Shown in pieces: positions 1 to 64,000 of a stretch of DNA of 64,000 nucleotides. The stretch is from positions 2,444,501 through 2,508,500 of the forward strand of contig CP037918.1 of the NCBI GenBank assembly GCA_019356535.1, in the 5' to 3' direction. The stretch comes from Chromatiaceae bacterium (GTDB lineage Bacteria > Pseudomonadota > Gammaproteobacteria > Chromatiales > Chromatiaceae). Within the stretch, counting starts at the first letter, position 1. Each line of letters starts with the position of its first letter. Made by a program: the position numbers and the translations under genes. The notes below the pieces were generated by a model. It had not been told where the DNA came from. It did no database searches and saw only the letters and a list, made by a program, of their open reading frames with translations.

Positions 1-442
1 GACCCGTCCACGCCGCTCCTGGCTCCCATTACGCTTCCGGTAGCGTTTTCGGCGGTAACAAACGTGCTTGTACAGGCGAATTCCTGCCTGCTTGTCCCGC
101 CCGATGTGCCGGTAGGTCCATTTAAGGATAGCCTGTCGCCCACAGTGGGCTCGCGATCTGTTCCGGACTCCAGTTTGTCCCTAATCGGGCTTTCATCCAG
201 ACGATCAGCCCCGGTATCCGCTTTTGGTGCTTGCGTGCGTCCCGTCGTCGTTGGTCTGCTATGCGTTGGGCCCGCTCTTCTTCGTATCCGTTGAGCCCAT
301 GGTTGTTGCATCATAAATCCCGAGTGACCGTGCTGGGAGAGTCCCCAGCTCTTGGGCAGTCTTCCACCGGCTATAAGCCCAGCTGGCTCAGTGCTGAGAT
401 CTGGTATCGTTCCTCTTGTGTAAGGTGCCTGTAGCGCCTCAT
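1..442 (-). pseudogene. IS30-family transposase remnant, frameshifted and cut by window edge
   Basis: Read on the minus strand from an ATG at 442, the start MRRYRHLTQEERYQISAL is the typical opening of an IS30-type transposase. A stop follows at once, and similarity resumes in other frames: a GYEEERAQRIADQRRR-like segment and WSPEQIA in one frame, then YRHIGRDKQAG and a basic KRYRKRNGSQERRGRV segment in another. The N-terminal helix-turn-helix part and the start of the region leading to the DDE core are therefore present but broken by at least two frameshifts and internal stops. The catalytic core would lie left of the window. It cannot make an active transposase as it stands. The family call rests on remembered IS30 protein patterns. 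Confidence 0.72.
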
Positions 443-736
443 GTGCCTGTCTGTCTGGGTTTGGTGTCGGAACCTCCCATTCGTAGGGGGCAACTGACTC
501 CCTTCTGCCTCAGGCATTGGAGTTATTCCGTGAATTCAGGGATAAATAGGAAGTTGGTAACGGACCAGTCATCGGGATCCACAAGAGAGGAGAGATCCCA
601 AGTTGATTCCTGCCTTGATTACCGGCCAACCTGATTGGAATGTGTCAGGCTGCGGGTACAGGATGTTGACTTCGGCGACCTCTGCGTACAGAACCCACTG
701 CATGCGTTATGAACTACCCCGTACCGGAGGAGAGCC
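443..736. other. Intergenic region, no gene seen
   Basis: About 290 bases between the IS30 remnant and the methyltransferase gene. It probably contains the outer end of the decayed insertion sequence and the promoter of the downstream gene. I see no convincing reading frame, hairpin or promoter match here. Confidence 0.4.
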
Positions 737-1327
737 ATGTGGGACCAGCGCTACAGCGAGGATGACTATTTTTACGGCACCGCACCGAACGATTTTCTGG
801 CCGCCAACGCCGGACTGATACCGAACGGGCCGCTACTGTGCCTGGCCGAGGGTGAAGGACGCAATGCCGTTCACCTGGCTGGCCTGGGCTATCGGGTCAC
901 CGCCGTTGACAGCTCGGCCGCGGGATTGCGCAAGGCCGAGCGACTGGCACGCGAACGCGGGGTGATGCTCGAGTGCGTGCATGCCGACTTGGCCGACTAC
1001 GACCTGGGCACGGCGCGATGGGCCGGTATCGTGTCCATTTTCGCGCACCTGCCACCGCCGCTGCGCCGCCAGGTGCATGCGGCGATCCCGCGGGCCTTGC
1101 GTCCCGGCGGGATACTGCTGCTGGAGGCCTATACACCGGCGCAACTCGACCACGGCACCGGCGGCCCACCGGTGGCGGAACTGATGATGGACGCGGCAAG
1201 CCTGCGCGAGGAGTTGCAGGGACTGGTCTTCGAACACCTGGCAGAATGCGAGCGGGAAGTGGTCGAAGGCAAGGGCCACCGGGGCACCGGGGCCGTGGTG
1301 CAGGCCATCGCCAGGAGGCCGACCTGA
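737..1327 (+). CDS. Class I SAM-dependent methyltransferase
   Basis: A 196-residue protein with a Rossmann-type methyltransferase fold. Motif I is the [12 protein letters not shown] stretch at residues 33-44, a variant of the usual GxGxG loop. The acidic residue that binds the ribose of SAM is Asp58 in VTAVDSS. The layout resembles the small TehB/thiopurine-type methyltransferases, but the substrate cannot be read from the sequence. The start is supported by GGAGGAGAG just upstream of the ATG. Its stop overlaps the arfB start in a TGATG junction, so the two genes are likely translationally coupled. A role close to translation or detoxification is possible but is only inference from the neighbour. 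Confidence 0.8.
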
Positions 1328-1749
1328 TGCCGCTGCGCATTTCCCAGAAAGTGCTGATTCCCGACGAGGAGATCACGCTGAGCGGTATCCGCGCCCAGGG
1401 CGCGGGCGGGCAGAACGTGAACAAGGTCTCCAGCGCCATCCACCTGCGCTTCGATATCCGGCGCTCTTCGCTGCCCGATTTCTACAAGCAACGCTTGCTC
1501 GCGTTACGCGATACGCGCATCTCGAAAGACGGGGTCATCACGATCAAGGCGCAGCGCTTTCGTACCCAGGAGCGCAACCGCGAGGACGCCCTGGCACGCT
1601 TGGCCGAACTGATCCGCAAGGTCGGCCGAGTGCAGAAGACACGCATCCCTACCCGACCGACGCGAGCGGCGAAGGAACGGCGGATCACGGAGAAGAAGCA
1701 TCGCAGCCAGCACAAGCGGCTGCGCGGAAAGGTCAAAACCTTCGACTGA
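1327..1749 (+). CDS. arfB: Peptidyl-tRNA hydrolase ArfB (YaeJ), ribosome rescue factor
   Basis: A 140-residue class-I-release-factor-like protein. The GGQ catalytic tripeptide is at residues 27-29 within [15 protein letters not shown]. The last 35 or so residues form a very basic tail ([20 protein letters not shown]), which in ArfB enters the empty mRNA channel of stalled ribosomes. It lacks the codon-recognition domains of RF1/RF2, as expected. In the family it hydrolyses peptidyl-tRNA on ribosomes without a stop codon. The ATG at 1327 overlaps the stop of the methyltransferase gene and gives the usual family length. Confidence 0.93.
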
Positions 1750-2007
1750 ACTCGCCACGCCTCGAACCGGGGCAGCCTGACCCACCCTGGCCCTCTTCCC
1801 GCGAAAGGAGAGAGGGTCTTGGCGACGGCGCCAGGGCAATTGCCGCGCCCCTTGTCCCCATCTCCCTGGCCCCTTCGCGCCCTCGGCGGCCTCACTCGAT
1901 CATCTTCGTGATGAATCCACCGCGCACAGCCTCGCATCGTCCCACGCACTGGACGCTGGCCCGCGGTCTGCGTCAGGGCTACGTGGTCGCTCCGAAGGTT
2001 GCAGCGC
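1750..2007. other. Intergenic region between convergent genes
   Basis: About 258 bases between arfB and the convergent PEBP-family gene. It is rich in short C/G-runs but I recognise no gene, terminator with a clear T-tract, or known repeat. Confidence 0.35.
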
Positions 2008-2535
2008 TCAAGACCGCTGGTAGGTGCCCATCAGCACGGCCTCGTCCAGCACCTGCCCTTCCATGGCCTCGAGCAGTTCGGCCTTGGTGAGGGGATCGGT
2101 GAAGGGCAGCACCACTTTCAGCGCGTACAGCTTGAAGAAATAACGGTGGCGTCCGATGGGTGGGCAGGGTCCGCCGTAGCCGGTGCGTTTCCAGTCGTTG
2201 ATGCCCTCTTCGGTACCCGATGGCAGGTCGGCCGGCGCCACCCCCTCGGACAGGCCGGTACTGTCTGCCGGCAGGTTGTAGAGCACCCAGTGCACCCAGG
2301 TCATTTTCGGCGCGGCCGGATCGGGTGCGTCGGGATCGTCCACGATCAGCACCAGGCTGCGCGTGCCCTCAGGCACATCGTGCCAGGTGAGAGGCGGCGA
2401 GACGTCGTCACCGTCGCAGGTGTAGCGGGCGGGAATACTGCCACCGCGAGGAAACGCGGATGACGAGATCTCGAAGGCCATGGCAGGTACCTCCAGTACC
2501 AGAAACAGGGTCAGGATCAGGAAAAGCGGGCGCAT
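2008..2535 (-). CDS. YbhB/YbcL family (PEBP-type) exported protein
   Basis: A 175-residue member of the phosphatidylethanolamine-binding protein family, bacterial YbhB/YbcL branch. The family signatures are visible as DDPDAPDPAAPKMTWVHWVL and GPCPPIGRHRYFFKLYAL, which form the ligand pocket. The first 20 residues are a hydrophobic signal peptide ending AMA, so the protein is probably periplasmic. The ATG at 2535 is preceded by GGAGG; a second ATG three bases upstream is too close to that site. The molecular function of bacterial members is not settled. Confidence 0.87.
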   Translation of the reverse strand: MRPLFLILTLFLVLEVPAMAFEISSSAFPRGGSIPARYTCDGDDVSPPLTWHDVPEGTRSLVLIVDDPDAPDPAAPKMTWVHWVLYNLPADSTGLSEGVAPADLPSGTEEGINDWKRTGYGGPCPPIGRHRYFFKLYALKVVLPFTDPLTKAELLEAMEGQVLDEAVLMGTYQRS

Positions 2536-2662
2536 CATATCCTCCAGCATCGATGCCTTCGGGAAGAAATTCAAGTCCGCAGCCAGCAGAGACGCCGCTC
2601 GACTCCCCTACTCACACGAAGGCCAGAAGAAGGGGAAATGGAGCAGTTGTTCGGACTTTACC

Positions 2663-2924
2663 CTAGCCCGAACATTTCACCGGCCGCACAACGCTCCATC
2701 CCTAAGAGGCTGAATGATCGAGCAAAAATGGCCAAAAGGGAGGCCTGTCGCCGGTTACAGTTTGTCTCCCACGTTGTTCTATCCCGATTCCGGCGGTTTC
2801 TCGCTCGCTGTGGCTGGGTTTTCACTCAAGCGATAGCGCAGGCTATCGCTTGAGCGCCAAACTGGCGCCACAGCGGCTGCAAATTCCGCCGGCTCTCGGG
2901 GTGCCGGTGAAACATCCGGGCTAG
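2663..2924. mobile_element. MITE-like repeat A, copy 1 (262 bp)
   Basis: A non-coding block with imperfect 22-bp terminal inverted repeats, CTAGCCCGAACATTTCACCGGC on the left and the complement of CTAGCCCGGATGTTTCACCGGC on the right (3 mismatches). A second copy in the same orientation lies at 4089-4349 and aligns along its whole length. Near the right end is an internal hairpin, AAGCGATAGC and GCTATCGCTT around a short loop. There is no coding capacity. Size, terminal repeats and repetition fit a miniature inverted-repeat element moved in trans. Confidence 0.75.
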
Positions 2925-2933
2925 ACTGCCTTC

Positions 2934-4055
2934 ATGAGCTTACGCTACTTCGCCCTGCTGTCCTGCCTGCTGCTGCGCCCCACGGGCGCCGCGGCCGCCC
3001 CGGTCGATACCGAGCTGCACCGGGTCGACTGGCAGATCGTGGTCTCCGGACTGGACCATCCCTGGTCGCTGGCCTTTCTGCCTGACGGGCGCCTGCTGAT
3101 CACCGAGCGGATCGGGCGCCTGCGCCTGGTCGAGGCGGACGGTCGCCTGCACCCGAAGCCCATCGCCGGTCTGCCGCCCATCCACCCGTACGGCCAGGGC
3201 GGCCTGCTCGACGTGGCGCTGCCCCCCGACTTCGCCCGCAGCCGGCGAGTCTATTTCTCTTTCGCCGAAAAGGGGCCTCGGGGCCACGGCACGGCCGTGG
3301 CCTTCGGCGTGCTGCGAGGACACCGCCTGGAGGGTGTGCGGGTGATCTTCCGCCAGCGGCCGAAAACCGCCGAGACCCGCCACTTTGGATCGCGTCTGGT
3401 GTTCGACCGCCAGGGCCACCTGTTCATCACCCTGGGCGACCGCGGCAACCGCTTCTCGGCCCAGGACCTGCGACGCCACGCTGGCTCGCTGATCCGCATC
3501 GACGACGACGGCGGCATACCGCCGGACAACCCCTTCGTGGGACACCCCGATGCGCAACCGGCGATCTGGAGCTACGGTCATCGCAACATGCAGGGGGCCG
3601 CACTGCACCCACTCACCGGCAAGCTCTGGACCCACGAGCACGGCCCCCAGGGTGGTGACGAACTCAACATCCCGGAAGCGGGCAAGAACTACGGCTGGCC
3701 GGTGATCACTTACGGTCGCGAGTATTTCACCGACCGGCCCATCGGCGAGGGGACCCGCAAGCCGGGCATGGCGCAGCCCATCCACTACTGGGTGCCCTCC
3801 ATCGCGCCCTCCGGCATGGCCTTCTACACCGGCGACCGCTTCCCGCGATGGCGGGGCGACCTGTTCATCGGCTCGCTCAAGTTCCGCCTGCTGGTACGCC
3901 TGCGCCTGGATGGCGATCGGGTGGTGCACGAGGAACGCATGCTGGCCGATCAGCTCGGGCGCATCCGCGACGTGCGCCAGGGCCCCGACGGCCTGATCTA
4001 CGTGCTCACCGACGCCGCCGACGGCAAACTGGTGCGCCTGCTGCCCGCCCGGTGA
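2934..4055 (+). CDS. PQQ-dependent soluble sugar dehydrogenase (GSDH/YliI family)
   Basis: A 373-residue protein matching the six-bladed beta-propeller glucose/sorbosone dehydrogenase family. Recognisable parts are GLDHPWSLAFLPDGRLLITE near residues 39-58, the YGQGGLLDVALPPDF blade, YGHRNMQGAALHP with the usual catalytic-region His, and HEHGPQGGDELN, which lines the PQQ/calcium site in this family. Residues 1-22 form a signal peptide ending AAAA, so it acts in the periplasm, where it would oxidise aldose sugars. No PQQ synthesis genes are in the window. The gene is bracketed by two same-orientation MITE-like repeats. Confidence 0.87.
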   Translation: MSLRYFALLSCLLLRPTGAAAAPVDTELHRVDWQIVVSGLDHPWSLAFLPDGRLLITERIGRLRLVEADGRLHPKPIAGLPPIHPYGQGGLLDVALPPDFARSRRVYFSFAEKGPRGHGTAVAFGVLRGHRLEGVRVIFRQRPKTAETRHFGSRLVFDRQGHLFITLGDRGNRFSAQDLRRHAGSLIRIDDDGGIPPDNPFVGHPDAQPAIWSYGHRNMQGAALHPLTGKLWTHEHGPQGGDELNIPEAGKNYGWPVITYGREYFTDRPIGEGTRKPGMAQPIHYWVPSIAPSGMAFYTGDRFPRWRGDLFIGSLKFRLLVRLRLDGDRVVHEERMLADQLGRIRDVRQGPDGLIYVLTDAADGKLVRLLPAR

Positions 4056-4088
4056 GGCCCAACAGGGCCGGCATCACGGCCGCCGCCC

Positions 4089-4349
4089 CTAGCCCGAATA
4101 TTTCACCGGCCGCACAACGCTTGAAGTCCAAAATGCTAAATGATCGAGCAAAAATGGCAAAAACAGACAGCAACCGTCGGTTACCATTTGTGCCCCGCGT
4201 TGTGCTATCCCGATTCCGGCGGTTTCTCGCTCGCTGTGGCTTGGTTTTCACTCAAGCGATAGCGCAGCTATCCCTTTCGCTCCAAACCTGCGCCACAGCG
4301 GCTGCGAATTCCGCCGGCTCTCGGGATGCCAGTGAAACATCCGGGCTGG
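4089..4349. mobile_element. MITE-like repeat A, copy 2 (261 bp)
   Basis: Second copy of the repeat seen at 2663-2924, in the same orientation and alignable end to end. It is more diverged: the right terminus reads CTGG instead of CTAG and the internal hairpin is partly lost (GATAGCGCAGCTATC). With copy 1 it frames the sugar dehydrogenase gene in direct orientation. Confidence 0.72.
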
Positions 4350-4355
4350 CGCTCA

Positions 4356-4382
4356 CAAAAAACCCCGGCATGATGCCGGGGC
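4356..4382 (-). terminator. Rho-independent terminator of groES-groEL
   Basis: On the minus strand, CCCCGGCATCATGCCGGGG forms a GC-rich stem directly followed by TTTTTT. It sits about 30 bases after the groEL stop. Confidence 0.85.
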
Positions 4383-4410
4383 GGTTGTGAGGACAAGACC
4401 CTCGGATGGA

Positions 4411-6356
<1,946 letters not shown>

Positions 6357-6443
6357 GAACTCGTACTCCTTCAGCTTTGGTGAACTGTGGTCACTAACCG
6401 AATCAACAGGAGTCGCGGGCCGATCGACCCGTCGCACGCAGCC

Positions 6444-6471
6444 AGATGGGAACGCCCGCGGGGTTTTCAAG
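6444..6471 (-). promoter_or_regulatory. Sigma-32 (heat-shock) promoter of groES-groEL
   Basis: The minus strand reads CTTGAAA, 14 bases, then CCCATCT. This matches the enterobacterial sigma-32 consensus (CTTGAAA and CCCCATnT) in both boxes and spacing. It lies 90-115 bases upstream of the groES start. I see no CIRCE inverted repeat, so induction is likely by RpoH alone. Confidence 0.78.
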
Positions 6472-6566
6472 GGCTGCACAAGCGGCACAAAACCATAAAG
6501 TTTTCGATGGAATTTTCCGATGGACTGGCCTATCTGAGAGGGAGGGAGAAGTCACCAGGAGGCACG

Positions 6567-7166
6567 ATGACCGACGAGACGCGCATCCGCACCGAGACAT
6601 CCCTGCCCGAGTACTTCCGGCGCCGCCTGCACCGCCATGCCGAGCGCCTGCGCCCTCCGCCCCACGAAGACACCCTCTGGTACCTGGGCGAGCTGCTGCA
6701 CCGCTTCCGCCGCAGCGAACACTTCTTCGAGATCCACGAAGGCCGCCTCACCCAGCGCCCGCTGGCCCTGCTCTACGGCGAAGCCCAGGCCGCCACCAGC
6801 CAGCGCGAACGCTGCCTGCTGCTGCAGCGCTTGGGCGACCTGGCACTGTTCCTAGGGGCCTTCTTCCCCGACCGCTACGCACGCTGGGGCATCCGCCGCG
6901 AGTACTTCATCGGCATGGGCAGTGCAGCCTATGACTACCTGGCCGACAGCGCCGCCTCGCACCGCCATATCTACCGCGAGCTCACCGCGGGCTTCGTGCG
7001 CATGCTCGAACTGCTCGCCGCCGCTGGCTCACGCCGCCGCGACACCGACCATGAGGAGATCCTGCGCCTGTACGCGCACTGGATGGCCACCGGCGACCCG
7101 CGGGCCGAGCAGCAGTTGCGCGCCCTCGGTCTGGCACTGGAAGGCGCGCCCGGGGCCGGTCACTGA
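6567..7166 (+). CDS. Conserved hypothetical protein, alpha-helical
   Basis: A 199-residue protein I do not recognise. It looks soluble and mainly alpha-helical, with no signal peptide or membrane segment. It is rich in Arg, Leu and His, for example DTLWYLGELLHRFRRSEHFFEI and the FLGAFFPDRYARWGIRREYF stretch. The ATG at 6567 is preceded by AGGAGG; earlier in-frame starts lack this and run through the groES promoter. It is divergent from groES and its 3' end overlaps the convergent TauE-family gene by 7 bases. Composition and codon use look like those of neighbouring genes, so it is probably a genuine lineage-conserved gene of unknown role. Confidence 0.72.
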   Translation: MTDETRIRTETSLPEYFRRRLHRHAERLRPPPHEDTLWYLGELLHRFRRSEHFFEIHEGRLTQRPLALLYGEAQAATSQRERCLLLQRLGDLALFLGAFFPDRYARWGIRREYFIGMGSAAYDYLADSAASHRHIYRELTAGFVRMLELLAAAGSRRRDTDHEEILRLYAHWMATGDPRAEQQLRALGLALEGAPGAGH

Positions 7167-7906
7167 GACGGCCACAGCATCTGCCCCAGCCCCGCCAGTG
7201 ACACCGCCAGCAGGCCGATCCCCAGCACCCGCCGGGTGCGCCGCGCGTCGCCATGCACCAGGTGCTGGTGCGCACGCAGGCCAAGCAGGTGCCCTACCCC
7301 AGCCGGCAGCAACAGCAGCGCCGCCCAACCGACGTGCAGCTCCACCCCCACCGCCAGGAAGGCCGTCATCTTGATGCACACCAGTAGGAACCAGAGTACG
7401 AACAGGGTGTCGCGATAGCGGGTCATGGGCACCCGGCGGATGGCCACCGCCGCGATCAAAGGCGCCCCAACCAGCGAGGCCCCACTCACGTAGCCACCGA
7501 GCACCAGCAACAGGCGGTCGAACCAGGGGGCATCCAGTGCGATCTGGCGCTGCACGATCCAGCTCACCGCGTAGACCGAACTGATCGCGAACACGAAGAT
7601 CACCATCCAATCGGTCGGCAGACTGAGCAGGCCAATCACCCCAGCCAACTTGGGTACGATCATCCAGCCCATCGACCAGCGCACGAAGCCCCAATCGATA
7701 TGATGCAGGCGGCCACCGGCCGTGATCGAGGTGAAGAACAACAGGTGCAGACCGATGATCGGCAGCCACAGCAGGGGCTCATCCTCGACCAGCAGCAACA
7801 ACGGCAAGCCCAGTGCCGCACCACCGAAGCCGATGCCGGTGCGCACGAAACCCGACCAGAGAAAGATCAGCACGATCGCAGCCCACTGACCGACGCTGAA
7901 GTCCAT
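7160..7906 (-). CDS. TauE/SafE family membrane permease
   Basis: A 248-residue integral membrane protein with about seven or eight hydrophobic segments. The N-terminal repeat carries the family-like FVRTGIGFGGAALGLPLLLL and the second half carries GGYVSGASLVGAPLIAAVAI. Members of TauE/SafE export sulfite, sulfoacetate or other organosulfur anions, so a role in sulfite traffic is plausible in this sulfur oxidiser; the substrate is inference. The ATG at 7906 has a GGGAGCGG site before it. A TTG five codons upstream is less likely. Confidence 0.8.
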   Translation of the reverse strand: MDFSVGQWAAIVLIFLWSGFVRTGIGFGGAALGLPLLLLVEDEPLLWLPIIGLHLLFFTSITAGGRLHHIDWGFVRWSMGWMIVPKLAGVIGLLSLPTDWMVIFVFAISSVYAVSWIVQRQIALDAPWFDRLLLVLGGYVSGASLVGAPLIAAVAIRRVPMTRYRDTLFVLWFLLVCIKMTAFLAVGVELHVGWAALLLLPAGVGHLLGLRAHQHLVHGDARRTRRVLGIGLLAVSLAGLGQMLWPSQ

Positions 7907-8006
7907 GCCCGCTCCCGTCAATGAAAAGGGCGCATTGTGCCACGGGAGACATCACGCAGAGACCATGCCCCACTTGCCGGGTGCGCCAGGCAAAGCCCCC
8001 TCCCAG

Positions 8007-8110
8007 CCTCCCCCGCAAGCGGGGGAGGAGAAAAGCGGCGGTGCGCCTTCCCCGCTGGCAGGGGCTTCGTTCTCGCAACAAGTACGCCCCCTCCCCGCTT
8101 GCGGGGAGGG
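8007..8110. repeat. Pair of GC-rich palindromes
   Basis: Two perfect 10-bp stems with 2-base loops: CCTCCCCCGC-AA-GCGGGGGAGG at 8007-8028 and CCCTCCCCGC-TT-GCGGGGAGGG at 8089-8110. They lie downstream of the DUF1415 gene, have no T-tract, and resemble the C/G-rich intergenic palindromes seen elsewhere in such genomes. Confidence 0.5.
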
Positions 8111-8134
8111 CCGGGGAGGGGCTCATCCTGGCAC

Positions 8135-8668
8135 TCAACCGTCGCGCAGGGCACGCAGACGCGCAATACCGAGTTCGCGCATGCGCTCGCGGTTGCGACG
8201 CGGGATGACGCCTGGATCGTCCAGCGTGGCCACCGCACGCGCAATGCTGTCCTCCCGCAACAGATGAAACACCGGCACCGGGGCACGGTTGGTCCAGTGC
8301 GAGGGGTCGTCCGGCGCCTCGTCGGCGAAGCGGTAGTCGGGATGGAAGCTGGCGATCTGCAACACGCCCTCCAGCCCGGCTTCGGCCAGGGCCTGTTCCA
8401 GCACCGCCAGCATGTCCAGGTAATCGGCGAAATCACCCAGCGCATTGGGCACCGCCAGCAGGGTGGTTTCCAGCTCGGCCGGGTCGGTGGCCAGCAGGCG
8501 TTCGGCCTCTTGCAGGAAGGCGCGGTAGATGCCGTCGTCGTCGGCTGCCTCGCACACCGCGATGCGCACCCGGCCGCTCGCCCAGGGCGCGCTGGCGAAG
8601 GGACAGAGGCGCTCGCCGATCACCAGCCGCTCGACCCAGCGGCGCAACGGTTCTTCCGCCGCATTCAC
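8135..8668 (-). CDS. DUF1415 family protein
   Basis: A 177-residue protein of the DUF1415 type. Visible conserved parts are RWVERLVIGERLCPFA near residues 10-25, the IASFHPDYRFADEAPDDPSHWTNRAPVPVFHLLRE block in the second half, and IPRRNRERMRELG near the C-terminus. The His, Cys and Asp residues in these blocks suggest an enzymatic or metal-binding role, but none is established. Its ATG overlaps the stop of the MOSC-domain gene (ATGA), so the two form a coupled operon. Confidence 0.85.
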   Translation of the reverse strand: MNAAEEPLRRWVERLVIGERLCPFASAPWASGRVRIAVCEAADDDGIYRAFLQEAERLLATDPAELETTLLAVPNALGDFADYLDMLAVLEQALAEAGLEGVLQIASFHPDYRFADEAPDDPSHWTNRAPVPVFHLLREDSIARAVATLDDPGVIPRRNRERMRELGIARLRALRDG

Positions 8669-9468
8669 TCGAGCACCTCTACCGGCATGCCGACGGCCAG
8701 CTCGCCACAGCCATCGTGCAGCAGGTTCTGCCCGAAGTAGATCTTATTGTCCTCGCCGCGCCGGTACTGCATCAGCGTCTCGAGTACCCGTCCGCGCTTC
8801 TCGCCGGTCTCCGGGTCCAGCCCGGGGATGGGGCAACGCGAGCAGGGCTTGACCACGCGAAAGGTGAGTCCGCCGATGCGGATGCGTCGCCAATCGTCCT
8901 CGGCATGCGGCGCACAGCCGGAGACCACCAGGTTGGGACGGAAGCGGCGCATGTCCACCGGCTCGTCGAGGCGCTGGTTGAGCGCGTCCAATGCGGCCTG
9001 TGAAATCAGCAGCAGCGGAAAACCGTCGGCGAAACCCACCTGGTCGTCGGCCTGCGCGTAGTGCGGATCGACCGGCCGCCGGGTATCGTCGGGGAAGTGC
9101 ACCAGCCGGCAGGGCTGACCGAGAAAATCGCTCAGCCAGGCATCGGCTGCCGGGTCCATGCCCTGGGCCTCGAGACGATCGTTCCAGACCTGCACGGGCA
9201 GGCGCTCGCCAGTGCCGGCGCGGGCCACGCGCAGCGACGGCCTTCCCGGGGCATCGAACACCAGGGCATCGTCCTCCAGCGCGACAGCGATCTGCGCCAT
9301 GCGCGGCTGCTGGCGCTGGGTGAGAAAATGCCCGCTCTCGTCCACCAGCATCCACTCGCGGTCGTGCACGGGACCACGCGGGCCGATCGCCAGGCGCTCA
9401 CAACGCTGACCGCGCAGGGACTTGACCGGATAGCGCCACAGGGCACTGAGGGTAAAGATCTCGCTCAT
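8665..9468 (-). CDS. MOSC domain protein, YcbX-like
   Basis: A 267-residue protein with an N-terminal MOSC beta-barrel (SALWRYPVKSLRGQ at the start) and a C-terminal MOSC domain with the conserved Cys region VKPCSRCPIPGLDPETG. The family includes the molybdenum-cofactor sulfurase C-terminal domain and E. coli YcbX, which transfers electrons or sulfur to molybdenum cofactor and reduces N-hydroxylated compounds. YcbX itself has an extra C-terminal ferredoxin domain, absent here. The ATG at 9468 follows AAGGA at good spacing; a longer frame would run into the adjacent repeat. Confidence 0.88.
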   Translation of the reverse strand: MSEIFTLSALWRYPVKSLRGQRCERLAIGPRGPVHDREWMLVDESGHFLTQRQQPRMAQIAVALEDDALVFDAPGRPSLRVARAGTGERLPVQVWNDRLEAQGMDPAADAWLSDFLGQPCRLVHFPDDTRRPVDPHYAQADDQVGFADGFPLLLISQAALDALNQRLDEPVDMRRFRPNLVVSGCAPHAEDDWRRIRIGGLTFRVVKPCSRCPIPGLDPETGEKRGRVLETLMQYRRGEDNKIYFGQNLLHDGCGELAVGMPVEVLE

Positions 9469-9487
9469 CACTTCGTCCTTCGGCGAA

Positions 9488-9610
9488 ATACCAAGACAAC
9501 CATGATCAAAGCCACGCTCCGCGGGCTTCTGGGCGTTCAACCACAAGGCACGCCGGCGCAGGCATAGTCACTCTATGTCAAGTCGGCGTAACGCAGTGGG
9601 TGGATGCCCA
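9488..9610 (+). repeat. MITE-like repeat B, partial copy
   Basis: The first 120 or so bases of the element found complete at 42469-42736, opening ATACCAAGACAACC in place of ATACTAAGACAACC. It includes the GGGCTTCTGGGCGTTCA and AAGGCACGCCGGCGCAGGC segments and stops being alignable after the GCAGTGG segment. The second half and its terminal repeat are missing. Confidence 0.65.
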
Positions 9611-9631
9611 TGATACGCCGCCTCGGCTATC

Positions 9632-10849
9632 ATGCGGACCATGTACGAGATGCCACCCTTCCCCGTCGCCTTCCAGGTCGCCCGGCTGCCGGCCATCGAC
9701 TTCGGCCCCGGCGCCATCGAGCGCTTGCCCGAGGCGATCGTGCGTTTCGGACAGCGCGCCCTGCTGGTCACCGGCAAACACTCTTTCCAGGACACCCCGG
9801 CCTGGTTCGCCCTGCAAAAGGCCCTGCACCAGCGTAATGTGCGTTGGTGGCACCAGGTAGTGGCCGACGAACCCTCGCCTGAGCTGGTGGACCAGGCGGT
9901 GGCCGAGCACCGTGCATACGACGTCGAGGTGGTGGTAGGCATCGGCGGGGGCAGCGCGCTGGATGCGGCCAAGGCCATCGCCGGCCTGCTGCGCACCGGC
10001 ACCTCGGTGATGGACCATCTCGAGGGCGTGGGCCGCGGCCTGCCTTGGCCGGGACCGGCAGTGCCCTTCATCGCAGTGCCCACCACTGCGGGCACCGGGT
10101 CGGAAGCCACCAAGAACGCGGTGCTCTCGCGGCGTGGCGCGGATGGCTTCAAGAAGTCCTTCCGCGACGAGGGCCTGGTGGCGCGGCTGGCACTGGTCGA
10201 CCCCGAACTGCTGGCCTCCTGCCCGCCGGACCTGGTCGCCGCCAACGGCATGGACGCTTTCACCCAGCTGCTCGAATCCTGGGTCTCGCTGCGCGCCAGC
10301 CCCTTCACCGACGGGCTCGCGGCCAACGGCCTGCAGGCCTTCCGCGACGGCTTCTGGGATGTGTGGCAGGACCCGGCCGGCGCGCCCGCCGAGGCCCGTG
10401 CACGCCTGGCCTGGGCCTCGCTGGCCTCGGGCATCACCCTGGCCCAGGCCGGGCTGGGTTCGGTGCATGGACTGGCCTCGCCGCTCGGCGCCTTCTTTCC
10501 CATCCCGCACGGGGTAGTCTGCGGCACCCTGGTGGCCGAGGCCACGCGGGTCAATATCGAGGTCCTGCGCCGGCGTGATCCGCACAACCCGGCACTGGCC
10601 CGTTATGCCGAAGCCGGCGTACTGCTGGGCAAGCACCTCTACGGCAGCCCGCAGGCTGCGCAGGACGGGCTGGTCGAACAACTGCGCGAATGGACCGAGC
10701 GCCTGACCCTGCCACGCCTGTCGGCCTTTGGCATGCGCGAGGACGACATCCCCCGCGTGGTCGCCAACTGCCGCGGCGGCAGCATGCAGACCAATCCCAT
10801 CCGCCTCGAAGACGAGGAAGTCGCCGAGATCCTGCGCGCGCGGCTTTGA
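9632..10849 (+). CDS. Iron-containing alcohol dehydrogenase
   Basis: A 405-residue group III (iron-type) alcohol dehydrogenase. The NAD-binding loop is GIGGGSALDAAKAIA near residue 108, followed by PTTAGTGSEATKNAV. The metal-binding region shows NGMDAFTQLLESW, then HGLASPLGAFFPIPHG with the characteristic histidines. Such enzymes interconvert alcohols and aldehydes with NAD(P)H; the natural substrate is unknown. Three in-frame ATGs lie within the first 20 bases (9632, 9641, 9650) and none has a strong ribosome binding site, so the exact start is uncertain. The gene stands alone. Confidence 0.9.
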   Translation: MRTMYEMPPFPVAFQVARLPAIDFGPGAIERLPEAIVRFGQRALLVTGKHSFQDTPAWFALQKALHQRNVRWWHQVVADEPSPELVDQAVAEHRAYDVEVVVGIGGGSALDAAKAIAGLLRTGTSVMDHLEGVGRGLPWPGPAVPFIAVPTTAGTGSEATKNAVLSRRGADGFKKSFRDEGLVARLALVDPELLASCPPDLVAANGMDAFTQLLESWVSLRASPFTDGLAANGLQAFRDGFWDVWQDPAGAPAEARARLAWASLASGITLAQAGLGSVHGLASPLGAFFPIPHGVVCGTLVAEATRVNIEVLRRRDPHNPALARYAEAGVLLGKHLYGSPQAAQDGLVEQLREWTERLTLPRLSAFGMREDDIPRVVANCRGGSMQTNPIRLEDEEVAEILRARL

Positions 10850-10917
10850 GTACCCATCGGGGAATTGCCCTTCCTGCCCTGGCCCGTTCGGCCCGGGGAC
10901 AGGCTTCCTGCGTGGCC

Positions 10918-10944
10918 TGTGGGAGCGGCGCCCCCGCCGCGAAC
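10918..10944. repeat. REP-like palindrome
   Basis: GTGGGAGCGGCGCCCCCGCC followed by GCGAA, between the convergent Fe-ADH and Slp genes. Related sequences in the other orientation occur at 27573-27598 and 47574-47598, with the shared pattern CGCGGCGnnnnCGCCGC. Confidence 0.5.
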
Positions 10945-10965
10945 ATTCGGCCTGCCAGCTCCGCG

Positions 10966-11481
10966 TCAGAGACCGATCTCCACGCCCAGCCCGACACCGA
11001 CCGATACCCCGCGGCTGCCGCCACCAATACCCAGACTCATGCCTGGCCGCCAGCCTGAACCCTGTTGTTCGGGAGGCCAGACATCCAGACGTTCGGCCTT
11101 CAGGAGCGGCAGACCATCACGCAGCCCCAGGTAACGGCCCTGCACAGTGACCACCCGCCCCGGCGGAAATTCGCGGGGCTCGAGAAAGCGCTGCACCTCC
11201 ACGAAGAAACGGCCTGTCGCCGGCAGTGATGTCAAGGGGCGCCCCCGGACATCGAGCGGGTAGGCCTCGATCTCGATCCGGGTGCGCTCGCGCAGGTTGT
11301 GTACCGAGCGGACCAGCCCGCCCCACACGAGCCGCGCCTGCCGTGGCGCATGCACCTTGCCACTGGCCAGTGCTGCCGGAGCAGCTTGTTTCAGCAGGGC
11401 GGGATCGGGTTGCAGACGCGGTGTGCTGCAGGCGGCCAGTGCAAGCACCACGACAAGGCACAACGCACCGGTATGCCTCAC
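10966..11481 (-). CDS. Slp family outer-membrane lipoprotein (second of two)
   Basis: A 171-residue lipoprotein. From a GTG start the first residues are a short signal sequence ending in the lipobox LAAC with Cys18. The body carries the Slp fold pattern: VWGGLVRSVHNLRERTRIEIEAYPLD, then RFFVEVQRFLEPREFPPGRVVTVQGRYLG. The C-terminus is Gly-rich. The GTG at 11481 overlaps the stop of the upstream slp-like gene (GTGA) and has GGGAG before it, so coupling decides the start. Slp proteins are starvation- or stationary-phase-induced in enterobacteria; regulation here is not visible. Confidence 0.8.
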   Translation of the reverse strand: MRHTGALCLVVVLALAACSTPRLQPDPALLKQAAPAALASGKVHAPRQARLVWGGLVRSVHNLRERTRIEIEAYPLDVRGRPLTSLPATGRFFVEVQRFLEPREFPPGRVVTVQGRYLGLRDGLPLLKAERLDVWPPEQQGSGWRPGMSLGIGGGSRGVSVGVGLGVEIGL

Positions 11482-12005
11482 CAGCAGAAACTCCCGGGAT
11501 ACGGTCTCGGTCCCCTGGGCCAGAGCGGATCGCAGTAGAAGGGGTCGTGGTGCCAGGGCGGCTCCGGCGGTGGCTGCCACGGCGGCCAGCGATGCCAGGT
11601 CTCGGCCCGCACCACGGGGTGTGCATAGGGATAGTCGCCCACCATCAATACCTGCACGCCATCGAGCCTGCCACGCACCGTCAAGCGCTGCCCAGGGTGC
11701 CACTCGGCCGGGTCGAGAAACCCCTCGATACGCGCAATGAAGCGCTTCGCCTCGCCCCCCTCGGGCTGTGGCTCGGCGTTGTCGAACAGCGGACGACGCA
11801 GCACCACCACCTCGGTGTGCTCACCCCGGTTGCGCACCGACAGGATCTCGCCCCCCCAGCGCACCACCCGCCCCCGCAGGGCCTGCGCTTCATCCTGGGC
11901 CCGCGCTACGGTGAGCGCTTCCCCCGGTGCCAGCAAGACAGGCGGAACCGTGGTGGCGCAGGCGACCAGGACCAGGGACAACAACAGGATGACAAGTGCC
12001 TTCAT
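11478..12005 (-). CDS. Slp family outer-membrane lipoprotein (first of two)
   Basis: A 175-residue Slp-type lipoprotein with the lipobox LVAC ending at Cys16. The core has VVRWGGEILSVRNRGEHTEVVVL and RFIARIEGFLDPAEWHPGQRLTVRGRLDG, parallel to the paralogue directly downstream, so the pair probably arose by tandem duplication. The C-terminal 35 residues are rich in Trp, Pro and His (WHRWPPWQPPPEPPWHHD), which the paralogue lacks. The two genes overlap by four bases. Confidence 0.82.
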   Translation of the reverse strand: MKALVILLLSLVLVACATTVPPVLLAPGEALTVARAQDEAQALRGRVVRWGGEILSVRNRGEHTEVVVLRRPLFDNAEPQPEGGEAKRFIARIEGFLDPAEWHPGQRLTVRGRLDGVQVLMVGDYPYAHPVVRAETWHRWPPWQPPPEPPWHHDPFYCDPLWPRGPRPYPGSFCW

Positions 12006-12117
12006 GACACCAGTATAGTTCCCATAACCTTGATCATTGCGTGAACTGACCGGCCAAAGCTCGCCCCACGTATATCAGAAACCCCTTATAATGACGCTTT
12101 TCCTGCCCGTGACGACC

Positions 12118-12393
12118 ATGGCCGATACCCTCGACTGCTGGATCTACAAGAGTCCGCGCAAGGACGAGATGTACCTCTATGTGCCCGCCGAAGGCGACTT
12201 CGAGGCGGTGCCTGCCGCCCTGCTGCAAGGCTTTGGCGAGCCGGTGTTCGTGATGCAGCTCACGCTCAGCCCCGAACGCCCCCTGGCGCGCGAGGATGTG
12301 AACCAGGTGATGAGCAACCTGCGCGAGCAGGGCTTCCACCTGCAGATGCCGCCGAAGCTGGAGCCCTACCTGTACCACGGCAACGAGGACTGA
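12118..12393 (+). CDS. ycgL: YcgL family protein
   Basis: A 91-residue protein of the YcgL family, which is typical of gammaproteobacteria. The pattern DCWIYKSPRKDEMYLYV at the N-terminus, then VPAALLQGFGEPVFVMQLTL and LREQGFHLQMPP, follows the E. coli protein closely. The function is unknown. I chose the ATG at 12118 because it gives the family N-terminus; upstream in-frame ATGs would add unrelated residues. The gene ends one base before the serB start. Confidence 0.9.
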   Translation: MADTLDCWIYKSPRKDEMYLYVPAEGDFEAVPAALLQGFGEPVFVMQLTLSPERPLAREDVNQVMSNLREQGFHLQMPPKLEPYLYHGNED

Positions 12394-12394
12394 G

Positions 12395-13609
12395 ATGCAC
12401 CCCATCCTGCTGCTCAACATCACCGGTCCCGACCACCCGGGGCTCACCGCCGAGCTCACCGCCCAGCTGGCGCGGCACGGCGTGAACGTGCTGGACATCG
12501 GTCAAGCGGTGATCCACGACCGGCTCAACCTGGGCATGCTGCTCGAGGTACCCGAAACCGAGGACGCCGCCATGCGCCGGGCGCTGCAACAGATCGGCGA
12601 CCAGCATGGTCTGCACACCGAGTTCACGAGCATCGCCGCGGACGACTACGAGCACTGGGTCGCCGCCGAAGGCCGGCCGCGCTTCATCGCCACCCTGCTG
12701 GGGCGCAAGCTCGAAGCGGCCAATATCGCCCACCTGGCGCAGGTGGCCGCACAGCACGGCCTGAACATCGACGGCATCACCCGCCTGTCGGGACGCTTTT
12801 CGCTGCGCGCCGACGAACCGCGCAAGCGCGCCTGCGTGGAATTCTCCCTGCGCGGCGAGGTGGCCGACGAGGAGGCCCTGCGCCGCGACCTGCTGGCGAT
12901 CACCCGTGACGACGAGGTAGACGTGGCCTTCCAGCGCGACGACCTCTACCGCCGGCACCGCCGCCTGGTGGTGTTCGACATGGACTCCACCCTGATCCAG
13001 TGCGAAGTGATCGACGAACTGGCGCGCGCCGCCGGCACTTACGAGGAAGTGGCCGCCATCACCGAGGCGGCGATGCGCGGCGAGATCCCCTTCGACGAGA
13101 GCTTCCGCCGCCGCCTGGCCACCCTGCAGGGACTGGAGGTCTCGGTGCTCGAGCGCATCGCCCGCGAGCTGCCGATCACCGAGGGAGCCGACCGCCTGAT
13201 CACCACCCTGAAGCGACTCGGCTACAAGGTGGGCATCCTCTCCGGCGGCTTCACCTATTTTGCCGAACACCTCAAGCAGCGCTGGGGACTGGACTACGTC
13301 TCGGCCAACGAGCTGGACATCGAGGATGGTCGACTCACCGGCCGGGTGAAGGGCGAGATCGTCAACGGCGAGAAGAAGGCCGAGCTGCTGCGGCGCATGG
13401 CCCAGGCCCACGGCATCGACATGCGCCAGACCGTCGCGGTCGGTGACGGCGCCAACGACCTGCCCATGCTGTCGATCGCCGGCCTGGGCATCGCCTTCCA
13501 CGCCAAGCCCGTGGTGCGCGAACGTGCACGCCACGCCATCTCCACCCTGGGGCTGGACGGCATCCTCTACCTGCTGGGGGTGCGTGACCGCGAGGTGCCC
13601 ACGGCGTGA
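12395..13609 (+). CDS. serB: Phosphoserine phosphatase SerB with N-terminal ACT domains
   Basis: A 404-residue enzyme catalysing the last step of serine synthesis. Residues 1-180 hold regulatory ACT-type domains (LLNITGPDHPGLTAELTAQL). The HAD core begins with the nucleophile motif DMDST at 195-199 (Asp195, Asp197), followed by SGGF at 283-286 and GDGAND at 350-355. All catalytic residues are intact. The ACT part probably binds serine for feedback control, as in related long SerB proteins. It follows ycgL directly, and its stop region overlaps the start of the next gene by four bases. Confidence 0.96.
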   Translation: MHPILLLNITGPDHPGLTAELTAQLARHGVNVLDIGQAVIHDRLNLGMLLEVPETEDAAMRRALQQIGDQHGLHTEFTSIAADDYEHWVAAEGRPRFIATLLGRKLEAANIAHLAQVAAQHGLNIDGITRLSGRFSLRADEPRKRACVEFSLRGEVADEEALRRDLLAITRDDEVDVAFQRDDLYRRHRRLVVFDMDSTLIQCEVIDELARAAGTYEEVAAITEAAMRGEIPFDESFRRRLATLQGLEVSVLERIARELPITEGADRLITTLKRLGYKVGILSGGFTYFAEHLKQRWGLDYVSANELDIEDGRLTGRVKGEIVNGEKKAELLRRMAQAHGIDMRQTVAVGDGANDLPMLSIAGLGIAFHAKPVVRERARHAISTLGLDGILYLLGVRDREVPTA

Positions 13610-14280
13610 AGACCCTGCTCAGCCTGCTCGCCATCGTCGCCCTGGTGCTCGGCCTGTCGTGGTGGTTCGCGCCCGAGCCCGACCCCGAGCTGCTGAGCCC
13701 ACGCACCGACCTGCCCTGGCAGATCCGCGTCAACGACGATGGCAGCCTGCACGTGTTCGACCTGGACATCGGCCGCTCCACGCTCGCCGATGCGACCGCC
13801 AAGTTCGGCCCGCCGGAGCGCGCGGCAGTATTCCAGCGCAAGGAGGGCGGCTTCGACCTGGAGGTCTATTTCGGCAAAGTGCACTTCGGCCCGCTCACCG
13901 CACGGGTGGTGGTCAAGCTGGAAGCCCCTGAGGACGTGCTGCGCACCCTGGCCGAGCAGGCCGACAAGCGCGAGGCCTCACCCACCGGCGACTGGAAATT
14001 CCCGCTGCGCGACGAGACGCTGGCCGAACTGGCGAAGCATCCGGTGACCGCCATCAGCTATGTGCCCGGCACCCGCGGGCTGGACCCGGCCTTCTTCCTC
14101 GAGCGTTTCGGCACACCGGCCGCCTGGCTGCCGGAACCGGACAGTGAGACGGCGCGCAGCTGGTTCTATCCCGATCGCGGCCTGTCCATCCTGATCGATG
14201 ACAAGGGGCCGGAGGTACTGGAATATGTGCGCCCGGGTGACTTCCAACTTCCGTCCGACGCGCAACCTTACACAGACTGA
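13606..14280 (+). CDS. Hypothetical membrane-anchored protein
   Basis: A 224-residue protein I do not recognise. Residues 2-20 are one hydrophobic segment, either an uncleaved anchor or a signal sequence. The rest is soluble and probably periplasmic, with NDDGSLHVFDLDIGRSTLADA resembling the start of small beta-rich lipoprotein-like folds. The ATG overlaps the serB stop, so the genes are co-translated, but no link with serine metabolism is evident. Confidence 0.75.
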   Translation: MKTLLSLLAIVALVLGLSWWFAPEPDPELLSPRTDLPWQIRVNDDGSLHVFDLDIGRSTLADATAKFGPPERAAVFQRKEGGFDLEVYFGKVHFGPLTARVVVKLEAPEDVLRTLAEQADKREASPTGDWKFPLRDETLAELAKHPVTAISYVPGTRGLDPAFFLERFGTPAAWLPEPDSETARSWFYPDRGLSILIDDKGPEVLEYVRPGDFQLPSDAQPYTD

Positions 14281-14282
14281 AC

Positions 14283-14552
14283 TCAACCGCGACGCACGCA
14301 CTCGTCCATCGCGGCCTTGGCGCGAGTCCAGGCCTCGGAGCCGACCTCACCAGTGGCCATCAGCTCCATCAGCGCATAGGCCAATTGCCGCTGTTCGGCA
14401 TCCAGGTCACGCAGCTTGTCGAGCTTGAACAGGTAACCCGCCTTCGGATATTCGAGGGTATTGACCAGGGCATACAGGGTCAGCGCCGCCGCGCCATGCG
14501 GCTCGCGCTCGATCAGCGCTACCACGGCACGCAGGATCTGTTCGGTGTCCAT
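14283..14552 (-). CDS. Small conserved hypothetical protein
   Basis: An 89-residue acidic, all-helical protein with no recognised domain. It has a well-placed GGAGGGCGAAG before the ATG at 14552. The 3' end lies two bases from that of the convergent upstream gene. Composition is ordinary for the genome. No function can be proposed. Confidence 0.68.
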   Translation of the reverse strand: MDTEQILRAVVALIEREPHGAAALTLYALVNTLEYPKAGYLFKLDKLRDLDAEQRQLAYALMELMATGEVGSEAWTRAKAAMDECVRRG

Positions 14553-14584
14553 CTTCGCCCTCCGAAAAAACGGCGAGCCTACAC

Positions 14585-14887
14585 TTATTCCAGAATCTGC
14601 TCCATGGCACAGCCCACAGCGAACTGTCCCTCGGCCTCGTCCACCGGGCTGCAGCGCAGCACCTTGACCCGGGCCTTCATGGATGGAGTGATGTCCGAGG
14701 GCGGGTTGATCTCGATGGCCAGCACGGTGCCCGGCGGCACCGCCCTTTCCAGCCACATCAGCACCCCACCGCCGCTGAGGTTCTTGACGATGGCACCGGC
14801 CCGCCCAGGCTGGCCTTCGATGGCAAAACTGGCCGGGCAGTCGATGTCCATGCGCGGATAACAGCGCTGTTCCTTGTAGTCCAGCAT
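14585..14887 (-). CDS. PilZ domain protein
   Basis: A 100-residue single-domain PilZ protein. The c-di-GMP signature is only partly standard: QRCYPRMDIDCPASF at residues 7-21 in the place of the RxxxR motif, then VKNLSGGGVLMWLE for the D/NxSxxG motif with Asn, Ser and Gly present. It may bind c-di-GMP weakly or act as a protein adaptor. The ATG at 14887 follows GAGGAGG. It has no visible operon partner; a diguanylate cyclase is encoded 29 kb away. Confidence 0.82.
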   Translation of the reverse strand: MLDYKEQRCYPRMDIDCPASFAIEGQPGRAGAIVKNLSGGGVLMWLERAVPPGTVLAIEINPPSDITPSMKARVKVLRCSPVDEAEGQFAVGCAMEQILE

Positions 14888-14958
14888 GTTTCCTCCTCTG
14901 TAGGTCACGGCGGCCGACAGGCCGTTGACACCTGTTGGCGGCGCCCCCTCCGGGAACT

Positions 14959-16467
14959 TTAGGAAGCCACTTCGGTTGATCGCCAGTCGGCCAGCAGGCG
15001 CATGCAGGCGGCATTGAGCTCCCGCGCACGCGCCGCACTGGCCGCCTCGTTGTAACAGCGCAGCTCGGGGGCATTGCCGGAGGGACGCAGATGCACGATC
15101 TCACCGTTGGCGAAGGTCAGGCGCAGGCCATCGGTGTGATCGATCCCGGCCAGTTCGCCCAACCCCAGCGGGGCCAGCTCGGCCTCGATGCGCTGGCGCC
15201 CACCGGCGGCGAGGGCGGCGATACGCGCCTGCGCCTGTTGCGTGGGAAAGGCCTTCAGACGGTCGCTGGCGGTGAACCGTGCAGGCAGGTCGGCGGTCAG
15301 TGCCGACAAGGGACGCCCCTGGCGACGCGCCAGCAGCAATACTGCGATGATGGCGATGGCGGCGTCGCGAGTCGGCAGGGCGGGCAGGACCCGCCCCTCG
15401 CATTCGAAGTCGTGCCAGGTGAGAAAGCCGCCGTTGGCCTCGTAGCCCACCACCAGGCGCGCCCCCTCATCTGCCAGCTCGCGCATGCCCGCAATCACGA
15501 AGGGCGAACCGATGCGCGTGCGCAAGGTGCGCTCGAACCAGCCACTGCGCTCGAGCAGGGTATTGCTGGAGACCGGGGTGACCACCGCGTCGGCATGCAG
15601 CCAGCGCGCCACCAGTGCGCCCAGCACATCACCGCGCAGCCACTCGCCGCACTCGTCGCCGACCAGGGGCCGGTCGCCATCGCCGTCGGCCGAGACGATG
15701 AGGTCGAAATCGTGCTCGGCAGCCCATTCGCGTGCCAGCGCCACGTCCTCGGCCCGGATCGCCTCGGTGTCCACCGGCACGAAGGTCTCGCTGCGACCGA
15801 CAACCGCGACCTCGGCGCCCAGTCCCTCTAGGATCTCGCGCAACGGCTCGGCAGCCACCGAGGAATGGGCATACAGCAACACCCGCGCGCCCGCCAGGCA
15901 GCCGGGCGGAAAGAAGTCGAGATAGCGAGCCAGGTATTCACGGTAGGCGATACCGTCCACCGGCGGCAGTTCAAAGGGCTGACATGCCATGCCATGTTCG
16001 TCGAACAGGGAGCGCGGCAGCATCACCAGCTGTTCGCGGATCGCAGCCTCGTCGTCCTTGAGGATCTCACCGTCGGGCCGGTAGAACTTGATGCCGTTGC
16101 GATCATCGGGGATATGACTGCCGGTGACCACCAGACTGGCTATACCACGACGCAGGCTCAGGTTGGCAACTGCTGGCGTGGGCAAGGAGCCACCGTGGAT
16201 GGCGCGATAGCCCAGGTCGGAGGCAGCGCGCAGGCAGGCGGCCATGATGCGCGGCGTGCTGGGGCGGAAGTCGCCGCCGATCAGCACCTCGTCGCCGGGA
16301 TGGATGATGCCCTGCTTTTCGAGGTGCTGGAGGAAGGCGGTGGTGTAAGCGTAACAGGCCCGGTCGGTCATGCACGCGGCCAGCCCGCGCGCGCCACTGG
16401 TGCCGAAGCCGACCCCGCTGCGCTGCATCAGGTCGGCTATGGCCACCTGCTCGTTCTTGTCGGCCAT
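14959..16467 (-). CDS. Phosphohexomutase (phosphomannomutase/phosphoglucomutase family)
   Basis: A 502-residue alpha-D-phosphohexomutase. FGTSGARG at 21-28 opens domain 1. The phosphoserine loop reads TGSHIP at 115-120, with Ser117 in place of the common TASHNP pattern. The magnesium loop is DGDGDR at 261-266, and the sugar-binding loop GYEANGG is intact. The C-terminal phosphate-binding RPSGNAPELR is also present. It would interconvert hexose 1- and 6-phosphates for cell-envelope sugars. The GSHIP variant suggests a divergent subfamily. The ATG at 16467 gives the family N-terminus. Confidence 0.88.
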   Translation of the reverse strand: MADKNEQVAIADLMQRSGVGFGTSGARGLAACMTDRACYAYTTAFLQHLEKQGIIHPGDEVLIGGDFRPSTPRIMAACLRAASDLGYRAIHGGSLPTPAVANLSLRRGIASLVVTGSHIPDDRNGIKFYRPDGEILKDDEAAIREQLVMLPRSLFDEHGMACQPFELPPVDGIAYREYLARYLDFFPPGCLAGARVLLYAHSSVAAEPLREILEGLGAEVAVVGRSETFVPVDTEAIRAEDVALAREWAAEHDFDLIVSADGDGDRPLVGDECGEWLRGDVLGALVARWLHADAVVTPVSSNTLLERSGWFERTLRTRIGSPFVIAGMRELADEGARLVVGYEANGGFLTWHDFECEGRVLPALPTRDAAIAIIAVLLLARRQGRPLSALTADLPARFTASDRLKAFPTQQAQARIAALAAGGRQRIEAELAPLGLGELAGIDHTDGLRLTFANGEIVHLRPSGNAPELRCYNEAASAARARELNAACMRLLADWRSTEVAS

Positions 16468-16671
16468 GTAGAAATTCCGTGAAACACTCCGCCGGCATTC
16501 TAGCAGGACGAAAAAGGGGCGCGGCAAGCCCACGCTCCACTACCTACGCGGGCAACGCCCGCGTAGCTGGACAACGACGAGAAAGCGTTTTTCAGGCTAT
16601 CAACTGCGGCCCTGCGAACAGCGGTGTGAAGTAGAATGGCCTGCATCACCCACGGGCCAAGGGAAACGCAC

Positions 16672-17421
16672 ATGAACCCGCTCCACCGATTCACCCTGTT
16701 GCTCGCCCTGCTGGGCTCTGCAGCGGTTGCCGATGACCGTTTCCGTATCATGGACGAGGCCGAGATGGCCCGTCACAAGGCACAGCTGACCAACCTCCAG
16801 GGACAGGCTCGCGAGGACTATCGCAATCAGGTCTGGCAGGCACTGCGCCAGCGCGCACGCACACACGGCTACCGGATGCCCGAGACCCCGCCCTGGGCTG
16901 TACGCCAGCAGCCTGCCCAGGCAGCGCATGCAGAACCTGCTCCCCCACCCCAACCGGCGCAGACAGCGCCCCCTTCCCCTGGGAGCGGGCCAGCGGACGC
17001 CTCACAGGCAACGGCCGAGGCCGCGATGCCGCAACGGATAGAGAAGCACCGGCAAGTGATCGAACAGGCTGCCGACCGGAGAGCAACAGCACCGCCAGAC
17101 GATGCACGGGCCAAGGCATCGATCGCCGCCCGGGAGTACCAGCAACAGATGCGGGAACGCTTCGAGCGTTTCATGGCGCAGCGACGTGCGCGCCAGGAGC
17201 AGGCCAGACAGCAACGGAAACAGGCCCGTGCGCAACGCGAGGCCGTCCGCCGGCAGCAAGCGCAACAGCATTGGCAACCCACCTGGCCACCGGCATACCC
17301 TCCTGCCCATCCAGCCCCGGGTTGGCCGGCACCTCCCGCCTGGCCGAGCTATCCCCCGCAGCATCCCCCGGCCTGGCCAGGCTACCCGCCCATGGCCCCG
17401 CGTCCGCCTTACTGGTATTGA
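16672..17421 (+). CDS. Exported Gln/Arg-rich, Pro-rich-tail protein
   Basis: A 249-residue protein with a signal peptide of about 20 residues (ending AVA) and no recognised domain. Three regions are visible: a short helical N-terminal part, a Pro/Ala-rich linker (residues 75-115), and a strongly charged coiled-coil-like segment rich in Gln, Arg and Ala (residues 120-205). It ends in a Pro/Trp/Tyr-rich tail with repeated WPP/YPP/HPP units. Such tails occur in envelope-associated linkers. The ATG at 16672 follows AAGGGAA. Function unknown. Confidence 0.68.
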   Translation: MNPLHRFTLLLALLGSAAVADDRFRIMDEAEMARHKAQLTNLQGQAREDYRNQVWQALRQRARTHGYRMPETPPWAVRQQPAQAAHAEPAPPPQPAQTAPPSPGSGPADASQATAEAAMPQRIEKHRQVIEQAADRRATAPPDDARAKASIAAREYQQQMRERFERFMAQRRARQEQARQQRKQARAQREAVRRQQAQQHWQPTWPPAYPPAHPAPGWPAPPAWPSYPPQHPPAWPGYPPMAPRPPYWY

Positions 17422-17496
17422 AAATATCGGCTGCCGCCCAGGGAAACGCGGAACGCGCCCCGCCCCCATCCCGCCCTTCGCCGCAACCGGGCGGAC

Positions 17497-18060
17497 TCAG
17501 GGCGCCAAATCCATCAGACGCTGGATACGCGCGACGTAGCCGCGCGTCTCTGGCGGCGCGAAGGGGGCCACGTGCTCCCAGCGGCGGATCTTGTCGCGCC
17601 GCTTGCGCGCCCGACTGTAGGACTTGAGGATACGGCTGTAACCGGCGTTGTAACTGGCAAAGGTGAATTTCAGGCGATCGCCGGTGTTCAGGTCCAGCTT
17701 GCGCTTCCACTTCCGGTAGATCTGGCGGTCGTAGAAGATCGCGGCCGCGATGTTCCAGCGCGGTTCGCTGATGTCTCGGATGAGCGGGTTCTTGCGACGA
17801 ATCTCTCGGTAGGTCGAGGGCAGGATCTGCATGATGCCGACGGCGCCGGCCGAACTGCGCGCCCGGGGATTCAGGCCGGACTCGGCGATACCCTGGGCCT
17901 TGAACCACCGCCAGTCCACGTGCGGCCCGAAATAGTGCTTGGTGTACTTGCGGAACAGGCGGTCGTAAGTATCCGGCCAATGGCGGTGTTCCACGTGCTT
18001 CTCGGTGCCGGCCCAGGCCAGCACCGGGATCAGCAGCAGCCAGGCCCAGGAACGCCGCAT
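17497..18060 (-). CDS. Lytic transglycosylase, SLT domain
   Basis: A 187-residue murein lytic transglycosylase. After a signal peptide (about 17 residues, ending AWA) comes a single SLT domain. GIAESGLNPRARSSAGAVGIMQ carries the catalytic Glu and the ES and GxxGxMQ motifs, and FASYNAGYSRI carries the AYNAG-like motif. It would cleave the glycan strand to 1,6-anhydroMurNAc ends in the periplasm. It has no extra substrate-binding domain. It lies 10 bases downstream of the DUF350-like gene on the same strand. Confidence 0.88.
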   Translation of the reverse strand: MRRSWAWLLLIPVLAWAGTEKHVEHRHWPDTYDRLFRKYTKHYFGPHVDWRWFKAQGIAESGLNPRARSSAGAVGIMQILPSTYREIRRKNPLIRDISEPRWNIAAAIFYDRQIYRKWKRKLDLNTGDRLKFTFASYNAGYSRILKSYSRARKRRDKIRRWEHVAPFAPPETRGYVARIQRLMDLAP

Positions 18061-18070
18061 GGCCGTGCGC

Positions 18071-18301
18071 TCAGTTGAGTCCCAGTCCGATCACCAGCCC
18101 CATGGCCGTGCCGATGCCAATGAACATGCCCATGATCATCAGCCCCACCGCCTGATTGCCATTGGAGAGCTGTTCGGGGATCGAGAAATTGACGATATGG
18201 CTGAACACCTTGCAGCCCAGCCACATGAACAGCAGGGTGAGAAGGCCACCCATGCAGGCGTAGAGGATGTTCAGAACCAGCGGATCGATACCATCGCTCA
18301 T
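18071..18301 (-). CDS. Small membrane protein, DUF350-like
   Basis: A 76-residue protein with two hydrophobic segments, about residues 9-32 and 50-74. The GNQAVGLMIMGMFIGIGTAM stretch fits the repeat unit of DUF350 membrane proteins, here in a one-unit form. GGAGG precedes the ATG closely. It is upstream of, and nearly contiguous with, the lytic transglycosylase gene. Function unknown. Confidence 0.75.
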   Translation of the reverse strand: MSDGIDPLVLNILYACMGGLLTLLFMWLGCKVFSHIVNFSIPEQLSNGNQAVGLMIMGMFIGIGTAMGLVIGLGLN

Positions 18302-18414
18302 GTCGCCTCCGGGAAATTGCCTGATCGAGCCGGCAAACCGTCCGCCCGAAACACAGACTTCGAGGATAGGTGCTCACCCCGGCGCATTCAAGCCTGCGAC
18401 CGAATGCCTGCCAC

Positions 18415-19224
18415 CTACTTGAGGTCCCGTTCGCGCCGGATGCGCTCCCAGGCCTGCTTGATCTCGTGCGTCTTCTGCGCAGCCAGGCGCATCATCTCTT
18501 CCGGCAATCCCTTGGACACCAGCTTGTCGGGGTGATGCTGGCTGAGCAAGCGGCGATAGGCCTTTTTCACCTCCGCGTCACTGGCCTGTGGATCCACGCC
18601 CAGGATCTCGTAGGCACGAGCCAGATCCGGCTCACCGGCATTGGACTGCGTGCGCCCGGCTCCCCCTTGCCAGGCCCCGCCCGCAGCGCCGCCAATCATG
18701 GCCTGCAAGCGCCGATAGTCCGCCTCGGGGATGCCCAGCAGGTGACAGATGCGCAGCAGCAGGGCGTCCTCGGCGGTGTCCAGGCGGCCGTCGGCAAAGG
18801 CAGCCTGCAACTGGATCTCGAGGAACATCTGGATCAGGGTGGTGCGCCGGTGGCATTCGCTGCGGAACTGGCGCACCACCTCCTCGAGCGGGAAATCGGG
18901 CTTCTTGCCCTCGTTGAACAGGCGGATGGCGGTCTGACGCATCTCGGGCGACAGGTCCATCTGTGCCATCACCGACTCGGCCAGACGGATCTCCTCGGGT
19001 GAGACCCGGCCGTCGGCCTTGGCCACCGCCCCCATCACGCTGAAGGTCGCGGTGAAGAATGCGGTCTGCACCCGCTCGCGCTCGCCGGCATCGAAGCCCT
19101 GATCGGGCACACCAGCCAGGCCCTTGTCGAAATTGTGCCCCAGGGCCACGCCCAGCACCGCCCCCAGAGGACCGCCAAGCATGTAGCCCAGTGCACCACC
19201 GACCAGCTTGCCCCACCAGCTCAT
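18415..19224 (-). CDS. djlA: Co-chaperone DjlA (TerB-like plus J domain)
   Basis: A 269-residue protein with the DjlA layout. A glycine-rich N-terminal membrane segment (residues 7-30) comes first, then a TerB-like helical domain (FSVMGAVAKADGRVSPEEI), and a C-terminal J domain. The J domain holds the HPD tripeptide in SQHHPDKLVSKG, which stimulates DnaK ATPase activity. The protein sits on the inner membrane with the J domain in the cytosol. The ATG at 19224 gives the usual N-terminus. The upstream CbiM-like gene ends 11 bases before it, so they may be co-transcribed. Confidence 0.92.
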   Translation of the reverse strand: MSWWGKLVGGALGYMLGGPLGAVLGVALGHNFDKGLAGVPDQGFDAGERERVQTAFFTATFSVMGAVAKADGRVSPEEIRLAESVMAQMDLSPEMRQTAIRLFNEGKKPDFPLEEVVRQFRSECHRRTTLIQMFLEIQLQAAFADGRLDTAEDALLLRICHLLGIPEADYRRLQAMIGGAAGGAWQGGAGRTQSNAGEPDLARAYEILGVDPQASDAEVKKAYRRLLSQHHPDKLVSKGLPEEMMRLAAQKTHEIKQAWERIRRERDLK

Positions 19225-19235
19225 GATCTCCCCCG

Positions 19236-19895
19236 TCAGCCCTTCAGGTATTCCTCGTCGCGGAACGACCAGATCCATTGTGGCCGAAAACCGACCAGCA
19301 CGGTGACGATGGCACCGTTGAGGAAGGCCTCGGGAAACAGCATCAGCGGCACCAGCGACACCACCCCGTCACGCAACGCCGCCCAGGGATGCCCGGCGAG
19401 CAACAACAGGATCACGGTGCTGGTGACCATCACCACCGACATCAGGGCCCCGCAGAAAAAGGCGTTGATGAACACGTACACGAAGAAATGCTTGGGGAGG
19501 AAGGCTCGCACCAGCCCCAGTACCACCTGGGTCATGGAAGCCGGCACCACGACCAGCACCCAGAGCGTGGGCAACACCGACGCCCAGTCGTGTACCCCCG
19601 CCGCGGCCAGCGCCAGTTGCGCCACCGCGCCGCCCAGCAACGCCAGCGACCAACCCCAGGCCAGGGTGAGAAACACCATTCCCCCCAGGTGCCAGACAAT
19701 GCCTGGCTGGATATCGGTACGTAACAGCCAGAGCACCATCAGGGTGACGATACCACCGAAATAGGCGCCGGAGACCGACTCACGTTGCAGGCGCGCAAAA
19801 TCGGCCCAGCGCCAGGCCAGACCATAGACCGGCACCAGCAACAGACCCAACACCCACAGCAGGGCCGAAGAGAAGAGTTGCGCGGACAATTCCAT
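19236..19895 (-). CDS. CbiM-like energy-coupling factor transporter permease
   Basis: A 219-residue membrane protein with about six or seven hydrophobic segments, fitting the CbiM/NikM substrate-binding family of ECF transporters. Supporting features are GIVWHLGGMVFLTLAWGWSL and the C-terminal half with FINAFFCGALMSVVMVTS. These proteins import cobalt or nickel with CbiQ and CbiO partners. None of those partners lies nearby, so it may work alone or with distant genes. The N-terminal Met-His-Met motif of classic CbiM is not obvious, so the metal is uncertain. The start at 19895 is the first that excludes a non-membrane leader. Confidence 0.7.
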   Translation of the reverse strand: MELSAQLFSSALLWVLGLLLVPVYGLAWRWADFARLQRESVSGAYFGGIVTLMVLWLLRTDIQPGIVWHLGGMVFLTLAWGWSLALLGGAVAQLALAAAGVHDWASVLPTLWVLVVVPASMTQVVLGLVRAFLPKHFFVYVFINAFFCGALMSVVMVTSTVILLLLAGHPWAALRDGVVSLVPLMLFPEAFLNGAIVTVLVGFRPQWIWSFRDEEYLKG

Positions 19896-20046
19896 GAGCA
19901 GTTGCTGGATTGCCAATATTGAAAACGGCAGTGTAAACCACCATCCCGATCTGCGAAAACGGCGCGCGAGCGATGCCGAGCTCTTGATCAAGAACGCTTT
20001 TTGCGTGCCGCCAAGCACACTGAAAGCAGTAACCTGGAGGTGCAGC

Positions 20047-20256
20047 ATGATCACGCAATACGACATGGCCACCGGCCAGCCGATCGAGCTCCCCGAACAG
20101 AGCAGGGGCCGCGAGGCATCCACCACACCGGATGCACACATCCCCCCGACTTTTGTGCTGCAAGTCCGGGAGGCAGAACTCGAGCAGCCGGGCCTGCCTG
20201 CCGACCTGCTCACGGTCGATGCCGGCAGTTTCGTCAGAGCACAGTCCCGGCGTTGA
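20047..20256 (+). CDS. Small hypothetical protein (69 aa)
   Basis: A 69-residue frame with a strong TGGAGG seven bases before its ATG, opening MITQYDMATGQPIELPEQ. It is hydrophilic with no membrane segment or known motif. The ribosome binding site, its fit between a divergent permease gene and a convergent Rieske gene, and the absence of any longer overlapping gene favour it being real. Function unknown. Confidence 0.58.
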   Translation: MITQYDMATGQPIELPEQSRGREASTTPDAHIPPTFVLQVREAELEQPGLPADLLTVDAGSFVRAQSRR

Positions 20257-20272
20257 CCCGCAGTGTCGCCTC

Positions 20273-20608
20273 TCAGACTGTGGCCAGGTCCACTTGCACG
20301 CGTCCCTCACGCACCGCGACCGGCAGGGACTGCAGGGACTGGTTGACGCAAGGGCCGCGCAGGCAGAGGCCATCACGCACCCGGAACAGGGCCCCGTGAA
20401 TGGCACACTGGATGAAGCTGTTGTCCATGTCGAGAAACTGGTGCGGCAGCCATTCCAGGGGCGCCCCGGTATGCGGGCAACGATTGCGGTAGGCGTACAC
20501 CTCGCCATCCTTGCGGACCACGAAGAAGGCCTGGCCTTGGTGCTCGAATCCCCGCGCCCCGGGGTCCGGGATGGCCTCCAGCGGGCCGGCATCGAACCAA
20601 CGGCTCAT
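20273..20608 (-). CDS. Rieske [2Fe-2S] ferredoxin-type protein
   Basis: A 111-residue soluble single-domain Rieske protein. The cluster ligands are Cys44 and His46 in RCPHTG, and Cys68 and His71 in CAIHG, spaced as in Rieske ferredoxins. There is no transmembrane anchor or oxygenase domain, so it probably acts as a small electron carrier in the cytosol. It is the last gene of a tight operon. Its ATG overlaps the stop of the PfkB kinase gene by four bases, indicating coupled expression. Confidence 0.9.
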   Translation of the reverse strand: MSRWFDAGPLEAIPDPGARGFEHQGQAFFVVRKDGEVYAYRNRCPHTGAPLEWLPHQFLDMDNSFIQCAIHGALFRVRDGLCLRGPCVNQSLQSLPVAVREGRVQVDLATV

Positions 20609-21453
20609 GTCGCCAGCTCCAGCCCTGGCCGCCCACACTGCTCGCCGGCCAGACGCACTGCGTAGGCCAACGCCCGATCCAGGTCGTCGAAGACAGCCAG
20701 GCCGTGCAGCATCCCGGCGTTGAACACGTCACCCGCCCCCAAGGTATCGACCACCTCCGGCGGCGAATACGCCGGCAGGTGCCGAACCGCCCCTTCGCCA
20801 TCGCGCGCCCAGGCCCCGCGTTGCCCCCAGGTACAGGTGGCCACCACCCCACCGGGCAGCGAACGCAGGAATTCGGCGGGGTCTGCATGGCCATGGTGCC
20901 GCAGGTAATGGTGCGAGAACAGCAGCAGGTCGGCCTGCTCGAACAGGGCCTCGATGCCCTCGCGTGGCTTCTCGACCTCGAGGGAGACCGGCACCCCAGC
21001 CTCTCGCACCCGGCGGATCATCACCTGGAGCTGATCGACCGCCCGGCCCTCGAAATGCACGCGATCGAAAGTCCCCGGATCGATCGCCTCGAAGGCTGCT
21101 GCCGTGTACTCGGGCAGATCACGGTAATGCACGATGGTGCGGCTGCCCCCCTCGGCAAGGGTGATGCAGGAGACGGGGAGATCATGGCCACGCACACGAC
21201 TGGCCCGCACGTACTCCACCCCATGACGGGCGAAGGTCTGTTCGGCGAGCCGACTGCCCGGCCCGTCGCCGAGATTGCCCGCCCAACTCACCCGGTGGCC
21301 CAGTTGCGCCAGCACCACCGCGGTATTGGCGGCATTGCCGCCGGTGCGCCAGGATTGCGCGCTGGCACGCACCTCGTCGTCCTCGGCCGGGTAGCGTTCG
21401 ACAGTGCTGACGATATCGAGCGTGGCAATGCCCACGCACAGCATGCGGGCCAT
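20605..21453 (-). CDS. PfkB family carbohydrate kinase
   Basis: A 282-residue ribokinase-like sugar kinase. WRTGGNAANTAVVLAQLG near residues 35-52 is the substrate-binding GG-N motif. VVDTLGAGDVFNAGML near residue 245 is the PfkB signature with the catalytic Asp. The size and the long DxxPxxS-free insert resemble ketohexokinase-like members, but the sugar is unknown. It begins 16 bases after the giant coiled-coil gene and overlaps the Rieske gene, so all three are one operon. A second ATG nine bases in (21444) is an alternative start. Confidence 0.88.
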   Translation of the reverse strand: MARMLCVGIATLDIVSTVERYPAEDDEVRASAQSWRTGGNAANTAVVLAQLGHRVSWAGNLGDGPGSRLAEQTFARHGVEYVRASRVRGHDLPVSCITLAEGGSRTIVHYRDLPEYTAAAFEAIDPGTFDRVHFEGRAVDQLQVMIRRVREAGVPVSLEVEKPREGIEALFEQADLLLFSHHYLRHHGHADPAEFLRSLPGGVVATCTWGQRGAWARDGEGAVRHLPAYSPPEVVDTLGAGDVFNAGMLHGLAVFDDLDRALAYAVRLAGEQCGRPGLELAT

Positions 21454-21469
21454 GGGAGTTCCGGTCGTG

Positions 21470-24400
21470 CTATTTGCCGAGCAGTTCGAGCAGGCCACCG
21501 ATCAGTTCTCCGCGGCCGGCGAGCAAGGACAACCCCTCCAGCAGGCTCAGGGTGAGGCCACTGCCGATGAGAATGGAAATCAGGCGCGAGGTCCAGGTGC
21601 CATTCCATACCGCATCGATATCCAGCGGCACCTTGCCGCCACGCACCCGCTCGTCGCGCAGGTCCTCGACCTTGACCAGCTCGATCTCTTCCTGGAAACG
21701 CTTGAGTTCCTGCTGCAGCTGGGCACGCGCCTTCTCGGCCTCTTCGGCACGGAACACGGCTTCCTCGGCCTCCACCACCAGGCGGTCGAGCTCGCGCCGT
21801 ACACGATCGAGCTCGGCATTGGCGTCTTCGAGGGCGTCTTCGAGCAACTGCCGGCTCTCTTCGGCCGAGGCCAGATCATGCTGGCGTTCTTCCAGCGCAC
21901 GCTGCACATCGTGCAACTCCTGGCGCATGGCCTCGAGATCGGCGACCCCGGAACGTTCTGCCCGGGAAGCGTCGTCCGGTTGTTCGAGCCGTTTCTGTGC
22001 CGCAGCCAACTGCTCGCGTAAGTGGGCGATCTCGCGCTCGGACTCCTCGCGCAACACGGCCATCTCGCTCTTCAGGGCCTCGAGCTGTTCCACCTCACCG
22101 AATTTCGCCTGGGTGATCTGTTCCACGTAGGTTTCCATCACGCCGCGCAGTTCCCGTACCTCGTCCTCGCGCGCCGCCAGCGCCTCGGCCTGAGACTGCC
22201 TTTCCCGCTCGAACCCGGCCACCGCATCACGCAGCCTTGCCAGCTCATCCCGCAAACTATCCTCGCTCCTGCCCTTTTGATCAAGCGCGACCTGCGTCTC
22301 TTCCAGCTGACGTTGCAACTGCGCGATCTGCGCCTCGTGCTCTTCATCCCGTTGCAGATCCTGCTGCGCCCGGGCAAGGCGTTCCCGCAGCGATTCAGCC
22401 TCTTCGGCAGAGGCCATCAATGCCTCGCGCAACTCGCACAGTTCGGCTTCCAGCGCAGCAACCTGCCCTCCCTGTGCGTCGCTCTCCTCGGCCAGCCGCT
22501 GCTCCACTTCCTCCAGGCTGGCCCGAAGCTGTGCGACCTCGACGGCCGAGCGCTCCATCTCCTCCTCCCGGGCCGAGAGGGTCTCGCGGGCCTGTTGCAG
22601 GGCCTGCTCCAGTTCAGCGATGCGCGTCTCGGCATCTTCCAGAGCTTCAGGCGCTACCAACCGCTGCCGTGTCTCGCGCAGAGCCTGTTCGAGCTCGGCG
22701 ATACGCGCTTCGGCCTGTTCGGCACGCCCTTGCCAGTCCAGCGCCTCGTCACGCTCACCACGCAGTTGTACGACTTCCTGATCGCGGACCTGGACAGTGT
22801 CGTTCAACACCTCGAGTTGCGCCTGCAAGGCCGCGTACTGCTCACGCTCTTCGGCCAGGGTCTGTTGCAGCTCGGCGGTTGCGGCCTCACTGGCTTCGAA
22901 CTTCGACCGCCACTCACTCAGCTCTCCGGCGATGCGGCCCTCTGCATCGGTGGTCTCCTGCTGAGCGAGGCGCAGCTCCTGAAGCTCCAGCTGGGTCTGT
23001 TCGAGCTCCATTTGCAGGGCAGTGATCTCCTCCTTGAGCTCGCCGGTCTCACTCGCATGCTTGTCACGCTCAGCCTGGCGTTCCTCCAGCACCGCATGGA
23101 GCCGCTCGCCGATCGCTTCGAGGGCCTCACTGGTCGACTCGGCACGCTCGCGCTCGCCCATCAGTTCGCGCTCGACCTTTTCCAGTCGAGCCTGCAGCTT
23201 CCGATCGACCCCCTCGATCTCGCGCATGCGTTCGGCCAGCTCGGCACGCTCGGACTCGAGCCTTTCCAGTGTCGAGGTCAGAGCCTCCATCTCCTCATAG
23301 GCCTTCTGGCGTTCGGCCAATGCGGCCTGGCGCTCCAGTTCGCTGGCCCGCAGGCGCGCACGCGCCTGCTCCACCACGGCCTTCACCGCCTGGAGCTGTT
23401 CCTGTTTCTGCTGCTCGACCTCTTGCGCCCTGGCCTCGGCGACCTTCAGCCGCTGCTCCAGCTCGCGCGCGCGCTGCTCCGCCTCGAGCACCCTGCGGTG
23501 TAGCTCGGAGCTCTCCTGCAAAGGCTCTTCAGGTGAGGAACACGGCTCCTCGGGAGCAGGCGGCAGGTTTTTCACGGGCTGCTCGGCACGCAGGCGATCG
23601 AGACCGCCCTCCAGTATCGAGACCTCGAAGCCCTGGTCGATCATCAGGAAGGCGGCCACTCCGGCGCGACCGCCACTGTTGCTGTAGAGCACGTAGTGGC
23701 GGTCCGGCGCCAGGCTGGAGAGCTGATAACGCAAAGACTCCACGGGCACGTTGATGCTGCCGGGGAAATGATCGGCCTCGTATTCCTCGGGAGACCGCAG
23801 ATCCACCCAGACCGCGCCCTGATCGACCTTGCGTACCGCCTCGTCAAAACCGATGTGGGTAGACAGCGGGGTGCGGATCAGTTCGATGAACTGCTGCTTG
23901 CCCAGGCGCAGCACCTGGCCGTCGCTGAGCATGCTGACCGTGGAGTTGCGTGGACGGTCGGAGAGCAGGGCCTCTTCGCCAAAGGCATCACCCGGCCCCA
24001 GCCGCGCCAGTTCCGCCAGTTCGCCCCCGTCCTGCTCGCGGCGCACCACTGCCTGGCCCTGAATGAGCACGTAGAAGTAATCGCCCGGATCCCCCTGGCG
24101 TACGATGTCCTGCCCCTTGGCCACCTCCACCTGCTCGACACTCATCATCACGCGCTGGATGTTGGATGCCGGCAGCTGCTGCAACACCCGGCTGCGGAGG
24201 AGCAGACTCATCCAGTCGTCGGCATCGGCCTCCTCGAGTTCATCGACCTGGTAATCGACGCTATGGGTACGTGCCAGCAGTTCGCTGACTCGACGGCTGT
24301 CGAGGCACGCCACGCGCACGCGCCCGGCAGCGCGGGCGGTCATCTTGCGCGGCAATACGTGCGCTACCGGGAAGCGGGCATGTTCGGACCCGGCCTCGAG

Positions 24401-24643
24401 CATGTCAGTAACCTTCTCGCCGGTGAGAAGGGCCACCTTGCCCTCCAGCAGGTAGAAGCTGACATGATCGGTATCCCCCTGACGGAACAGCACCCCCCCC
24501 TTGTGCAGCTCCTCGACTTCCAGGTCCTCGAGCAGTTCGTTGAAGATCTCGTCCGGCAAGGTGTGCAAAGGCACGACATTGCGCAGGATGGCGATATCGC
24601 GACTGGTGTACTCGCCAGACTTCAGGGGGTTGACGGACGCCAT
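21470..24643 (-). CDS. Giant cNMP-binding / rhodanese-like / coiled-coil membrane-anchored protein
   Basis: A 1057-residue multidomain protein. Residues 20-130 form a degenerate cyclic-nucleotide-binding fold. Residues 150-265 form a fuller one with FGEEALLSDRPRNS at 221-234 standing for the phosphate-binding cassette. Residues 270-355 are rhodanese-like; where the catalytic Cys is expected the sequence is LYSNSGGRAG with Ser321, so sulfurtransferase activity is probably lost. A linker then leads to about 600 residues of almost uninterrupted Glu/Gln/Leu/Arg-rich coiled coil. The last 37 residues are hydrophobic and Gly-rich and may anchor it in the membrane. It would be an elongated ligand-sensing scaffold. 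It heads an operon with the PfkB kinase and the Rieske protein. Confidence 0.85.
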   Translation of the reverse strand: MASVNPLKSGEYTSRDIAILRNVVPLHTLPDEIFNELLEDLEVEELHKGGVLFRQGDTDHVSFYLLEGKVALLTGEKVTDMLEAGSEHARFPVAHVLPRKMTARAAGRVRVACLDSRRVSELLARTHSVDYQVDELEEADADDWMSLLLRSRVLQQLPASNIQRVMMSVEQVEVAKGQDIVRQGDPGDYFYVLIQGQAVVRREQDGGELAELARLGPGDAFGEEALLSDRPRNSTVSMLSDGQVLRLGKQQFIELIRTPLSTHIGFDEAVRKVDQGAVWVDLRSPEEYEADHFPGSINVPVESLRYQLSSLAPDRHYVLYSNSGGRAGVAAFLMIDQGFEVSILEGGLDRLRAEQPVKNLPPAPEEPCSSPEEPLQESSELHRRVLEAEQRARELEQRLKVAEARAQEVEQQKQEQLQAVKAVVEQARARLRASELERQAALAERQKAYEEMEALTSTLERLESERAELAERMREIEGVDRKLQARLEKVERELMGERERAESTSEALEAIGERLHAVLEERQAERDKHASETGELKEEITALQMELEQTQLELQELRLAQQETTDAEGRIAGELSEWRSKFEASEAATAELQQTLAEEREQYAALQAQLEVLNDTVQVRDQEVVQLRGERDEALDWQGRAEQAEARIAELEQALRETRQRLVAPEALEDAETRIAELEQALQQARETLSAREEEMERSAVEVAQLRASLEEVEQRLAEESDAQGGQVAALEAELCELREALMASAEEAESLRERLARAQQDLQRDEEHEAQIAQLQRQLEETQVALDQKGRSEDSLRDELARLRDAVAGFERERQSQAEALAAREDEVRELRGVMETYVEQITQAKFGEVEQLEALKSEMAVLREESEREIAHLREQLAAAQKRLEQPDDASRAERSGVADLEAMRQELHDVQRALEERQHDLASAEESRQLLEDALEDANAELDRVRRELDRLVVEAEEAVFRAEEAEKARAQLQQELKRFQEEIELVKVEDLRDERVRGGKVPLDIDAVWNGTWTSRLISILIGSGLTLSLLEGLSLLAGRGELIGGLLELLGK

Positions 24644-25081
24644 CAGGCAGCAACTCCAGGATTCAGGTTCACCCGGGACTATCGGCCGCGAACTGCACCT
24701 TCTTGAGGAGACCGGTCACCGGCTATGGTCCCAATGGAATCGCCCGCAGCACCGGACAGCAACGGGGCTGCCTGCAGGATCCAACCCATCGTTCCACCTC
24801 ATCGAGAAAAGGCGCGCAAATATCGGCCGCCTCCACTTTTTATTACTTTAAAGAACCTTTTAAAAAGGTACTTTCTCCCCTCCCCACAAATGGGGAGAGA
24901 CTCGATCCGAACTTTCCCCCAACGTGCCACCCCACTCGTTGGGAAAGAGTGACACGTTACCCCTTAACAGGGGGAATTTTTGCGAACCGCTCGGCAAAAA
25001 CACCGCCCGGTATTGTTCAGCACCATTTTCTTCTGTGCTATGTTTCGAGCGCTTTTCCACCAAACAGCAGGAGTCGAAAAC
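24644..25081. other. Divergent promoter region
   Basis: A 438-base gap between the giant coiled-coil gene and the HU-like gene, which diverge. It contains several imperfect palindromes, such as CTCCCC-ACAAAT-GGGGAG at 24880-24897 and an AACGTG/CACGTT pair near 24921-24957. An AT-rich stretch precedes the first of these. Promoters for both genes should lie here, but I cannot place boxes with confidence. Confidence 0.4.
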
Positions 25082-25477
25082 ATGGCAGTCAAGAAAAAGG
25101 CCGCTAAGAAAAAGGCGGCCAAGAAGGCAGCTGCAGCTGCACCCGCGAAAAAGATCAAGGCCATCACCAAGAAGATGACCAAGACCCAGATCATCGCCCA
25201 TATCGCCGAGTCCACCGGACTGTCGAAGAAACAGGTGGCCGAGGTGTTCTCCGAGCTGGGCGACCTGATCACCGCGCACATGAAGCGCCGCGGCTCCGGC
25301 GAGTTCACCATCCCCAACACCGGCGTCAAGATCCGCCGCGTGAAGAAGCCTGCGCGCAAGGCCCGCATGGGTCGAAATCCGGCTACTGGCGAGCCGATGA
25401 AGATCCCGGCCAAGCCGGCATCCACCACAGTGCGAGTCACCGCGCTGAAGGCGCTCAAGGAAACGATCAACAGCTGA
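25082..25477 (+). CDS. HU/IHF family DNA-binding protein with lysine-rich N-terminal tail
   Basis: A 131-residue nucleoid protein. Residues 4-34 are a Lys/Ala-rich extension (KKKAAKKKAAKKAAAAAPAKK) resembling histone H1-type tails. The HU core follows: MTKTQIIAHIAESTGLSKKQV at the start, GSGEFTIPNTGVKI in the middle, and RMGRNPATGEPMKIPAKP, the DNA-intercalating arm with its conserved Pro. It should bend and compact DNA, and the tail should raise non-specific affinity. The ATG at 25082 follows CAGGAG. The gene stands alone and is followed by a strong terminator. Confidence 0.93.
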   Translation: MAVKKKAAKKKAAKKAAAAAPAKKIKAITKKMTKTQIIAHIAESTGLSKKQVAEVFSELGDLITAHMKRRGSGEFTIPNTGVKIRRVKKPARKARMGRNPATGEPMKIPAKPASTTVRVTALKALKETINS

Positions 25478-25501
25478 TCGTCTTGTTTTTGACGCACCCC
25501 G

Positions 25502-25534
25502 GAACGCCGCCCCGCGCGGCGTTCTTTCGTTTTA
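25502..25534 (+). terminator. Rho-independent terminator after HU-like gene
   Basis: GAACGCCGC and GCGGCGTTC form a perfect 9-bp stem with a five-base loop, followed by TTTCGTTTT. It begins 25 bases after the HU-like stop. Confidence 0.88.
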
Positions 25535-26059
25535 CGGCAGGCGAAGCAACAGCCGGCCGTCTCGCTGCACAAGTTCCACACGCTTGAGAAAGCTCATCCC
25601 CAGCAACACGTCGGCCTCCGCTCTCATCGAGGGCATCACTACCGCACTCACGTCATGCAGCTCGATCGCCCCTAGGCGCACCGAAGCGAGCCGGGTGCGC
25701 CACACCGGGACCATACCGTTGGCGGTCTGACTGTAGCCCCCCGGCCGCAGACGCAATCCCCAGCGCCGTGCCAGCGCTTCGGGAATGGCCACCATGGTGG
25801 CGCCGGTATCGAGCAGAAAAGTGACGGGATGACCGTCGATGAATCCGTCGGCCACGTAATGCCCTTGCGCATTGCGCAACAGCACCACCTCTCGCACCCC
25901 ACCGATGCCCGGCTCGGTGGACAGATCGCGGTTGGGATTGTTGCGCCGATCGAGTTCTTGCTGGAACAGCCAGGCACCGAACAGCAAGGCCACTGCCCAG
26001 GCGAGCAACACCATGCCCCGCGCCAGCCTGACGTTGTCATTTCCCGACTTCTGATCCAT
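25532..26059 (-). CDS. Retropepsin-like aspartic protease, membrane-anchored
   Basis: A 175-residue protein of the bacterial clan AA aspartic protease type. Residues 13-32 form one transmembrane segment. The catalytic motif LLDTGAT is at 82-88 (DTG at 84-86), followed by the flap-like region and VLLGMSFLKRVEL near the C-terminus, the usual second signature. With a single DTG it must dimerise to be active, like retroviral proteases. The catalytic part would face the periplasm. The substrate is unknown. It is divergent from the DsbA-family gene. Confidence 0.88.
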   Translation of the reverse strand: MDQKSGNDNVRLARGMVLLAWAVALLFGAWLFQQELDRRNNPNRDLSTEPGIGGVREVVLLRNAQGHYVADGFIDGHPVTFLLDTGATMVAIPEALARRWGLRLRPGGYSQTANGMVPVWRTRLASVRLGAIELHDVSAVVMPSMRAEADVLLGMSFLKRVELVQRDGRLLLRLP

Positions 26060-26091
26060 GCTGCCCCTGTTGTCCCATTACGCTTGCCATC

Positions 26092-26730
26092 ATGTCCGAC
26101 CATCCCGTGCTCGTCCATGTCCACGACCCCATGTGCAGCTGGTGCTGGGGCTTTCGTCCTGCCTTCGAACGCTTGCTCAACCTGCTGCCGCCGTCGATCC
26201 ACCTGCGCCAGCTGCTCGGCGGCCTGGCCCCCGACACCAACGAGCCCATGCCCGAGGCGATGCGCCGCTACCTTCAGGACACCTGGCGACGCATCCAGCA
26301 GCGCATCCCCGGCACCGAGTTCAACTTCGACTTCTGGACGCGCTGCCAGCCCCGTCGTAGCACCTGGCCGGCATGCCGTGCGGTAATCGCCGCGCGCAGC
26401 CTGGACCCAGCGGCCGAAGAGCCCATGATCCGGGCCATTCAGAACGCCTACTACCTTGAAGCACGCAATCCCGCAGACGCCGACACCCTGATCGCGCTGG
26501 CTGGAGAGATCGGCCTGTCCCGCGAGCACTTCGCCGCACGGCTCAACGCAGCGACCACGCAACAGACACTGGAGGCCGAGATTGCCGAGGCCCGGCAACT
26601 GGGTGCGGACAGCTTTCCGTCGCTGATCCTGCAACTGCCCGATGGCGGGTGCTGGCGCATCCCCGTCGAGTACACCGATCCCGAGGCCATGCACGCCGCG
26701 ATCGTCGAACTGGCCACCGACCGATACTAA
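26092..26730 (+). CDS. DsbA family thiol oxidoreductase (FrnE-like)
   Basis: A 212-residue thioredoxin-fold protein with a helical insertion. The active site CSWC is at residues 15-18 near the N-terminus. The cis-Pro region is GADSFPSLIL near the C-terminus. No signal peptide is seen, so it is probably cytosolic, unlike classical DsbA. FrnE and related proteins act as disulfide isomerases or in polyketide-type chemistry; the exact role here is unknown. The gene is immediately followed by a partial MITE-like repeat. Confidence 0.85.
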   Translation: MSDHPVLVHVHDPMCSWCWGFRPAFERLLNLLPPSIHLRQLLGGLAPDTNEPMPEAMRRYLQDTWRRIQQRIPGTEFNFDFWTRCQPRRSTWPACRAVIAARSLDPAAEEPMIRAIQNAYYLEARNPADADTLIALAGEIGLSREHFAARLNAATTQQTLEAEIAEARQLGADSFPSLILQLPDGGCWRIPVEYTDPEAMHAAIVELATDRY

Positions 26731-26823
26731 CTTGACATGGAGTGCTACGCCTGCGCCGGCGTGCCTTGTGGCTGAACGCCCAGAAGCCCGCTGAGCGTGG
26801 CTTTGACTAGGGTTGTCTTAGTA
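26731..26823 (-). repeat. MITE-like repeat B, partial copy
   Basis: About 93 bases matching one end of the element at 42469-42736, in reverse orientation. The outer end is intact on the right (complement of TACTAAGACAACC). The internal AAGGCACGCCGGCG and TGGGCGTTCAGCC segments are present, and similarity stops within the ATGTCAAGT segment next to the upstream gene's stop codon. Confidence 0.65.
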
Positions 26824-26900
26824 AGCCTATCAGCGACTACTGTTGGTGTTCGGCGCCTTACCTGAGGCATGATGCAGGCGACCAACACGAGGATCCCGTC

Positions 26901-27647
26901 ATGCGTAGCATTCTGTGTCTCCTGGCCCTGCTGTGTGCCGGCACCGCAAGCGCCCTGCCGCCGGTGGCCACTCCGCCGACCGTACCGGCCACCGCCGCAC
27001 CTGCACCGACCGCCAAGCCCCTCAATCCCGCACAGCGCCTGCGTCTCGGTGTACAGAGCCTGATGGCCTTCATGAACCAGGAACCGCGCCCAGCACCCTC
27101 GGCCATCGCACGCTTTCTGGATACCGAGATCGCGCCGCTGTTCGACTTCGACGCCATGGCCCGTGCAGCAGCAGGGCGCTTCTACCTGACGCTCTCCCCG
27201 CAACAACGCAGCGCCATGGCCGAGGAGATCAAGCGCCTGTTCCTCACCCGTCTCACCCAGGGCCTGACCCTGTACCGGGGACAACAGGTCCGCTTCCTGC
27301 CCGCGCGCTTCTCGCCGGACGGCAGCGAGGCGGTGATCGGCATGGCCATTCTCAACCCCGACCGCTACCCGGCGCGCATCGATTTCCGCCTGGCGCATGA
27401 GCCGGGCAAGGGGTGGCGCATCATCGACATTGCCGCCAACGGCAGCAGTGCCGTCGTCTACTACCGGCAGATGCTGGCGCACGAGATGGCCCGCCGCACT
27501 TGGGCAAGACGCCCGCCTCCACCCCCGCCCGGTTTCGATCGAACGCCCCCCCGTATTGAAGCTGCTGGACATGCGCGGCGAGAACGCCGCCCCCACAGGT
27601 TCCACCGTGAAGCGTCGGAGGCGGTTCAGGTGGTGATACGGCGGTAG
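26901..27647 (+). CDS. MlaC/Ttg2D family phospholipid-binding protein
   Basis: A 248-residue exported protein with a signal peptide of 18 residues ending ASA. A Pro/Ala linker is followed by a MlaC-like core: FLDTEIAPLFDFDAMARAAAGRFYLTLSPQQRSAM, then VIGMAILNP and GKGWRIIDIAANGSSAV. MlaC shuttles phospholipids across the periplasm to keep outer-membrane asymmetry. None of the other mla genes is nearby. The last 45 or so residues run through a REP-like palindrome and into the convergent cbbO-type gene (22-base overlap), so this tail is probably recent read-through rather than conserved protein. Confidence 0.8.
   Translation: MRSILCLLALLCAGTASALPPVATPPTVPATAAPAPTAKPLNPAQRLRLGVQSLMAFMNQEPRPAPSAIARFLDTEIAPLFDFDAMARAAAGRFYLTLSPQQRSAMAEEIKRLFLTRLTQGLTLYRGQQVRFLPARFSPDGSEAVIGMAILNPDRYPARIDFRLAHEPGKGWRIIDIAANGSSAVVYYRQMLAHEMARRTWARRPPPPPPGFDRTPPRIEAAGHARRERRPHRFHREASEAVQVVIRR
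27573..27598. repeat. REP-like palindrome
   Basis: GCGCGGCGAGAACGCCGCCC followed by CCACAG, related to the palindromes at 10918-10944 and 47574-47598. It lies inside the extended 3' end of the MlaC-like gene. Confidence 0.45.
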
Positions 27648-29749
27648 ATGTCGGACACCTTCAGCGGTAGCTGGGCGATGTCGTCGAGCACCGTGTAGTT
27701 GGCCGCACCGTACATGTGCGGCAAGTAGTCGGGGCCTTCGCGGTCGATGGTGATGCAGTAGGCATGCACGCCCTCACGGCGCGCCTCGAACAGCGCCTGG
27801 CGGGTGTCCTCGATACCGTATTCGCCGCGGTATTCCAGATCGTAGTCGTCAGGCTTGCCGTCAGACAGGGTCACCAACAGCTTGGCACGCGCCTCGACCT
27901 CGCCCAGCTTGCGTACCAGGTGGCGGATGGGCGCCCCCATGCGCGTGTAGTCCTTGGGCTGGATGTTGCACACCCGGCCGATCACGGTGTCGTTCCAGGG
28001 TTCGTCGAAGTCCTTGATGCGATAGGCGTCGCAACGCTTGCGCGTCCAGCCGGAGAAGCCGTAGATGGCGTAGCGATCACCCAGGGTCTCCAGTGATTCG
28101 GCGAGCAGGATCAAGGCCTCGCGCTCTGCCTCGTTGATCCAGCCGCGGGTCGAGCCCGACATGTCCACCATGAACATCACTGCGATGTTGCGTTCTTCGC
28201 GATGCTGGCGGGTGAACACCCGGTCAGACATCTCCAACCCCTGATGGATGTCACCCCAGGCCTCGACCAGGGCGTCGATGTCGATGTCGTCACCGTGGCG
28301 CTGGCGCTTGAGCAACTTGTCCTCGCCGCGCAGGATCTCGAAGGTGCGGCGCAGCGAGCGCACATGCCCCGCGTATTTCTCGAGCGTGGCGTGATAGAAG
28401 CTGGTGTCGGCCGGTTCAACCTCGATCTCGCGCAACACGCACCAGTCCTTCTTGTAGGCCTGCCGCGCACGGTCCCACTCGTTGTAGAAAAAGGCCCCTT
28501 CCTCGTGGTAGGTGCCGGACCAGACATCCAGGCCGTCGTTCTCCTCTTCCTTGAACAGATCGGGATCGTATTCGCCGTCACCGGCGGGGGTGAGATACTC
28601 GGGGGGGATCTCACCGAGATCCAGCATCACCGAGGTGAGCCGTTCGCGCACCGCCTCGGGTACCGGCACCGGGGCGTCCTGCAGGGCAATCTCGAAGGGC
28701 AGCAGCTCGTCCTCGCGGGCCTCTTCCCGCTCCTTCAGCTCGAAGGCGGGCAAGGCCTCGCGCGGGGATTCCGGCTCGCCGAGGATCTCGTCGGCGACCA
28801 CGCGCAGCATCTGTCGCAGCCAGTCGCGGTCGCGGGCCAGGCGCTCCTGCCGTGCCGCCCAGGCGGCCTCGGGACGCAATTGCCCCTGGTAACAGAGCGG
28901 CGCGGGCAGCGGGCCGTCGTAGAGTCGTTCCATCCAGACCAGAGTGTCTTCCACACCAGCGTCCGGCGCACAGAGCGCCTGTTCGGCCTCGCACCACTCG
29001 GCAGGCAGGGAGGCATCACCCAGGGTCTCGGACAGGCGGCGCATGGTGCGGTAGAGCCCCGGTAGTTCGCGCGCAATGAAGGCGTTCAGCCGCAGAACCT
29101 CGAGACGGTGGAACAGGGCCTGGGCGCGCGCCGGGTCGGGCAGGGCCGCGAAACGCGGCGCCAGCTCGGTGTTCAACGTGCCGCAACGGGTCTGCGCCCA
29201 GAGCTGGGCGACGTGCGCCTTGTACAGCTGGAAGTTGTCCTCGGGGTTGTCGAAATGGGCCATGATCTCGGGCAGGTAGAGCACTTCGCCATCGGTCCAG
29301 GCCGCCTCGTCGCGCTCGATCTTGAGCCGCCGACCGTCCAGCCCCTGCACGAAATGGCCCAGCACGCCCACCGAGGACTCGAACAGGGCACCGGCAGCAC
29401 GCTGATGGCCCAGGGCGAGAAATCCATCGAGATCGCGGATCACCGACATGGCCGCGTGCAGGCCACTACGGTCGTAGCTGTCCATCGCGTGCAGACACCA
29501 GGCCGCGATCACCTCGCGCTCCACCTCTCCGAGAATCCGCAGCGCGCGCTGTGCGAATTCGAAGGCCAGGTTGGTGCTGGTGGCCGCGGCTCGGCGCGTC
29601 CAGTCGAGCAGGAAGTGCTGGGCATCCGCCGGCAGTTCGGCGATCGGCGCGGCCAGCGCCTCGCTGTGCAGGAAGGTGAATTCCACCTCCAGGCAGCGGT
29701 CCAGTTCGGCCAGAATGGCTTCGTAGGCGAGTGGCGCGCGCGCGACCAT
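27626..29749 (-). CDS. cbbO: CbbO/NorD-type von Willebrand factor A protein
   Basis: A 707-residue protein with a long helical N-terminal part and a C-terminal vWA domain. The metal-ion-dependent adhesion site FMVDMSGSTRG (DxSxS) lies near residue 528, with LVTLSDGKPDDYD further on. With the adjacent CbbQ ATPase it would form the hexameric AAA plus vWA complex that removes inhibitory sugar phosphates from RuBisCO. Related NorQ/NorD pairs mature nitric oxide reductase instead. No RuBisCO or nor genes are in the window, so cbbO is the preferred but not certain symbol. It starts two bases after cbbQ ends. Confidence 0.8.
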   Translation of the reverse strand: MVARAPLAYEAILAELDRCLEVEFTFLHSEALAAPIAELPADAQHFLLDWTRRAAATSTNLAFEFAQRALRILGEVEREVIAAWCLHAMDSYDRSGLHAAMSVIRDLDGFLALGHQRAAGALFESSVGVLGHFVQGLDGRRLKIERDEAAWTDGEVLYLPEIMAHFDNPEDNFQLYKAHVAQLWAQTRCGTLNTELAPRFAALPDPARAQALFHRLEVLRLNAFIARELPGLYRTMRRLSETLGDASLPAEWCEAEQALCAPDAGVEDTLVWMERLYDGPLPAPLCYQGQLRPEAAWAARQERLARDRDWLRQMLRVVADEILGEPESPREALPAFELKEREEAREDELLPFEIALQDAPVPVPEAVRERLTSVMLDLGEIPPEYLTPAGDGEYDPDLFKEEENDGLDVWSGTYHEEGAFFYNEWDRARQAYKKDWCVLREIEVEPADTSFYHATLEKYAGHVRSLRRTFEILRGEDKLLKRQRHGDDIDIDALVEAWGDIHQGLEMSDRVFTRQHREERNIAVMFMVDMSGSTRGWINEAEREALILLAESLETLGDRYAIYGFSGWTRKRCDAYRIKDFDEPWNDTVIGRVCNIQPKDYTRMGAPIRHLVRKLGEVEARAKLLVTLSDGKPDDYDLEYRGEYGIEDTRQALFEARREGVHAYCITIDREGPDYLPHMYGAANYTVLDDIAQLPLKVSDIYRRITT

Positions 29750-29750
29750 C

Positions 29751-30569
29751 TCAGAACAGCGAGGACGACAACTCGTTGATCGCCACCAGCATGTCCGGCT
29801 CGTCGGTGAGCGCCTGCGAGACCGCAGCACGACAGGCCACCACCGGGTCCACGCCGCCGGTGATCAGCTTGGCCGCGTGCACCAGCAGGCGGGTGGAGGC
29901 GCCCTCGTCGAGCCCCTGACCCTTCAGGTTGCGGGTCATGTGCGCAAACTTCACCAGCCGCTCGGCGAGCTCCCGGTCGACCCCGGATTCGCGCTGGACG
30001 ATACGCGCCTCCAGCTCGGCCGAGGGATAGTCGAACTCCAGCGCCACAAAACGCTGGCGGGTGGATTGCTTGAGCTCCTTGAGCACCGACTGGTAGCCGG
30101 GATTGTAGGACATGGCCAGACAGAACTCGGCCGGTGCCTGCAACAGCTCGCCCAGCTTCTCCATCGGCAGCTCGCGGCGGTCGTCAGCCAGCGGGTGGAT
30201 CACCACCGTGGTGTCCTTGCGCGCCTCCACCACCTCGTCGAGATAGCAGATGGCCCCGGCGCGCACCGCCGCGGCCAGTGGGCCGTCCACCCACACCGTC
30301 TCCCCACCGCGCACCAGGAAACGGCCGACCAGGTCGGAGGCGGTCAGGTCGTCGTGACAAGAGACGGTGATCAGCGGCCGTTTGAGCCGCCAGGCCATAT
30401 GCTCCATGAAGCGGGTCTTGCCGCAGCCGGTCGGGCCCTTGAGCAACACTGGCAGGCCGTGCCGCCAGGCCGCCTCGAACACCGCGATCTCCTCTCCGAC
30501 CGGCTCGTAGTAAGGCTCTTCGGTAATGTAGTGCTCTTCGGGTCGCAATACCCGCACCTGCTCGCTCAC
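29751..30569 (-). CDS. cbbQ: CbbQ/NorQ-type MoxR AAA+ ATPase
   Basis: A 272-residue AAA+ ATPase. Walker A is [10 protein letters not shown] at 45-54, Walker B is [13 protein letters not shown] near residue 110, and sensor-type residues follow in [10 protein letters not shown]. It remodels target proteins through its vWA partner, encoded directly downstream. The likely target is RuBisCO by analogy with CbbQO of sulfur oxidisers; NorQ is the alternative. I place the start at a GTG (30569) because GAGGAGG precedes it and the product then opens [14 protein letters not shown] as in the family; an ATG further upstream lacks such a site. Confidence 0.83.
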
Positions 30570-31036
30570 GCGCCACTCCTCCTCTGACTGACCATCGACA
30601 TCATCGACCGCCGTCGGCCGCACCGCAACCCGGACGGCGATGCTGAAAATGGCGGTGTGCCGCTAGATGGATTCGCTCACTCTGGATGACGGGCATCGGG
30701 AGCAAGACCCCGAATCAAACGCATTGCGGATAGCGGTCAGGTAATTTGGGACAAGTCCTTCTGGAATCAATTAAAAATTCAAACTTTTACTCTGACTCCA
30801 GATGTCATCCCCCCAGCCGGCCCGGTGCATGGAATCACTTCCCGGTATACATACGCTACTTCTATCAGCACATCGGAAAATTCGATTGTTCCACGCATGG
30901 TCGCGAGCTGTCGGGGGGAGTATCTTTAGCGATTCCTGATAGACCGTAGGGAAACGTGCCGTGCGCCGTGTCCCGTCGGGTCTGGCCGGCTGCCCGCCGG
31001 ACCGAGTTTCTGAGTATCCGCGACGGAGGAATATCC
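30570..31036. promoter_or_regulatory. Divergent regulatory region between cbbQ and qmoA
   Basis: A 467-base gap between divergent operons, with an AT-rich core near 30745-30800 in otherwise GC-rich DNA. It should hold the promoters of both the cbbQO pair and the qmo/hdr operon. I see no convincing -35/-10 pair, riboswitch or small gene. CGGAGGAATATCC at the right end is the qmoA ribosome binding site. Confidence 0.45.
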
Positions 31037-32317
31037 ATGACGGAAGTCGTAGCCACCAACGAGACCATTCTCGTCGTCGGTGGCGGCATCAGCGGCATGA
31101 CGGCCGCGCTCGAAGCCGCCGAGACCGGGAAACGGGTCGTACTGGTCGAGAAGCGCCCCTTCCTGGGCGGCCGGGTCAGCCAGCTGTACAAGTATTTCCC
31201 CAAGCTGTGTCATCCGACCTGCGGCCAGGAGATCAACCAGCGGCGCATCAAGATGAACCCCAACATCACGGTGCTGACCATGGCCGAGGTGACCGGGCTG
31301 GAGGGCGAGCCGGGCGCCTATACCGCCACGGTGAAGCTGACGCCGCGCTATGTGAACGACAACTGCACCGCCTGCGGCGAATGTGCCAAGGTGGTGGAGG
31401 CCGAGTTCGACAACGAGTTCGACTACGGCATGAGCAAGCGCAAGGGCGCCTACCTGCCGCACGTCATGGCACACCCCATGCAATACGTACTCGACCCACG
31501 CATCATCGGCACCGATGACGCCCAGAAGGCCAAGGAGGCCTGCAAGTACGACGCCATCGACCTGGATATGGAAGAGCGCGAAATCCAGTTCCCCTGCGGC
31601 GCGGTGATCTGGGCCACCGGCTGGAAGCCCTACGACGCGGCGAAGATCCAGCCCTACGGCTACGACCGCTTCGAGAACGTGATCACCAACGTCGAGTTCG
31701 AGCGCATGGCCGACCCCAAGGGGCCGACCGGCGGCAAGATCATCCGCCCCTCCGATGGCAAGGAGGCGAAGAACATCGCCTTCATCCAGTGTGCGGGCTC
31801 GCGTGACCGCAACCACCTGTTCCACTGCTCGCGTATCTGCTGCATGGCCTCGCTGAAGCAGACCCACTATGTGGTGGACGCCTACGAGGACGCGCAGGTC
31901 ACCATCTACTACATCGACATCCGCGCCATCGACCGCTTCGAGGACTTCTACCAGAACGTCCGCGCAATGGACAACGTGAGCTTCGTGAAGTCCAAGGTGG
32001 CCAACATCATCACCGACAAGGACGGCAATCCCATCTGCCGCGGGGTAGATACCGAGGGCTACCACCGTTACGAAAACACACACGATCTGGTGGTGCTGGC
32101 CACGGGCATGGAACCGTCGGTGAGCAAGTCCGACTTCCCCGTGGACATCGTGATCAACCGGGAGGGCTTCATCGAGCCGGATCCGGCCAACGGCGGTGTG
32201 TTCGCCGCCGGCAGCGCATCCGATGCACTCGATGTAAACCGCGCAGTTCAGCACGCGACCGGCGCCGCACTGAAGGCCATTCAGGTGGTGAACCGGGTTG
32301 CAGGAGCGGAGGGTTAA
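31037..32317 (+). CDS. qmoA: QmoA, HdrA-like flavoprotein of the Qmo complex
   Basis: A 426-residue FAD protein related to HdrA. The dinucleotide fold GGGISGM is at residues 15-21. Conserved cysteines sit in HPTCGQEIN, DNCTACGECAKVVE and the RNHLFHCSRICCMASL stretch, giving at least one iron-sulfur site. In sulfate reducers Qmo feeds electrons to APS reductase; in sulfur oxidisers it is thought to accept electrons from AprBA. The ATG at 31037 has GGAGGAATATCC before it. It opens the operon qmoA-qmoB-hdrC-hdrB, and aprBA lies 4 kb beyond in convergent orientation. Confidence 0.93.
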   Translation: MTEVVATNETILVVGGGISGMTAALEAAETGKRVVLVEKRPFLGGRVSQLYKYFPKLCHPTCGQEINQRRIKMNPNITVLTMAEVTGLEGEPGAYTATVKLTPRYVNDNCTACGECAKVVEAEFDNEFDYGMSKRKGAYLPHVMAHPMQYVLDPRIIGTDDAQKAKEACKYDAIDLDMEEREIQFPCGAVIWATGWKPYDAAKIQPYGYDRFENVITNVEFERMADPKGPTGGKIIRPSDGKEAKNIAFIQCAGSRDRNHLFHCSRICCMASLKQTHYVVDAYEDAQVTIYYIDIRAIDRFEDFYQNVRAMDNVSFVKSKVANIITDKDGNPICRGVDTEGYHRYENTHDLVVLATGMEPSVSKSDFPVDIVINREGFIEPDPANGGVFAAGSASDALDVNRAVQHATGAALKAIQVVNRVAGAEG

Positions 32318-32320
32318 TCC

Positions 32321-34618
32321 ATGTCAGACGAAAAGAAATTTGCCGCCTTCATCTGCACCGGCTGTGGTATCGGCGACCGCCTGGACGTCAAGCAGCTCGA
32401 GATGACCGCCACCCGTGACGGCAAGATGCAGTCGTGCCAGACGCACGAGATGCTCTGCAGCAAGGAAGGCGTGGCGATGATCCAGAACGCCATCGACAAC
32501 GACGGCGCCAACCACATCATGATCGCGGCCTGCTCGCGCCGCGCCAAGGTCGAGGCCTTCCACTTCCCGACCGTGGCCATGAGCCGCGCCAACCTGCGCG
32601 AGGGCGTCATCTGGGCCCGTCCCGAGGGCGACGAGCACCAGGAGACCACCCAGGAGATGGCCGACGACTACATCCGCATGGCCTGTGCCGAGGTGCGCTT
32701 CATGGAGGTCCCCGAGCCCTCCGGCGAACAGGGCGAAGTGAAGAACATCCTGATCGTCGGCGGCGGTGTGAGCGGCATGACCGCCGCGCTGGAGGCGGCC
32801 GCGGCCGGCTTCCACTGCCACATCGTCGAGAAGGAAGGTCAGCTCGGCGGCTGGGCTGCCAAGTGGCACAAGCGCATCCCCTTCCGCGCCGCCCCCGAAG
32901 GCACGCCCAACAGCCTGACCGCGCACCTACCCGAGCCGGTGGACAACGACGTGGCCGAGTTGATCGCCCAGGTCGAGGCCAACGACAAGATCACCGTACA
33001 CCTCAACGCCCGAGTGACCCGCACCTCGGGTGCGCCGGGCCGCTTCTCGGCGGACATCACCACCGAGTCGGGGCAGACGGTCACCGAGAACTACGGCGCC
33101 ATCATCCAGGCCTCGGGCTGGAAGCCGTTCGACATCGACAGCCTGCCCGAGTACGGCCATCAGCACCCGGACGTAGTGACCAACGTGGAACTCGAGGAGC
33201 TGGCACGCCAGGCCGGCGACGGCCCGATCAAGCGTCCGTCCGACGGCAAGGAGGTCAAGTCGGTGGCCTTCGTGCAGAATGCCGGCCAGGCCGCCGACAA
33301 GGAAGGCTACCTGCCCTATCACTCGGGCATCGGCGATCTGGTGTCGATCAAGCAGGCCCTGTACTTCAAGGCACAGAACGGCGAGGACTGCGACACCACC
33401 ATCCTGTACAACAACCTGCGCACACCCGGAGCGGCCGGCGAGGACTTCTACCGCTCTGGCCAGCAGAAGATGGTGATCTTCACCAAGGGTGAAGTGAACG
33501 AGGTCACCAGCGGCGGCAACGGCGCCACCGTCAAATTCAAGGACAAGATCCTCGACGAGGACGTGGAACTGGCCGTGGACCTGGTGGTGCTGGATATCGG
33601 CATGGTGCCCAACTCCGGCCCTGATCCCTATGCGGCCAACGAGTCGATCGAGGACATGTCCGACGAAGACCAGCAAGCGGCCAAGGAAGAGATGGCCTCG
33701 GAGACCGCGGTCACCGTGGAATCCATCCTCAATCTGGACTACCGCCAGGGCACCGACCTGCCGCAGCTGAAGTGGGGCTTCACCGATTCGCACTTCATCT
33801 GCTTCCCCTACGAGACCCGCCGCACCGGCATCTATGCCTGCGGCCCGGTGCGCCGTCCCATGGACATCAAACAGGCGCAGGATGACGCCACTGGCGCGGC
33901 CATGAAGGCCATCCAGGCGGCAGTCCATGCCGCCAGCGGCGAAGCGGTGCACCCGCGCGTCGGCGACCTGTCCTACCCGCGCTTCCGCAAGGAAGGCTGC
34001 ACCCAGTGCAAGCGCTGCACCGTGGAATGCCCCTTCGGCGCCATCAACGAGGACGAGGAGCGCTACCCGCAGTTCAACGAGTCGCGCTGCCGCCGCTGCG
34101 GCACCTGCATGGGGGCCTGCCCGGTGCGTGTGATCTCGTTCGCCAACTACTCCATCGACACCGTCGGCCAGCAGCTCAAGAACGTCGAGATCCCCGACGA
34201 GTTCGAGGAGAAGCCGCGCATCCTGGTGCTGGCCTGCGAGAACGACGCCTATCCGGCGCTCGACCAGGCGGCCATGAGCGGCCAGGAAATCAGCCCCTGG
34301 GCGCGCGTGATCCCCGTGCGCTGCCTGGGTTCGGTCTCGCTGTCCTGGATCACCGACTCCATGAACAGCGGCTATGACGGCGTCATCATGATGGGCTGCA
34401 AGCGCGGCGACGACTACCAGTGTCACTTCGTGCGCGGCTCGACCATGGCGGCAGAGCGCATGCGCAAGGTCGGCGACACCCTGCAGACCCTCAACCTCGA
34501 GCCCGACCGTGTCGTGGTGCACGAGGTGGCCATCACCGACATCGAGCGCGCACCGCGCCTGATCAAGGAGATGGAAGAGGTGATCGAGCGGGTGGGCCTG
34601 AGCCCGTTCAAGTTCTGA
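32321..34618 (+). CDS. qmoB: QmoB, HdrA-like flavoprotein with ferredoxin and MvhD-type domains
   Basis: A 765-residue subunit. The N-terminal two-thirds is HdrA-like with an FAD fold (GGGVSGMTAALEA near residue 147). Two [4Fe-4S] motifs follow near residues 560-605, CTQCKRCTVECPFG and CRRCGTCMGACP. The C-terminal 150 residues resemble MvhD, the electron-entry subunit of methanogen hydrogenase-Hdr complexes (LVLACENDAYPALD, GCKRGDDYQCHF). The layout suits flavin-based electron transfer between APS reductase and the HdrCB pair. It starts three bases after the qmoA stop. Confidence 0.93.
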   Translation: MSDEKKFAAFICTGCGIGDRLDVKQLEMTATRDGKMQSCQTHEMLCSKEGVAMIQNAIDNDGANHIMIAACSRRAKVEAFHFPTVAMSRANLREGVIWARPEGDEHQETTQEMADDYIRMACAEVRFMEVPEPSGEQGEVKNILIVGGGVSGMTAALEAAAAGFHCHIVEKEGQLGGWAAKWHKRIPFRAAPEGTPNSLTAHLPEPVDNDVAELIAQVEANDKITVHLNARVTRTSGAPGRFSADITTESGQTVTENYGAIIQASGWKPFDIDSLPEYGHQHPDVVTNVELEELARQAGDGPIKRPSDGKEVKSVAFVQNAGQAADKEGYLPYHSGIGDLVSIKQALYFKAQNGEDCDTTILYNNLRTPGAAGEDFYRSGQQKMVIFTKGEVNEVTSGGNGATVKFKDKILDEDVELAVDLVVLDIGMVPNSGPDPYAANESIEDMSDEDQQAAKEEMASETAVTVESILNLDYRQGTDLPQLKWGFTDSHFICFPYETRRTGIYACGPVRRPMDIKQAQDDATGAAMKAIQAAVHAASGEAVHPRVGDLSYPRFRKEGCTQCKRCTVECPFGAINEDEERYPQFNESRCRRCGTCMGACPVRVISFANYSIDTVGQQLKNVEIPDEFEEKPRILVLACENDAYPALDQAAMSGQEISPWARVIPVRCLGSVSLSWITDSMNSGYDGVIMMGCKRGDDYQCHFVRGSTMAAERMRKVGDTLQTLNLEPDRVVVHEVAITDIERAPRLIKEMEEVIERVGLSPFKF

Positions 34619-34638
34619 CCTTGAGGGAGACGCAACCG

Positions 34639-35262
34639 ATGAGCGATATGAACACAGCAATGGTCGAGAAGTATCGCAACGACTTCCTCAAGGAAGTCGA
34701 GGCGAACGTGGAAGAAGGCCACTGGGTGAAGATGTGCATGCAGTGTGGCGTGTGCTCGGGCTCCTGCCCGCTCGGCCCTCACTGGGCGCACCCGCCGCAG
34801 GAGATCTTCATGATGATCCGCGCCGGCAAGCGTGACGAGGTGCTCAGCTCCGACTCGATGTGGATGTGCACCTCCTGCTACAACTGCATCGTGCGCTGCC
34901 CGCGCGAGCTGCCCATCACCCACATCATGCACGGCCTGGCCACCTATGCGAAGCGCCTGGGCCTGGCCCCCAAGAACCAGCCGACCTCGCAGTTCTCGGA
35001 AATCTTCTGGAACAACATGATGAAACGCGGCCGGGTCAACGAGCTCAAGCTCGGCCTGTCCCTGTATTTCAAGGACGGCTTCAGCCAGGGCATCAAGAAC
35101 GCCCTGGCCAACCAGAAGCTCGGCATGAACATGATGAAGGCCAAGCGCATGAGCCCGGCCGAGTTCTTCGGTGGCCATGGTGTCAAGGACATCTCTGGCC
35201 TGCAGAAGATGATCAAGAAGGCCGAAGAGATCGAATTGGCAAAGCTCAACGCCAACAAGTAA
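34639..35262 (+). CDS. hdrC: HdrC-like iron-sulfur subunit
   Basis: A 207-residue soluble protein with two [4Fe-4S] clusters of the HdrC type: Cys33, 36, 39, 43 and Cys77, 80, 83, 87. It has no membrane segment. In classical Qmo complexes the third gene, qmoC, joins an HdrC-like head to a cytochrome-b-like membrane domain; here only the soluble head is present. It should wire QmoB to HdrB. Its ATG at 34639 follows GAGGGAGA. The tail after residue 140 is lysine- and methionine-rich. Confidence 0.9.
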   Translation: MSDMNTAMVEKYRNDFLKEVEANVEEGHWVKMCMQCGVCSGSCPLGPHWAHPPQEIFMMIRAGKRDEVLSSDSMWMCTSCYNCIVRCPRELPITHIMHGLATYAKRLGLAPKNQPTSQFSEIFWNNMMKRGRVNELKLGLSLYFKDGFSQGIKNALANQKLGMNMMKAKRMSPAEFFGGHGVKDISGLQKMIKKAEEIELAKLNANK

Positions 35263-35274
35263 TGGAGCATCAGC

Positions 35275-36174
35275 ATGGCTAAGTACGAATATTCCTATTA
35301 CCCCGGCTGCTCCTCGCAGGACGGCGCGTCTTCGTCGAACCTGAAGCGCTCCATCGAGACGATGTGCGAAGAGCTGGATGTCAAACTCAACGAGATCCCC
35401 GACTGGAACTGCTGCTCGGCCTCCATCGGCTATGGCAGCGGCGGCGTGCTGCCGCGCATGAGCCTGTCGGCGCGCAACATCGCCCTGTCCGAGCAGCACA
35501 ATCCCGGGCAGGACATCGTCGCCACCTGCGCCGCCTGCTGGCTGGCCACCAAGGAGGCCTCCGAGCGCTTCAAGGATGACGAGAACTTCTTCCAGGAGGC
35601 CAACACGGTGCTCGCCGAGGCCAACCTGAAGATGACCAACCAGACACCAATCCGCCACATGTGCGAGGTGCTGGTCGAAGACATCGGCTACGAGAAGCTG
35701 GCCGAAGGCGTGAAGAAGCCGCTGGAAGGCGTGAAGATCGCGGGTTATGTCGGCTGCCAGACCAACCGCCCCTTCGGCATTGCCGGCGAGTCCTTCGAGA
35801 ACCCCATGTACCTGGACAAGATGGTCGAATCCCTGGGCGGTGAGGCCATCACCACCTACGAGAAAAAGGTACAGTGCTGCGGCGGCGCGCTGGCGTTCTC
35901 CGAACCGGAGAAGTCGCAGGAGATGATCAAGGGCATCATCGAGGCGGCCTACGACAACGGCGCCGACATGATCGCCACCCCCTGCCCGCTGTGCCAGGCC
36001 AACGTCGAGATCTACCAGGACCAGATCAACGAGCGTTTCGGCACCAAGTTCGAGATGCCGGTGGTCTATTACAGCCAGCTCATCAGCGTGGCCTACGGCC
36101 GCTCCGCCGAGGACGCTGCGCTCGACGGGCAGATCATCAAGGCCAAGAAGCTCGAGGACATCGCCAGCAAGTAA
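35275..36174 (+). CDS. hdrB: HdrB-like CCG-domain subunit
   Basis: A 299-residue protein with two complete CCG motifs: Cys12, Cys46-Cys47, Cys85 and Cys88, then Cys161, Cys201-Cys202, Cys237 and Cys240. In heterodisulfide reductase HdrB these bind noncubane [4Fe-4S] clusters that cleave disulfides. This points to a thiol/disulfide partner or a quinone-linked oxidoreductase as the far end of the electron chain. It ends the operon, with a terminator 25 bases downstream. No transmembrane segment is present. Confidence 0.92.
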   Translation: MAKYEYSYYPGCSSQDGASSSNLKRSIETMCEELDVKLNEIPDWNCCSASIGYGSGGVLPRMSLSARNIALSEQHNPGQDIVATCAACWLATKEASERFKDDENFFQEANTVLAEANLKMTNQTPIRHMCEVLVEDIGYEKLAEGVKKPLEGVKIAGYVGCQTNRPFGIAGESFENPMYLDKMVESLGGEAITTYEKKVQCCGGALAFSEPEKSQEMIKGIIEAAYDNGADMIATPCPLCQANVEIYQDQINERFGTKFEMPVVYYSQLISVAYGRSAEDAALDGQIIKAKKLEDIASK

Positions 36175-36199
36175 GGCAAACGCCCTCCGGCACACGACA

Positions 36200-36222
36200 A
36201 GCCCGCTTCGGCGGGCTTTTTC
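36200..36222 (+). terminator. Terminator of qmoAB-hdrCB operon
   Basis: AGCCCGC-TTCG-GCGGGCT followed by TTTTTC, 25 bases after the hdrB stop. Confidence 0.9.
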
Positions 36223-36349
36223 ATATCCTTGCACCGGAAGGCAAGGAATAAAACCCGCCATATTGCATCTACTTCAAGGGTCGCGGGAGAATCTCCCAGG
36301 GCCAAACGACCGTCAAGAGTCGGGCCTGCTACACCATGAGGATGAGAGA

Positions 36350-37222
36350 ATGCGGCATTACATCACGATCTTGCTGTGCCTGCTGCTGACCGCAGCCGCC
36401 ACGGCAGAAACCGTCACACTCGACTGGGCCGGCTGCGGCATCACCAAGAAAGCCTTCATGGCCGAACTGGCCCAGGCCTGGGAGCGCAAGACCGGCATCC
36501 ACATCGATCTCGAAGGCGGCGGCGCGGCCAAAGGCATCCGCCGGGTAGCCAACCGCAGCGTTGCCATCGGCGGCAGTTGCCGTCCGCGAATCCCTGGTGT
36601 CCGCGAAGAGATGCGCGCCCGCTTCAACCCGGTAGCGTGGGACGCCCTGAGTGTCATCGTTCATCCCGACAACCCGGTGTCCAACATCACTCTGGAGCAG
36701 TTGCGTGCCGTCTACGAGGGACGCATCACCAACTGGAAGGATCTCGGCGGGCCAGACCGTCCGATCGACCTGCTGGTCCGGCGGGGCAAGTTCTCGGGGG
36801 TAGGACGCACACTGCGACAACTGGTGTTCAACGACTACGACAAGACCTTCGTCTCCGAACACGTCTACAAGTCGTCAGGACCGCTGGAAAAAGCGGTGGA
36901 ACAGAACCCCAACGCCATCGCCGTCACCGGCGTGAGCAGCGCACACAAGCGCCAGGTAAAGCTGCTGAAACTCAATGGCAAGGCGCCCACCTACGAAAAC
37001 ATCCGCAGCGGCGAGTACCTGCTCTATCGGCCGCTATACATCACCTCCAACCCCGCGCACTCGCAGTACCGGGAGGTCAAACGCTTCATCGCCTTTGCCC
37101 ACAGCCGCGAAGGACGCGAGATCATTCGCCGTGCCGGTGCCGTACCCTACCTGGACGCGGTGAACCTGATCCGCAAACAGCGCCAACAGTGGGAGGAGGC
37201 ACGCAACCTGGCTACACGCTAG
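36350..37222 (+). CDS. PstS-like periplasmic substrate-binding protein
   Basis: A 290-residue exported protein with a 19-residue signal peptide ending ATA. The body follows the PBP-like fold of phosphate/molybdate binders: LEGGGAAKGIRRVANRSVAIGGS near the N-terminus, and YEGRITNWKDLGGPDRPIDLLVRR, a pattern typical of PstS proteins. No permease or ATPase gene is adjacent. It could bind phosphate, sulfate or another oxyanion; its place between hdrB and aprBA makes a sulfur-oxyanion ligand tempting but unproven. The ATG follows AGGATGAGAGA. Confidence 0.8.
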   Translation: MRHYITILLCLLLTAAATAETVTLDWAGCGITKKAFMAELAQAWERKTGIHIDLEGGGAAKGIRRVANRSVAIGGSCRPRIPGVREEMRARFNPVAWDALSVIVHPDNPVSNITLEQLRAVYEGRITNWKDLGGPDRPIDLLVRRGKFSGVGRTLRQLVFNDYDKTFVSEHVYKSSGPLEKAVEQNPNAIAVTGVSSAHKRQVKLLKLNGKAPTYENIRSGEYLLYRPLYITSNPAHSQYREVKRFIAFAHSREGREIIRRAGAVPYLDAVNLIRKQRQQWEEARNLATR

Positions 37223-37334
37223 CCGGGACCAAGTCAGAGGGGAAAACCACAAAGAACACAAAGGGCACGAAGGTAATCGAGAATCATACTTCGTGGGCTT
37301 TGTGGTAACCCCCTCTGCCTTTGCGCCCGGGGTC

Positions 37335-38276
37335 TCAGTCGCGGTCGCCGCAGCTATCGGTGTTGCAGTCCTCGCCCAGGGTCTCCTCGCGCATGGCCTT
37401 TTCCATCTCGGCATTGCGCCGCGCGATCTCGGCCTCGGCGCGCGCCTGCCAAACGGCCTTGCGCTCCTGAACGCGGCGGTCCCAGGCGTCCTTCTGCTCG
37501 GGAATGGTCATCTCGGCGAAGAGAACCTGGCGCATGAAGCGGTAGCCGAACTTGATCAGCGCCTCGTCGTTCTGTTCCAGCTCATCGTAGGTCTGCTGCG
37601 GCAGGTCGTAGGTGCGCTTGAAATTGTCGCTGAGCACGAACTTGCGGAACATGTCGAAGTTGAACGAGGCCATGAAGAACAATTGCAGGCTCATCTCGTT
37701 GGGTTTGCCTACACCCGGACCGCCGGACCGCTTCTTGAGGATCAGCTCGTACCACTCTCGATTGAACTCGTCGTATTCCTCGACTCCCTGCTCCTTGCGG
37801 TACTCGGCCACGGTCAGCTCGCGGTCCTCCTCATGCCCCTTGCAGTGCTCCTCGACCACCAGTGAATACTGCTGCTCAGCCACGTTGGAGTCCTTGCGGC
37901 GCAGGGCGAGCAGGCCGACCGGGTAGTAGCGGCAGACGGTCGGCCTGTCCTCGTAGACGGTACAGCCGTTTTCCGGATCGAGGAACAGGCAGGCGCCCTC
38001 GTCATCGGTACGCAGCTTGATGCCCGGCACCCCATCACGCTCAAGCTGGAAAGGCACCGTGTGGTTCTTGAGGAACTGCTCGGAGTTCATGCCCAGGCGA
38101 CGCTGCAAGCGCAGCACGTCATAGGGTGCGAGCGTGATGTCAGCCGCACGGCAGCAGTCGTTGAAGCAGGAGATGCCCTTGTGACAGCGGAAGCGGATGG
38201 TGCTCTCGGCAGTCAGCAGGGTCGGCAGGGTCGCGCTGGCCAGTTCCTCGGGGATATCGAATTTCTCGTCACTCAT
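37335..38276 (-). CDS. YkgJ family cysteine-cluster protein
   Basis: A 313-residue protein with the zinc/iron-chelating Cys pattern at its N-terminus: Cys31, Cys37, Cys41 and Cys42, then ACLFLDPENGCTVYEDRPTVCRYYP with further cysteines. YkgJ proteins have a predicted metal site and unknown role. The C-terminal half is long, helical and charged, and the end is Cys-containing (EDCNTDSCGDRD), which could add a second metal site. It lies downstream of aprA on the same strand, separated by a terminator. A maturation or accessory role for the sulfur enzymes is only inference. Confidence 0.85.
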   Translation of the reverse strand: MSDEKFDIPEELASATLPTLLTAESTIRFRCHKGISCFNDCCRAADITLAPYDVLRLQRRLGMNSEQFLKNHTVPFQLERDGVPGIKLRTDDEGACLFLDPENGCTVYEDRPTVCRYYPVGLLALRRKDSNVAEQQYSLVVEEHCKGHEEDRELTVAEYRKEQGVEEYDEFNREWYELILKKRSGGPGVGKPNEMSLQLFFMASFNFDMFRKFVLSDNFKRTYDLPQQTYDELEQNDEALIKFGYRFMRQVLFAEMTIPEQKDAWDRRVQERKAVWQARAEAEIARRNAEMEKAMREETLGEDCNTDSCGDRD

Positions 38277-38388
38277 CGACCTTACCTCTCATGCAGTACG
38301 GCGCTGCCGCGCCGAAATAAGATATAGCCTGGCGACACCGGGCCGCGATCAGACTACGAATTATAGGATTTCGCGCCAGTATTGACCC

Positions 38389-38432
38389 GGCGTTTGCCGA
38401 AAGGGACCGACAAGGCCCTTTCGGCAAACGCC
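38389..38432. repeat. Perfect 17-bp inverted repeat downstream of aprA
   Basis: GGCGTTTGCCGAAAGGG and its exact complement, separated by a 10-base loop. No T-tract follows on either strand. It could be an mRNA-stabilising stem or a processing site beyond the aprA terminator. Confidence 0.8.
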
Positions 38433-38439
38433 TGGAAAG

Positions 38440-38470
38440 TAAAAAGTCCGGGCGCCAAAGCACCCGGACT
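38440..38470 (-). terminator. Terminator of aprBA
   Basis: On the minus strand AGTCCGGG and CCCGGACT pair across a ten-base loop and are followed by TTTTAC. It sits about 40 bases after the aprA stop. Confidence 0.82.
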
Positions 38471-38508
38471 CCTGAGCCTTCAGGCTCGGCCGTGTCCGGC
38501 CGTCAAGA

Positions 38509-40512
38509 TCACTTGAACAGCTTGGACTTGTCGACCAAGTCCTTGTGAGCCCGCTTGAAGCAGGTCCAGGTCTTGGTCTCCTTGTCGTACACGGAGTTGA
38601 CGAAGCACTTCCAGTTTTCCTCGTCCACGAAGTTCTTGTCCATCCGGTAGTAGAAGCCCGGATAACGCGACTCTTCGCGGAACTGGATGTGCTTCATGTG
38701 GGCCTCGGCGGTGAGGATGCGGTGATAGTTCTCCCACGCGCGCAGCAGCTCGTGGAGGTCCTTGGCACGCATCTTCAGCGCGTCTTCCTTCAGCATCTCG
38801 AGCTTCTGCTCAGCAAGCGCCAGCATGTGCTCGTTGGTGGTGTAGTAGGTCGCCACACCGGCCACGTACTCGTCCATGATCTTCTGCAGACGGAACTGCA
38901 GCATCCGCGGAGTGATGTAGTGGGGGTTGATATCGATCGCGGTGGTGTAGTCCTTGAACTCCAGGAAGTTGCGCACCGGACGGTAGATCTCCTCGATGAG
39001 GGTGTCCACGTCGGTATCCAGTTCCGGGGTCCAATCCTTGTTATCCATCACGAACTTGACCATGGCCTTGGCAGCCAGACGACCCTCGGCGTGCGAACCG
39101 GAGGAGAACTTGTGGCCGGAAGCGCCCACGCCGTCACCCGCGGTGAACAGGCCCTTCACGGTGGTCATGCCACGGTAGCCCCAGTTCCAGCCTTCCGGCA
39201 GGTGCGACGGGATCTTGTCCTTCTCGGGGTGCTCCTCGCTGGTCGGCGCGCCGACGTCTTCCGGACCGGAGGTCCAGATGCCGCAGCAGCCGGAGTGCGA
39301 ACCCAGCAGGTAGGGTTCGGTGGGCATCAGCTCGGAGTTCTTCTTCTCCGGCTCAATGTTTTCACCGGCCCAGATGCCGCACTGGCCGATGCACATGTCG
39401 AGGAAGTCTTCCCAGGCCTCGGCCTCGAGGTGCTTCACCTCGCGCGGGGACAGGGTTTCGCGCAGGTTGGCCAGGGCGGTCACGGTGTCCATCCAGATGG
39501 GACCGCGGCCTTCGCGCATTTCCTTGAGCATCAGGTGGTTACGCAGGCAGGATGCCGGAACCTGGGCCTGGCCGTAGGGCGGGTAGTCGTCCAGCATCTC
39601 CTTGTTGCGCTCCATGTACACCTCGCCGAAGGCGTTGGTGGCCTTGGATTTGAACAGGAGGAACCAGGCACCCACCGGACCGTAACCGTCCTTGAAGCGG
39701 GTCGGCACGAAGCGGTTTTCCATCATGGTCAGCTCAGCACCGGCCTCGGCAGCCATGGCGTAGGTGGAACCGGCGTTCCACACCGGGTACCAGGCACGGC
39801 CCTGACCTTCACCGACCGAACGCGGACGGAAGATGTTCACGCAGCCACCGGCGGCCAGCAGGCAGGCCTTGAACTTGTAAACGTACAGCTTGTGCTCGCG
39901 CACCGAGAAGCCGACAGCACCGGCGACGCGGTTCTTGTCGTTCTTGTCGTTGACCAGCTTGACGATGAACACGCGCTCCTGGATGCGATCGGTCCCCAGG
40001 GCCTTCTTGGCAGCCTCGGCCACGATCCACTTGTAGGATTCGCCGTTGATCATGATCTGCCACTTACCGGAGCGGACCGGCTTGCCGCCGTCCTTCAGCG
40101 CGGGCAGACCCTCGGCGCCGTTGTGGCGCTCGCCGTTCTCGTCGGTCTTCCAGATCGGCAGACCCCACTCTTCGAACAGGTGCACCGACTCGTCCACGTG
40201 ACGGCCCAGGTCATAGGCCAGGTCGTCGCGGGTGATGCCCATCAGGTCGTTGGAGACCATGCGTGCGTAGTCGGCGGGATCCTGCTCGGGACCGATGTAA
40301 GTGTTGATTGCGGACAGACCCTGGGCCACGGCGCCGGAGCGGTCCATGGCGGCCTTGTCGACCAGCTTCACCTTGATGTCCACGCCGGCTTCCTTGGCCA
40401 CTTCCAGCCAGGGACCGATCTCGTAGGCCGCGCCACAGGCAGCCATGCCGCCGCCGATGAGGAGGATGTCAACTTCTTCTTCGATGACTTCCGGATTTCC
40501 GAATTCAGCCAT
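38509..40512 (-). CDS. aprA: APS reductase alpha subunit AprA
   Basis: A 667-residue FAD enzyme of the fumarate reductase-like type. The N-terminal dinucleotide fold is ILLIGGGMAACGAAYEIGPW near residues 17-36. Substrate-binding regions include RSGAVAQGLSAINTYIGPEQD and MDTVTALANL. In sulfur oxidisers it runs in reverse, joining sulfite and AMP to give APS and two electrons, with AprB as electron carrier. It is a soluble cytoplasmic heterodimer. The gene follows aprB by 42 bases, the standard aprBA order, and no aprM membrane gene is beside it. Confidence 0.97.
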   Translation of the reverse strand: MAEFGNPEVIEEEVDILLIGGGMAACGAAYEIGPWLEVAKEAGVDIKVKLVDKAAMDRSGAVAQGLSAINTYIGPEQDPADYARMVSNDLMGITRDDLAYDLGRHVDESVHLFEEWGLPIWKTDENGERHNGAEGLPALKDGGKPVRSGKWQIMINGESYKWIVAEAAKKALGTDRIQERVFIVKLVNDKNDKNRVAGAVGFSVREHKLYVYKFKACLLAAGGCVNIFRPRSVGEGQGRAWYPVWNAGSTYAMAAEAGAELTMMENRFVPTRFKDGYGPVGAWFLLFKSKATNAFGEVYMERNKEMLDDYPPYGQAQVPASCLRNHLMLKEMREGRGPIWMDTVTALANLRETLSPREVKHLEAEAWEDFLDMCIGQCGIWAGENIEPEKKNSELMPTEPYLLGSHSGCCGIWTSGPEDVGAPTSEEHPEKDKIPSHLPEGWNWGYRGMTTVKGLFTAGDGVGASGHKFSSGSHAEGRLAAKAMVKFVMDNKDWTPELDTDVDTLIEEIYRPVRNFLEFKDYTTAIDINPHYITPRMLQFRLQKIMDEYVAGVATYYTTNEHMLALAEQKLEMLKEDALKMRAKDLHELLRAWENYHRILTAEAHMKHIQFREESRYPGFYYRMDKNFVDEENWKCFVNSVYDKETKTWTCFKRAHKDLVDKSKLFK

Positions 40513-40554
40513 TACTCAATACCTCTGATAGAAATTCTTCGTCTCAACCCGCAA

Positions 40555-41028
40555 TCACTTGCAGATCAACTCGCTCGGGTCGCCGGCGCGGAAGCCGTTC
40601 TGCTCGTTGTGGTTGAAGAAACCCGGCTCGGCGATCTTGCTCAGGTCGGCCTTGGGCTTGCCGCCGTACGGATCGATGGAGCCTTCCGGGGTGGTGCGGA
40701 TGGGGAACTTGAAACGCTTCATGGTGCCGTTGCGGAACTTGATGGTCCACATGATGGAATCGGTACCACGCAGCGGCTGCACGGAGGCACCCAGCGGCAC
40801 GATGTCGGCGTAGGGACGTGCCTCGATGGCGTTCTGCGGGCAGATCTTGATGCAGGAGTAGCACTCCCAGCACTGCTCCGGCTCCTGGTTGTAGGACTTC
40901 ATGGCGTGGCCGGTCTCCGAGCCGTCCATGTCCAGTTTCATCAGATCGTGCGGGCAGATGTACATGCACGCGGTCTTGTCCTGGCCTTTACAGCCATCGC
41001 ACTTGTCGGTACGTACGAATGTAGGCAT
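40555..41028 (-). CDS. aprB: APS reductase beta subunit AprB
   Basis: A 157-residue ferredoxin-like subunit with two [4Fe-4S] clusters: Cys10, 13, 21, 25 (KCDGCKGQDKTACMYICP) and Cys53, 56, 59, 63 (CWECYSCIKICP). The C-terminal half wraps AprA in known structures. It passes electrons between the AprA flavin and an external partner, here presumably the Qmo/Hdr proteins. CAGGAG precedes the ATG, and a 14-bp palindrome lies 20 bases upstream of the start. Confidence 0.97.
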   Translation of the reverse strand: MPTFVRTDKCDGCKGQDKTACMYICPHDLMKLDMDGSETGHAMKSYNQEPEQCWECYSCIKICPQNAIEARPYADIVPLGASVQPLRGTDSIMWTIKFRNGTMKRFKFPIRTTPEGSIDPYGGKPKADLSKIAEPGFFNHNEQNGFRAGDPSELICK

Positions 41029-41365
41029 CGAAAGTTCTCCTGAGGTTTACACTGCAGTGTATGGGTGTTTCGGGTCACCCCCTGGGGCGGTGTCCCAAAT
41101 CTTTCGCCCCGTGTCGCAACCGGTGGACCAGGCCACCTCGCGCACAGACCGGAGCCAATGGCGCAGGCCAGGCGGGGCATCGGGGTGAGTAAACATAGAG
41201 AGAGGGGGGATAAAACGCCAAACAGTTTTACCCGCAGATGGCATAAATCACCTTTATTTCATATGCTGATACACCCAAGCACCTGAGCAGCCGAGTTTTT
41301 TATCCAAGCAGGCAGCGTAGAACCGAGCGAATCATTACTTCTGAACCTGCCCCGAGGAAGCCATC
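41029..41365. promoter_or_regulatory. aprB leader and divergent promoter region
   Basis: A 337-base gap between aprB and the divergent thioredoxin-like/HEAT gene. It contains the perfect 14-bp palindrome TACACTGCAGTGTA (41048-41061) just upstream of the aprB ribosome binding site, so it would lie in the leader or near the promoter. The right half is AT-richer. No sigma-70 boxes can be set with confidence. Confidence 0.55.
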
Positions 41366-42022
41366 ATGCCTCCAGCCCCAGCCGCCCCCACAGCGCCCGA
41401 TGTACTGTTGTTTATCGCCACCGGCTGTCCCCATTGCCCGGCAGCGTTAGCGGCCCTGAGCGAGCTGGTCGAGCAAGGTACCGTGGGCCGCCTCGAGGTG
41501 GTGAATGTCGCCGCTCGGCCAGAGGCGGCACAGGTCGCCGGGGTGCGCTCGGTGCCCTGGGTGCGCATAGGCCCGTTCACCCTGCAGGGCAGTCACACGC
41601 CTGCGGAGCTGCGGCAGTGGGTGGAGCGGGCCGCGCGCGGTGAAGGCGTGGCCGAATATCTGAGCGAACTCATCGAGAACCAGCGACTCGACGCGGCGCT
41701 GGCCGCACTGCATACCCACCCCGAGTGGCTGCACGTGCTGCCCACCCTGATCGCCGACCTGGAGGTGCCCATGGGGGTGCGCATCGGTGTCGGCGCCCTC
41801 CTCGAGGAACTGGCCGAACACGACCAACTCGCCCCCCTGTTGCCGGCGCTGCGGGCACTGTTGCAGGCCCCGGAGCCGCAGGTGCGTGCCGATGCGGCCT
41901 ATTATCTGGGTCTGAGCAAGCGCGCCGAGGTACGCGACTGGCTCGCGCCCCTGCGCGACGACCCGGACGCCGAGGTGCGTGAGATCGTCAGCGAGACACT
42001 GGCGGAATTGCCTGGAGCCTGA
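41366..42022 (+). CDS. Thioredoxin-like / HEAT-repeat fusion protein
   Basis: A 218-residue protein. Residues 12-90 form a thioredoxin-like fold with CPHC at 21-24 and the cis-Pro region VRSVPWVRIG. Residues 95-215 form helical HEAT-type repeats (ALLQAPEPQVRADAAYYLGL and LRDDPDAEVREIVSETLAEL). There is no signal peptide, so it is cytosolic. The Cys pair could be redox-active and the HEAT part could bind a partner. It is divergent from aprBA, which suggests a link with sulfur metabolism. The 3' end overlaps the convergent DUF1499 gene by 35 bases. Confidence 0.82.
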   Translation: MPPAPAAPTAPDVLLFIATGCPHCPAALAALSELVEQGTVGRLEVVNVAARPEAAQVAGVRSVPWVRIGPFTLQGSHTPAELRQWVERAARGEGVAEYLSELIENQRLDAALAALHTHPEWLHVLPTLIADLEVPMGVRIGVGALLEELAEHDQLAPLLPALRALLQAPEPQVRADAAYYLGLSKRAEVRDWLAPLRDDPDAEVREIVSETLAELPGA

Positions 42023-42461
42023 GCATCTCCAGCAGCTCACGGATATGCCGCTGGTTGGCAGCAAAGTCCGCGCGCCCCACTCGCGAGCGCGAACACAAGT
42101 ACAGGCGCGTCCCTTCGCCATCCGGCAGGATACGAACCTCCATATCGTCCACGAAGCCCAATAGGGGCGTGCTCACCTGCACATGGAGCACTCCCTCACC
42201 CAGGCGCCGGAAGGGCCAGCCCAGCGCCGCCAGTGCCACCTCCACACGCCCCTGCAACAGGCCAGGCGGTTCAGCGAAGCGTGGCTCGCGCAGCTCGGGG
42301 AAAGGGTGATCGGGCGCGGTACAGGCGACGTTACTGCCCAGGTACACCTTCAGCCGCGCCCAAGGGCCGGGCGGTGAGAACAAGGGGGGACGGTTGGCCA
42401 GCAGGGCAGAGGCGGCCAGGACCACCGGCAGGGCCAGCAAGATATAGAAAATCGGCTTCAT
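41988..42461 (-). CDS. DUF1499 family membrane-anchored protein
   Basis: A 157-residue protein with an N-terminal hydrophobic anchor (residues 4-22) and a DUF1499 domain. The domain is seen in GSNVACTAPDHPF near residue 42, where family members have similar Gly-Ser/Cys-Pro patterns, and in DDMEVRILPDGEGTRLYLCSRSRVGRADFAANQRHI near the C-terminus. The domain has no known function. Its start is eight bases from the terminal repeat of the MITE-like element, so the element sits where its promoter should be. Confidence 0.82.
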   Translation of the reverse strand: MKPIFYILLALPVVLAASALLANRPPLFSPPGPWARLKVYLGSNVACTAPDHPFPELREPRFAEPPGLLQGRVEVALAALGWPFRRLGEGVLHVQVSTPLLGFVDDMEVRILPDGEGTRLYLCSRSRVGRADFAANQRHIRELLEMLRLQAIPPVSR

Positions 42462-42468
42462 GGCACGA

Positions 42469-42736
42469 ATACTAAGACAACCACAATCAAAGTCTCACTC
42501 AGAGCAGTCCGGATGTTCCGGATCAAGGCGCGGCTCGCAGGGAATGGCAGGCCCTTGCCAAGAGCCGCAACGCAGAGCCGGGACATCCGGGCCGCTCCCT
42601 GCGGGCGGGCTTCTGGGCCTCCATCCACTGCGTTACGCCGACTTGACATAGAGTGACTATGCCTGCGCCGGCGTGCCTTGTGGCTGAACGCCCAGAAGCC
42701 CGCTGAGCGTGGCTTTGATTGTGGTTGTCTTAGTAT
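42469..42736. mobile_element. MITE-like element B, complete copy (268 bp)
   Basis: A non-coding element bounded by perfect 24-bp inverted repeats beginning ATACTAAGACAACCACAATC (42469-42492 and 42713-42736). Internal inverted segments (GGGCTTCTGGGC and GCCCAGAAGCCC) would let the whole element fold into a long cruciform or hairpin. Partial copies lie at 9488-9610 and 26731-26823. No transposase is encoded. Confidence 0.82.
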
Positions 42737-42804
42737 GCCGCAGACCACCCGCCCCGCGGCCTGATAACATCCGCTGTTCAATTAAAGACCGGTCACAGGC
42801 AACC

Positions 42805-43179
42805 ATGAGCGAATCCCGATCATTCCTGCTGCTCGGCGCCCTCGGCGGCTTTTTTGCCGTGGCCTTCGGCGCCTTCGGTGCACACGCCCTGCGCGACGTC
42901 CTCAGCCCCGGACTGCTCGATGTGTTCCACACCGGGGTCAACTATCAGGCCACCCATTCGCTGGCCCTGCTCGCGGTGGGCCTGCTGGCGCGCGAGAGAG
43001 AATCTCGCGCCCTGCACATCGCCGGCCAGGCCTTCACGCTCGGGATCCTGGTGTTTTGCGGCAGCCTCTACCTGCTGGCACTCACCGATGCGCGCTGGCT
43101 GGGCATGCTGACGCCGCTCGGCGGCATCGCCTTCCTGACCGGCTGGGCGGCGCTGGCCTGGGGGCTGATACGGCGCTGA
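42805..43179 (+). CDS. DUF423 family membrane protein
   Basis: A 124-residue protein with four hydrophobic segments and the DUF423 opening GALGGFFAVAFGAFGAHALR, followed by FHTGVNYQATHSLALLAVGL. The family (E. coli YgdD) has unknown function. The ATG at 42805 gives the canonical N-terminus; earlier in-frame starts fall in the repeat element. Its stop overlaps the next start in a TGATG junction. Confidence 0.92.
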   Translation: MSESRSFLLLGALGGFFAVAFGAFGAHALRDVLSPGLLDVFHTGVNYQATHSLALLAVGLLARERESRALHIAGQAFTLGILVFCGSLYLLALTDARWLGMLTPLGGIAFLTGWAALAWGLIRR

Positions 43180-43982
43180 TGCGCATCCTGTGCCTGCCCC
43201 TGCTGCTGTTTCTGGCCTCACCGTTGCAGGCCGGGGTGGTCAGCGAGACCCTCCTGTTCCTCGAGCCGGACGGCGAGCGCTATCTGCTATTGCGCAGCAT
43301 CCATTCGGACAGCGAGACCCACCGCTTCCACCTGCCCAAGTCGGTACACCGCGAGGACTTGCTGTACGTCAGCCCACCGGACTATCTCTGGGACGAGACC
43401 CTGCACGACCGCAACACCCTGGCCTTCAACAGCGGCGGCTTCAGCCTGATCTACCGCCAGCGCTTCAATGACAGTGAACTGTCCACCACCCCTGATGGTG
43501 AACACCTGTATCGGAGCGCGCCAGAGAAGCCGGATTCGCACGGACACTATGGCTACTGGTACGCCCCCGGCAATTTCGACCGCTACAGCTATGGCTGGAT
43601 CGTGCCACCGAATATCGAGATCCTGTCGTTCAAGAGCAATGTCCAGGGGCAATGGACACGGCGCACCCGCGGCATCGGCTTTCATGCACACGACACCAAC
43701 GATATCACCTTCGAGATCCGTTACCGGGTACATGCCCCAGCCGACCAACCAATATCACTGGGAAATGAAAGGCAGGACGCACCGGACGGGGACGGAGACG
43801 GCGTGAGCAGGGGCGACCTGTGTCCGCACACCCCGACCGGCGCACGGGTCGACCGTGCTGGCTGCGCCCTGGACGCCGACCGCGACGGCGTGCCCGATGG
43901 CATCGATCGCTGCCCGGCCACGCCGGGAGAGAGCCCGGTGGACACCCAGGGCTGCACACTCCCCGAAACCACCGAAGGCTGA
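43179..43982 (+). CDS. Exported protein with thrombospondin type 3-like calcium repeats
   Basis: A 267-residue protein with a signal peptide of about 18 residues (ending LQA). The central 180 residues are a beta-rich domain I do not recognise, with many aromatic residues (HYGYWYAPGNFDRYSYGW). The last 60 residues have two calcium-binding TSP3-like repeats, DGDGDGVSRGDLCPHTP and DADRDGVPDGIDRCPATP, with a Cys pair each. Such tails are common in OmpA-type and surface proteins, but no OmpA domain follows here. It is translationally coupled to the DUF423 gene. Confidence 0.8.
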   Translation: MRILCLPLLLFLASPLQAGVVSETLLFLEPDGERYLLLRSIHSDSETHRFHLPKSVHREDLLYVSPPDYLWDETLHDRNTLAFNSGGFSLIYRQRFNDSELSTTPDGEHLYRSAPEKPDSHGHYGYWYAPGNFDRYSYGWIVPPNIEILSFKSNVQGQWTRRTRGIGFHAHDTNDITFEIRYRVHAPADQPISLGNERQDAPDGDGDGVSRGDLCPHTPTGARVDRAGCALDADRDGVPDGIDRCPATPGESPVDTQGCTLPETTEG

Positions 43983-43994
43983 ACCTGGCCTGCC

Positions 43995-45335
43995 TCAGCA
44001 CGCGCCCCTGCGCAACAGCTGGCTGTTGCCGACCTCACCACATGGGGCATCCAGCACCACCACCTGGTTACGCCCTCCTGCCTTGGCCAGGTAGACCGCC
44101 TCATCGGCCAGCTCGAGCATCTGGTCGATCGACCCCTGAGGGTTGCAGGTGGCACCGATGCTCACCGTGATGGGCACGTGTTTCCCTTCCGGCGTGAACA
44201 GAGTGATGGCCTCCATGGCCGCACGCAACCGTTCCAGGCACTCCCCGGGGTGTTGATCCTCGGCCAGCATCTGGATGCACACGAACTCCTCGCCCCCAAA
44301 ACGGGCTGGGAAGCCATCCCTTCCCGAGAAGGTCTGCAGCACCCCAGCAATGGCCTTGAGCGCCTCGTCACCCACGCGGTGGCCGTGGGTGTCGTTGATC
44401 GACTTGAAGTGATCGGCATCGACCATCGCCACCATCAGCCGGATCTCGCCGCGCAGCGCCCGTGCATGCAGGGCCTCGGCGTGCTCGAAGAAATAGCGTC
44501 GATTGTACAAGCGGGTCAGGTAATCACGGTTGGCCGCATCGCGTGCCTGCGCCACGTGGCGCAGCATGTCGAGGTTCTGGTCGATACGACAGTACAGCTC
44601 CTCGATCTCGAAGGGCTTGCCCAGGAAATCGTTGGCGCCAGACTTGAGAAAGCTGGGCAGGATACCCGCCTCACCGACCCCTGAAATCGCGATCACCGCC
44701 AGCTCGTCGGCACTGCGCTTGCGGCGGATCTCCTCGAGCATCTGCAGGCCGTTGAGCCGCGGCATGTTGTAATCGGTGATCACCAGGCGAATCTCGGGAT
44801 GCTCAGCCAGCCTGTCCAGCCCCTCCTGGCCGTCGGCCGCCTCCAGGGTACGGTAGCCGTGGTTGTGCAGCAGCACCCGCAGGTAGTTGCGCTGGGCGGC
44901 GGAATCGTCCACCACCAGGATGACATGTTCGCGATTCACCCAGATGCGTTCGACCAAGCGCACCACGCTGTCCACGCCGCTGAGGCTGCGCTTGCTCACA
45001 TAGTCGGCGATGTTCCGGCGAAACAGGGCCTGGCGCTTGTCGGGGTCCAGCGAGCCGGTGAGGATGATCACCGGTATGCCGTACGCCTGCACCGCGTCGA
45101 CCACCTCGCCACGGGGCGCATCGGGCAGGTTGAGATCGAGCACCGCCACGAAGATGTCGTCGGCCTCCTCGGCGAGCAGCGCCCGGGTCTCCTGCAGGGT
45201 GCCAGCGTGTACCGGTGTCACGCCTTCTATCCTGTCGATGCTCGAGACCAGCAGCGAGGCAATGGCCCGGCTGTCCTCGACCACCAGCACCCGGCTGCCC
45301 TCTCGTGTCGTCGTCAGATCGGTCGTTGTCGCCAT
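43995..45335 (-). CDS. Double-receiver diguanylate cyclase (REC-REC-GGDEF)
   Basis: A 446-residue response regulator. REC1 has its phospho-acceptor at Asp67 (VLDLNLP), REC2 at Asp188 (ITDYNMP), and the GGDEF domain has GGEEF at 347-351, a form that is active in other cyclases. The inhibitory RxxD site five residues before it is not recognisable, so product feedback may be absent. It would make c-di-GMP when phosphorylated. The kinase is not encoded nearby. It diverges from the NtrC-type gene, with about 170 bases between them. The ATG at 45335 follows GGAGCCGAGC. Confidence 0.9.
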   Translation of the reverse strand: MATTTDLTTTREGSRVLVVEDSRAIASLLVSSIDRIEGVTPVHAGTLQETRALLAEEADDIFVAVLDLNLPDAPRGEVVDAVQAYGIPVIILTGSLDPDKRQALFRRNIADYVSKRSLSGVDSVVRLVERIWVNREHVILVVDDSAAQRNYLRVLLHNHGYRTLEAADGQEGLDRLAEHPEIRLVITDYNMPRLNGLQMLEEIRRKRSADELAVIAISGVGEAGILPSFLKSGANDFLGKPFEIEELYCRIDQNLDMLRHVAQARDAANRDYLTRLYNRRYFFEHAEALHARALRGEIRLMVAMVDADHFKSINDTHGHRVGDEALKAIAGVLQTFSGRDGFPARFGGEEFVCIQMLAEDQHPGECLERLRAAMEAITLFTPEGKHVPITVSIGATCNPQGSIDQMLELADEAVYLAKAGGRNQVVVLDAPCGEVGNSQLLRRGAC

Positions 45336-45505
45336 GCTCGGCTCCGGGAACCCGGCCGGTCCGCGAGGGGAGACCAGCGCGGGATTGTGCAAGGTGCCGA
45401 CGCTATCGGCCCGGACATGCAATACTTTAGGTGCGTTCCACGTTACGTCACGAGGCCACCGTCCCACAACGGCAGCCACCACCCCGCATCCCGATCGATA
45501 CCGTC

Positions 45506-46852
45506 ATGACCCGGCTGCTCATCATCGAGGACGACCCCGCACTGGGGGAAATGCTGTCCCTGTACTTCGAGGAGCAAGGCGCAGAAGTCCAGCTCGTCGA
45601 CCACTGCGCCACGGCGCGGCAACGGACGGCTGCGCAAGGATATGACCTGATCCTGCTCGACCAGCAACTGCCCGACGGACTGGGCATCGAGCTGTTACCC
45701 GAGCTGCAAGCGGCGCTGCCGGGCACCCCGATCATCATGATGACCGGCAGGCACGACCTGGAGCTGGCCATCGAGGCAATCAAGCAGGGCGCGGCCGACT
45801 TCATCCACAAGCCCATCCAGACCGCCGAGCTGCAGACCGCGGTGGACAAGGCACTGGCGCGCCGCCGTGCCTCGCGCGAGGAACATCCGGCACCACGATT
45901 ACCGACACGCACCTTGATCGGACGCAGTTCGGCCATGCTCGAGGTGAGCAAGCAGATCGCACTGTCCGCAGGTTCGGACGCCAATGTACTCATCCTGGGC
46001 GAATCCGGCACCGGCAAGGAGGTGGTCGCGCGGCTGATCCACCAGCACAGCAAGCGCAACGGCCCCTTCGTCGCGCTCAATTGCGCGGCCATCGTCGATA
46101 CCCTGATCGAGAGCGAGCTGTTCGGTCACGAGAAGGGGGCCTTCACCAGCGCCGACCGACGCAAGCCCGGCAAGTTCGAACTGGCCGCGGGCGGCACCCT
46201 GTTCCTCGATGAGATCGACGAACTGGCCCTTCCCCTCCAGGCCAAACTGCTGCGCACCTTGCAGGAACGGGTGATCGAGCGCGTAGGCGGTACCGAGTCT
46301 ATCCCGGTGGACCTGCGCATCATCGCCGCCACCCACCGCGACCCGTTGAGGCTCGCCGCAGAAGGCCGTTTCCGCGAGGATCTCGCCTACCGGCTGAAGG
46401 TGATCGAGATCCGCCTGCCGCCCCTGCGCGAACGCACCGAAGACATCCCGCTGCTCGCCCAATCGCTGCTCGACCGCATCGCGGTGCAGCACCACGCCTG
46501 CCCGCCCCTGCTGTCCCAGGCGGTCATCCGCAGCCTGCAGGAGCATGACTGGCCGGGCAATGTACGCGAACTCGAGAACACTCTCACCCAGGCTCTGGTG
46601 CAGGCGCGCAGCGGCGCCATCCTGTCTGAACACCTTCAGTTCGCCACCACAGGCACAACGGCGCCGGCCACCACCGACACCGCCGTGCAGCGCTCGCTCG
46701 CCGAGGTCGAAGCCGAACACATCCAGCGCGTGCTCGAACACACCGGCGGGCACAAGGGGCACGCCTGCGAGATCCTTGGCATCTCTCGCCCGGCGCTGGA
46801 CCGCAAGATCACCCGTTACGGCCTGGTGGTCCGCCCCTCCCGCCGCGACTGA
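45506..46852 (+). CDS. NtrC family sigma-54 response regulator
   Basis: A 448-residue activator. The receiver domain has Asp52 (LLDQQLPD). The AAA+ domain has Walker A GESGTGKE at 165-172 and FLDEIDELALPLQAKLL as Walker B. The sigma-54 contact loop, normally GAFTGA, reads GAFTSA at 211-216. The C-terminal Fis-type helix-turn-helix contains GHACEILGISRPALDRKI. It should bind enhancer sites and open sigma-54 promoters when phosphorylated. A matching promoter with upstream palindromes lies just downstream, before the ECF sigma gene. No histidine kinase is adjacent. Confidence 0.93.
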   Translation: MTRLLIIEDDPALGEMLSLYFEEQGAEVQLVDHCATARQRTAAQGYDLILLDQQLPDGLGIELLPELQAALPGTPIIMMTGRHDLELAIEAIKQGAADFIHKPIQTAELQTAVDKALARRRASREEHPAPRLPTRTLIGRSSAMLEVSKQIALSAGSDANVLILGESGTGKEVVARLIHQHSKRNGPFVALNCAAIVDTLIESELFGHEKGAFTSADRRKPGKFELAAGGTLFLDEIDELALPLQAKLLRTLQERVIERVGGTESIPVDLRIIAATHRDPLRLAAEGRFREDLAYRLKVIEIRLPPLRERTEDIPLLAQSLLDRIAVQHHACPPLLSQAVIRSLQEHDWPGNVRELENTLTQALVQARSGAILSEHLQFATTGTTAPATTDTAVQRSLAEVEAEHIQRVLEHTGGHKGHACEILGISRPALDRKITRYGLVVRPSRRD

Positions 46853-46867
46853 AGGGCGCACCTGTCA

Positions 46868-46897
46868 CGTTGTAACGAGACGTTGTAACGAAACGTT
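46868..46897. promoter_or_regulatory. Candidate enhancer sites for the NtrC-type activator
   Basis: Two identical palindromes CGTTGTAACG at 46868-46877 and 46881-46890, 13 bases centre to centre, followed by AACGTT at 46892-46897. They lie about 90-110 bases upstream of the predicted sigma-54 transcription start, the usual enhancer distance. Confidence 0.6.
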
Positions 46898-46951
46898 CAC
46901 TCCCCTGACCAGCCCCCTCGACAATTCCTTCAATATCCATAACTTGCAAAC

Positions 46952-46967
46952 TGGCACACTCCCTGCA
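46952..46967 (+). promoter_or_regulatory. Sigma-54 promoter of the ECF sigma gene
   Basis: TGGCACACTCCCTGCA has the -24 GG and -12 GC at the exact sigma-54 spacing (consensus TGGCACn5TTGCW, one base off in the -12 box). The start of transcription would be near 46978, leaving a leader of about 34 bases before the ATG. Confidence 0.8.
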
Positions 46968-47011
46968 CCGTTCAGACCAAAACCCTTTCGAATCGAGCAG
47001 AGGACACTGCC

Positions 47012-47566
47012 ATGAGCGCCAACGTCGCCACCCTTGCATCCCTTGTCGTCGACCGCGGCCCCCAGACCACTTCCCGCGAGGCCCGCTTCGAGATCCTGAT
47101 CACCACCAAGCTGAACGATCTCTACCGTTACGCCTGCTGGTTGACTCACGACCCGACGGCTGCCGACGACCTGGTGCAGGAGACCATGCTGCGCGCCTGG
47201 AAGAACCTCGACCGCCTGCAAGACCCCAAGGCCGCCAAGAGCTGGCTGATTACCATCCTGCGTCGCGAGAACGCCCGCCGCTTCGAGCGTTACCAACCGC
47301 CGCAATCAGCCATCCCCACCGAGAACCTGGCTGCCGGCCGCAACGAGTACGACACCTCCACTGAGGCCTTCGTGCTGCGCCGCGCCCTAGCGCACCTGCC
47401 CGAGGGCTACCGCGAACCGCTGCTGTTGCAGATCATCCACGGATACTCGCAGAAGGAGATCGCCGCCCAGCTCGGCATCTCGCCGGCCGGCGCCGGCAGC
47501 CGCCTGTTCCGCGCCCGACAGAAACTGCGCGAGATACTCGGGGACAACGAGGAGGTCTCTGCCTGA
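47012..47566 (+). CDS. ECF-type RNA polymerase sigma factor
   Basis: A 184-residue sigma factor with only regions 2 and 4. Region 2 includes LYRYACWLTHDPTAADDLVQETMLRAWKNL (residues 37-66). Region 4 includes LAHLPEGYREPLLLQIIHGYSQKEIAAQLGI with its helix-turn-helix and SRLFRARQKLRE. No anti-sigma gene follows, which is unusual for ECF factors, so control may be mainly at transcription. A sigma-54 promoter sits 45-60 bases upstream of the start. Target genes are unknown. Confidence 0.92.
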   Translation: MSANVATLASLVVDRGPQTTSREARFEILITTKLNDLYRYACWLTHDPTAADDLVQETMLRAWKNLDRLQDPKAAKSWLITILRRENARRFERYQPPQSAIPTENLAAGRNEYDTSTEAFVLRRALAHLPEGYREPLLLQIIHGYSQKEIAAQLGISPAGAGSRLFRARQKLREILGDNEEVSA

Positions 47567-47573
47567 TCGCACA

Positions 47574-47598
47574 ATTCGCGGCGAGAACGCCGCTCCTG
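47574..47598. repeat. REP-like palindrome
   Basis: ATTCGCGGCGAGAACGCCGC followed by TCCTG, between the ECF sigma gene and the convergent speA. It is related to 10918-10944 and 27573-27598. Confidence 0.5.
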
Positions 47599-47639
47599 CC
47601 CATCCTCGACAGGCCCACAGAGTCGGCGCCCGGATGCGA

Positions 47640-49511
<1,872 letters not shown>

Positions 49512-49548
49512 GCGGCAGACCTCGAAAAGATTGATTATCCGGCAGCAT

Positions 49549-50427
49549 TCAGCGGCTGGCCAGCGCCACGAAATCGCGCACCCAGGGCAGCTCGGCATCG
49601 GCTACGCGCAGCGCAGCGTACATCTTGCCGTGCAGCCCACGTCGCCCCAGCGGTCGCGACACCAGGCCGGGCGGACACACCGAGGAGGCCAGCACCCAGT
49701 CCGGCAACACCGCCACGCCACGCCGGCTGGCGACCAGTTGCAGGATCACCGCGGTCAGCTCGCTCTGGCGCACCGCCGCCGGCGCCACCCCGGCCGGGTC
49801 GAGAAAACGGGTGAACACATCCAGCCGCGAGGCCGGCACCGGGTAGGTGATGAGCGTCTCCCCGGCCAGATGGTGCGGCTGGATGCGCGGCAAACGCGCC
49901 AGCGGATGCGACTCCGCGAGCACCGCGCGCGCCTCGTAGGCGAACAGCGGTGCGAAGTGCAGCGAACGATGGCGCGAGCGATCCGAAGTGACCACCAGGT
50001 CCACCTCCCCGGTCAGCAGGTCGGGCAGCGCCTCGAAGCGTGCCTGCCGAATGTCGATGTCCACTGCCGACCAGGTCTCGCGGAAACGCGCCAACAACGG
50101 CAGCAACCAGTCGTAGCAGGCATGGCACTCCAGTGTCAGGTACAGGCGCGCCGAAGCCGACCATTCGGGATCGCTCAGCTCGCGCTCGGCCCGTTCGACC
50201 TCGGGCAGCACGGTGCGCGCCAACGCCAGCAGGCGCTCACCCGCGGGGGTCAGCGCCAAGGGCCGGGTCCCCTTGCGCACCATCGGCACCTCGAAGTAAC
50301 GCTCCAGCGCACGCAACTGGTGTGACAGCGCCGACTGGGTCAGGTGCAGCTTGCGCGCCGCGGCCGCGAGACTACCGGTCTCGGACAGCGCTTGCAGGGT
50401 ACGCAGGTGGCGAAGTTCGATAAACAT
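49549..50427 (-). CDS. metR: LysR-type regulator MetR
   Basis: A 292-residue LysR regulator. The N-terminal helix-turn-helix is LAAAARKLHLTQSALSHQLRALE (residues 20-42). Its opening MFIELRHLRTLQALSETGS matches MetR. The effector domain includes LECHACYDWLLPLL, as in MetR proteins that sense homocysteine. It diverges from metE with 105 bases between the starts, the classic arrangement for MetR control of metE. Confidence 0.92.
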   Translation of the reverse strand: MFIELRHLRTLQALSETGSLAAAARKLHLTQSALSHQLRALERYFEVPMVRKGTRPLALTPAGERLLALARTVLPEVERAERELSDPEWSASARLYLTLECHACYDWLLPLLARFRETWSAVDIDIRQARFEALPDLLTGEVDLVVTSDRSRHRSLHFAPLFAYEARAVLAESHPLARLPRIQPHHLAGETLITYPVPASRLDVFTRFLDPAGVAPAAVRQSELTAVILQLVASRRGVAVLPDWVLASSVCPPGLVSRPLGRRGLHGKMYAALRVADAELPWVRDFVALASR

Positions 50428-50439
50428 GAATCACTCTCA
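50427..50439. promoter_or_regulatory. Candidate MetR binding site
   Basis: TGAATCACTCTCA matches the MetR consensus TGAAnnnnnTTCA with one mismatch. It overlaps the metR start and faces the metE promoter region. A second half-site pair, TGAATTTGAA, lies at 50458-50467. Confidence 0.4.
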
Positions 50440-50532
50440 TCGACCGCTTGAGAATAATGAATTTGAATACATGGCCGGCGCGCAGCATACTCGGCACCCG
50501 TTATCGGAACAACCACACCAGGGGAGGATGAC

Positions 50533-52830
50533 ATGCTGGCACACAATCTCGGCTTTCCGCGCATCGGCGCCCACCGCGAACTCAAGTTCGCACTCGAGCA
50601 ATACTGGCGCGGCGAAATCGACCGCGAGGCCCTCGAGGCCACGGGACGCGAACTGCGCGCCGCACACTGGCGGCGCCAGCAGGAGGCCGGTATCGCGCTG
50701 ATCCCGGTCGGCGACTTTTCCTTCTACGACCAGGTGCTGGATCACTCGGCGATGTTCGGCGTGGTGCCCGAGCGTTTCGGATGGGACGGAAAGGAAATCG
50801 ATCTCGACCTCTACTTCCGCATGGCCCGCGGGCGCGCGCCGAGCGGTGAGCCCGCTGCCGCCTGCGAGATGACCAAGTGGTTCGACACCAATTACCACTA
50901 CCTGGTCCCCGAGGTGGTGAAGGGCCAGCGTTTCGCACTGTCCTCGCGCAAGCTGTTCGACGAGGTGGCCGAGGCAAAGGCGCAGGGCATCCCCTTCAAG
51001 CCGGTGTTGATCGGTCCGCTCACCTGGCTGTGGCTGGCCAAGGTCAAGGGCGAATCCTTCGACCGCCTCGAACTGCTCGACGACCTGCTGGCCGTGTATG
51101 ACGAGATCCTCGGCCAGCTCGCCGAGCTCGGCGCCGAGTGGGTGCAGATCGATGAACCCGCACTGGTACTCGACCTGCCCGTAGCCTGGCAACAGGCCTA
51201 CGAGGCCGCCTACAACCGCCTGCAGTCCGCACCGGTGAAGCTGCTGCTCACCACCTACTTCGGCGGCCTGGAGGACAACCTCGGCCTGGCCCTGTCGCTG
51301 CCCACCGCCGGCATCCACGTGGACCTGGTGCGCGCGCCCTCGCAGCTCGAGGCCGTGCTCGACCGCCTGCCCCCCTACAAGACGCTGTCACTGGGCCTGA
51401 TCGACGGACGCAACATCTGGCGCACCGACCTCGACGCCGCTCTGGACACCCTGGAGAGCGCGGCCGGACGCGTCGGTGCCGACCGCCTGTGGGTCGGGCC
51501 TTCCTGCTCGCTACTGCACGTGCCGGTGGACCTGGCGTCGGAAGACCAGCTCGATGCCGAGCTGCGCACCTGGTTGAGCTTTGCCGAGCAGAAGCTGGGC
51601 GAACTGGGTGTGCTGGCGCGCGCCATCGAAGAAGGCCCCGACAGCGTGGCCTCTCAGCTGGCAGCCGCGCGCGCCGCGCTGACCGCCCGGCGCACCTCCG
51701 AGCGCATCCACCGGCCCGAAGTGGCCGAACGCCTGGCCACGATCGACGACGCCATGCTCTCGCGCCGCAGCCCCTATGCCGAACGGCGGCCATTGCAACG
51801 CGCGCGGCTCGATCTGCCGCTGTTCCCGACCACCACCATCGGTTCCTTCCCGCAGACGCCGGAGATCCGCAAGGCGCGGCGCGACTACAAGGCCGGCACC
51901 CTGCCCGAGGCCGATTACGTCGCGCGCATGCGCGAGGAGATCGCCCTGTGCGTGCGCAAGCAGGACGAGTACGGCCTGGACATGTACGTACACGGTGAGC
52001 CCGAACGCAACGACATGGTCGAGTACTTCGGCGAACTGCTCGAGGGCTTTGCCTTCACCCGCTTCGGCTGGGTGCAGTCCTATGGTTCGCGCTGCGTCAA
52101 GCCGCCGATCATCTTCGGCGACGTGTCACGCCCTGCGCCCATGACGGTGGACTGGATCACCTATGCCCAGTCGCTCACCGACAAGCCCATGAAGGGCATG
52201 CTCACCGGCCCTGTGACCATCCTCAACTGGTCCTTCGTGCGCGACGACCAGCCGCGCGCCGACACCTGCACCCAGATCGCGCTGGCGCTGCGCGACGAGG
52301 TACTGGACCTGGAGGCCGCCGGCATCCGCGCCATCCAGATCGACGAAGCCGCCCTGCGCGAGGGCCTGCCGCTGCGCCGGCGCGACTGGCAGACGTATCT
52401 CGACTGGGCAGTGCGCGCCTTCCGCCTCACCGCTTCGGGGGTACGCGACGAGACCCAGATCCATACCCACATGTGCTACTCGGAGTTCAACGACATCATC
52501 GCCTCGATCGCCGAGATGGACGCCGATGTCATCACCATCGAGACCTCGCGCTCGCAGATGGAGCTGCTCGACGCCTTCGTGGACTTCGAGTACCCCAACG
52601 AGATCGGTCCCGGCGTGTACGACATCCACTCGCCCAACATCCCGAGCGTGGAGCAGATCGTCGAGCTGATGCGTCTGGCCGCACAGCGCATCCCCACCGA
52701 GCGCCTCTGGGTGAACCCCGACTGCGGCCTCAAGACCCGCGGCTGGGCCGAGGTCGACCCGGCACTGCACAACCTGGTCGAGGCCGCACGCCGGCTGAGG
52801 GAGGAGTTTGCGGATCAGGCGGCGGAGTGA
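50533..52830 (+). CDS. metE: Cobalamin-independent methionine synthase MetE
   Basis: A 765-residue enzyme of full family length. It transfers a methyl group from 5-methyltetrahydropteroyl-triglutamate to homocysteine. The zinc-site regions are intact: [12 protein letters not shown] (His and Cys), then [11 protein letters not shown] near the C-terminus (Cys). [12 protein letters not shown]-type sequence ([17 protein letters not shown]) marks the start of the catalytic half. AGGGGAGG precedes the ATG. Control by the divergent metR is likely. Confidence 0.97.
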
Positions 52831-53246
52831 AGCCCGGTTAGGTCTTTCTTCAGCTTTTGCCGTCGGACCTTAGCCATCAAGGTACCGACGCGCTCTGAAC
52901 AGGCGACCAGCAGGCCCTGGCCAAACAGGCCAGGGCCACCGAGTTCTGCAGCGTGGCCAAGCGCCCGGCTTGCCCCCTCCAGTTGGAAACCCTGCTTGGT
53001 GAAGCGGCAACCTTCCTCGCAAGCCCATCGGTCCAGACAGCTCTGGATCAGGCATTCCCCCTGACGTCGGCCTCGCGCCGCCCCCGGTCGCCCCCCTATT
53101 CATATCAGGTCTTGGTATTTCCTCTTTCTTTTCATCACCTTTCAGGCGTAATTCTCAAAAAGCGAGGAGACACCAACGGTTGGGTGTGCTCTCGCTCCGT
53201 GTATCCCCTCCCCCGAAACGACAAAGAAGCGGAATTCTCGATCCGT
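52831..53246. other. Junction between housekeeping genes and defence island
   Basis: A 416-base gap between metE and drmC. Its left half is a decayed transposase fragment (described separately). The right half, about 53060-53246, has no recognisable gene or terminator. Confidence 0.5.
52850..53060 (-). pseudogene. Transposase C-terminal remnant (DDE type, frameshifted)
   Basis: On the minus strand a reading frame gives LIQSCLDRWACEEGCRFTKQ followed by GFQLEGAS, then, after a frameshift, LATLQNSVALACLARA. This matches the pattern of the C-terminal part of DDE transposases (R-W-x-x-E-E-x-x-R-F-x-K-Q-x-F-x-L-E, then L-Q-N-x-V-A-L-A). The start and catalytic parts are gone. It lies exactly at the border between metE and the DISARM genes. 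Confidence 0.62.
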
Positions 53247-54017
53247 CTATCCAACCATGGAAACGATATCTATCGCTACCAAGGCCTCGAGATGACGATG
53301 GAGTCTGCCTGGGACATCACCACCTCTGACGAGCACACCCGCTTCCATGTTCTTTTCCATGGCATATCCGGTCAGGTTCGCACTGGAGATGAAACATACA
53401 CTGGCGTCGGCAACCACGACCTTGGCGTGGACTCTTCCACCGGAGAACTCTTCGCTCTTGTTCTTCCAATAGTACAGCTTGGCTCCAGGAAGAGCATTCC
53501 TCATGACGTCGATGGAATCCACCGACAGATCACCCCCATGCCATTCACTGGACTCGAGAAGGATGGAGACGTCGACCCCTCGGTCGATCGCACGAGAGAG
53601 TGCTTCGACGACGGATTCGACCTCATATGCCACGAAGCTCGTGAGGAAGATCCGTTCTTTCGCTGATCCTACGATCTCCAGCAGCACCTGCTCGGTCTTT
53701 CGAGTCGCCACCAGTTTGGTGGATGGGCCTGTCCAGACCAGTTGCACCGAGACTTCGGATCTGCCCGCATGATAGGCATGGCTCGCACCGATGAACATAC
53801 CCGCCAACTCGTCAGGACCGACATCCGTGGCTCGCCACCTGTCCAATAGAAGCCGCCCTTCCTCTTCGGGAACGACCCCGATCCAATCGGGGGGAACCCT
53901 CCCCTTCTCGACGTCTGTATCTCGGACGAGAGATGCCAATCTCTCGACACGGCTCGGATGCATGCCCTCCACGAGCATGATCACGACATCCATCAACCTT
54001 TCTCTGCCGTCGCTCAT
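53247..54017 (-). CDS. drmC: DISARM protein DrmC, phospholipase D-like
   Basis: A 256-residue protein with a C-terminal PLD domain. The HKD-type motif reads HAKVVVAD, followed by the conserved SSANLTGYAMEKNMEAGVL segment. A single HKD motif means dimerisation would be needed for activity. DrmC is the accessory PLD protein of DISARM and is dispensable in some tested systems. The ATG at 54017 overlaps the drmB stop in a TGATG junction. It is the last gene of the operon and is followed by the decayed transposase. Confidence 0.9.
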   Translation of the reverse strand: MSDGRERLMDVVIMLVEGMHPSRVERLASLVRDTDVEKGRVPPDWIGVVPEEEGRLLLDRWRATDVGPDELAGMFIGASHAYHAGRSEVSVQLVWTGPSTKLVATRKTEQVLLEIVGSAKERIFLTSFVAYEVESVVEALSRAIDRGVDVSILLESSEWHGGDLSVDSIDVMRNALPGAKLYYWKNKSEEFSGGRVHAKVVVADASVCFISSANLTGYAMEKNMEAGVLVRGGDVPGRLHRHLEALVAIDIVSMVG

Positions 54018-55864
54018 CAATCGAAGAATGCCGCATCGTTCCGATCGAGTGTCGGTACCAACAGAGAACGATCGAGATAGCGGTTCCCCCGTTCGCAGGA
54101 CGTCTCCGCCACGAAACTACAGGCATGACAGGAGGCACCGTGCAGACTGCGATCGTTCTTCGGATCGTGCTCCGAACAGAGCGGATCGGAGGAGCAGACT
54201 CTCGCCCTGTTCAAGGCCTGTTCGATCAGACGTCCCAGGTTCTCTGGCCTGCCCAGGTCCACCAGGCCACCCAGGGTGCCGTCGGAGTCGGCTGCCGCCG
54301 TGTAGATCAGAATCCCGGCTTGCGGCTCCTCTCCCCCCACATCGGCGTAGATGCGCTCCCGAATACTCGCCGCGTTGTAGCCGCATTCCAGGGCCAACTC
54401 TCGAATCAACAGATGTGCAAAGGTGTGCAACATTGCATAGCGAACCCCTGGATAGCCCTTGTTCGGATTCAGCCTACGGGCGTTGCGCCAACCACGATGG
54501 CCGTCGAACAACATCCTGTCGACGACCTGCACCTCGGCCTTCGACTCCCATGCCTCCACGATGGTCTCGTCGAAACGCAGAAATATTCCTTCTCCATGCA
54601 CCTGATTGGCAGGCACCCACTGGGGTTTCCCTCGACACAAGGATGCCATCGGCGCGCTCTCATCGGGATCGGACGACTCCTCTGGCGCCTCGACCCGTGT
54701 GAAACCCAACAGCGCATTGACCTCACGGAGGCGCTCCAACAACAACACGCCGGAGAGATACCGCTCGAACCCCTTGGGCGGATCGACGGGACTACTCATG
54801 AAATGCGGGTAGTCGGTCGGCGGCTTCGGGGTGGTCAGCACCTGCCACTCCGGCCCCTTGATGTCCGATTCGGTCACCATTTCATCGGACGCCCCCCCCC
54901 TCCTATCCTCGATGACCTTCCATATCTCCTCGGGTGAATACTTCTCGATCCCTGGCAGCATGCCTTTCTTCTTCAGTTGCCTGACGACCACCCTCACCTC
55001 GTCCACCGACTCGAGATCCTCGAAGGACTCCCAGTCGTCCATCACCAATTGGGACACGGGATCGTCGACCAATGGAATGGCGAGAGCCGACAGGGTGACC
55101 GGGAACCAACTGTTGGTCGCACCCAGCAGAACGGCCCGCGCCTCTTCCTCGCATCCTTCGTCGAACGTGTCCAGATGTGCGTGTCTGCCCCGACACCCGG
55201 GAAGGTTCTCCTTGCCCGACTGCCCGAAGGCCTGCGCCATGTTCCTCGACGCACCACATTGGTCGCACTTCACCCACAGGTTCTCGGTCTGCAACGACGC
55301 CCCACTCTCGTAGAAACGCAGCCTCCCCCTGCAATCCGATATACCCCGATGGACGAAGTAGTGCCAAGGGAAGTCGTCGAGGTGTCCGTTTCGGCAAGCC
55401 ACCAGGAAACGTGCAGGCACTGCATCCGCATCCGTCGGCCTCTTGTCTCCCTTCGAACCTGTGCAGCCCTTGTGGACGAAACGCGCCAGATCGGGCCGAT
55501 TCCACACCTCTTTCAGCTCGAACAACCCGATATCGTATTCGGAGAGCAGACCACACTTCACACAACGCAACCACCGAGGAAACGGTCGGACGGGAACACC
55601 GATGTAGTCCTCGGCTGTCCGTCGACCTCCGTTCTCGCTCTTCTTCAAGGGCGGCATACGCAGGCTGTCGACCTGCGGCCCCAACACGCTTCTCACGGCC
55701 GAGAGCAATCGCGCCTCCTCTATCGGCAGGCACCGTTCCTTCTCCCACCGATCGGTTCCAAGGGTGATCACGGAGAGATTCGGCAGGTCGATGAGCGCAC
55801 CAGGTCCATAAGTCCAGAGAAGTTGGCTCGGCCTGATCTCCCCCACCGGCGTCTTGTCAGTCAT
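54017..55864 (-). CDS. drmB: DISARM protein DrmB (DUF1998 domain)
   Basis: A 615-residue protein. The N-terminal part has PSQLLWTYGPGALIDLPN, typical of DrmB. Cysteine pairs follow in WLRCVKCG and KCDQCGAS, likely zinc sites. The C-terminal DUF1998 region includes YAMLHTFAHLLIRELALECGY and the ending HGASCHACSFVAETSCERGNRYLDR. In structures DrmB pairs with DrmA in the DNA-binding complex that blocks incoming phage DNA. The ATG at 55864 overlaps the drmA stop by eight bases; an upstream in-frame start would add 26 residues lying within drmA. Confidence 0.95.
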   Translation of the reverse strand: MTDKTPVGEIRPSQLLWTYGPGALIDLPNLSVITLGTDRWEKERCLPIEEARLLSAVRSVLGPQVDSLRMPPLKKSENGGRRTAEDYIGVPVRPFPRWLRCVKCGLLSEYDIGLFELKEVWNRPDLARFVHKGCTGSKGDKRPTDADAVPARFLVACRNGHLDDFPWHYFVHRGISDCRGRLRFYESGASLQTENLWVKCDQCGASRNMAQAFGQSGKENLPGCRGRHAHLDTFDEGCEEEARAVLLGATNSWFPVTLSALAIPLVDDPVSQLVMDDWESFEDLESVDEVRVVVRQLKKKGMLPGIEKYSPEEIWKVIEDRRGGASDEMVTESDIKGPEWQVLTTPKPPTDYPHFMSSPVDPPKGFERYLSGVLLLERLREVNALLGFTRVEAPEESSDPDESAPMASLCRGKPQWVPANQVHGEGIFLRFDETIVEAWESKAEVQVVDRMLFDGHRGWRNARRLNPNKGYPGVRYAMLHTFAHLLIRELALECGYNAASIRERIYADVGGEEPQAGILIYTAAADSDGTLGGLVDLGRPENLGRLIEQALNRARVCSSDPLCSEHDPKNDRSLHGASCHACSFVAETSCERGNRYLDRSLLVPTLDRNDAAFFD

Positions 55865-58800
55865 GCGAAGCCTCCGGATCGGCACTTTCGCTGGGATTCT
55901 CCGCTCCATCGGCCACAGGTCGTGGTCTCCATCTAGGCCCACTCTCCATGCGGGCAGCGCTCATCACCAAGGCGATTCCCGGTTCCACCTCCCGCATGGA
56001 CATGGGGACCGTGAAGTCTCCCCACGGCTTCACCCCTGGGCGTTCGAGCAATCCCACCTTGGTGTCGTGCCCCCGCCCTCTCTTCTCGTAGGCCAGTGTT
56101 CGCCCGCCGACACTGGCCTCCTTGGCCCATAGGTCGATGCGTGCCTCCAATTCGTTCTTGGCAAGGTCTCTGGTCTTGGTACCCGCCACCTGCCATGCTC
56201 GGTCCGTGATCACGTCCACCGCATGTACGACCTCGGATCGATCCGTCCGATCCAGCTCGCTTGCACCATCGTTGGGATTGAAGTCGTCGTTCTCGAGCCG
56301 GACGATGCTCAGCATCATACCCGTGAGCCCCCGATCCATGGCCCTGGGCGAGAAGGGCGTGACCGATTGTGCCTCCACGTGCTTGTAGAAGGTCGCGTGA
56401 TAGTGCTCGAAGGTCTCGTAATGTGAGAGGTCACGGGGCCGCGCCCAAGTGAGCACGGTGCAGACCAGTCCAGGAAACTGACGCCCGACACGGCTGGTCG
56501 CCTGGATGTACTCGGCCGTTCCCTTGGGTTGGCCGTTCACCACCATCAAGCCCAGACGGTTCACGTCCACGCCCACCGAGAGCATGTTGGTCGCCAACAC
56601 CACGTCGATGGCACGCAGCTCACCCTTGTCCCATTTCGTCACCCAGCGCCCTTCGCTCGTGTCGTAGTTCGCCTTGAACTTCACCTCCAACTGATCCAGA
56701 TACTTGGGAATGTCCCGGCTGGCGACACGGGAGGTCAATTCCCGGATGTTCGAGACCGATCGCTGAGCCAACCCCGGCCGTTCCACCAGGCTCATCTGGA
56801 CGCGGTAGGCACGGGTCTGTACGTCGTCCTCGGCCAACCGCTTCATACCCCCCAGTTCACGCAGCGAATTGAAATAGCCGACCACGGTCATGTAGGGGTC
56901 CGCCACCGGCCCGAATCGGTCGAACAGAGCCTGCGCCGCCGTGAGGAATGCCGTATAGACGCGGATCAACACCGAGGGACGGGAGGCCCCGGGGGAACAG
57001 ATTCCGAGGTAGCGGCGCCCCGGTTTCGCCTCGACGGGCCGCTGGACCGAGAAGAAGTTGTCCTCGATGTCCAACCCGTGTGGCGGAAAGACCGAGACGT
57101 TACGCATAAAGACGTTGCCCACCTGCTCCCTGGCCTTGCGCACCGTTGCCGTCGAGGCGACGATCTTGGGTCGGATCGTCTTGCCATCCAGTCGCCAGGT
57201 GCAGAGCTCGTCCACCGCCGTCTCGTAGAGGCCGACCATCGTCCCCAGCGGCCCGCTGATCAAATGGAACTCGTCCTGGATGACGAGATCGGGGGGGCGG
57301 ATGCGAGAGATTCGCTGCACCTTCGTGGCCGGCAAGCCGTTTCGCCTGTCCGCCTGGTGATTGCCGGTACAGGACGCATCGGGCCAGAGCACTCCGTGTC
57401 GCGGGCATTCTCGATCGGCGATACCGAACAGCGTCCGCGTCTCGCCCCGCCAGGCCATCATGGCGAACTTGTCCACGGTGGCGATCATCATCGACGGGGG
57501 GCGATGGGAGATCTCCTCGTCCACCACCAGGGCCGGAATCCCCGGGTGGGGCTGTTCGGCCGATCCCCTCCTGGAGAATTCGCACCGCCCCTTCTTGTCG
57601 CCACAATAGATGGAAGTGCGCAACCGCGCCTTGTCCACCTCGATGTCACGCTTGGGATCGATCTCGGAACCACACCAGGGACAACTGGTGAACTGCGCAG
57701 GAGAGGAGGCCCCGGCCTCCCACTTGTCCGGATCGCGAATGTCCTGGATCGAGCGGTGACTCTCCTCCGTGGACCCCGGCGTGACTCGATTGCCCACCCA
57801 GAGTCCGATGGTGAACGGTGAGGGCCCCAGTCTGTCGTCTCCAGCCGCCTGCATCTGCCGACGCAGGACCTCCATGGCACAGATCAGGGTCGTGGCACGC
57901 TGGAACTGTTGCAAGGTCAACAGCCGCAGGGTATAGCGCATGATCACCGACAGCCCACGGCTACCGTCGTAGCCACCGAGGTCGCCCTGGAGACGGCGGA
58001 CGAACATGGTGAAGGCGGCCACCCCCAGGTAGGCCTCAGTCTTGCCGCCACCCGTAGGGAACCAGAGCAGATCGGCATAGGCCTGGGCCGGTTCGGTACG
58101 ATCCGGGTGGTTGGGATCCGCCAAGGACGGAATGGAGAGCAGGACGAAGGCCAACTGGAAGGGGCGCCAGGAGCGGTTCTTTCGCTGGTCGAAATCGCCC
58201 AGTTTCACCTTTTCCCCACGACGACGGGCCAGAGCATACATACTGTGGATGCGTTGCCTGGCCATGGCCCGATTGGCCAACCGAAAGGCCTCCAATGCCT
58301 CGTCGTTGGATTCCAGGACCGACAGCCCCTCCTTCAAGCGCTCCAGGATCGTCTCGCAGCGACCGAGGGCCAGCTCGGCCTGGTCGTCGTGATCGACGAC
58401 GTCGATGCCGATGCGAGTTCGCTGCTCGGCGATCCAAGCGCCATAGTCGTCGGTGAGAATCGACAACGCCTCGACGAGTTCACCTCGTTCCAATTCCGCC
58501 AGCCGCTCCATGTCGAGATGGCCCGCCTCGATCATCTGGCGCATCGCCGGGCGATCCTCCGGATCGAGGCCCGGTGTCTCGGTCACGGGCAGCTCATACT
58601 GAGGTATCACCACCGACCGAATCTCGGTGGCTCGGTCGGAACGTTCCGAACTGGTCTCACTGTGCACCGAGACACCGTGCCCCACGGCGAACTCGACACG
58701 ATTGCGATAGACCATCTCCAGCGCAGCACGCTCGTCCTCGGCCTTCCCGTCGAGGATGGGGCGTTTCCTGAAGATGGCAGGATCAGGGGCATCCCCGGTG

Positions 58801-59900
58801 GCACGGACGATCAATTCCGGCTGGAACAACCAAGCGCTGTCCTTGTTGGTCTCCGGCTCCTGTTGGCTGTTCACCAGGAACAGCGTCACCAACCGTTCCC
58901 CGTTGGCATTACGCCCACGCACGGTACCCTGCACACGGACCTCGGGGTTCTCAGGGTCGGGTGCACGATGGGGAATAGCGCCTTCCTTCAGATCCAACAC
59001 GAACTTCCCACCGCAGGGAATACGCTGCCAAACCTTGGCCTTGATCTCCTCTTCCTTGCCCGTCTCCTTGTTCACACGGGTCTTGGTGATCTCATGATCG
59101 TAGACGCGCTCGTAGCGCCCCCATCGCGCCTCCACCTCAATGCGCTCGACGTCACCGTCGACACAGAAGGTGATGCCAAAACTAGACGGCACCAGAGACT
59201 GGTTGCTCATGCTGTCGATCTCGTCGGCTGCCTCCGATTCGGCATCCACCTTGCCAGTGGTGGAATCGAATTCGGCACCGGGGTCGTGACGGCCTTCGTG
59301 GACGGTGAGATCTCCAGGTTCACCTTCTTCGCCGTCTGCCGCCAGTGGCCCCTCCAACCCTTCGATACCTCCACGCTTGGATTCCATGGGCGCCAGCTTG
59401 CCCACCAAGTAGCGGTCGCGAACACTCATATCGACGATCTGCTCGTGGGGACCATTGGCGGGACCCAGCAGATCGTCCGTGACGGCGAGTTGCAACAGCT
59501 CTCGGATGTATGCTGGGTCCTGGATCAGCGGGATCTCGGCCAGCGTCTTGCCGCAGAGTTTTGGGATGGCCTTGGCGAAGTCGGTCCATTGGATACGCCT
59601 GACACTGCCGCCCGGCGGATCCAGCGCGAGACTGGCAAGCGACACCGGAATATCGACATCACATACACAATCGAAGAAGATCGTGGTGTTCTCCACATCG
59701 GAACCAATCCGCAACACACGACCGACACGGACGACCTCTCTAGTGGAGTTCGATACGAGCACCCAATCGCCCTCGGTGAGGGCTCGATGCAGGGAGCGCT
59801 CGCCAGTCAAGACTAGTGTGAAGGGGGCCTGCCTGTGGTCATTCCTGAAGCCGCAGTCGACGGCCAGCCAGGCGTTGGATCCTGCTCGGTCAGTTCTCAT
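55857..59900 (-). CDS. drmA: DISARM helicase DrmA
   Basis: A 1347-residue superfamily 2 helicase. Walker A is FPTGGGKTEAY near residue 618 and the DEFH box is VIQDEFHLISGPLG near residue 877. A middle region carries zinc-like cysteines (SCPWCGSEID), and motif VI-like sequence is QATSRVGRQFPGL near residue 1130. It is the core ATPase of DISARM. I prefer the ATG at 59900, four bases after GGAGG; the ATG just before it is nearly touching the site. About 130 bases separate it from the methyltransferase gene, with a small hairpin (CCGAAG/CTTCGG at 59981-60000). Confidence 0.95.
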   Translation of the reverse strand: MRTDRAGSNAWLAVDCGFRNDHRQAPFTLVLTGERSLHRALTEGDWVLVSNSTREVVRVGRVLRIGSDVENTTIFFDCVCDVDIPVSLASLALDPPGGSVRRIQWTDFAKAIPKLCGKTLAEIPLIQDPAYIRELLQLAVTDDLLGPANGPHEQIVDMSVRDRYLVGKLAPMESKRGGIEGLEGPLAADGEEGEPGDLTVHEGRHDPGAEFDSTTGKVDAESEAADEIDSMSNQSLVPSSFGITFCVDGDVERIEVEARWGRYERVYDHEITKTRVNKETGKEEEIKAKVWQRIPCGGKFVLDLKEGAIPHRAPDPENPEVRVQGTVRGRNANGERLVTLFLVNSQQEPETNKDSAWLFQPELIVRATGDAPDPAIFRKRPILDGKAEDERAALEMVYRNRVEFAVGHGVSVHSETSSERSDRATEIRSVVIPQYELPVTETPGLDPEDRPAMRQMIEAGHLDMERLAELERGELVEALSILTDDYGAWIAEQRTRIGIDVVDHDDQAELALGRCETILERLKEGLSVLESNDEALEAFRLANRAMARQRIHSMYALARRRGEKVKLGDFDQRKNRSWRPFQLAFVLLSIPSLADPNHPDRTEPAQAYADLLWFPTGGGKTEAYLGVAAFTMFVRRLQGDLGGYDGSRGLSVIMRYTLRLLTLQQFQRATTLICAMEVLRRQMQAAGDDRLGPSPFTIGLWVGNRVTPGSTEESHRSIQDIRDPDKWEAGASSPAQFTSCPWCGSEIDPKRDIEVDKARLRTSIYCGDKKGRCEFSRRGSAEQPHPGIPALVVDEEISHRPPSMMIATVDKFAMMAWRGETRTLFGIADRECPRHGVLWPDASCTGNHQADRRNGLPATKVQRISRIRPPDLVIQDEFHLISGPLGTMVGLYETAVDELCTWRLDGKTIRPKIVASTATVRKAREQVGNVFMRNVSVFPPHGLDIEDNFFSVQRPVEAKPGRRYLGICSPGASRPSVLIRVYTAFLTAAQALFDRFGPVADPYMTVVGYFNSLRELGGMKRLAEDDVQTRAYRVQMSLVERPGLAQRSVSNIRELTSRVASRDIPKYLDQLEVKFKANYDTSEGRWVTKWDKGELRAIDVVLATNMLSVGVDVNRLGLMVVNGQPKGTAEYIQATSRVGRQFPGLVCTVLTWARPRDLSHYETFEHYHATFYKHVEAQSVTPFSPRAMDRGLTGMMLSIVRLENDDFNPNDGASELDRTDRSEVVHAVDVITDRAWQVAGTKTRDLAKNELEARIDLWAKEASVGGRTLAYEKRGRGHDTKVGLLERPGVKPWGDFTVPMSMREVEPGIALVMSAARMESGPRWRPRPVADGAENPSESADPEASHD

Positions 59901-60032
59901 CATCCCTCCAATCGGCCTCTGGATCTTTACCAGACTGGAGCATAATGCTGTCGGCCAGACTCTCGGCGAACGGAGCATGCCCGAAGAGATCGTACTTCGG
60001 ATCAGTGCTGGGCCGATCTGCCGAAAGTGACG

Positions 60033-63000
60033 TCATGCTGTCCCCGCCACATCATTGGTTGCCCGATATCGCGCACCCCGCCGCTCACCTTGCCTTTCGA
60101 TGAATCCTTCCACCAACAACCAATCAATGGCTTTCTTCCAGTCAGTTTCATCGATTCCAGAACCATTGACAATCTCTCTCTTGCCATGCCAGCCAGGATG
60201 CGCTTCTAGCCAGGCGAGAATCTGGTCGATGGGTTCACTGCCCCATTGGTTTCCCTTGCCGTCCGATGCCGATGGATCGCTGAATATATCCATCTGTGGC
60301 GACTCGGGTTCGGCGGCCTTGGGGATGTCGCGTTCGGTATAGGATGGAATCTCGTAGACCTTGGCCTTTCGATTCTTCTTTTTCGGCGCCGTTTTCTTCT
60401 TCGTGGCCTTCTTGCCGGCATGAAATCCCTGGGCGACCTCTTCCTCATAGCGTTCTTTATTCAACCGAGCCAAGCGGCGTAGGACTTCGATTCGTGCCTT
60501 CTCGGAGATGGTGAAACGAATTCGGTCGTTCTTTGGAAGATAACCGACCTCATGGAAGTCGTGTTCGAGATCCAAATCAGACCAGCCATAGGCCTCGGCA
60601 ACGGCCTCGTCGATCTGGCGATGGAGATCGCGCAACTCTTCGATTCGAGAATCGCTTTCATCGGGATCATGAAAGCGATTGTAGAGCTGGGTTAGGCCAA
60701 CCTCATCGTCTCGCATGATCTCGGCACGGAGAGAATGGTATCTCTCTCCCATGTGGCGCAGGGCATAACGATCCTCGTTAGACGGGAAAGGGAACGTCTC
60801 GAAACAGTCAGTCGGCGTGAAGCGCATAGTCACACCCATTGAGGAAGATTGTTGTGCAGCCCACTCTCCGAACAGCGTCGTATTCAGAATCGAAAACTCG
60901 CACATTGAATCTGTCGCGAATAAAACAGTCTGCTCAGAGAAAACTACGGAGTCATCAACAAAAGCAGGGGCAACATATTTGGTAACACGCGTCATTACTA
61001 ATACTCGTTCCATCGACTTCGCATCATGGATCCAATCGTCCGGATGATGCATGAAGGCAAGGCCACGACCAATTGCATGATAGAGTTCTGAACGAAGTCG
61101 CCAGAATTGCCACCACATGGTCATAATGTCACGATACGATTTTTGCTTGGACTTCTCCAAACGCTCAGGATAAAGATGCTCTTTCAACCATGCATATGGT
61201 TCCACATACTCTTTGGATTTCTCCTCCGGCCAGTCCCAGAAGTTTATCACCCACCGACTGGGCTTCTGTTCCGGGTGAGTATTCAGATCCTTGCCGTTGA
61301 GGTAGGGAAAGACCACCTCCCGATTCTTCGGATCGCGCTCGATCATCGCCATGGCCTCGTCCTCGGTCACGACGAAGCCCATGCCGAGTACGATGGAACC
61401 CTGAAACGACTTGCCGGCATTGGCCGCCAGTCGCTTCGGCGTCCATTCCTCCTGATCCGAGAGGAAGGCAGAAATGTATGGCACCGGTCTGCCAGACAGT
61501 TCGGCCTGCCCCTCCCATTGGCCCTTTCGAAGGTGTACTCGACTAGTGACGACAGCGGCCTTCCCCGGCCAAGGTTCATTGGGATAAGCTGCGTAAATGG
61601 TCGCCCCAAGCTCGCTGATCAGGCGCTCCAACCCCACCTGCCTCGAGTCACCTTCGGCTACGGTGTTCACTGCCAGTAGCCCGAAATCACCACCTTCTCG
61701 AAGGATCCGATGGGCCTGAAGGAAGAAATAGGCGACTAAATCGGCAGACCCCTTGTTGCCCTCTGCCAGATATTGGACGAGATATTCTCTGTATGAGCTG
61801 CCATTGAAGGTCGTAATCTTCTTTCCGCCGAGAAATGGCGGATTCCCCACGATGGCATCGAACCCGCCATTCTCCCTCTCGAACACCTCCGGAAACTCCA
61901 GCGGCCAGTGCATCGGCCAGCGTGGCGGCTTGCCAGCCGGCAGATCGGTCGACAGCCCCTCCCTGGCCCTTCGCCTCAGGGCATCGATGGCCTCCTCGTC
62001 TCCCTCGATGGCCCGTCCCACCTCGATGGACAACACCGCCGTATCGATCGCCTTTCCGCCATTGGCCAGCACCTCGCCCACCAGGGCATCGGCGATCAGT
62101 TCGGGCAGTTCGAGCTTCCGGCGAGCCTCCCGATCCAGGTCGGCCATGATCTCCACGTCGTGGATGTCCCGAATCACCCGACGACGCAACTTCCTGCGCA
62201 ATTCAACGACCTCAATGACCGCTTCGTCGATAGCCTGGGCGAAGAGCTTGCGGCCACCTCCCTCGGCCTTGGGGTCCATCTCCAGGAATCGAAGCTGTTC
62301 GAGATCGTGGATACCCAGCAGGCTGTCGCCGGCGCGCAGGTTGTGGTCGAGGAAGCCGAAGGGGCGGCCCTTGGCCAGAGTCACCAGCCAGATGGAGAGC
62401 TTGGCCAGTTCCACGGCCATGGGGTTCACGTCCACACCGTAGATGCAGCGCTCGGCGATCAGGCGCCGAGCGGTGATCAGGCGCCCCTCTGGATCGGTGG
62501 GCAGTGGCTCCGCCGAGCCGATGCTATCGACCACACACCCGTCCACGGTGATGGCCTTGCCCTCTGCCTCGGCCCGTTCCCAGGCCTCCATCAGCCGCTC
62601 GGAGAGCCAGCGGCAGACCTGCACCAGGAAGGCACCCGACCCCATGGCCGGATCACAGATCTTCAGATCCAGTAGCTCGGCGGGGGGCTTCAACTCCCAC
62701 TCCTCGCGCGGCCTGCCCTCCGCCGGACCGGTGTAGACCACCGGTTCCAGTGTCTCCTTCACGATGGCCTCGGTGAGGGACTTGGGGGTGTAGTGGGTGC
62801 CCGTCTCCCGCCGGTCGGTGCCGGTGGTGACCATGTAGGCGCCTTCCGGGTAGACCAGCGGATAGCCCCAACGGTCGATGCGCAGCAGGTGGTAGAAGGG
62901 GGCGACGCGGTCGCACAGTTCCTGGTCGTTGTGGCAGGCGGTGAGCAACCTGGCGAGGTCGTCGGCCTCCACCGGCCGTTCGAGATCCTTCTGGATGGCC

Positions 63001-64000
63001 GTCTTGTTACGCTTGATCCCCTTGGCGGGTGAGAGTGCGTCGACGAGGGCGTCGGTGCCTCCGGCATGGAGCCGTTCGAGTTCGTCGAGCGTATAGAGGG
63101 TCTTCTTGGCGCCCTTGCCGGCTGTCAGCTCCAGCACGACGGTCCTGGCGCGCTCGACGGTACGTTCCAGCAGACCCTCGTAGACGTAGCCGATGTTCTC
63201 AACATCCAAGGCGCGGTAGGAGAGCGTCCGCCCCTGAAAGGTCTGGATGGATTCGAGCAACAGCAGCACGGTGCGGTTGTCGATGGGCAGCGGTCTGGCC
63301 TCGTCGGTCCGCCAACTGGCGCCCCTGGCCCGGCCCTCCAGGAAGGGGAAACGATCGGGATCAAACAGGGAACCACCCAAGGCGGGCATCCGCAACGCCT
63401 CGTGTTCGATGCCACCATAGACCGCCCGGAAGATGGCCAGCAGACGCGACCAGGCGTCCCGCCGATGGGCGAGGATCTCCTCGGAGTGGAGGCCGGCCTG
63501 CTCCCGGAGCTGCATGCGTAACGAGGAGACGGCGTAGTAGGCCTCGAACCGCTCGTCCTTCACCACATCCATCAGCTCGCGCTCCTCGGCGCTCAGCAGG
63601 AACACCAGCCGCATCATCACGGTGAGCGCCGCCTCGTAGAGCTCCGCAGGCTCGACGCCGCGCAGGAGTTCGCGGTTGCGGTCGAGATCGGCCTTGTCCA
63701 GCGCCTGGATCAGCACCTCGACGGCACGCCGCACCTGCTCGCCGAGGGCCTCGGTGACTTCGTCCTGATGCTTGAGCGACTCGTCCAGCAGGGCCGGTAG
63801 CTGCTCCTCTCGGGCGGTGAAGAATCGGCGGATGCCCAGTAGGGCGAGGAAGGCCTGGAGAGTGACGGGCTCCTGCGCCCACAGACGGGCGTACCAGCTC
63901 GCGTAGGCGGTGACGCCACCGACGGGGGCGTCCACCAGCATCCAGCGTTCGCCGTTGGTAACGAGGCCGAGACGGGTCTCGGTTGCACGGCAGAGCTGGA
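60033..64000 (-). CDS. drmMI: DISARM N6-adenine methyltransferase DrmMI (5' end outside window)
   Basis: At least 1321 residues of a type IIG/PglX-like adenine methyltransferase. The frame stays open to the window edge with protein-like sequence (TRLGLVTNGERW just before an internal ATG at 63941), so the true start lies beyond it. The SAM motif is DPAMGSGAF about residue 453 of the visible part, and the catalytic motif NPPF is about residue 718. Near the C-terminus a lysine-rich linker (KKATKKKTAPKKKNRKAK) joins a winged-helix-like end (ETDWKKAIDWLLVEGFIERQ). It would methylate host DNA to mark self. Upstream drmD is expected outside the window. Confidence 0.9.
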   Translation of the reverse strand, partial: QLCRATETRLGLVTNGERWMLVDAPVGGVTAYASWYARLWAQEPVTLQAFLALLGIRRFFTAREEQLPALLDESLKHQDEVTEALGEQVRRAVEVLIQALDKADLDRNRELLRGVEPAELYEAALTVMMRLVFLLSAEERELMDVVKDERFEAYYAVSSLRMQLREQAGLHSEEILAHRRDAWSRLLAIFRAVYGGIEHEALRMPALGGSLFDPDRFPFLEGRARGASWRTDEARPLPIDNRTVLLLLESIQTFQGRTLSYRALDVENIGYVYEGLLERTVERARTVVLELTAGKGAKKTLYTLDELERLHAGGTDALVDALSPAKGIKRNKTAIQKDLERPVEADDLARLLTACHNDQELCDRVAPFYHLLRIDRWGYPLVYPEGAYMVTTGTDRRETGTHYTPKSLTEAIVKETLEPVVYTGPAEGRPREEWELKPPAELLDLKICDPAMGSGAFLVQVCRWLSERLMEAWERAEAEGKAITVDGCVVDSIGSAEPLPTDPEGRLITARRLIAERCIYGVDVNPMAVELAKLSIWLVTLAKGRPFGFLDHNLRAGDSLLGIHDLEQLRFLEMDPKAEGGGRKLFAQAIDEAVIEVVELRRKLRRRVIRDIHDVEIMADLDREARRKLELPELIADALVGEVLANGGKAIDTAVLSIEVGRAIEGDEEAIDALRRRAREGLSTDLPAGKPPRWPMHWPLEFPEVFERENGGFDAIVGNPPFLGGKKITTFNGSSYREYLVQYLAEGNKGSADLVAYFFLQAHRILREGGDFGLLAVNTVAEGDSRQVGLERLISELGATIYAAYPNEPWPGKAAVVTSRVHLRKGQWEGQAELSGRPVPYISAFLSDQEEWTPKRLAANAGKSFQGSIVLGMGFVVTEDEAMAMIERDPKNREVVFPYLNGKDLNTHPEQKPSRWVINFWDWPEEKSKEYVEPYAWLKEHLYPERLEKSKQKSYRDIMTMWWQFWRLRSELYHAIGRGLAFMHHPDDWIHDAKSMERVLVMTRVTKYVAPAFVDDSVVFSEQTVLFATDSMCEFSILNTTLFGEWAAQQSSSMGVTMRFTPTDCFETFPFPSNEDRYALRHMGERYHSLRAEIMRDDEVGLTQLYNRFHDPDESDSRIEELRDLHRQIDEAVAEAYGWSDLDLEHDFHEVGYLPKNDRIRFTISEKARIEVLRRLARLNKERYEEEVAQGFHAGKKATKKKTAPKKKNRKAKVYEIPSYTERDIPKAAEPESPQMDIFSDPSASDGKGNQWGSEPIDQILAWLEAHPGWHGKREIVNGSGIDETDWKKAIDWLLVEGFIERQGERRGARYRATNDVAGTA

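Follow-up and report, generated by a model that had tools for sequence, protein, structure and literature searches.

The genome analysed here, from a Chromatiaceae bacterium, carries a class 1 DISARM operon that is very probably complete and apparently intact. The window, the whole stretch of 64,000 nucleotides that was analysed, corresponds to positions 2444501-2508500 of one contig of 2,745,378 bases. The operon, originally predicted to be cut off at the window edge, extends 5,672 bases beyond it and ends at L004:5672, L004 being the contig bases directly right of the window. It is flanked by metE on one side and a cytochrome c'-like gene on the other. The DISARM core is ordinary and well known, and the unusual element is an accessory gene encoding a DUF3427 protein. 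The description of the host as a sulfur oxidiser agrees with the presence of a soxB gene (723.8 bits; cut-off, 550).

Gene content of the DISARM operon

The operon comprises eight minus-strand genes, transcribed in the order C5-methyltransferase, vsr, drmD, DUF3427, drmMI, drmA, drmB, and drmC (Table 1), and none of them contains an internal stop. The successive intergenic distances are 18, -4, 4, 10, 129 (54 from the longest drmA ORF), -8, and -4 nt. Of the overlapping junctions claimed earlier, those of drmA/drmB (8 nt) and drmB/drmC (4 nt) were thus recovered, but no overlap exists between drmMI and drmA. The probable starts of drmB and drmA were placed with the help of the solved Serratia proteins and the upstream sequence. 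Sequence scans at both ends of the operon revealed no sigma-70-like promoter upstream and no terminator-like site downstream.

Table 1. Genes of the operon by position; x..y refers to the window and L004 to the contig bases directly right of it.
Gene	Position	Strand	Product	Basis
drmC	53247..54020	-	PLD-family nuclease, 257 aa; start TTG 54020 or ATG 54017	PADLOC DrmC 1.9e-96; NCBIfam NF038319 DISARM_DrmC_I 236.9 bits, cut-off 133, E 2.2e-70; Pfam PLDc_2
drmB	54017..55864	-	DUF1998/MZB protein, 615 aa from probable ATG 55864; longest ORF starts 55942	NCBIfam NF038324 760.3 bits, cut-off 240, E 1.7e-228; PADLOC DrmB 3.4e-80; PDB 7s9v_B
drmA	55857..59903	-	SF2 YprA-family helicase, 1348 aa from probable ATG 59903; longest ORF starts 59978	NCBIfam NF038325 1475.8 bits, cut-off 950, E 0; PADLOC DrmA E 0; PDB 7s9v_A
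drmMI	60033..64000 + L004:1-454	-	Eco57I/MmeI-like DNA methyltransferase, 1473 aa total; first 454 nt right of window	PADLOC DrmMI PDLC02643 1702.8 bits, E 0 (window part); Pfam Eco57I and MmeI domains; DPAMGSG and NPPF motifs
DUF3427 gene	L004:465-932	-	155 aa	Pfam PF11907 34.6 bits, cut-off 27.7
drmD	L004:937-4083	-	Predicted SNF2-type, 1048 aa	NF038317 1409.1 bits, cut-off 610
vsr	L004:4080-4520	-	Vsr endonuclease, 146 aa	TIGR00632 119.1 bits, cut-off 97.85
C5-cytosine methyltransferase	L004:4539-5672	-	377 aa	Best PADLOC label DrmMII 3.2e-91; Pfam DNA_methylase 1.4e-53; TIGR00675 112.3 bits, cut-off 100.65

The original prediction had called class 1 DISARM from the order drmMI-drmA-drmB-drmC on one strand. 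These four long minus-strand ORFs lie at the positions given for them, and the matches of their products to PADLOC and NCBIfam profiles, the comparison that had been recommended, are far beyond chance. A SNF2-type drmD, whose absence to the right was to count against the call, is present there. DrmA, DrmB, DrmC, and DrmD exceed their NCBIfam cut-offs, and DrmMI matches PADLOC models only, with NCBIfam giving nothing but sub-cut-off matches to BREX PglX. All the motifs quoted beforehand were located: GGGKT at residue 643 and DEFH at residue 902 of DrmA, NPPF at residue 871 of DrmMI, and HxK(x4)D at residue 198 of DrmC. The class 2 marker DrmE was not among the PADLOC matches listed for the proteins scanned, and a DrmMII-like C5 enzyme alone is insufficient for class 2 assignment.

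It is very improbable that the operon is an ARMADA or BREX-type system, with which a BrxHII/RapA-like helicase and a PglX-like methylase would be shared. DrmD does match BrxHI/BrxHII, and DrmMI weakly matches PglX, but the DISARM models are matched far more strongly; moreover, DrmA and DrmB pass the DISARM cut-offs and match the DISARM complex 7s9v.

PADLOC also scores DrmMI as type IIG. The possibility of an N-terminal nuclease domain in DrmMI was considered and rejected, no D-ExK lysine being found among the columns at least 85% conserved in 58 DrmMI sequences. From its sequence, DrmMI was treated as a putative methyltransferase only.

Two observations concern the PADLOC models themselves. 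A plus-strand shadow ORF (52953-53666), partly antisense to drmC, matches the 'DrmC' model PDLC02603 (E 3.7e-6), a sign that antisense ORFs were perhaps used to build this model. For drmD, PADLOC ranks first a model that bears the name DrmA (PDLC02572, 1661.3 bits) and has probably been mislabelled.

Insertion site and base composition

Homology with the same-genus genome G005, as determined by blastn, breaks off after window position 52833, which lies 3 nt beyond the metE stop codon, and is found again from L004:5886 on, inside the cytochrome c'-like gene (24.5 bits with Pfam, where the cut-off is 26.5). The segment in between, with 52834..64000 as its window part, is variable. At the same metE/cytochrome junction, G005 carries 5,967 unrelated, MADS-like bases, whose proteins resemble MAD2 and MAD5 at scores well under the cut-offs (310.6 vs 720 and 114.7 vs 400, respectively). 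In another same-genus genome, G007, the contig ends at metE, and a different sequence precedes the cytochrome gene on another contig. A DrmA of the type described here was absent from all seven other same-genus genomes searched; distant DrmA matches, in segments of 34-47% identity, were found in 3 of 37 other relatives searched. Given the missing DrmA in the same-genus genomes and the different insert of G005 at this junction, the operon likely reached this variable spot, between metE and the cytochrome c'-like gene, by transfer.

No tRNA was found in L003 or L005, and the single tRNA-Gly in L004 lies about 12 kb past the operon, so a tRNA-type boundary was not recognised in these stretches. 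In the left flank (52834-53246), a 77-bp stretch (52975-53051) has an 84% identical match on the other strand of G004:C6, and no second copy in its own genome was found in the search of eight same-genus genomes; it is possibly a mobile-element remnant. The G005 insert (L031, 2945-8600) holds a MADS-like methyltransferase, a specificity subunit, and further ORFs.

Transfer had earlier been read from A/T-rich parts of the drmMI 3' half and drmC. The low G+C content is real: 0.565 for drmC and about 0.53 for drmMI after nucleotide 2700, as compared with 0.675 for metE. However, a G+C drop in the 3' half, with a median of 7.8 points, was seen in all 58 aligned DrmMI genes (own included), and the A/T-rich drmMI 3' half was therefore ruled out as a signal of transfer.

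Companion genes of class 1 loci

A scan of genome contigs with a three-sequence DrmA alignment yielded 474 stretches encoding a DrmA relative, the best 80 of which, together with the present locus, made up a comparison set of 81 loci. DrmB was present in 80, DrmC in 75, DrmD in 70, and DrmMI in 74 of them. Dcm was found in at least 32 and Vsr in at least 28 of these 81 loci (own plus the best 80 of 474), many of which end short.

The prediction had taken an adenine-specific instead of a C5 methyltransferase as a mark of class 1, a distinction that does not hold here, as a C5 enzyme is encoded in the same operon. Among the best 80 of 474, 16 loci (the present one not among them) have both flanks visible; by a fixed rule, Dcm is adjacent in 14 of these and Vsr in 9. 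Each of the two loci scored as lacking Dcm, L111 and L126, does contain a Dcm ORF, which runs into an over-long drmD ORF. When the upstream flank alone had to be visible (23 loci from own plus the best 80 of 474), Dcm lay upstream in 17 and Vsr upstream in 5. These adjacency counts indicate that a C5 enzyme is a common class 1 companion and no evidence against class 1.

Dcm and Vsr are often paired outside DISARM, which favours reading the island as two abutting independent units, an orphan Dcm-Vsr methylation pair and a DISARM system. We regard this as improbable, since the vsr and drmD genes share 4 nt and the two companions recur beside class 1 loci at the frequencies given above. The portion of PMC9142583 consulted also describes DISARM as carrying DrmMI and/or DrmMII.

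Among own plus the best 80 of 474, Dcm and Vsr occur together in L094, L096, L097, L117, and the present locus. L096, L097, and L117 have the same one-strand order as here (dcm, vsr, drmD, drmMI, drmA, drmB, drmC); unlike here, their drmD and drmMI overlap by 4 nt and DUF3427 is lacking.

The DUF3427 protein

Between drmD and drmMI, the operon encodes a small protein for which no PADLOC or NCBIfam model matched and in which Pfam detected the DUF3427 domain and no nuclease domain. Used as a single query against solved structures, it gave chance antibody matches only. A family profile of nine sequences, its own included, matched residues 804-918 of SauUSI (7clg_A) with an E value of 5.7e-14. SauUSI is a type IV, 5mC-dependent restriction enzyme, and the solved relative of the DUF3427 protein is its SRA domain. 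According to the part of PMC7913695 drawn on here, this SRA-type target-recognition domain has a modelled pocket of Y831, F841, I842, and W868, supported by D858 and M829. In the DUF3427 protein, F48, D62, and W71 are identical to F841, D858, and W868, respectively, and V49 is a conservative replacement of I842; the changed positions are V36 for Y831 and R34 for M829. V or I is general at the Y831 position across the nine aligned sequences. SauUSI combines this domain with nuclease and motor in a single chain of 953 residues, whereas the DUF3427 protein stands alone and differs in two modelled pocket residues. Judging from this sequence relationship, the DUF3427 protein is most likely a stand-alone cytosine-modification reader. 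Its gene is placed where reading the mark of the methyltransferase of the same operon is possible, and the self/non-self rule of DISARM is still under study.

Next to a 5mC writer, a 5mC reader could also represent a conflict or a passenger. That the gene is an accidental passenger, or what decay has left of a larger restriction enzyme, and plays no part in DISARM is unlikely on balance but deserves serious weight. DUF3427 occurs in one of the 81 class 1 loci (own plus the best 80 of 474), with the own-grown profile and the nine-sequence profile alike, and in the relatives inspected, the domain usually forms part of a helicase-sized frame or is joined to HNH or NOV_C. Against decay, the frame is intact, with a GGAGG-type site and tight spacing of 4 and 10 nt from its neighbours, and the protein retains all six residues that are invariant in nine diverse relatives (ten columns listed).

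Another reading, to which we give a somewhat smaller chance, is that the protein is not a reader of the host mark but a type IV-like sensor for phages with 5mC or 5hmC, directing the DISARM motors and DrmC. In the homologous domain of SauUSI, recognition of 5mC/5hmC leads to cutting, as the consulted parts of PMC3874153 and PMC7913695 have it, and modification-dependent cargo exists elsewhere: of the 74 loci with a visible slot before drmA, 7 hold a member of an AspBHI-like cluster, and one GmrSD-type protein was seen (among the best 80 of 474). Yet a 5mC alarm in an operon with its own C5 methyltransferase would have to distinguish sequence or context if the host is to be spared, and the protein is devoid of a nuclease domain by Pfam.

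Relatives of DUF3427 were found in 1 of 72,556 plasmid records and in at least two of 398 phylum genomes (own plus one other), and by the Pfam model in at least 10 of 274 class genomes. These counts are lower bounds, as the six-frame Pfam search missed the copy in its own genome, which passes the cut-off in a protein hmmscan. No relatives were found in phage records, and none of 17 matched stretches was confirmed as a viral contig. A literature search of incomplete coverage yielded no paper joining DUF3427 and DISARM.

Comparison with the Serratia DrmAB complex and proposed mechanism

DrmA and DrmB align nearly full-length with those of the class 1 DISARM of Serratia sp. SCBI (PDB 7s9v, 7s9w; PMC9142583, in the part used here). 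The E value was 0 for both DrmA against 7s9v_A and DrmB against 7s9v_B, the latter alignment starting from residue 28 of the longer drmB ORF. As reported in the available sections of that paper, Serratia DrmAB is autoinhibited by a trigger loop and activated by 5'-overhang DNA, its ATPase is stimulated by unmethylated DNA and lowered by 5mC, and replacement of K803, R1294, R659, or R810 with alanine weakens protection. Of its DNA-contact residues, K803, R810, and R1294 are conserved in the present DrmA as K837, R844, and R1329; the R659 of the paper adjoins chain Arg 658, which is kept as R694. Class 1 DrmA has an EVE-like domain at its N-terminus, according to part of a preprint (PMC12458937). 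In contrast to the Serratia system, the present operon has DUF3427 between drmD and drmMI.

An anti-phage role of the operon is predicted from its gene content, and the following course of events may be envisaged. Judging by their families, DrmMI would mark host DNA at adenine and the C5 enzyme at cytosine, and Vsr would repair the T:G mismatches left by deamination of 5-methylcytosine or act as a nicking enzyme. DrmA-DrmB, by analogy with the Serratia homologue as described in the consulted part of PMC9142583, may load on unmodified 5'-overhang DNA under the restraint of methylation and the trigger loop. DrmD would serve as a second motor and DrmC as a nuclease. In the weakest step of this scheme, the DUF3427 protein would act as a stand-alone SRA-type binder of modified cytosine and help to tell marked host DNA from foreign DNA; alternatively, it may flag cytosine-modified phage DNA.

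Cargo slots in class 1 operons

Defence-type genes were found in two set positions of many class 1 operons and constitute a list of candidate accessories. In the drmD-drmMI slot, a gap of >250 bp was present in 14 of the 66 loci with that gene order (among own plus the best 80 of 474). Inspection revealed a credible ORF in 12 of the 14 gapped loci, with L058 and L121 lacking one. An Mrr_cat-like cluster comprises six proteins, to which a seventh (L069) was added by eye; the Pfam scan covered the L060 protein only.

The slot before drmA was measured from the last of drmMI/drmD to the drmA start, and a gap of >250 bp was seen in 53 of 74 loci (e.g., L058:8036-9991 and L069:7586-9001). In the present locus, the drmMI-drmA slot is empty. 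Pfam was run on representatives of the cargo clusters only. Two GHKL-ATPase clusters account for 21 and 12 loci, none in both, and thus for 33 of the 74 (among own plus the best 80 of 474). A cluster of AspBHI-like, modification-dependent restriction enzymes occupies the slot in L067, L070, L073, L092, L102, L109, and L127, the L073 member being Pfam-confirmed, and a KAP NTPase cluster occurs in 3 of the 74 (again among own plus the best 80 of 474). Schlafen AlbA, UvrD-like, GmrSD, YhcG, and reverse-transcriptase-like domains are rarer, the last scoring under its Pfam cut-off. A literature search of incomplete coverage turned up no paper titles on DISARM cargo slots.

We advance, as a speculation held at low confidence, the idea that class 1 DISARM serves as a chassis whose cargo can be exchanged at two fixed slots (drmD-drmMI and drmMI-drmA), the cargo here being a free-standing SRA-type reader that would couple the C5 methylation of the operon to the attack decision of DrmAB/DrmD.

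Two further arrangements were seen among the loci surveyed. In L087, L101, L106, and L137, drmMI precedes drmD, and a protein family of 541-572 aa, whose sole scanned member (L106) had no Pfam match, adjoins drmA. From position 1779 onward of L118, a Sulfurovaceae contig, DrmA and DrmB share a single ORF of 1918 aa and may be naturally fused.
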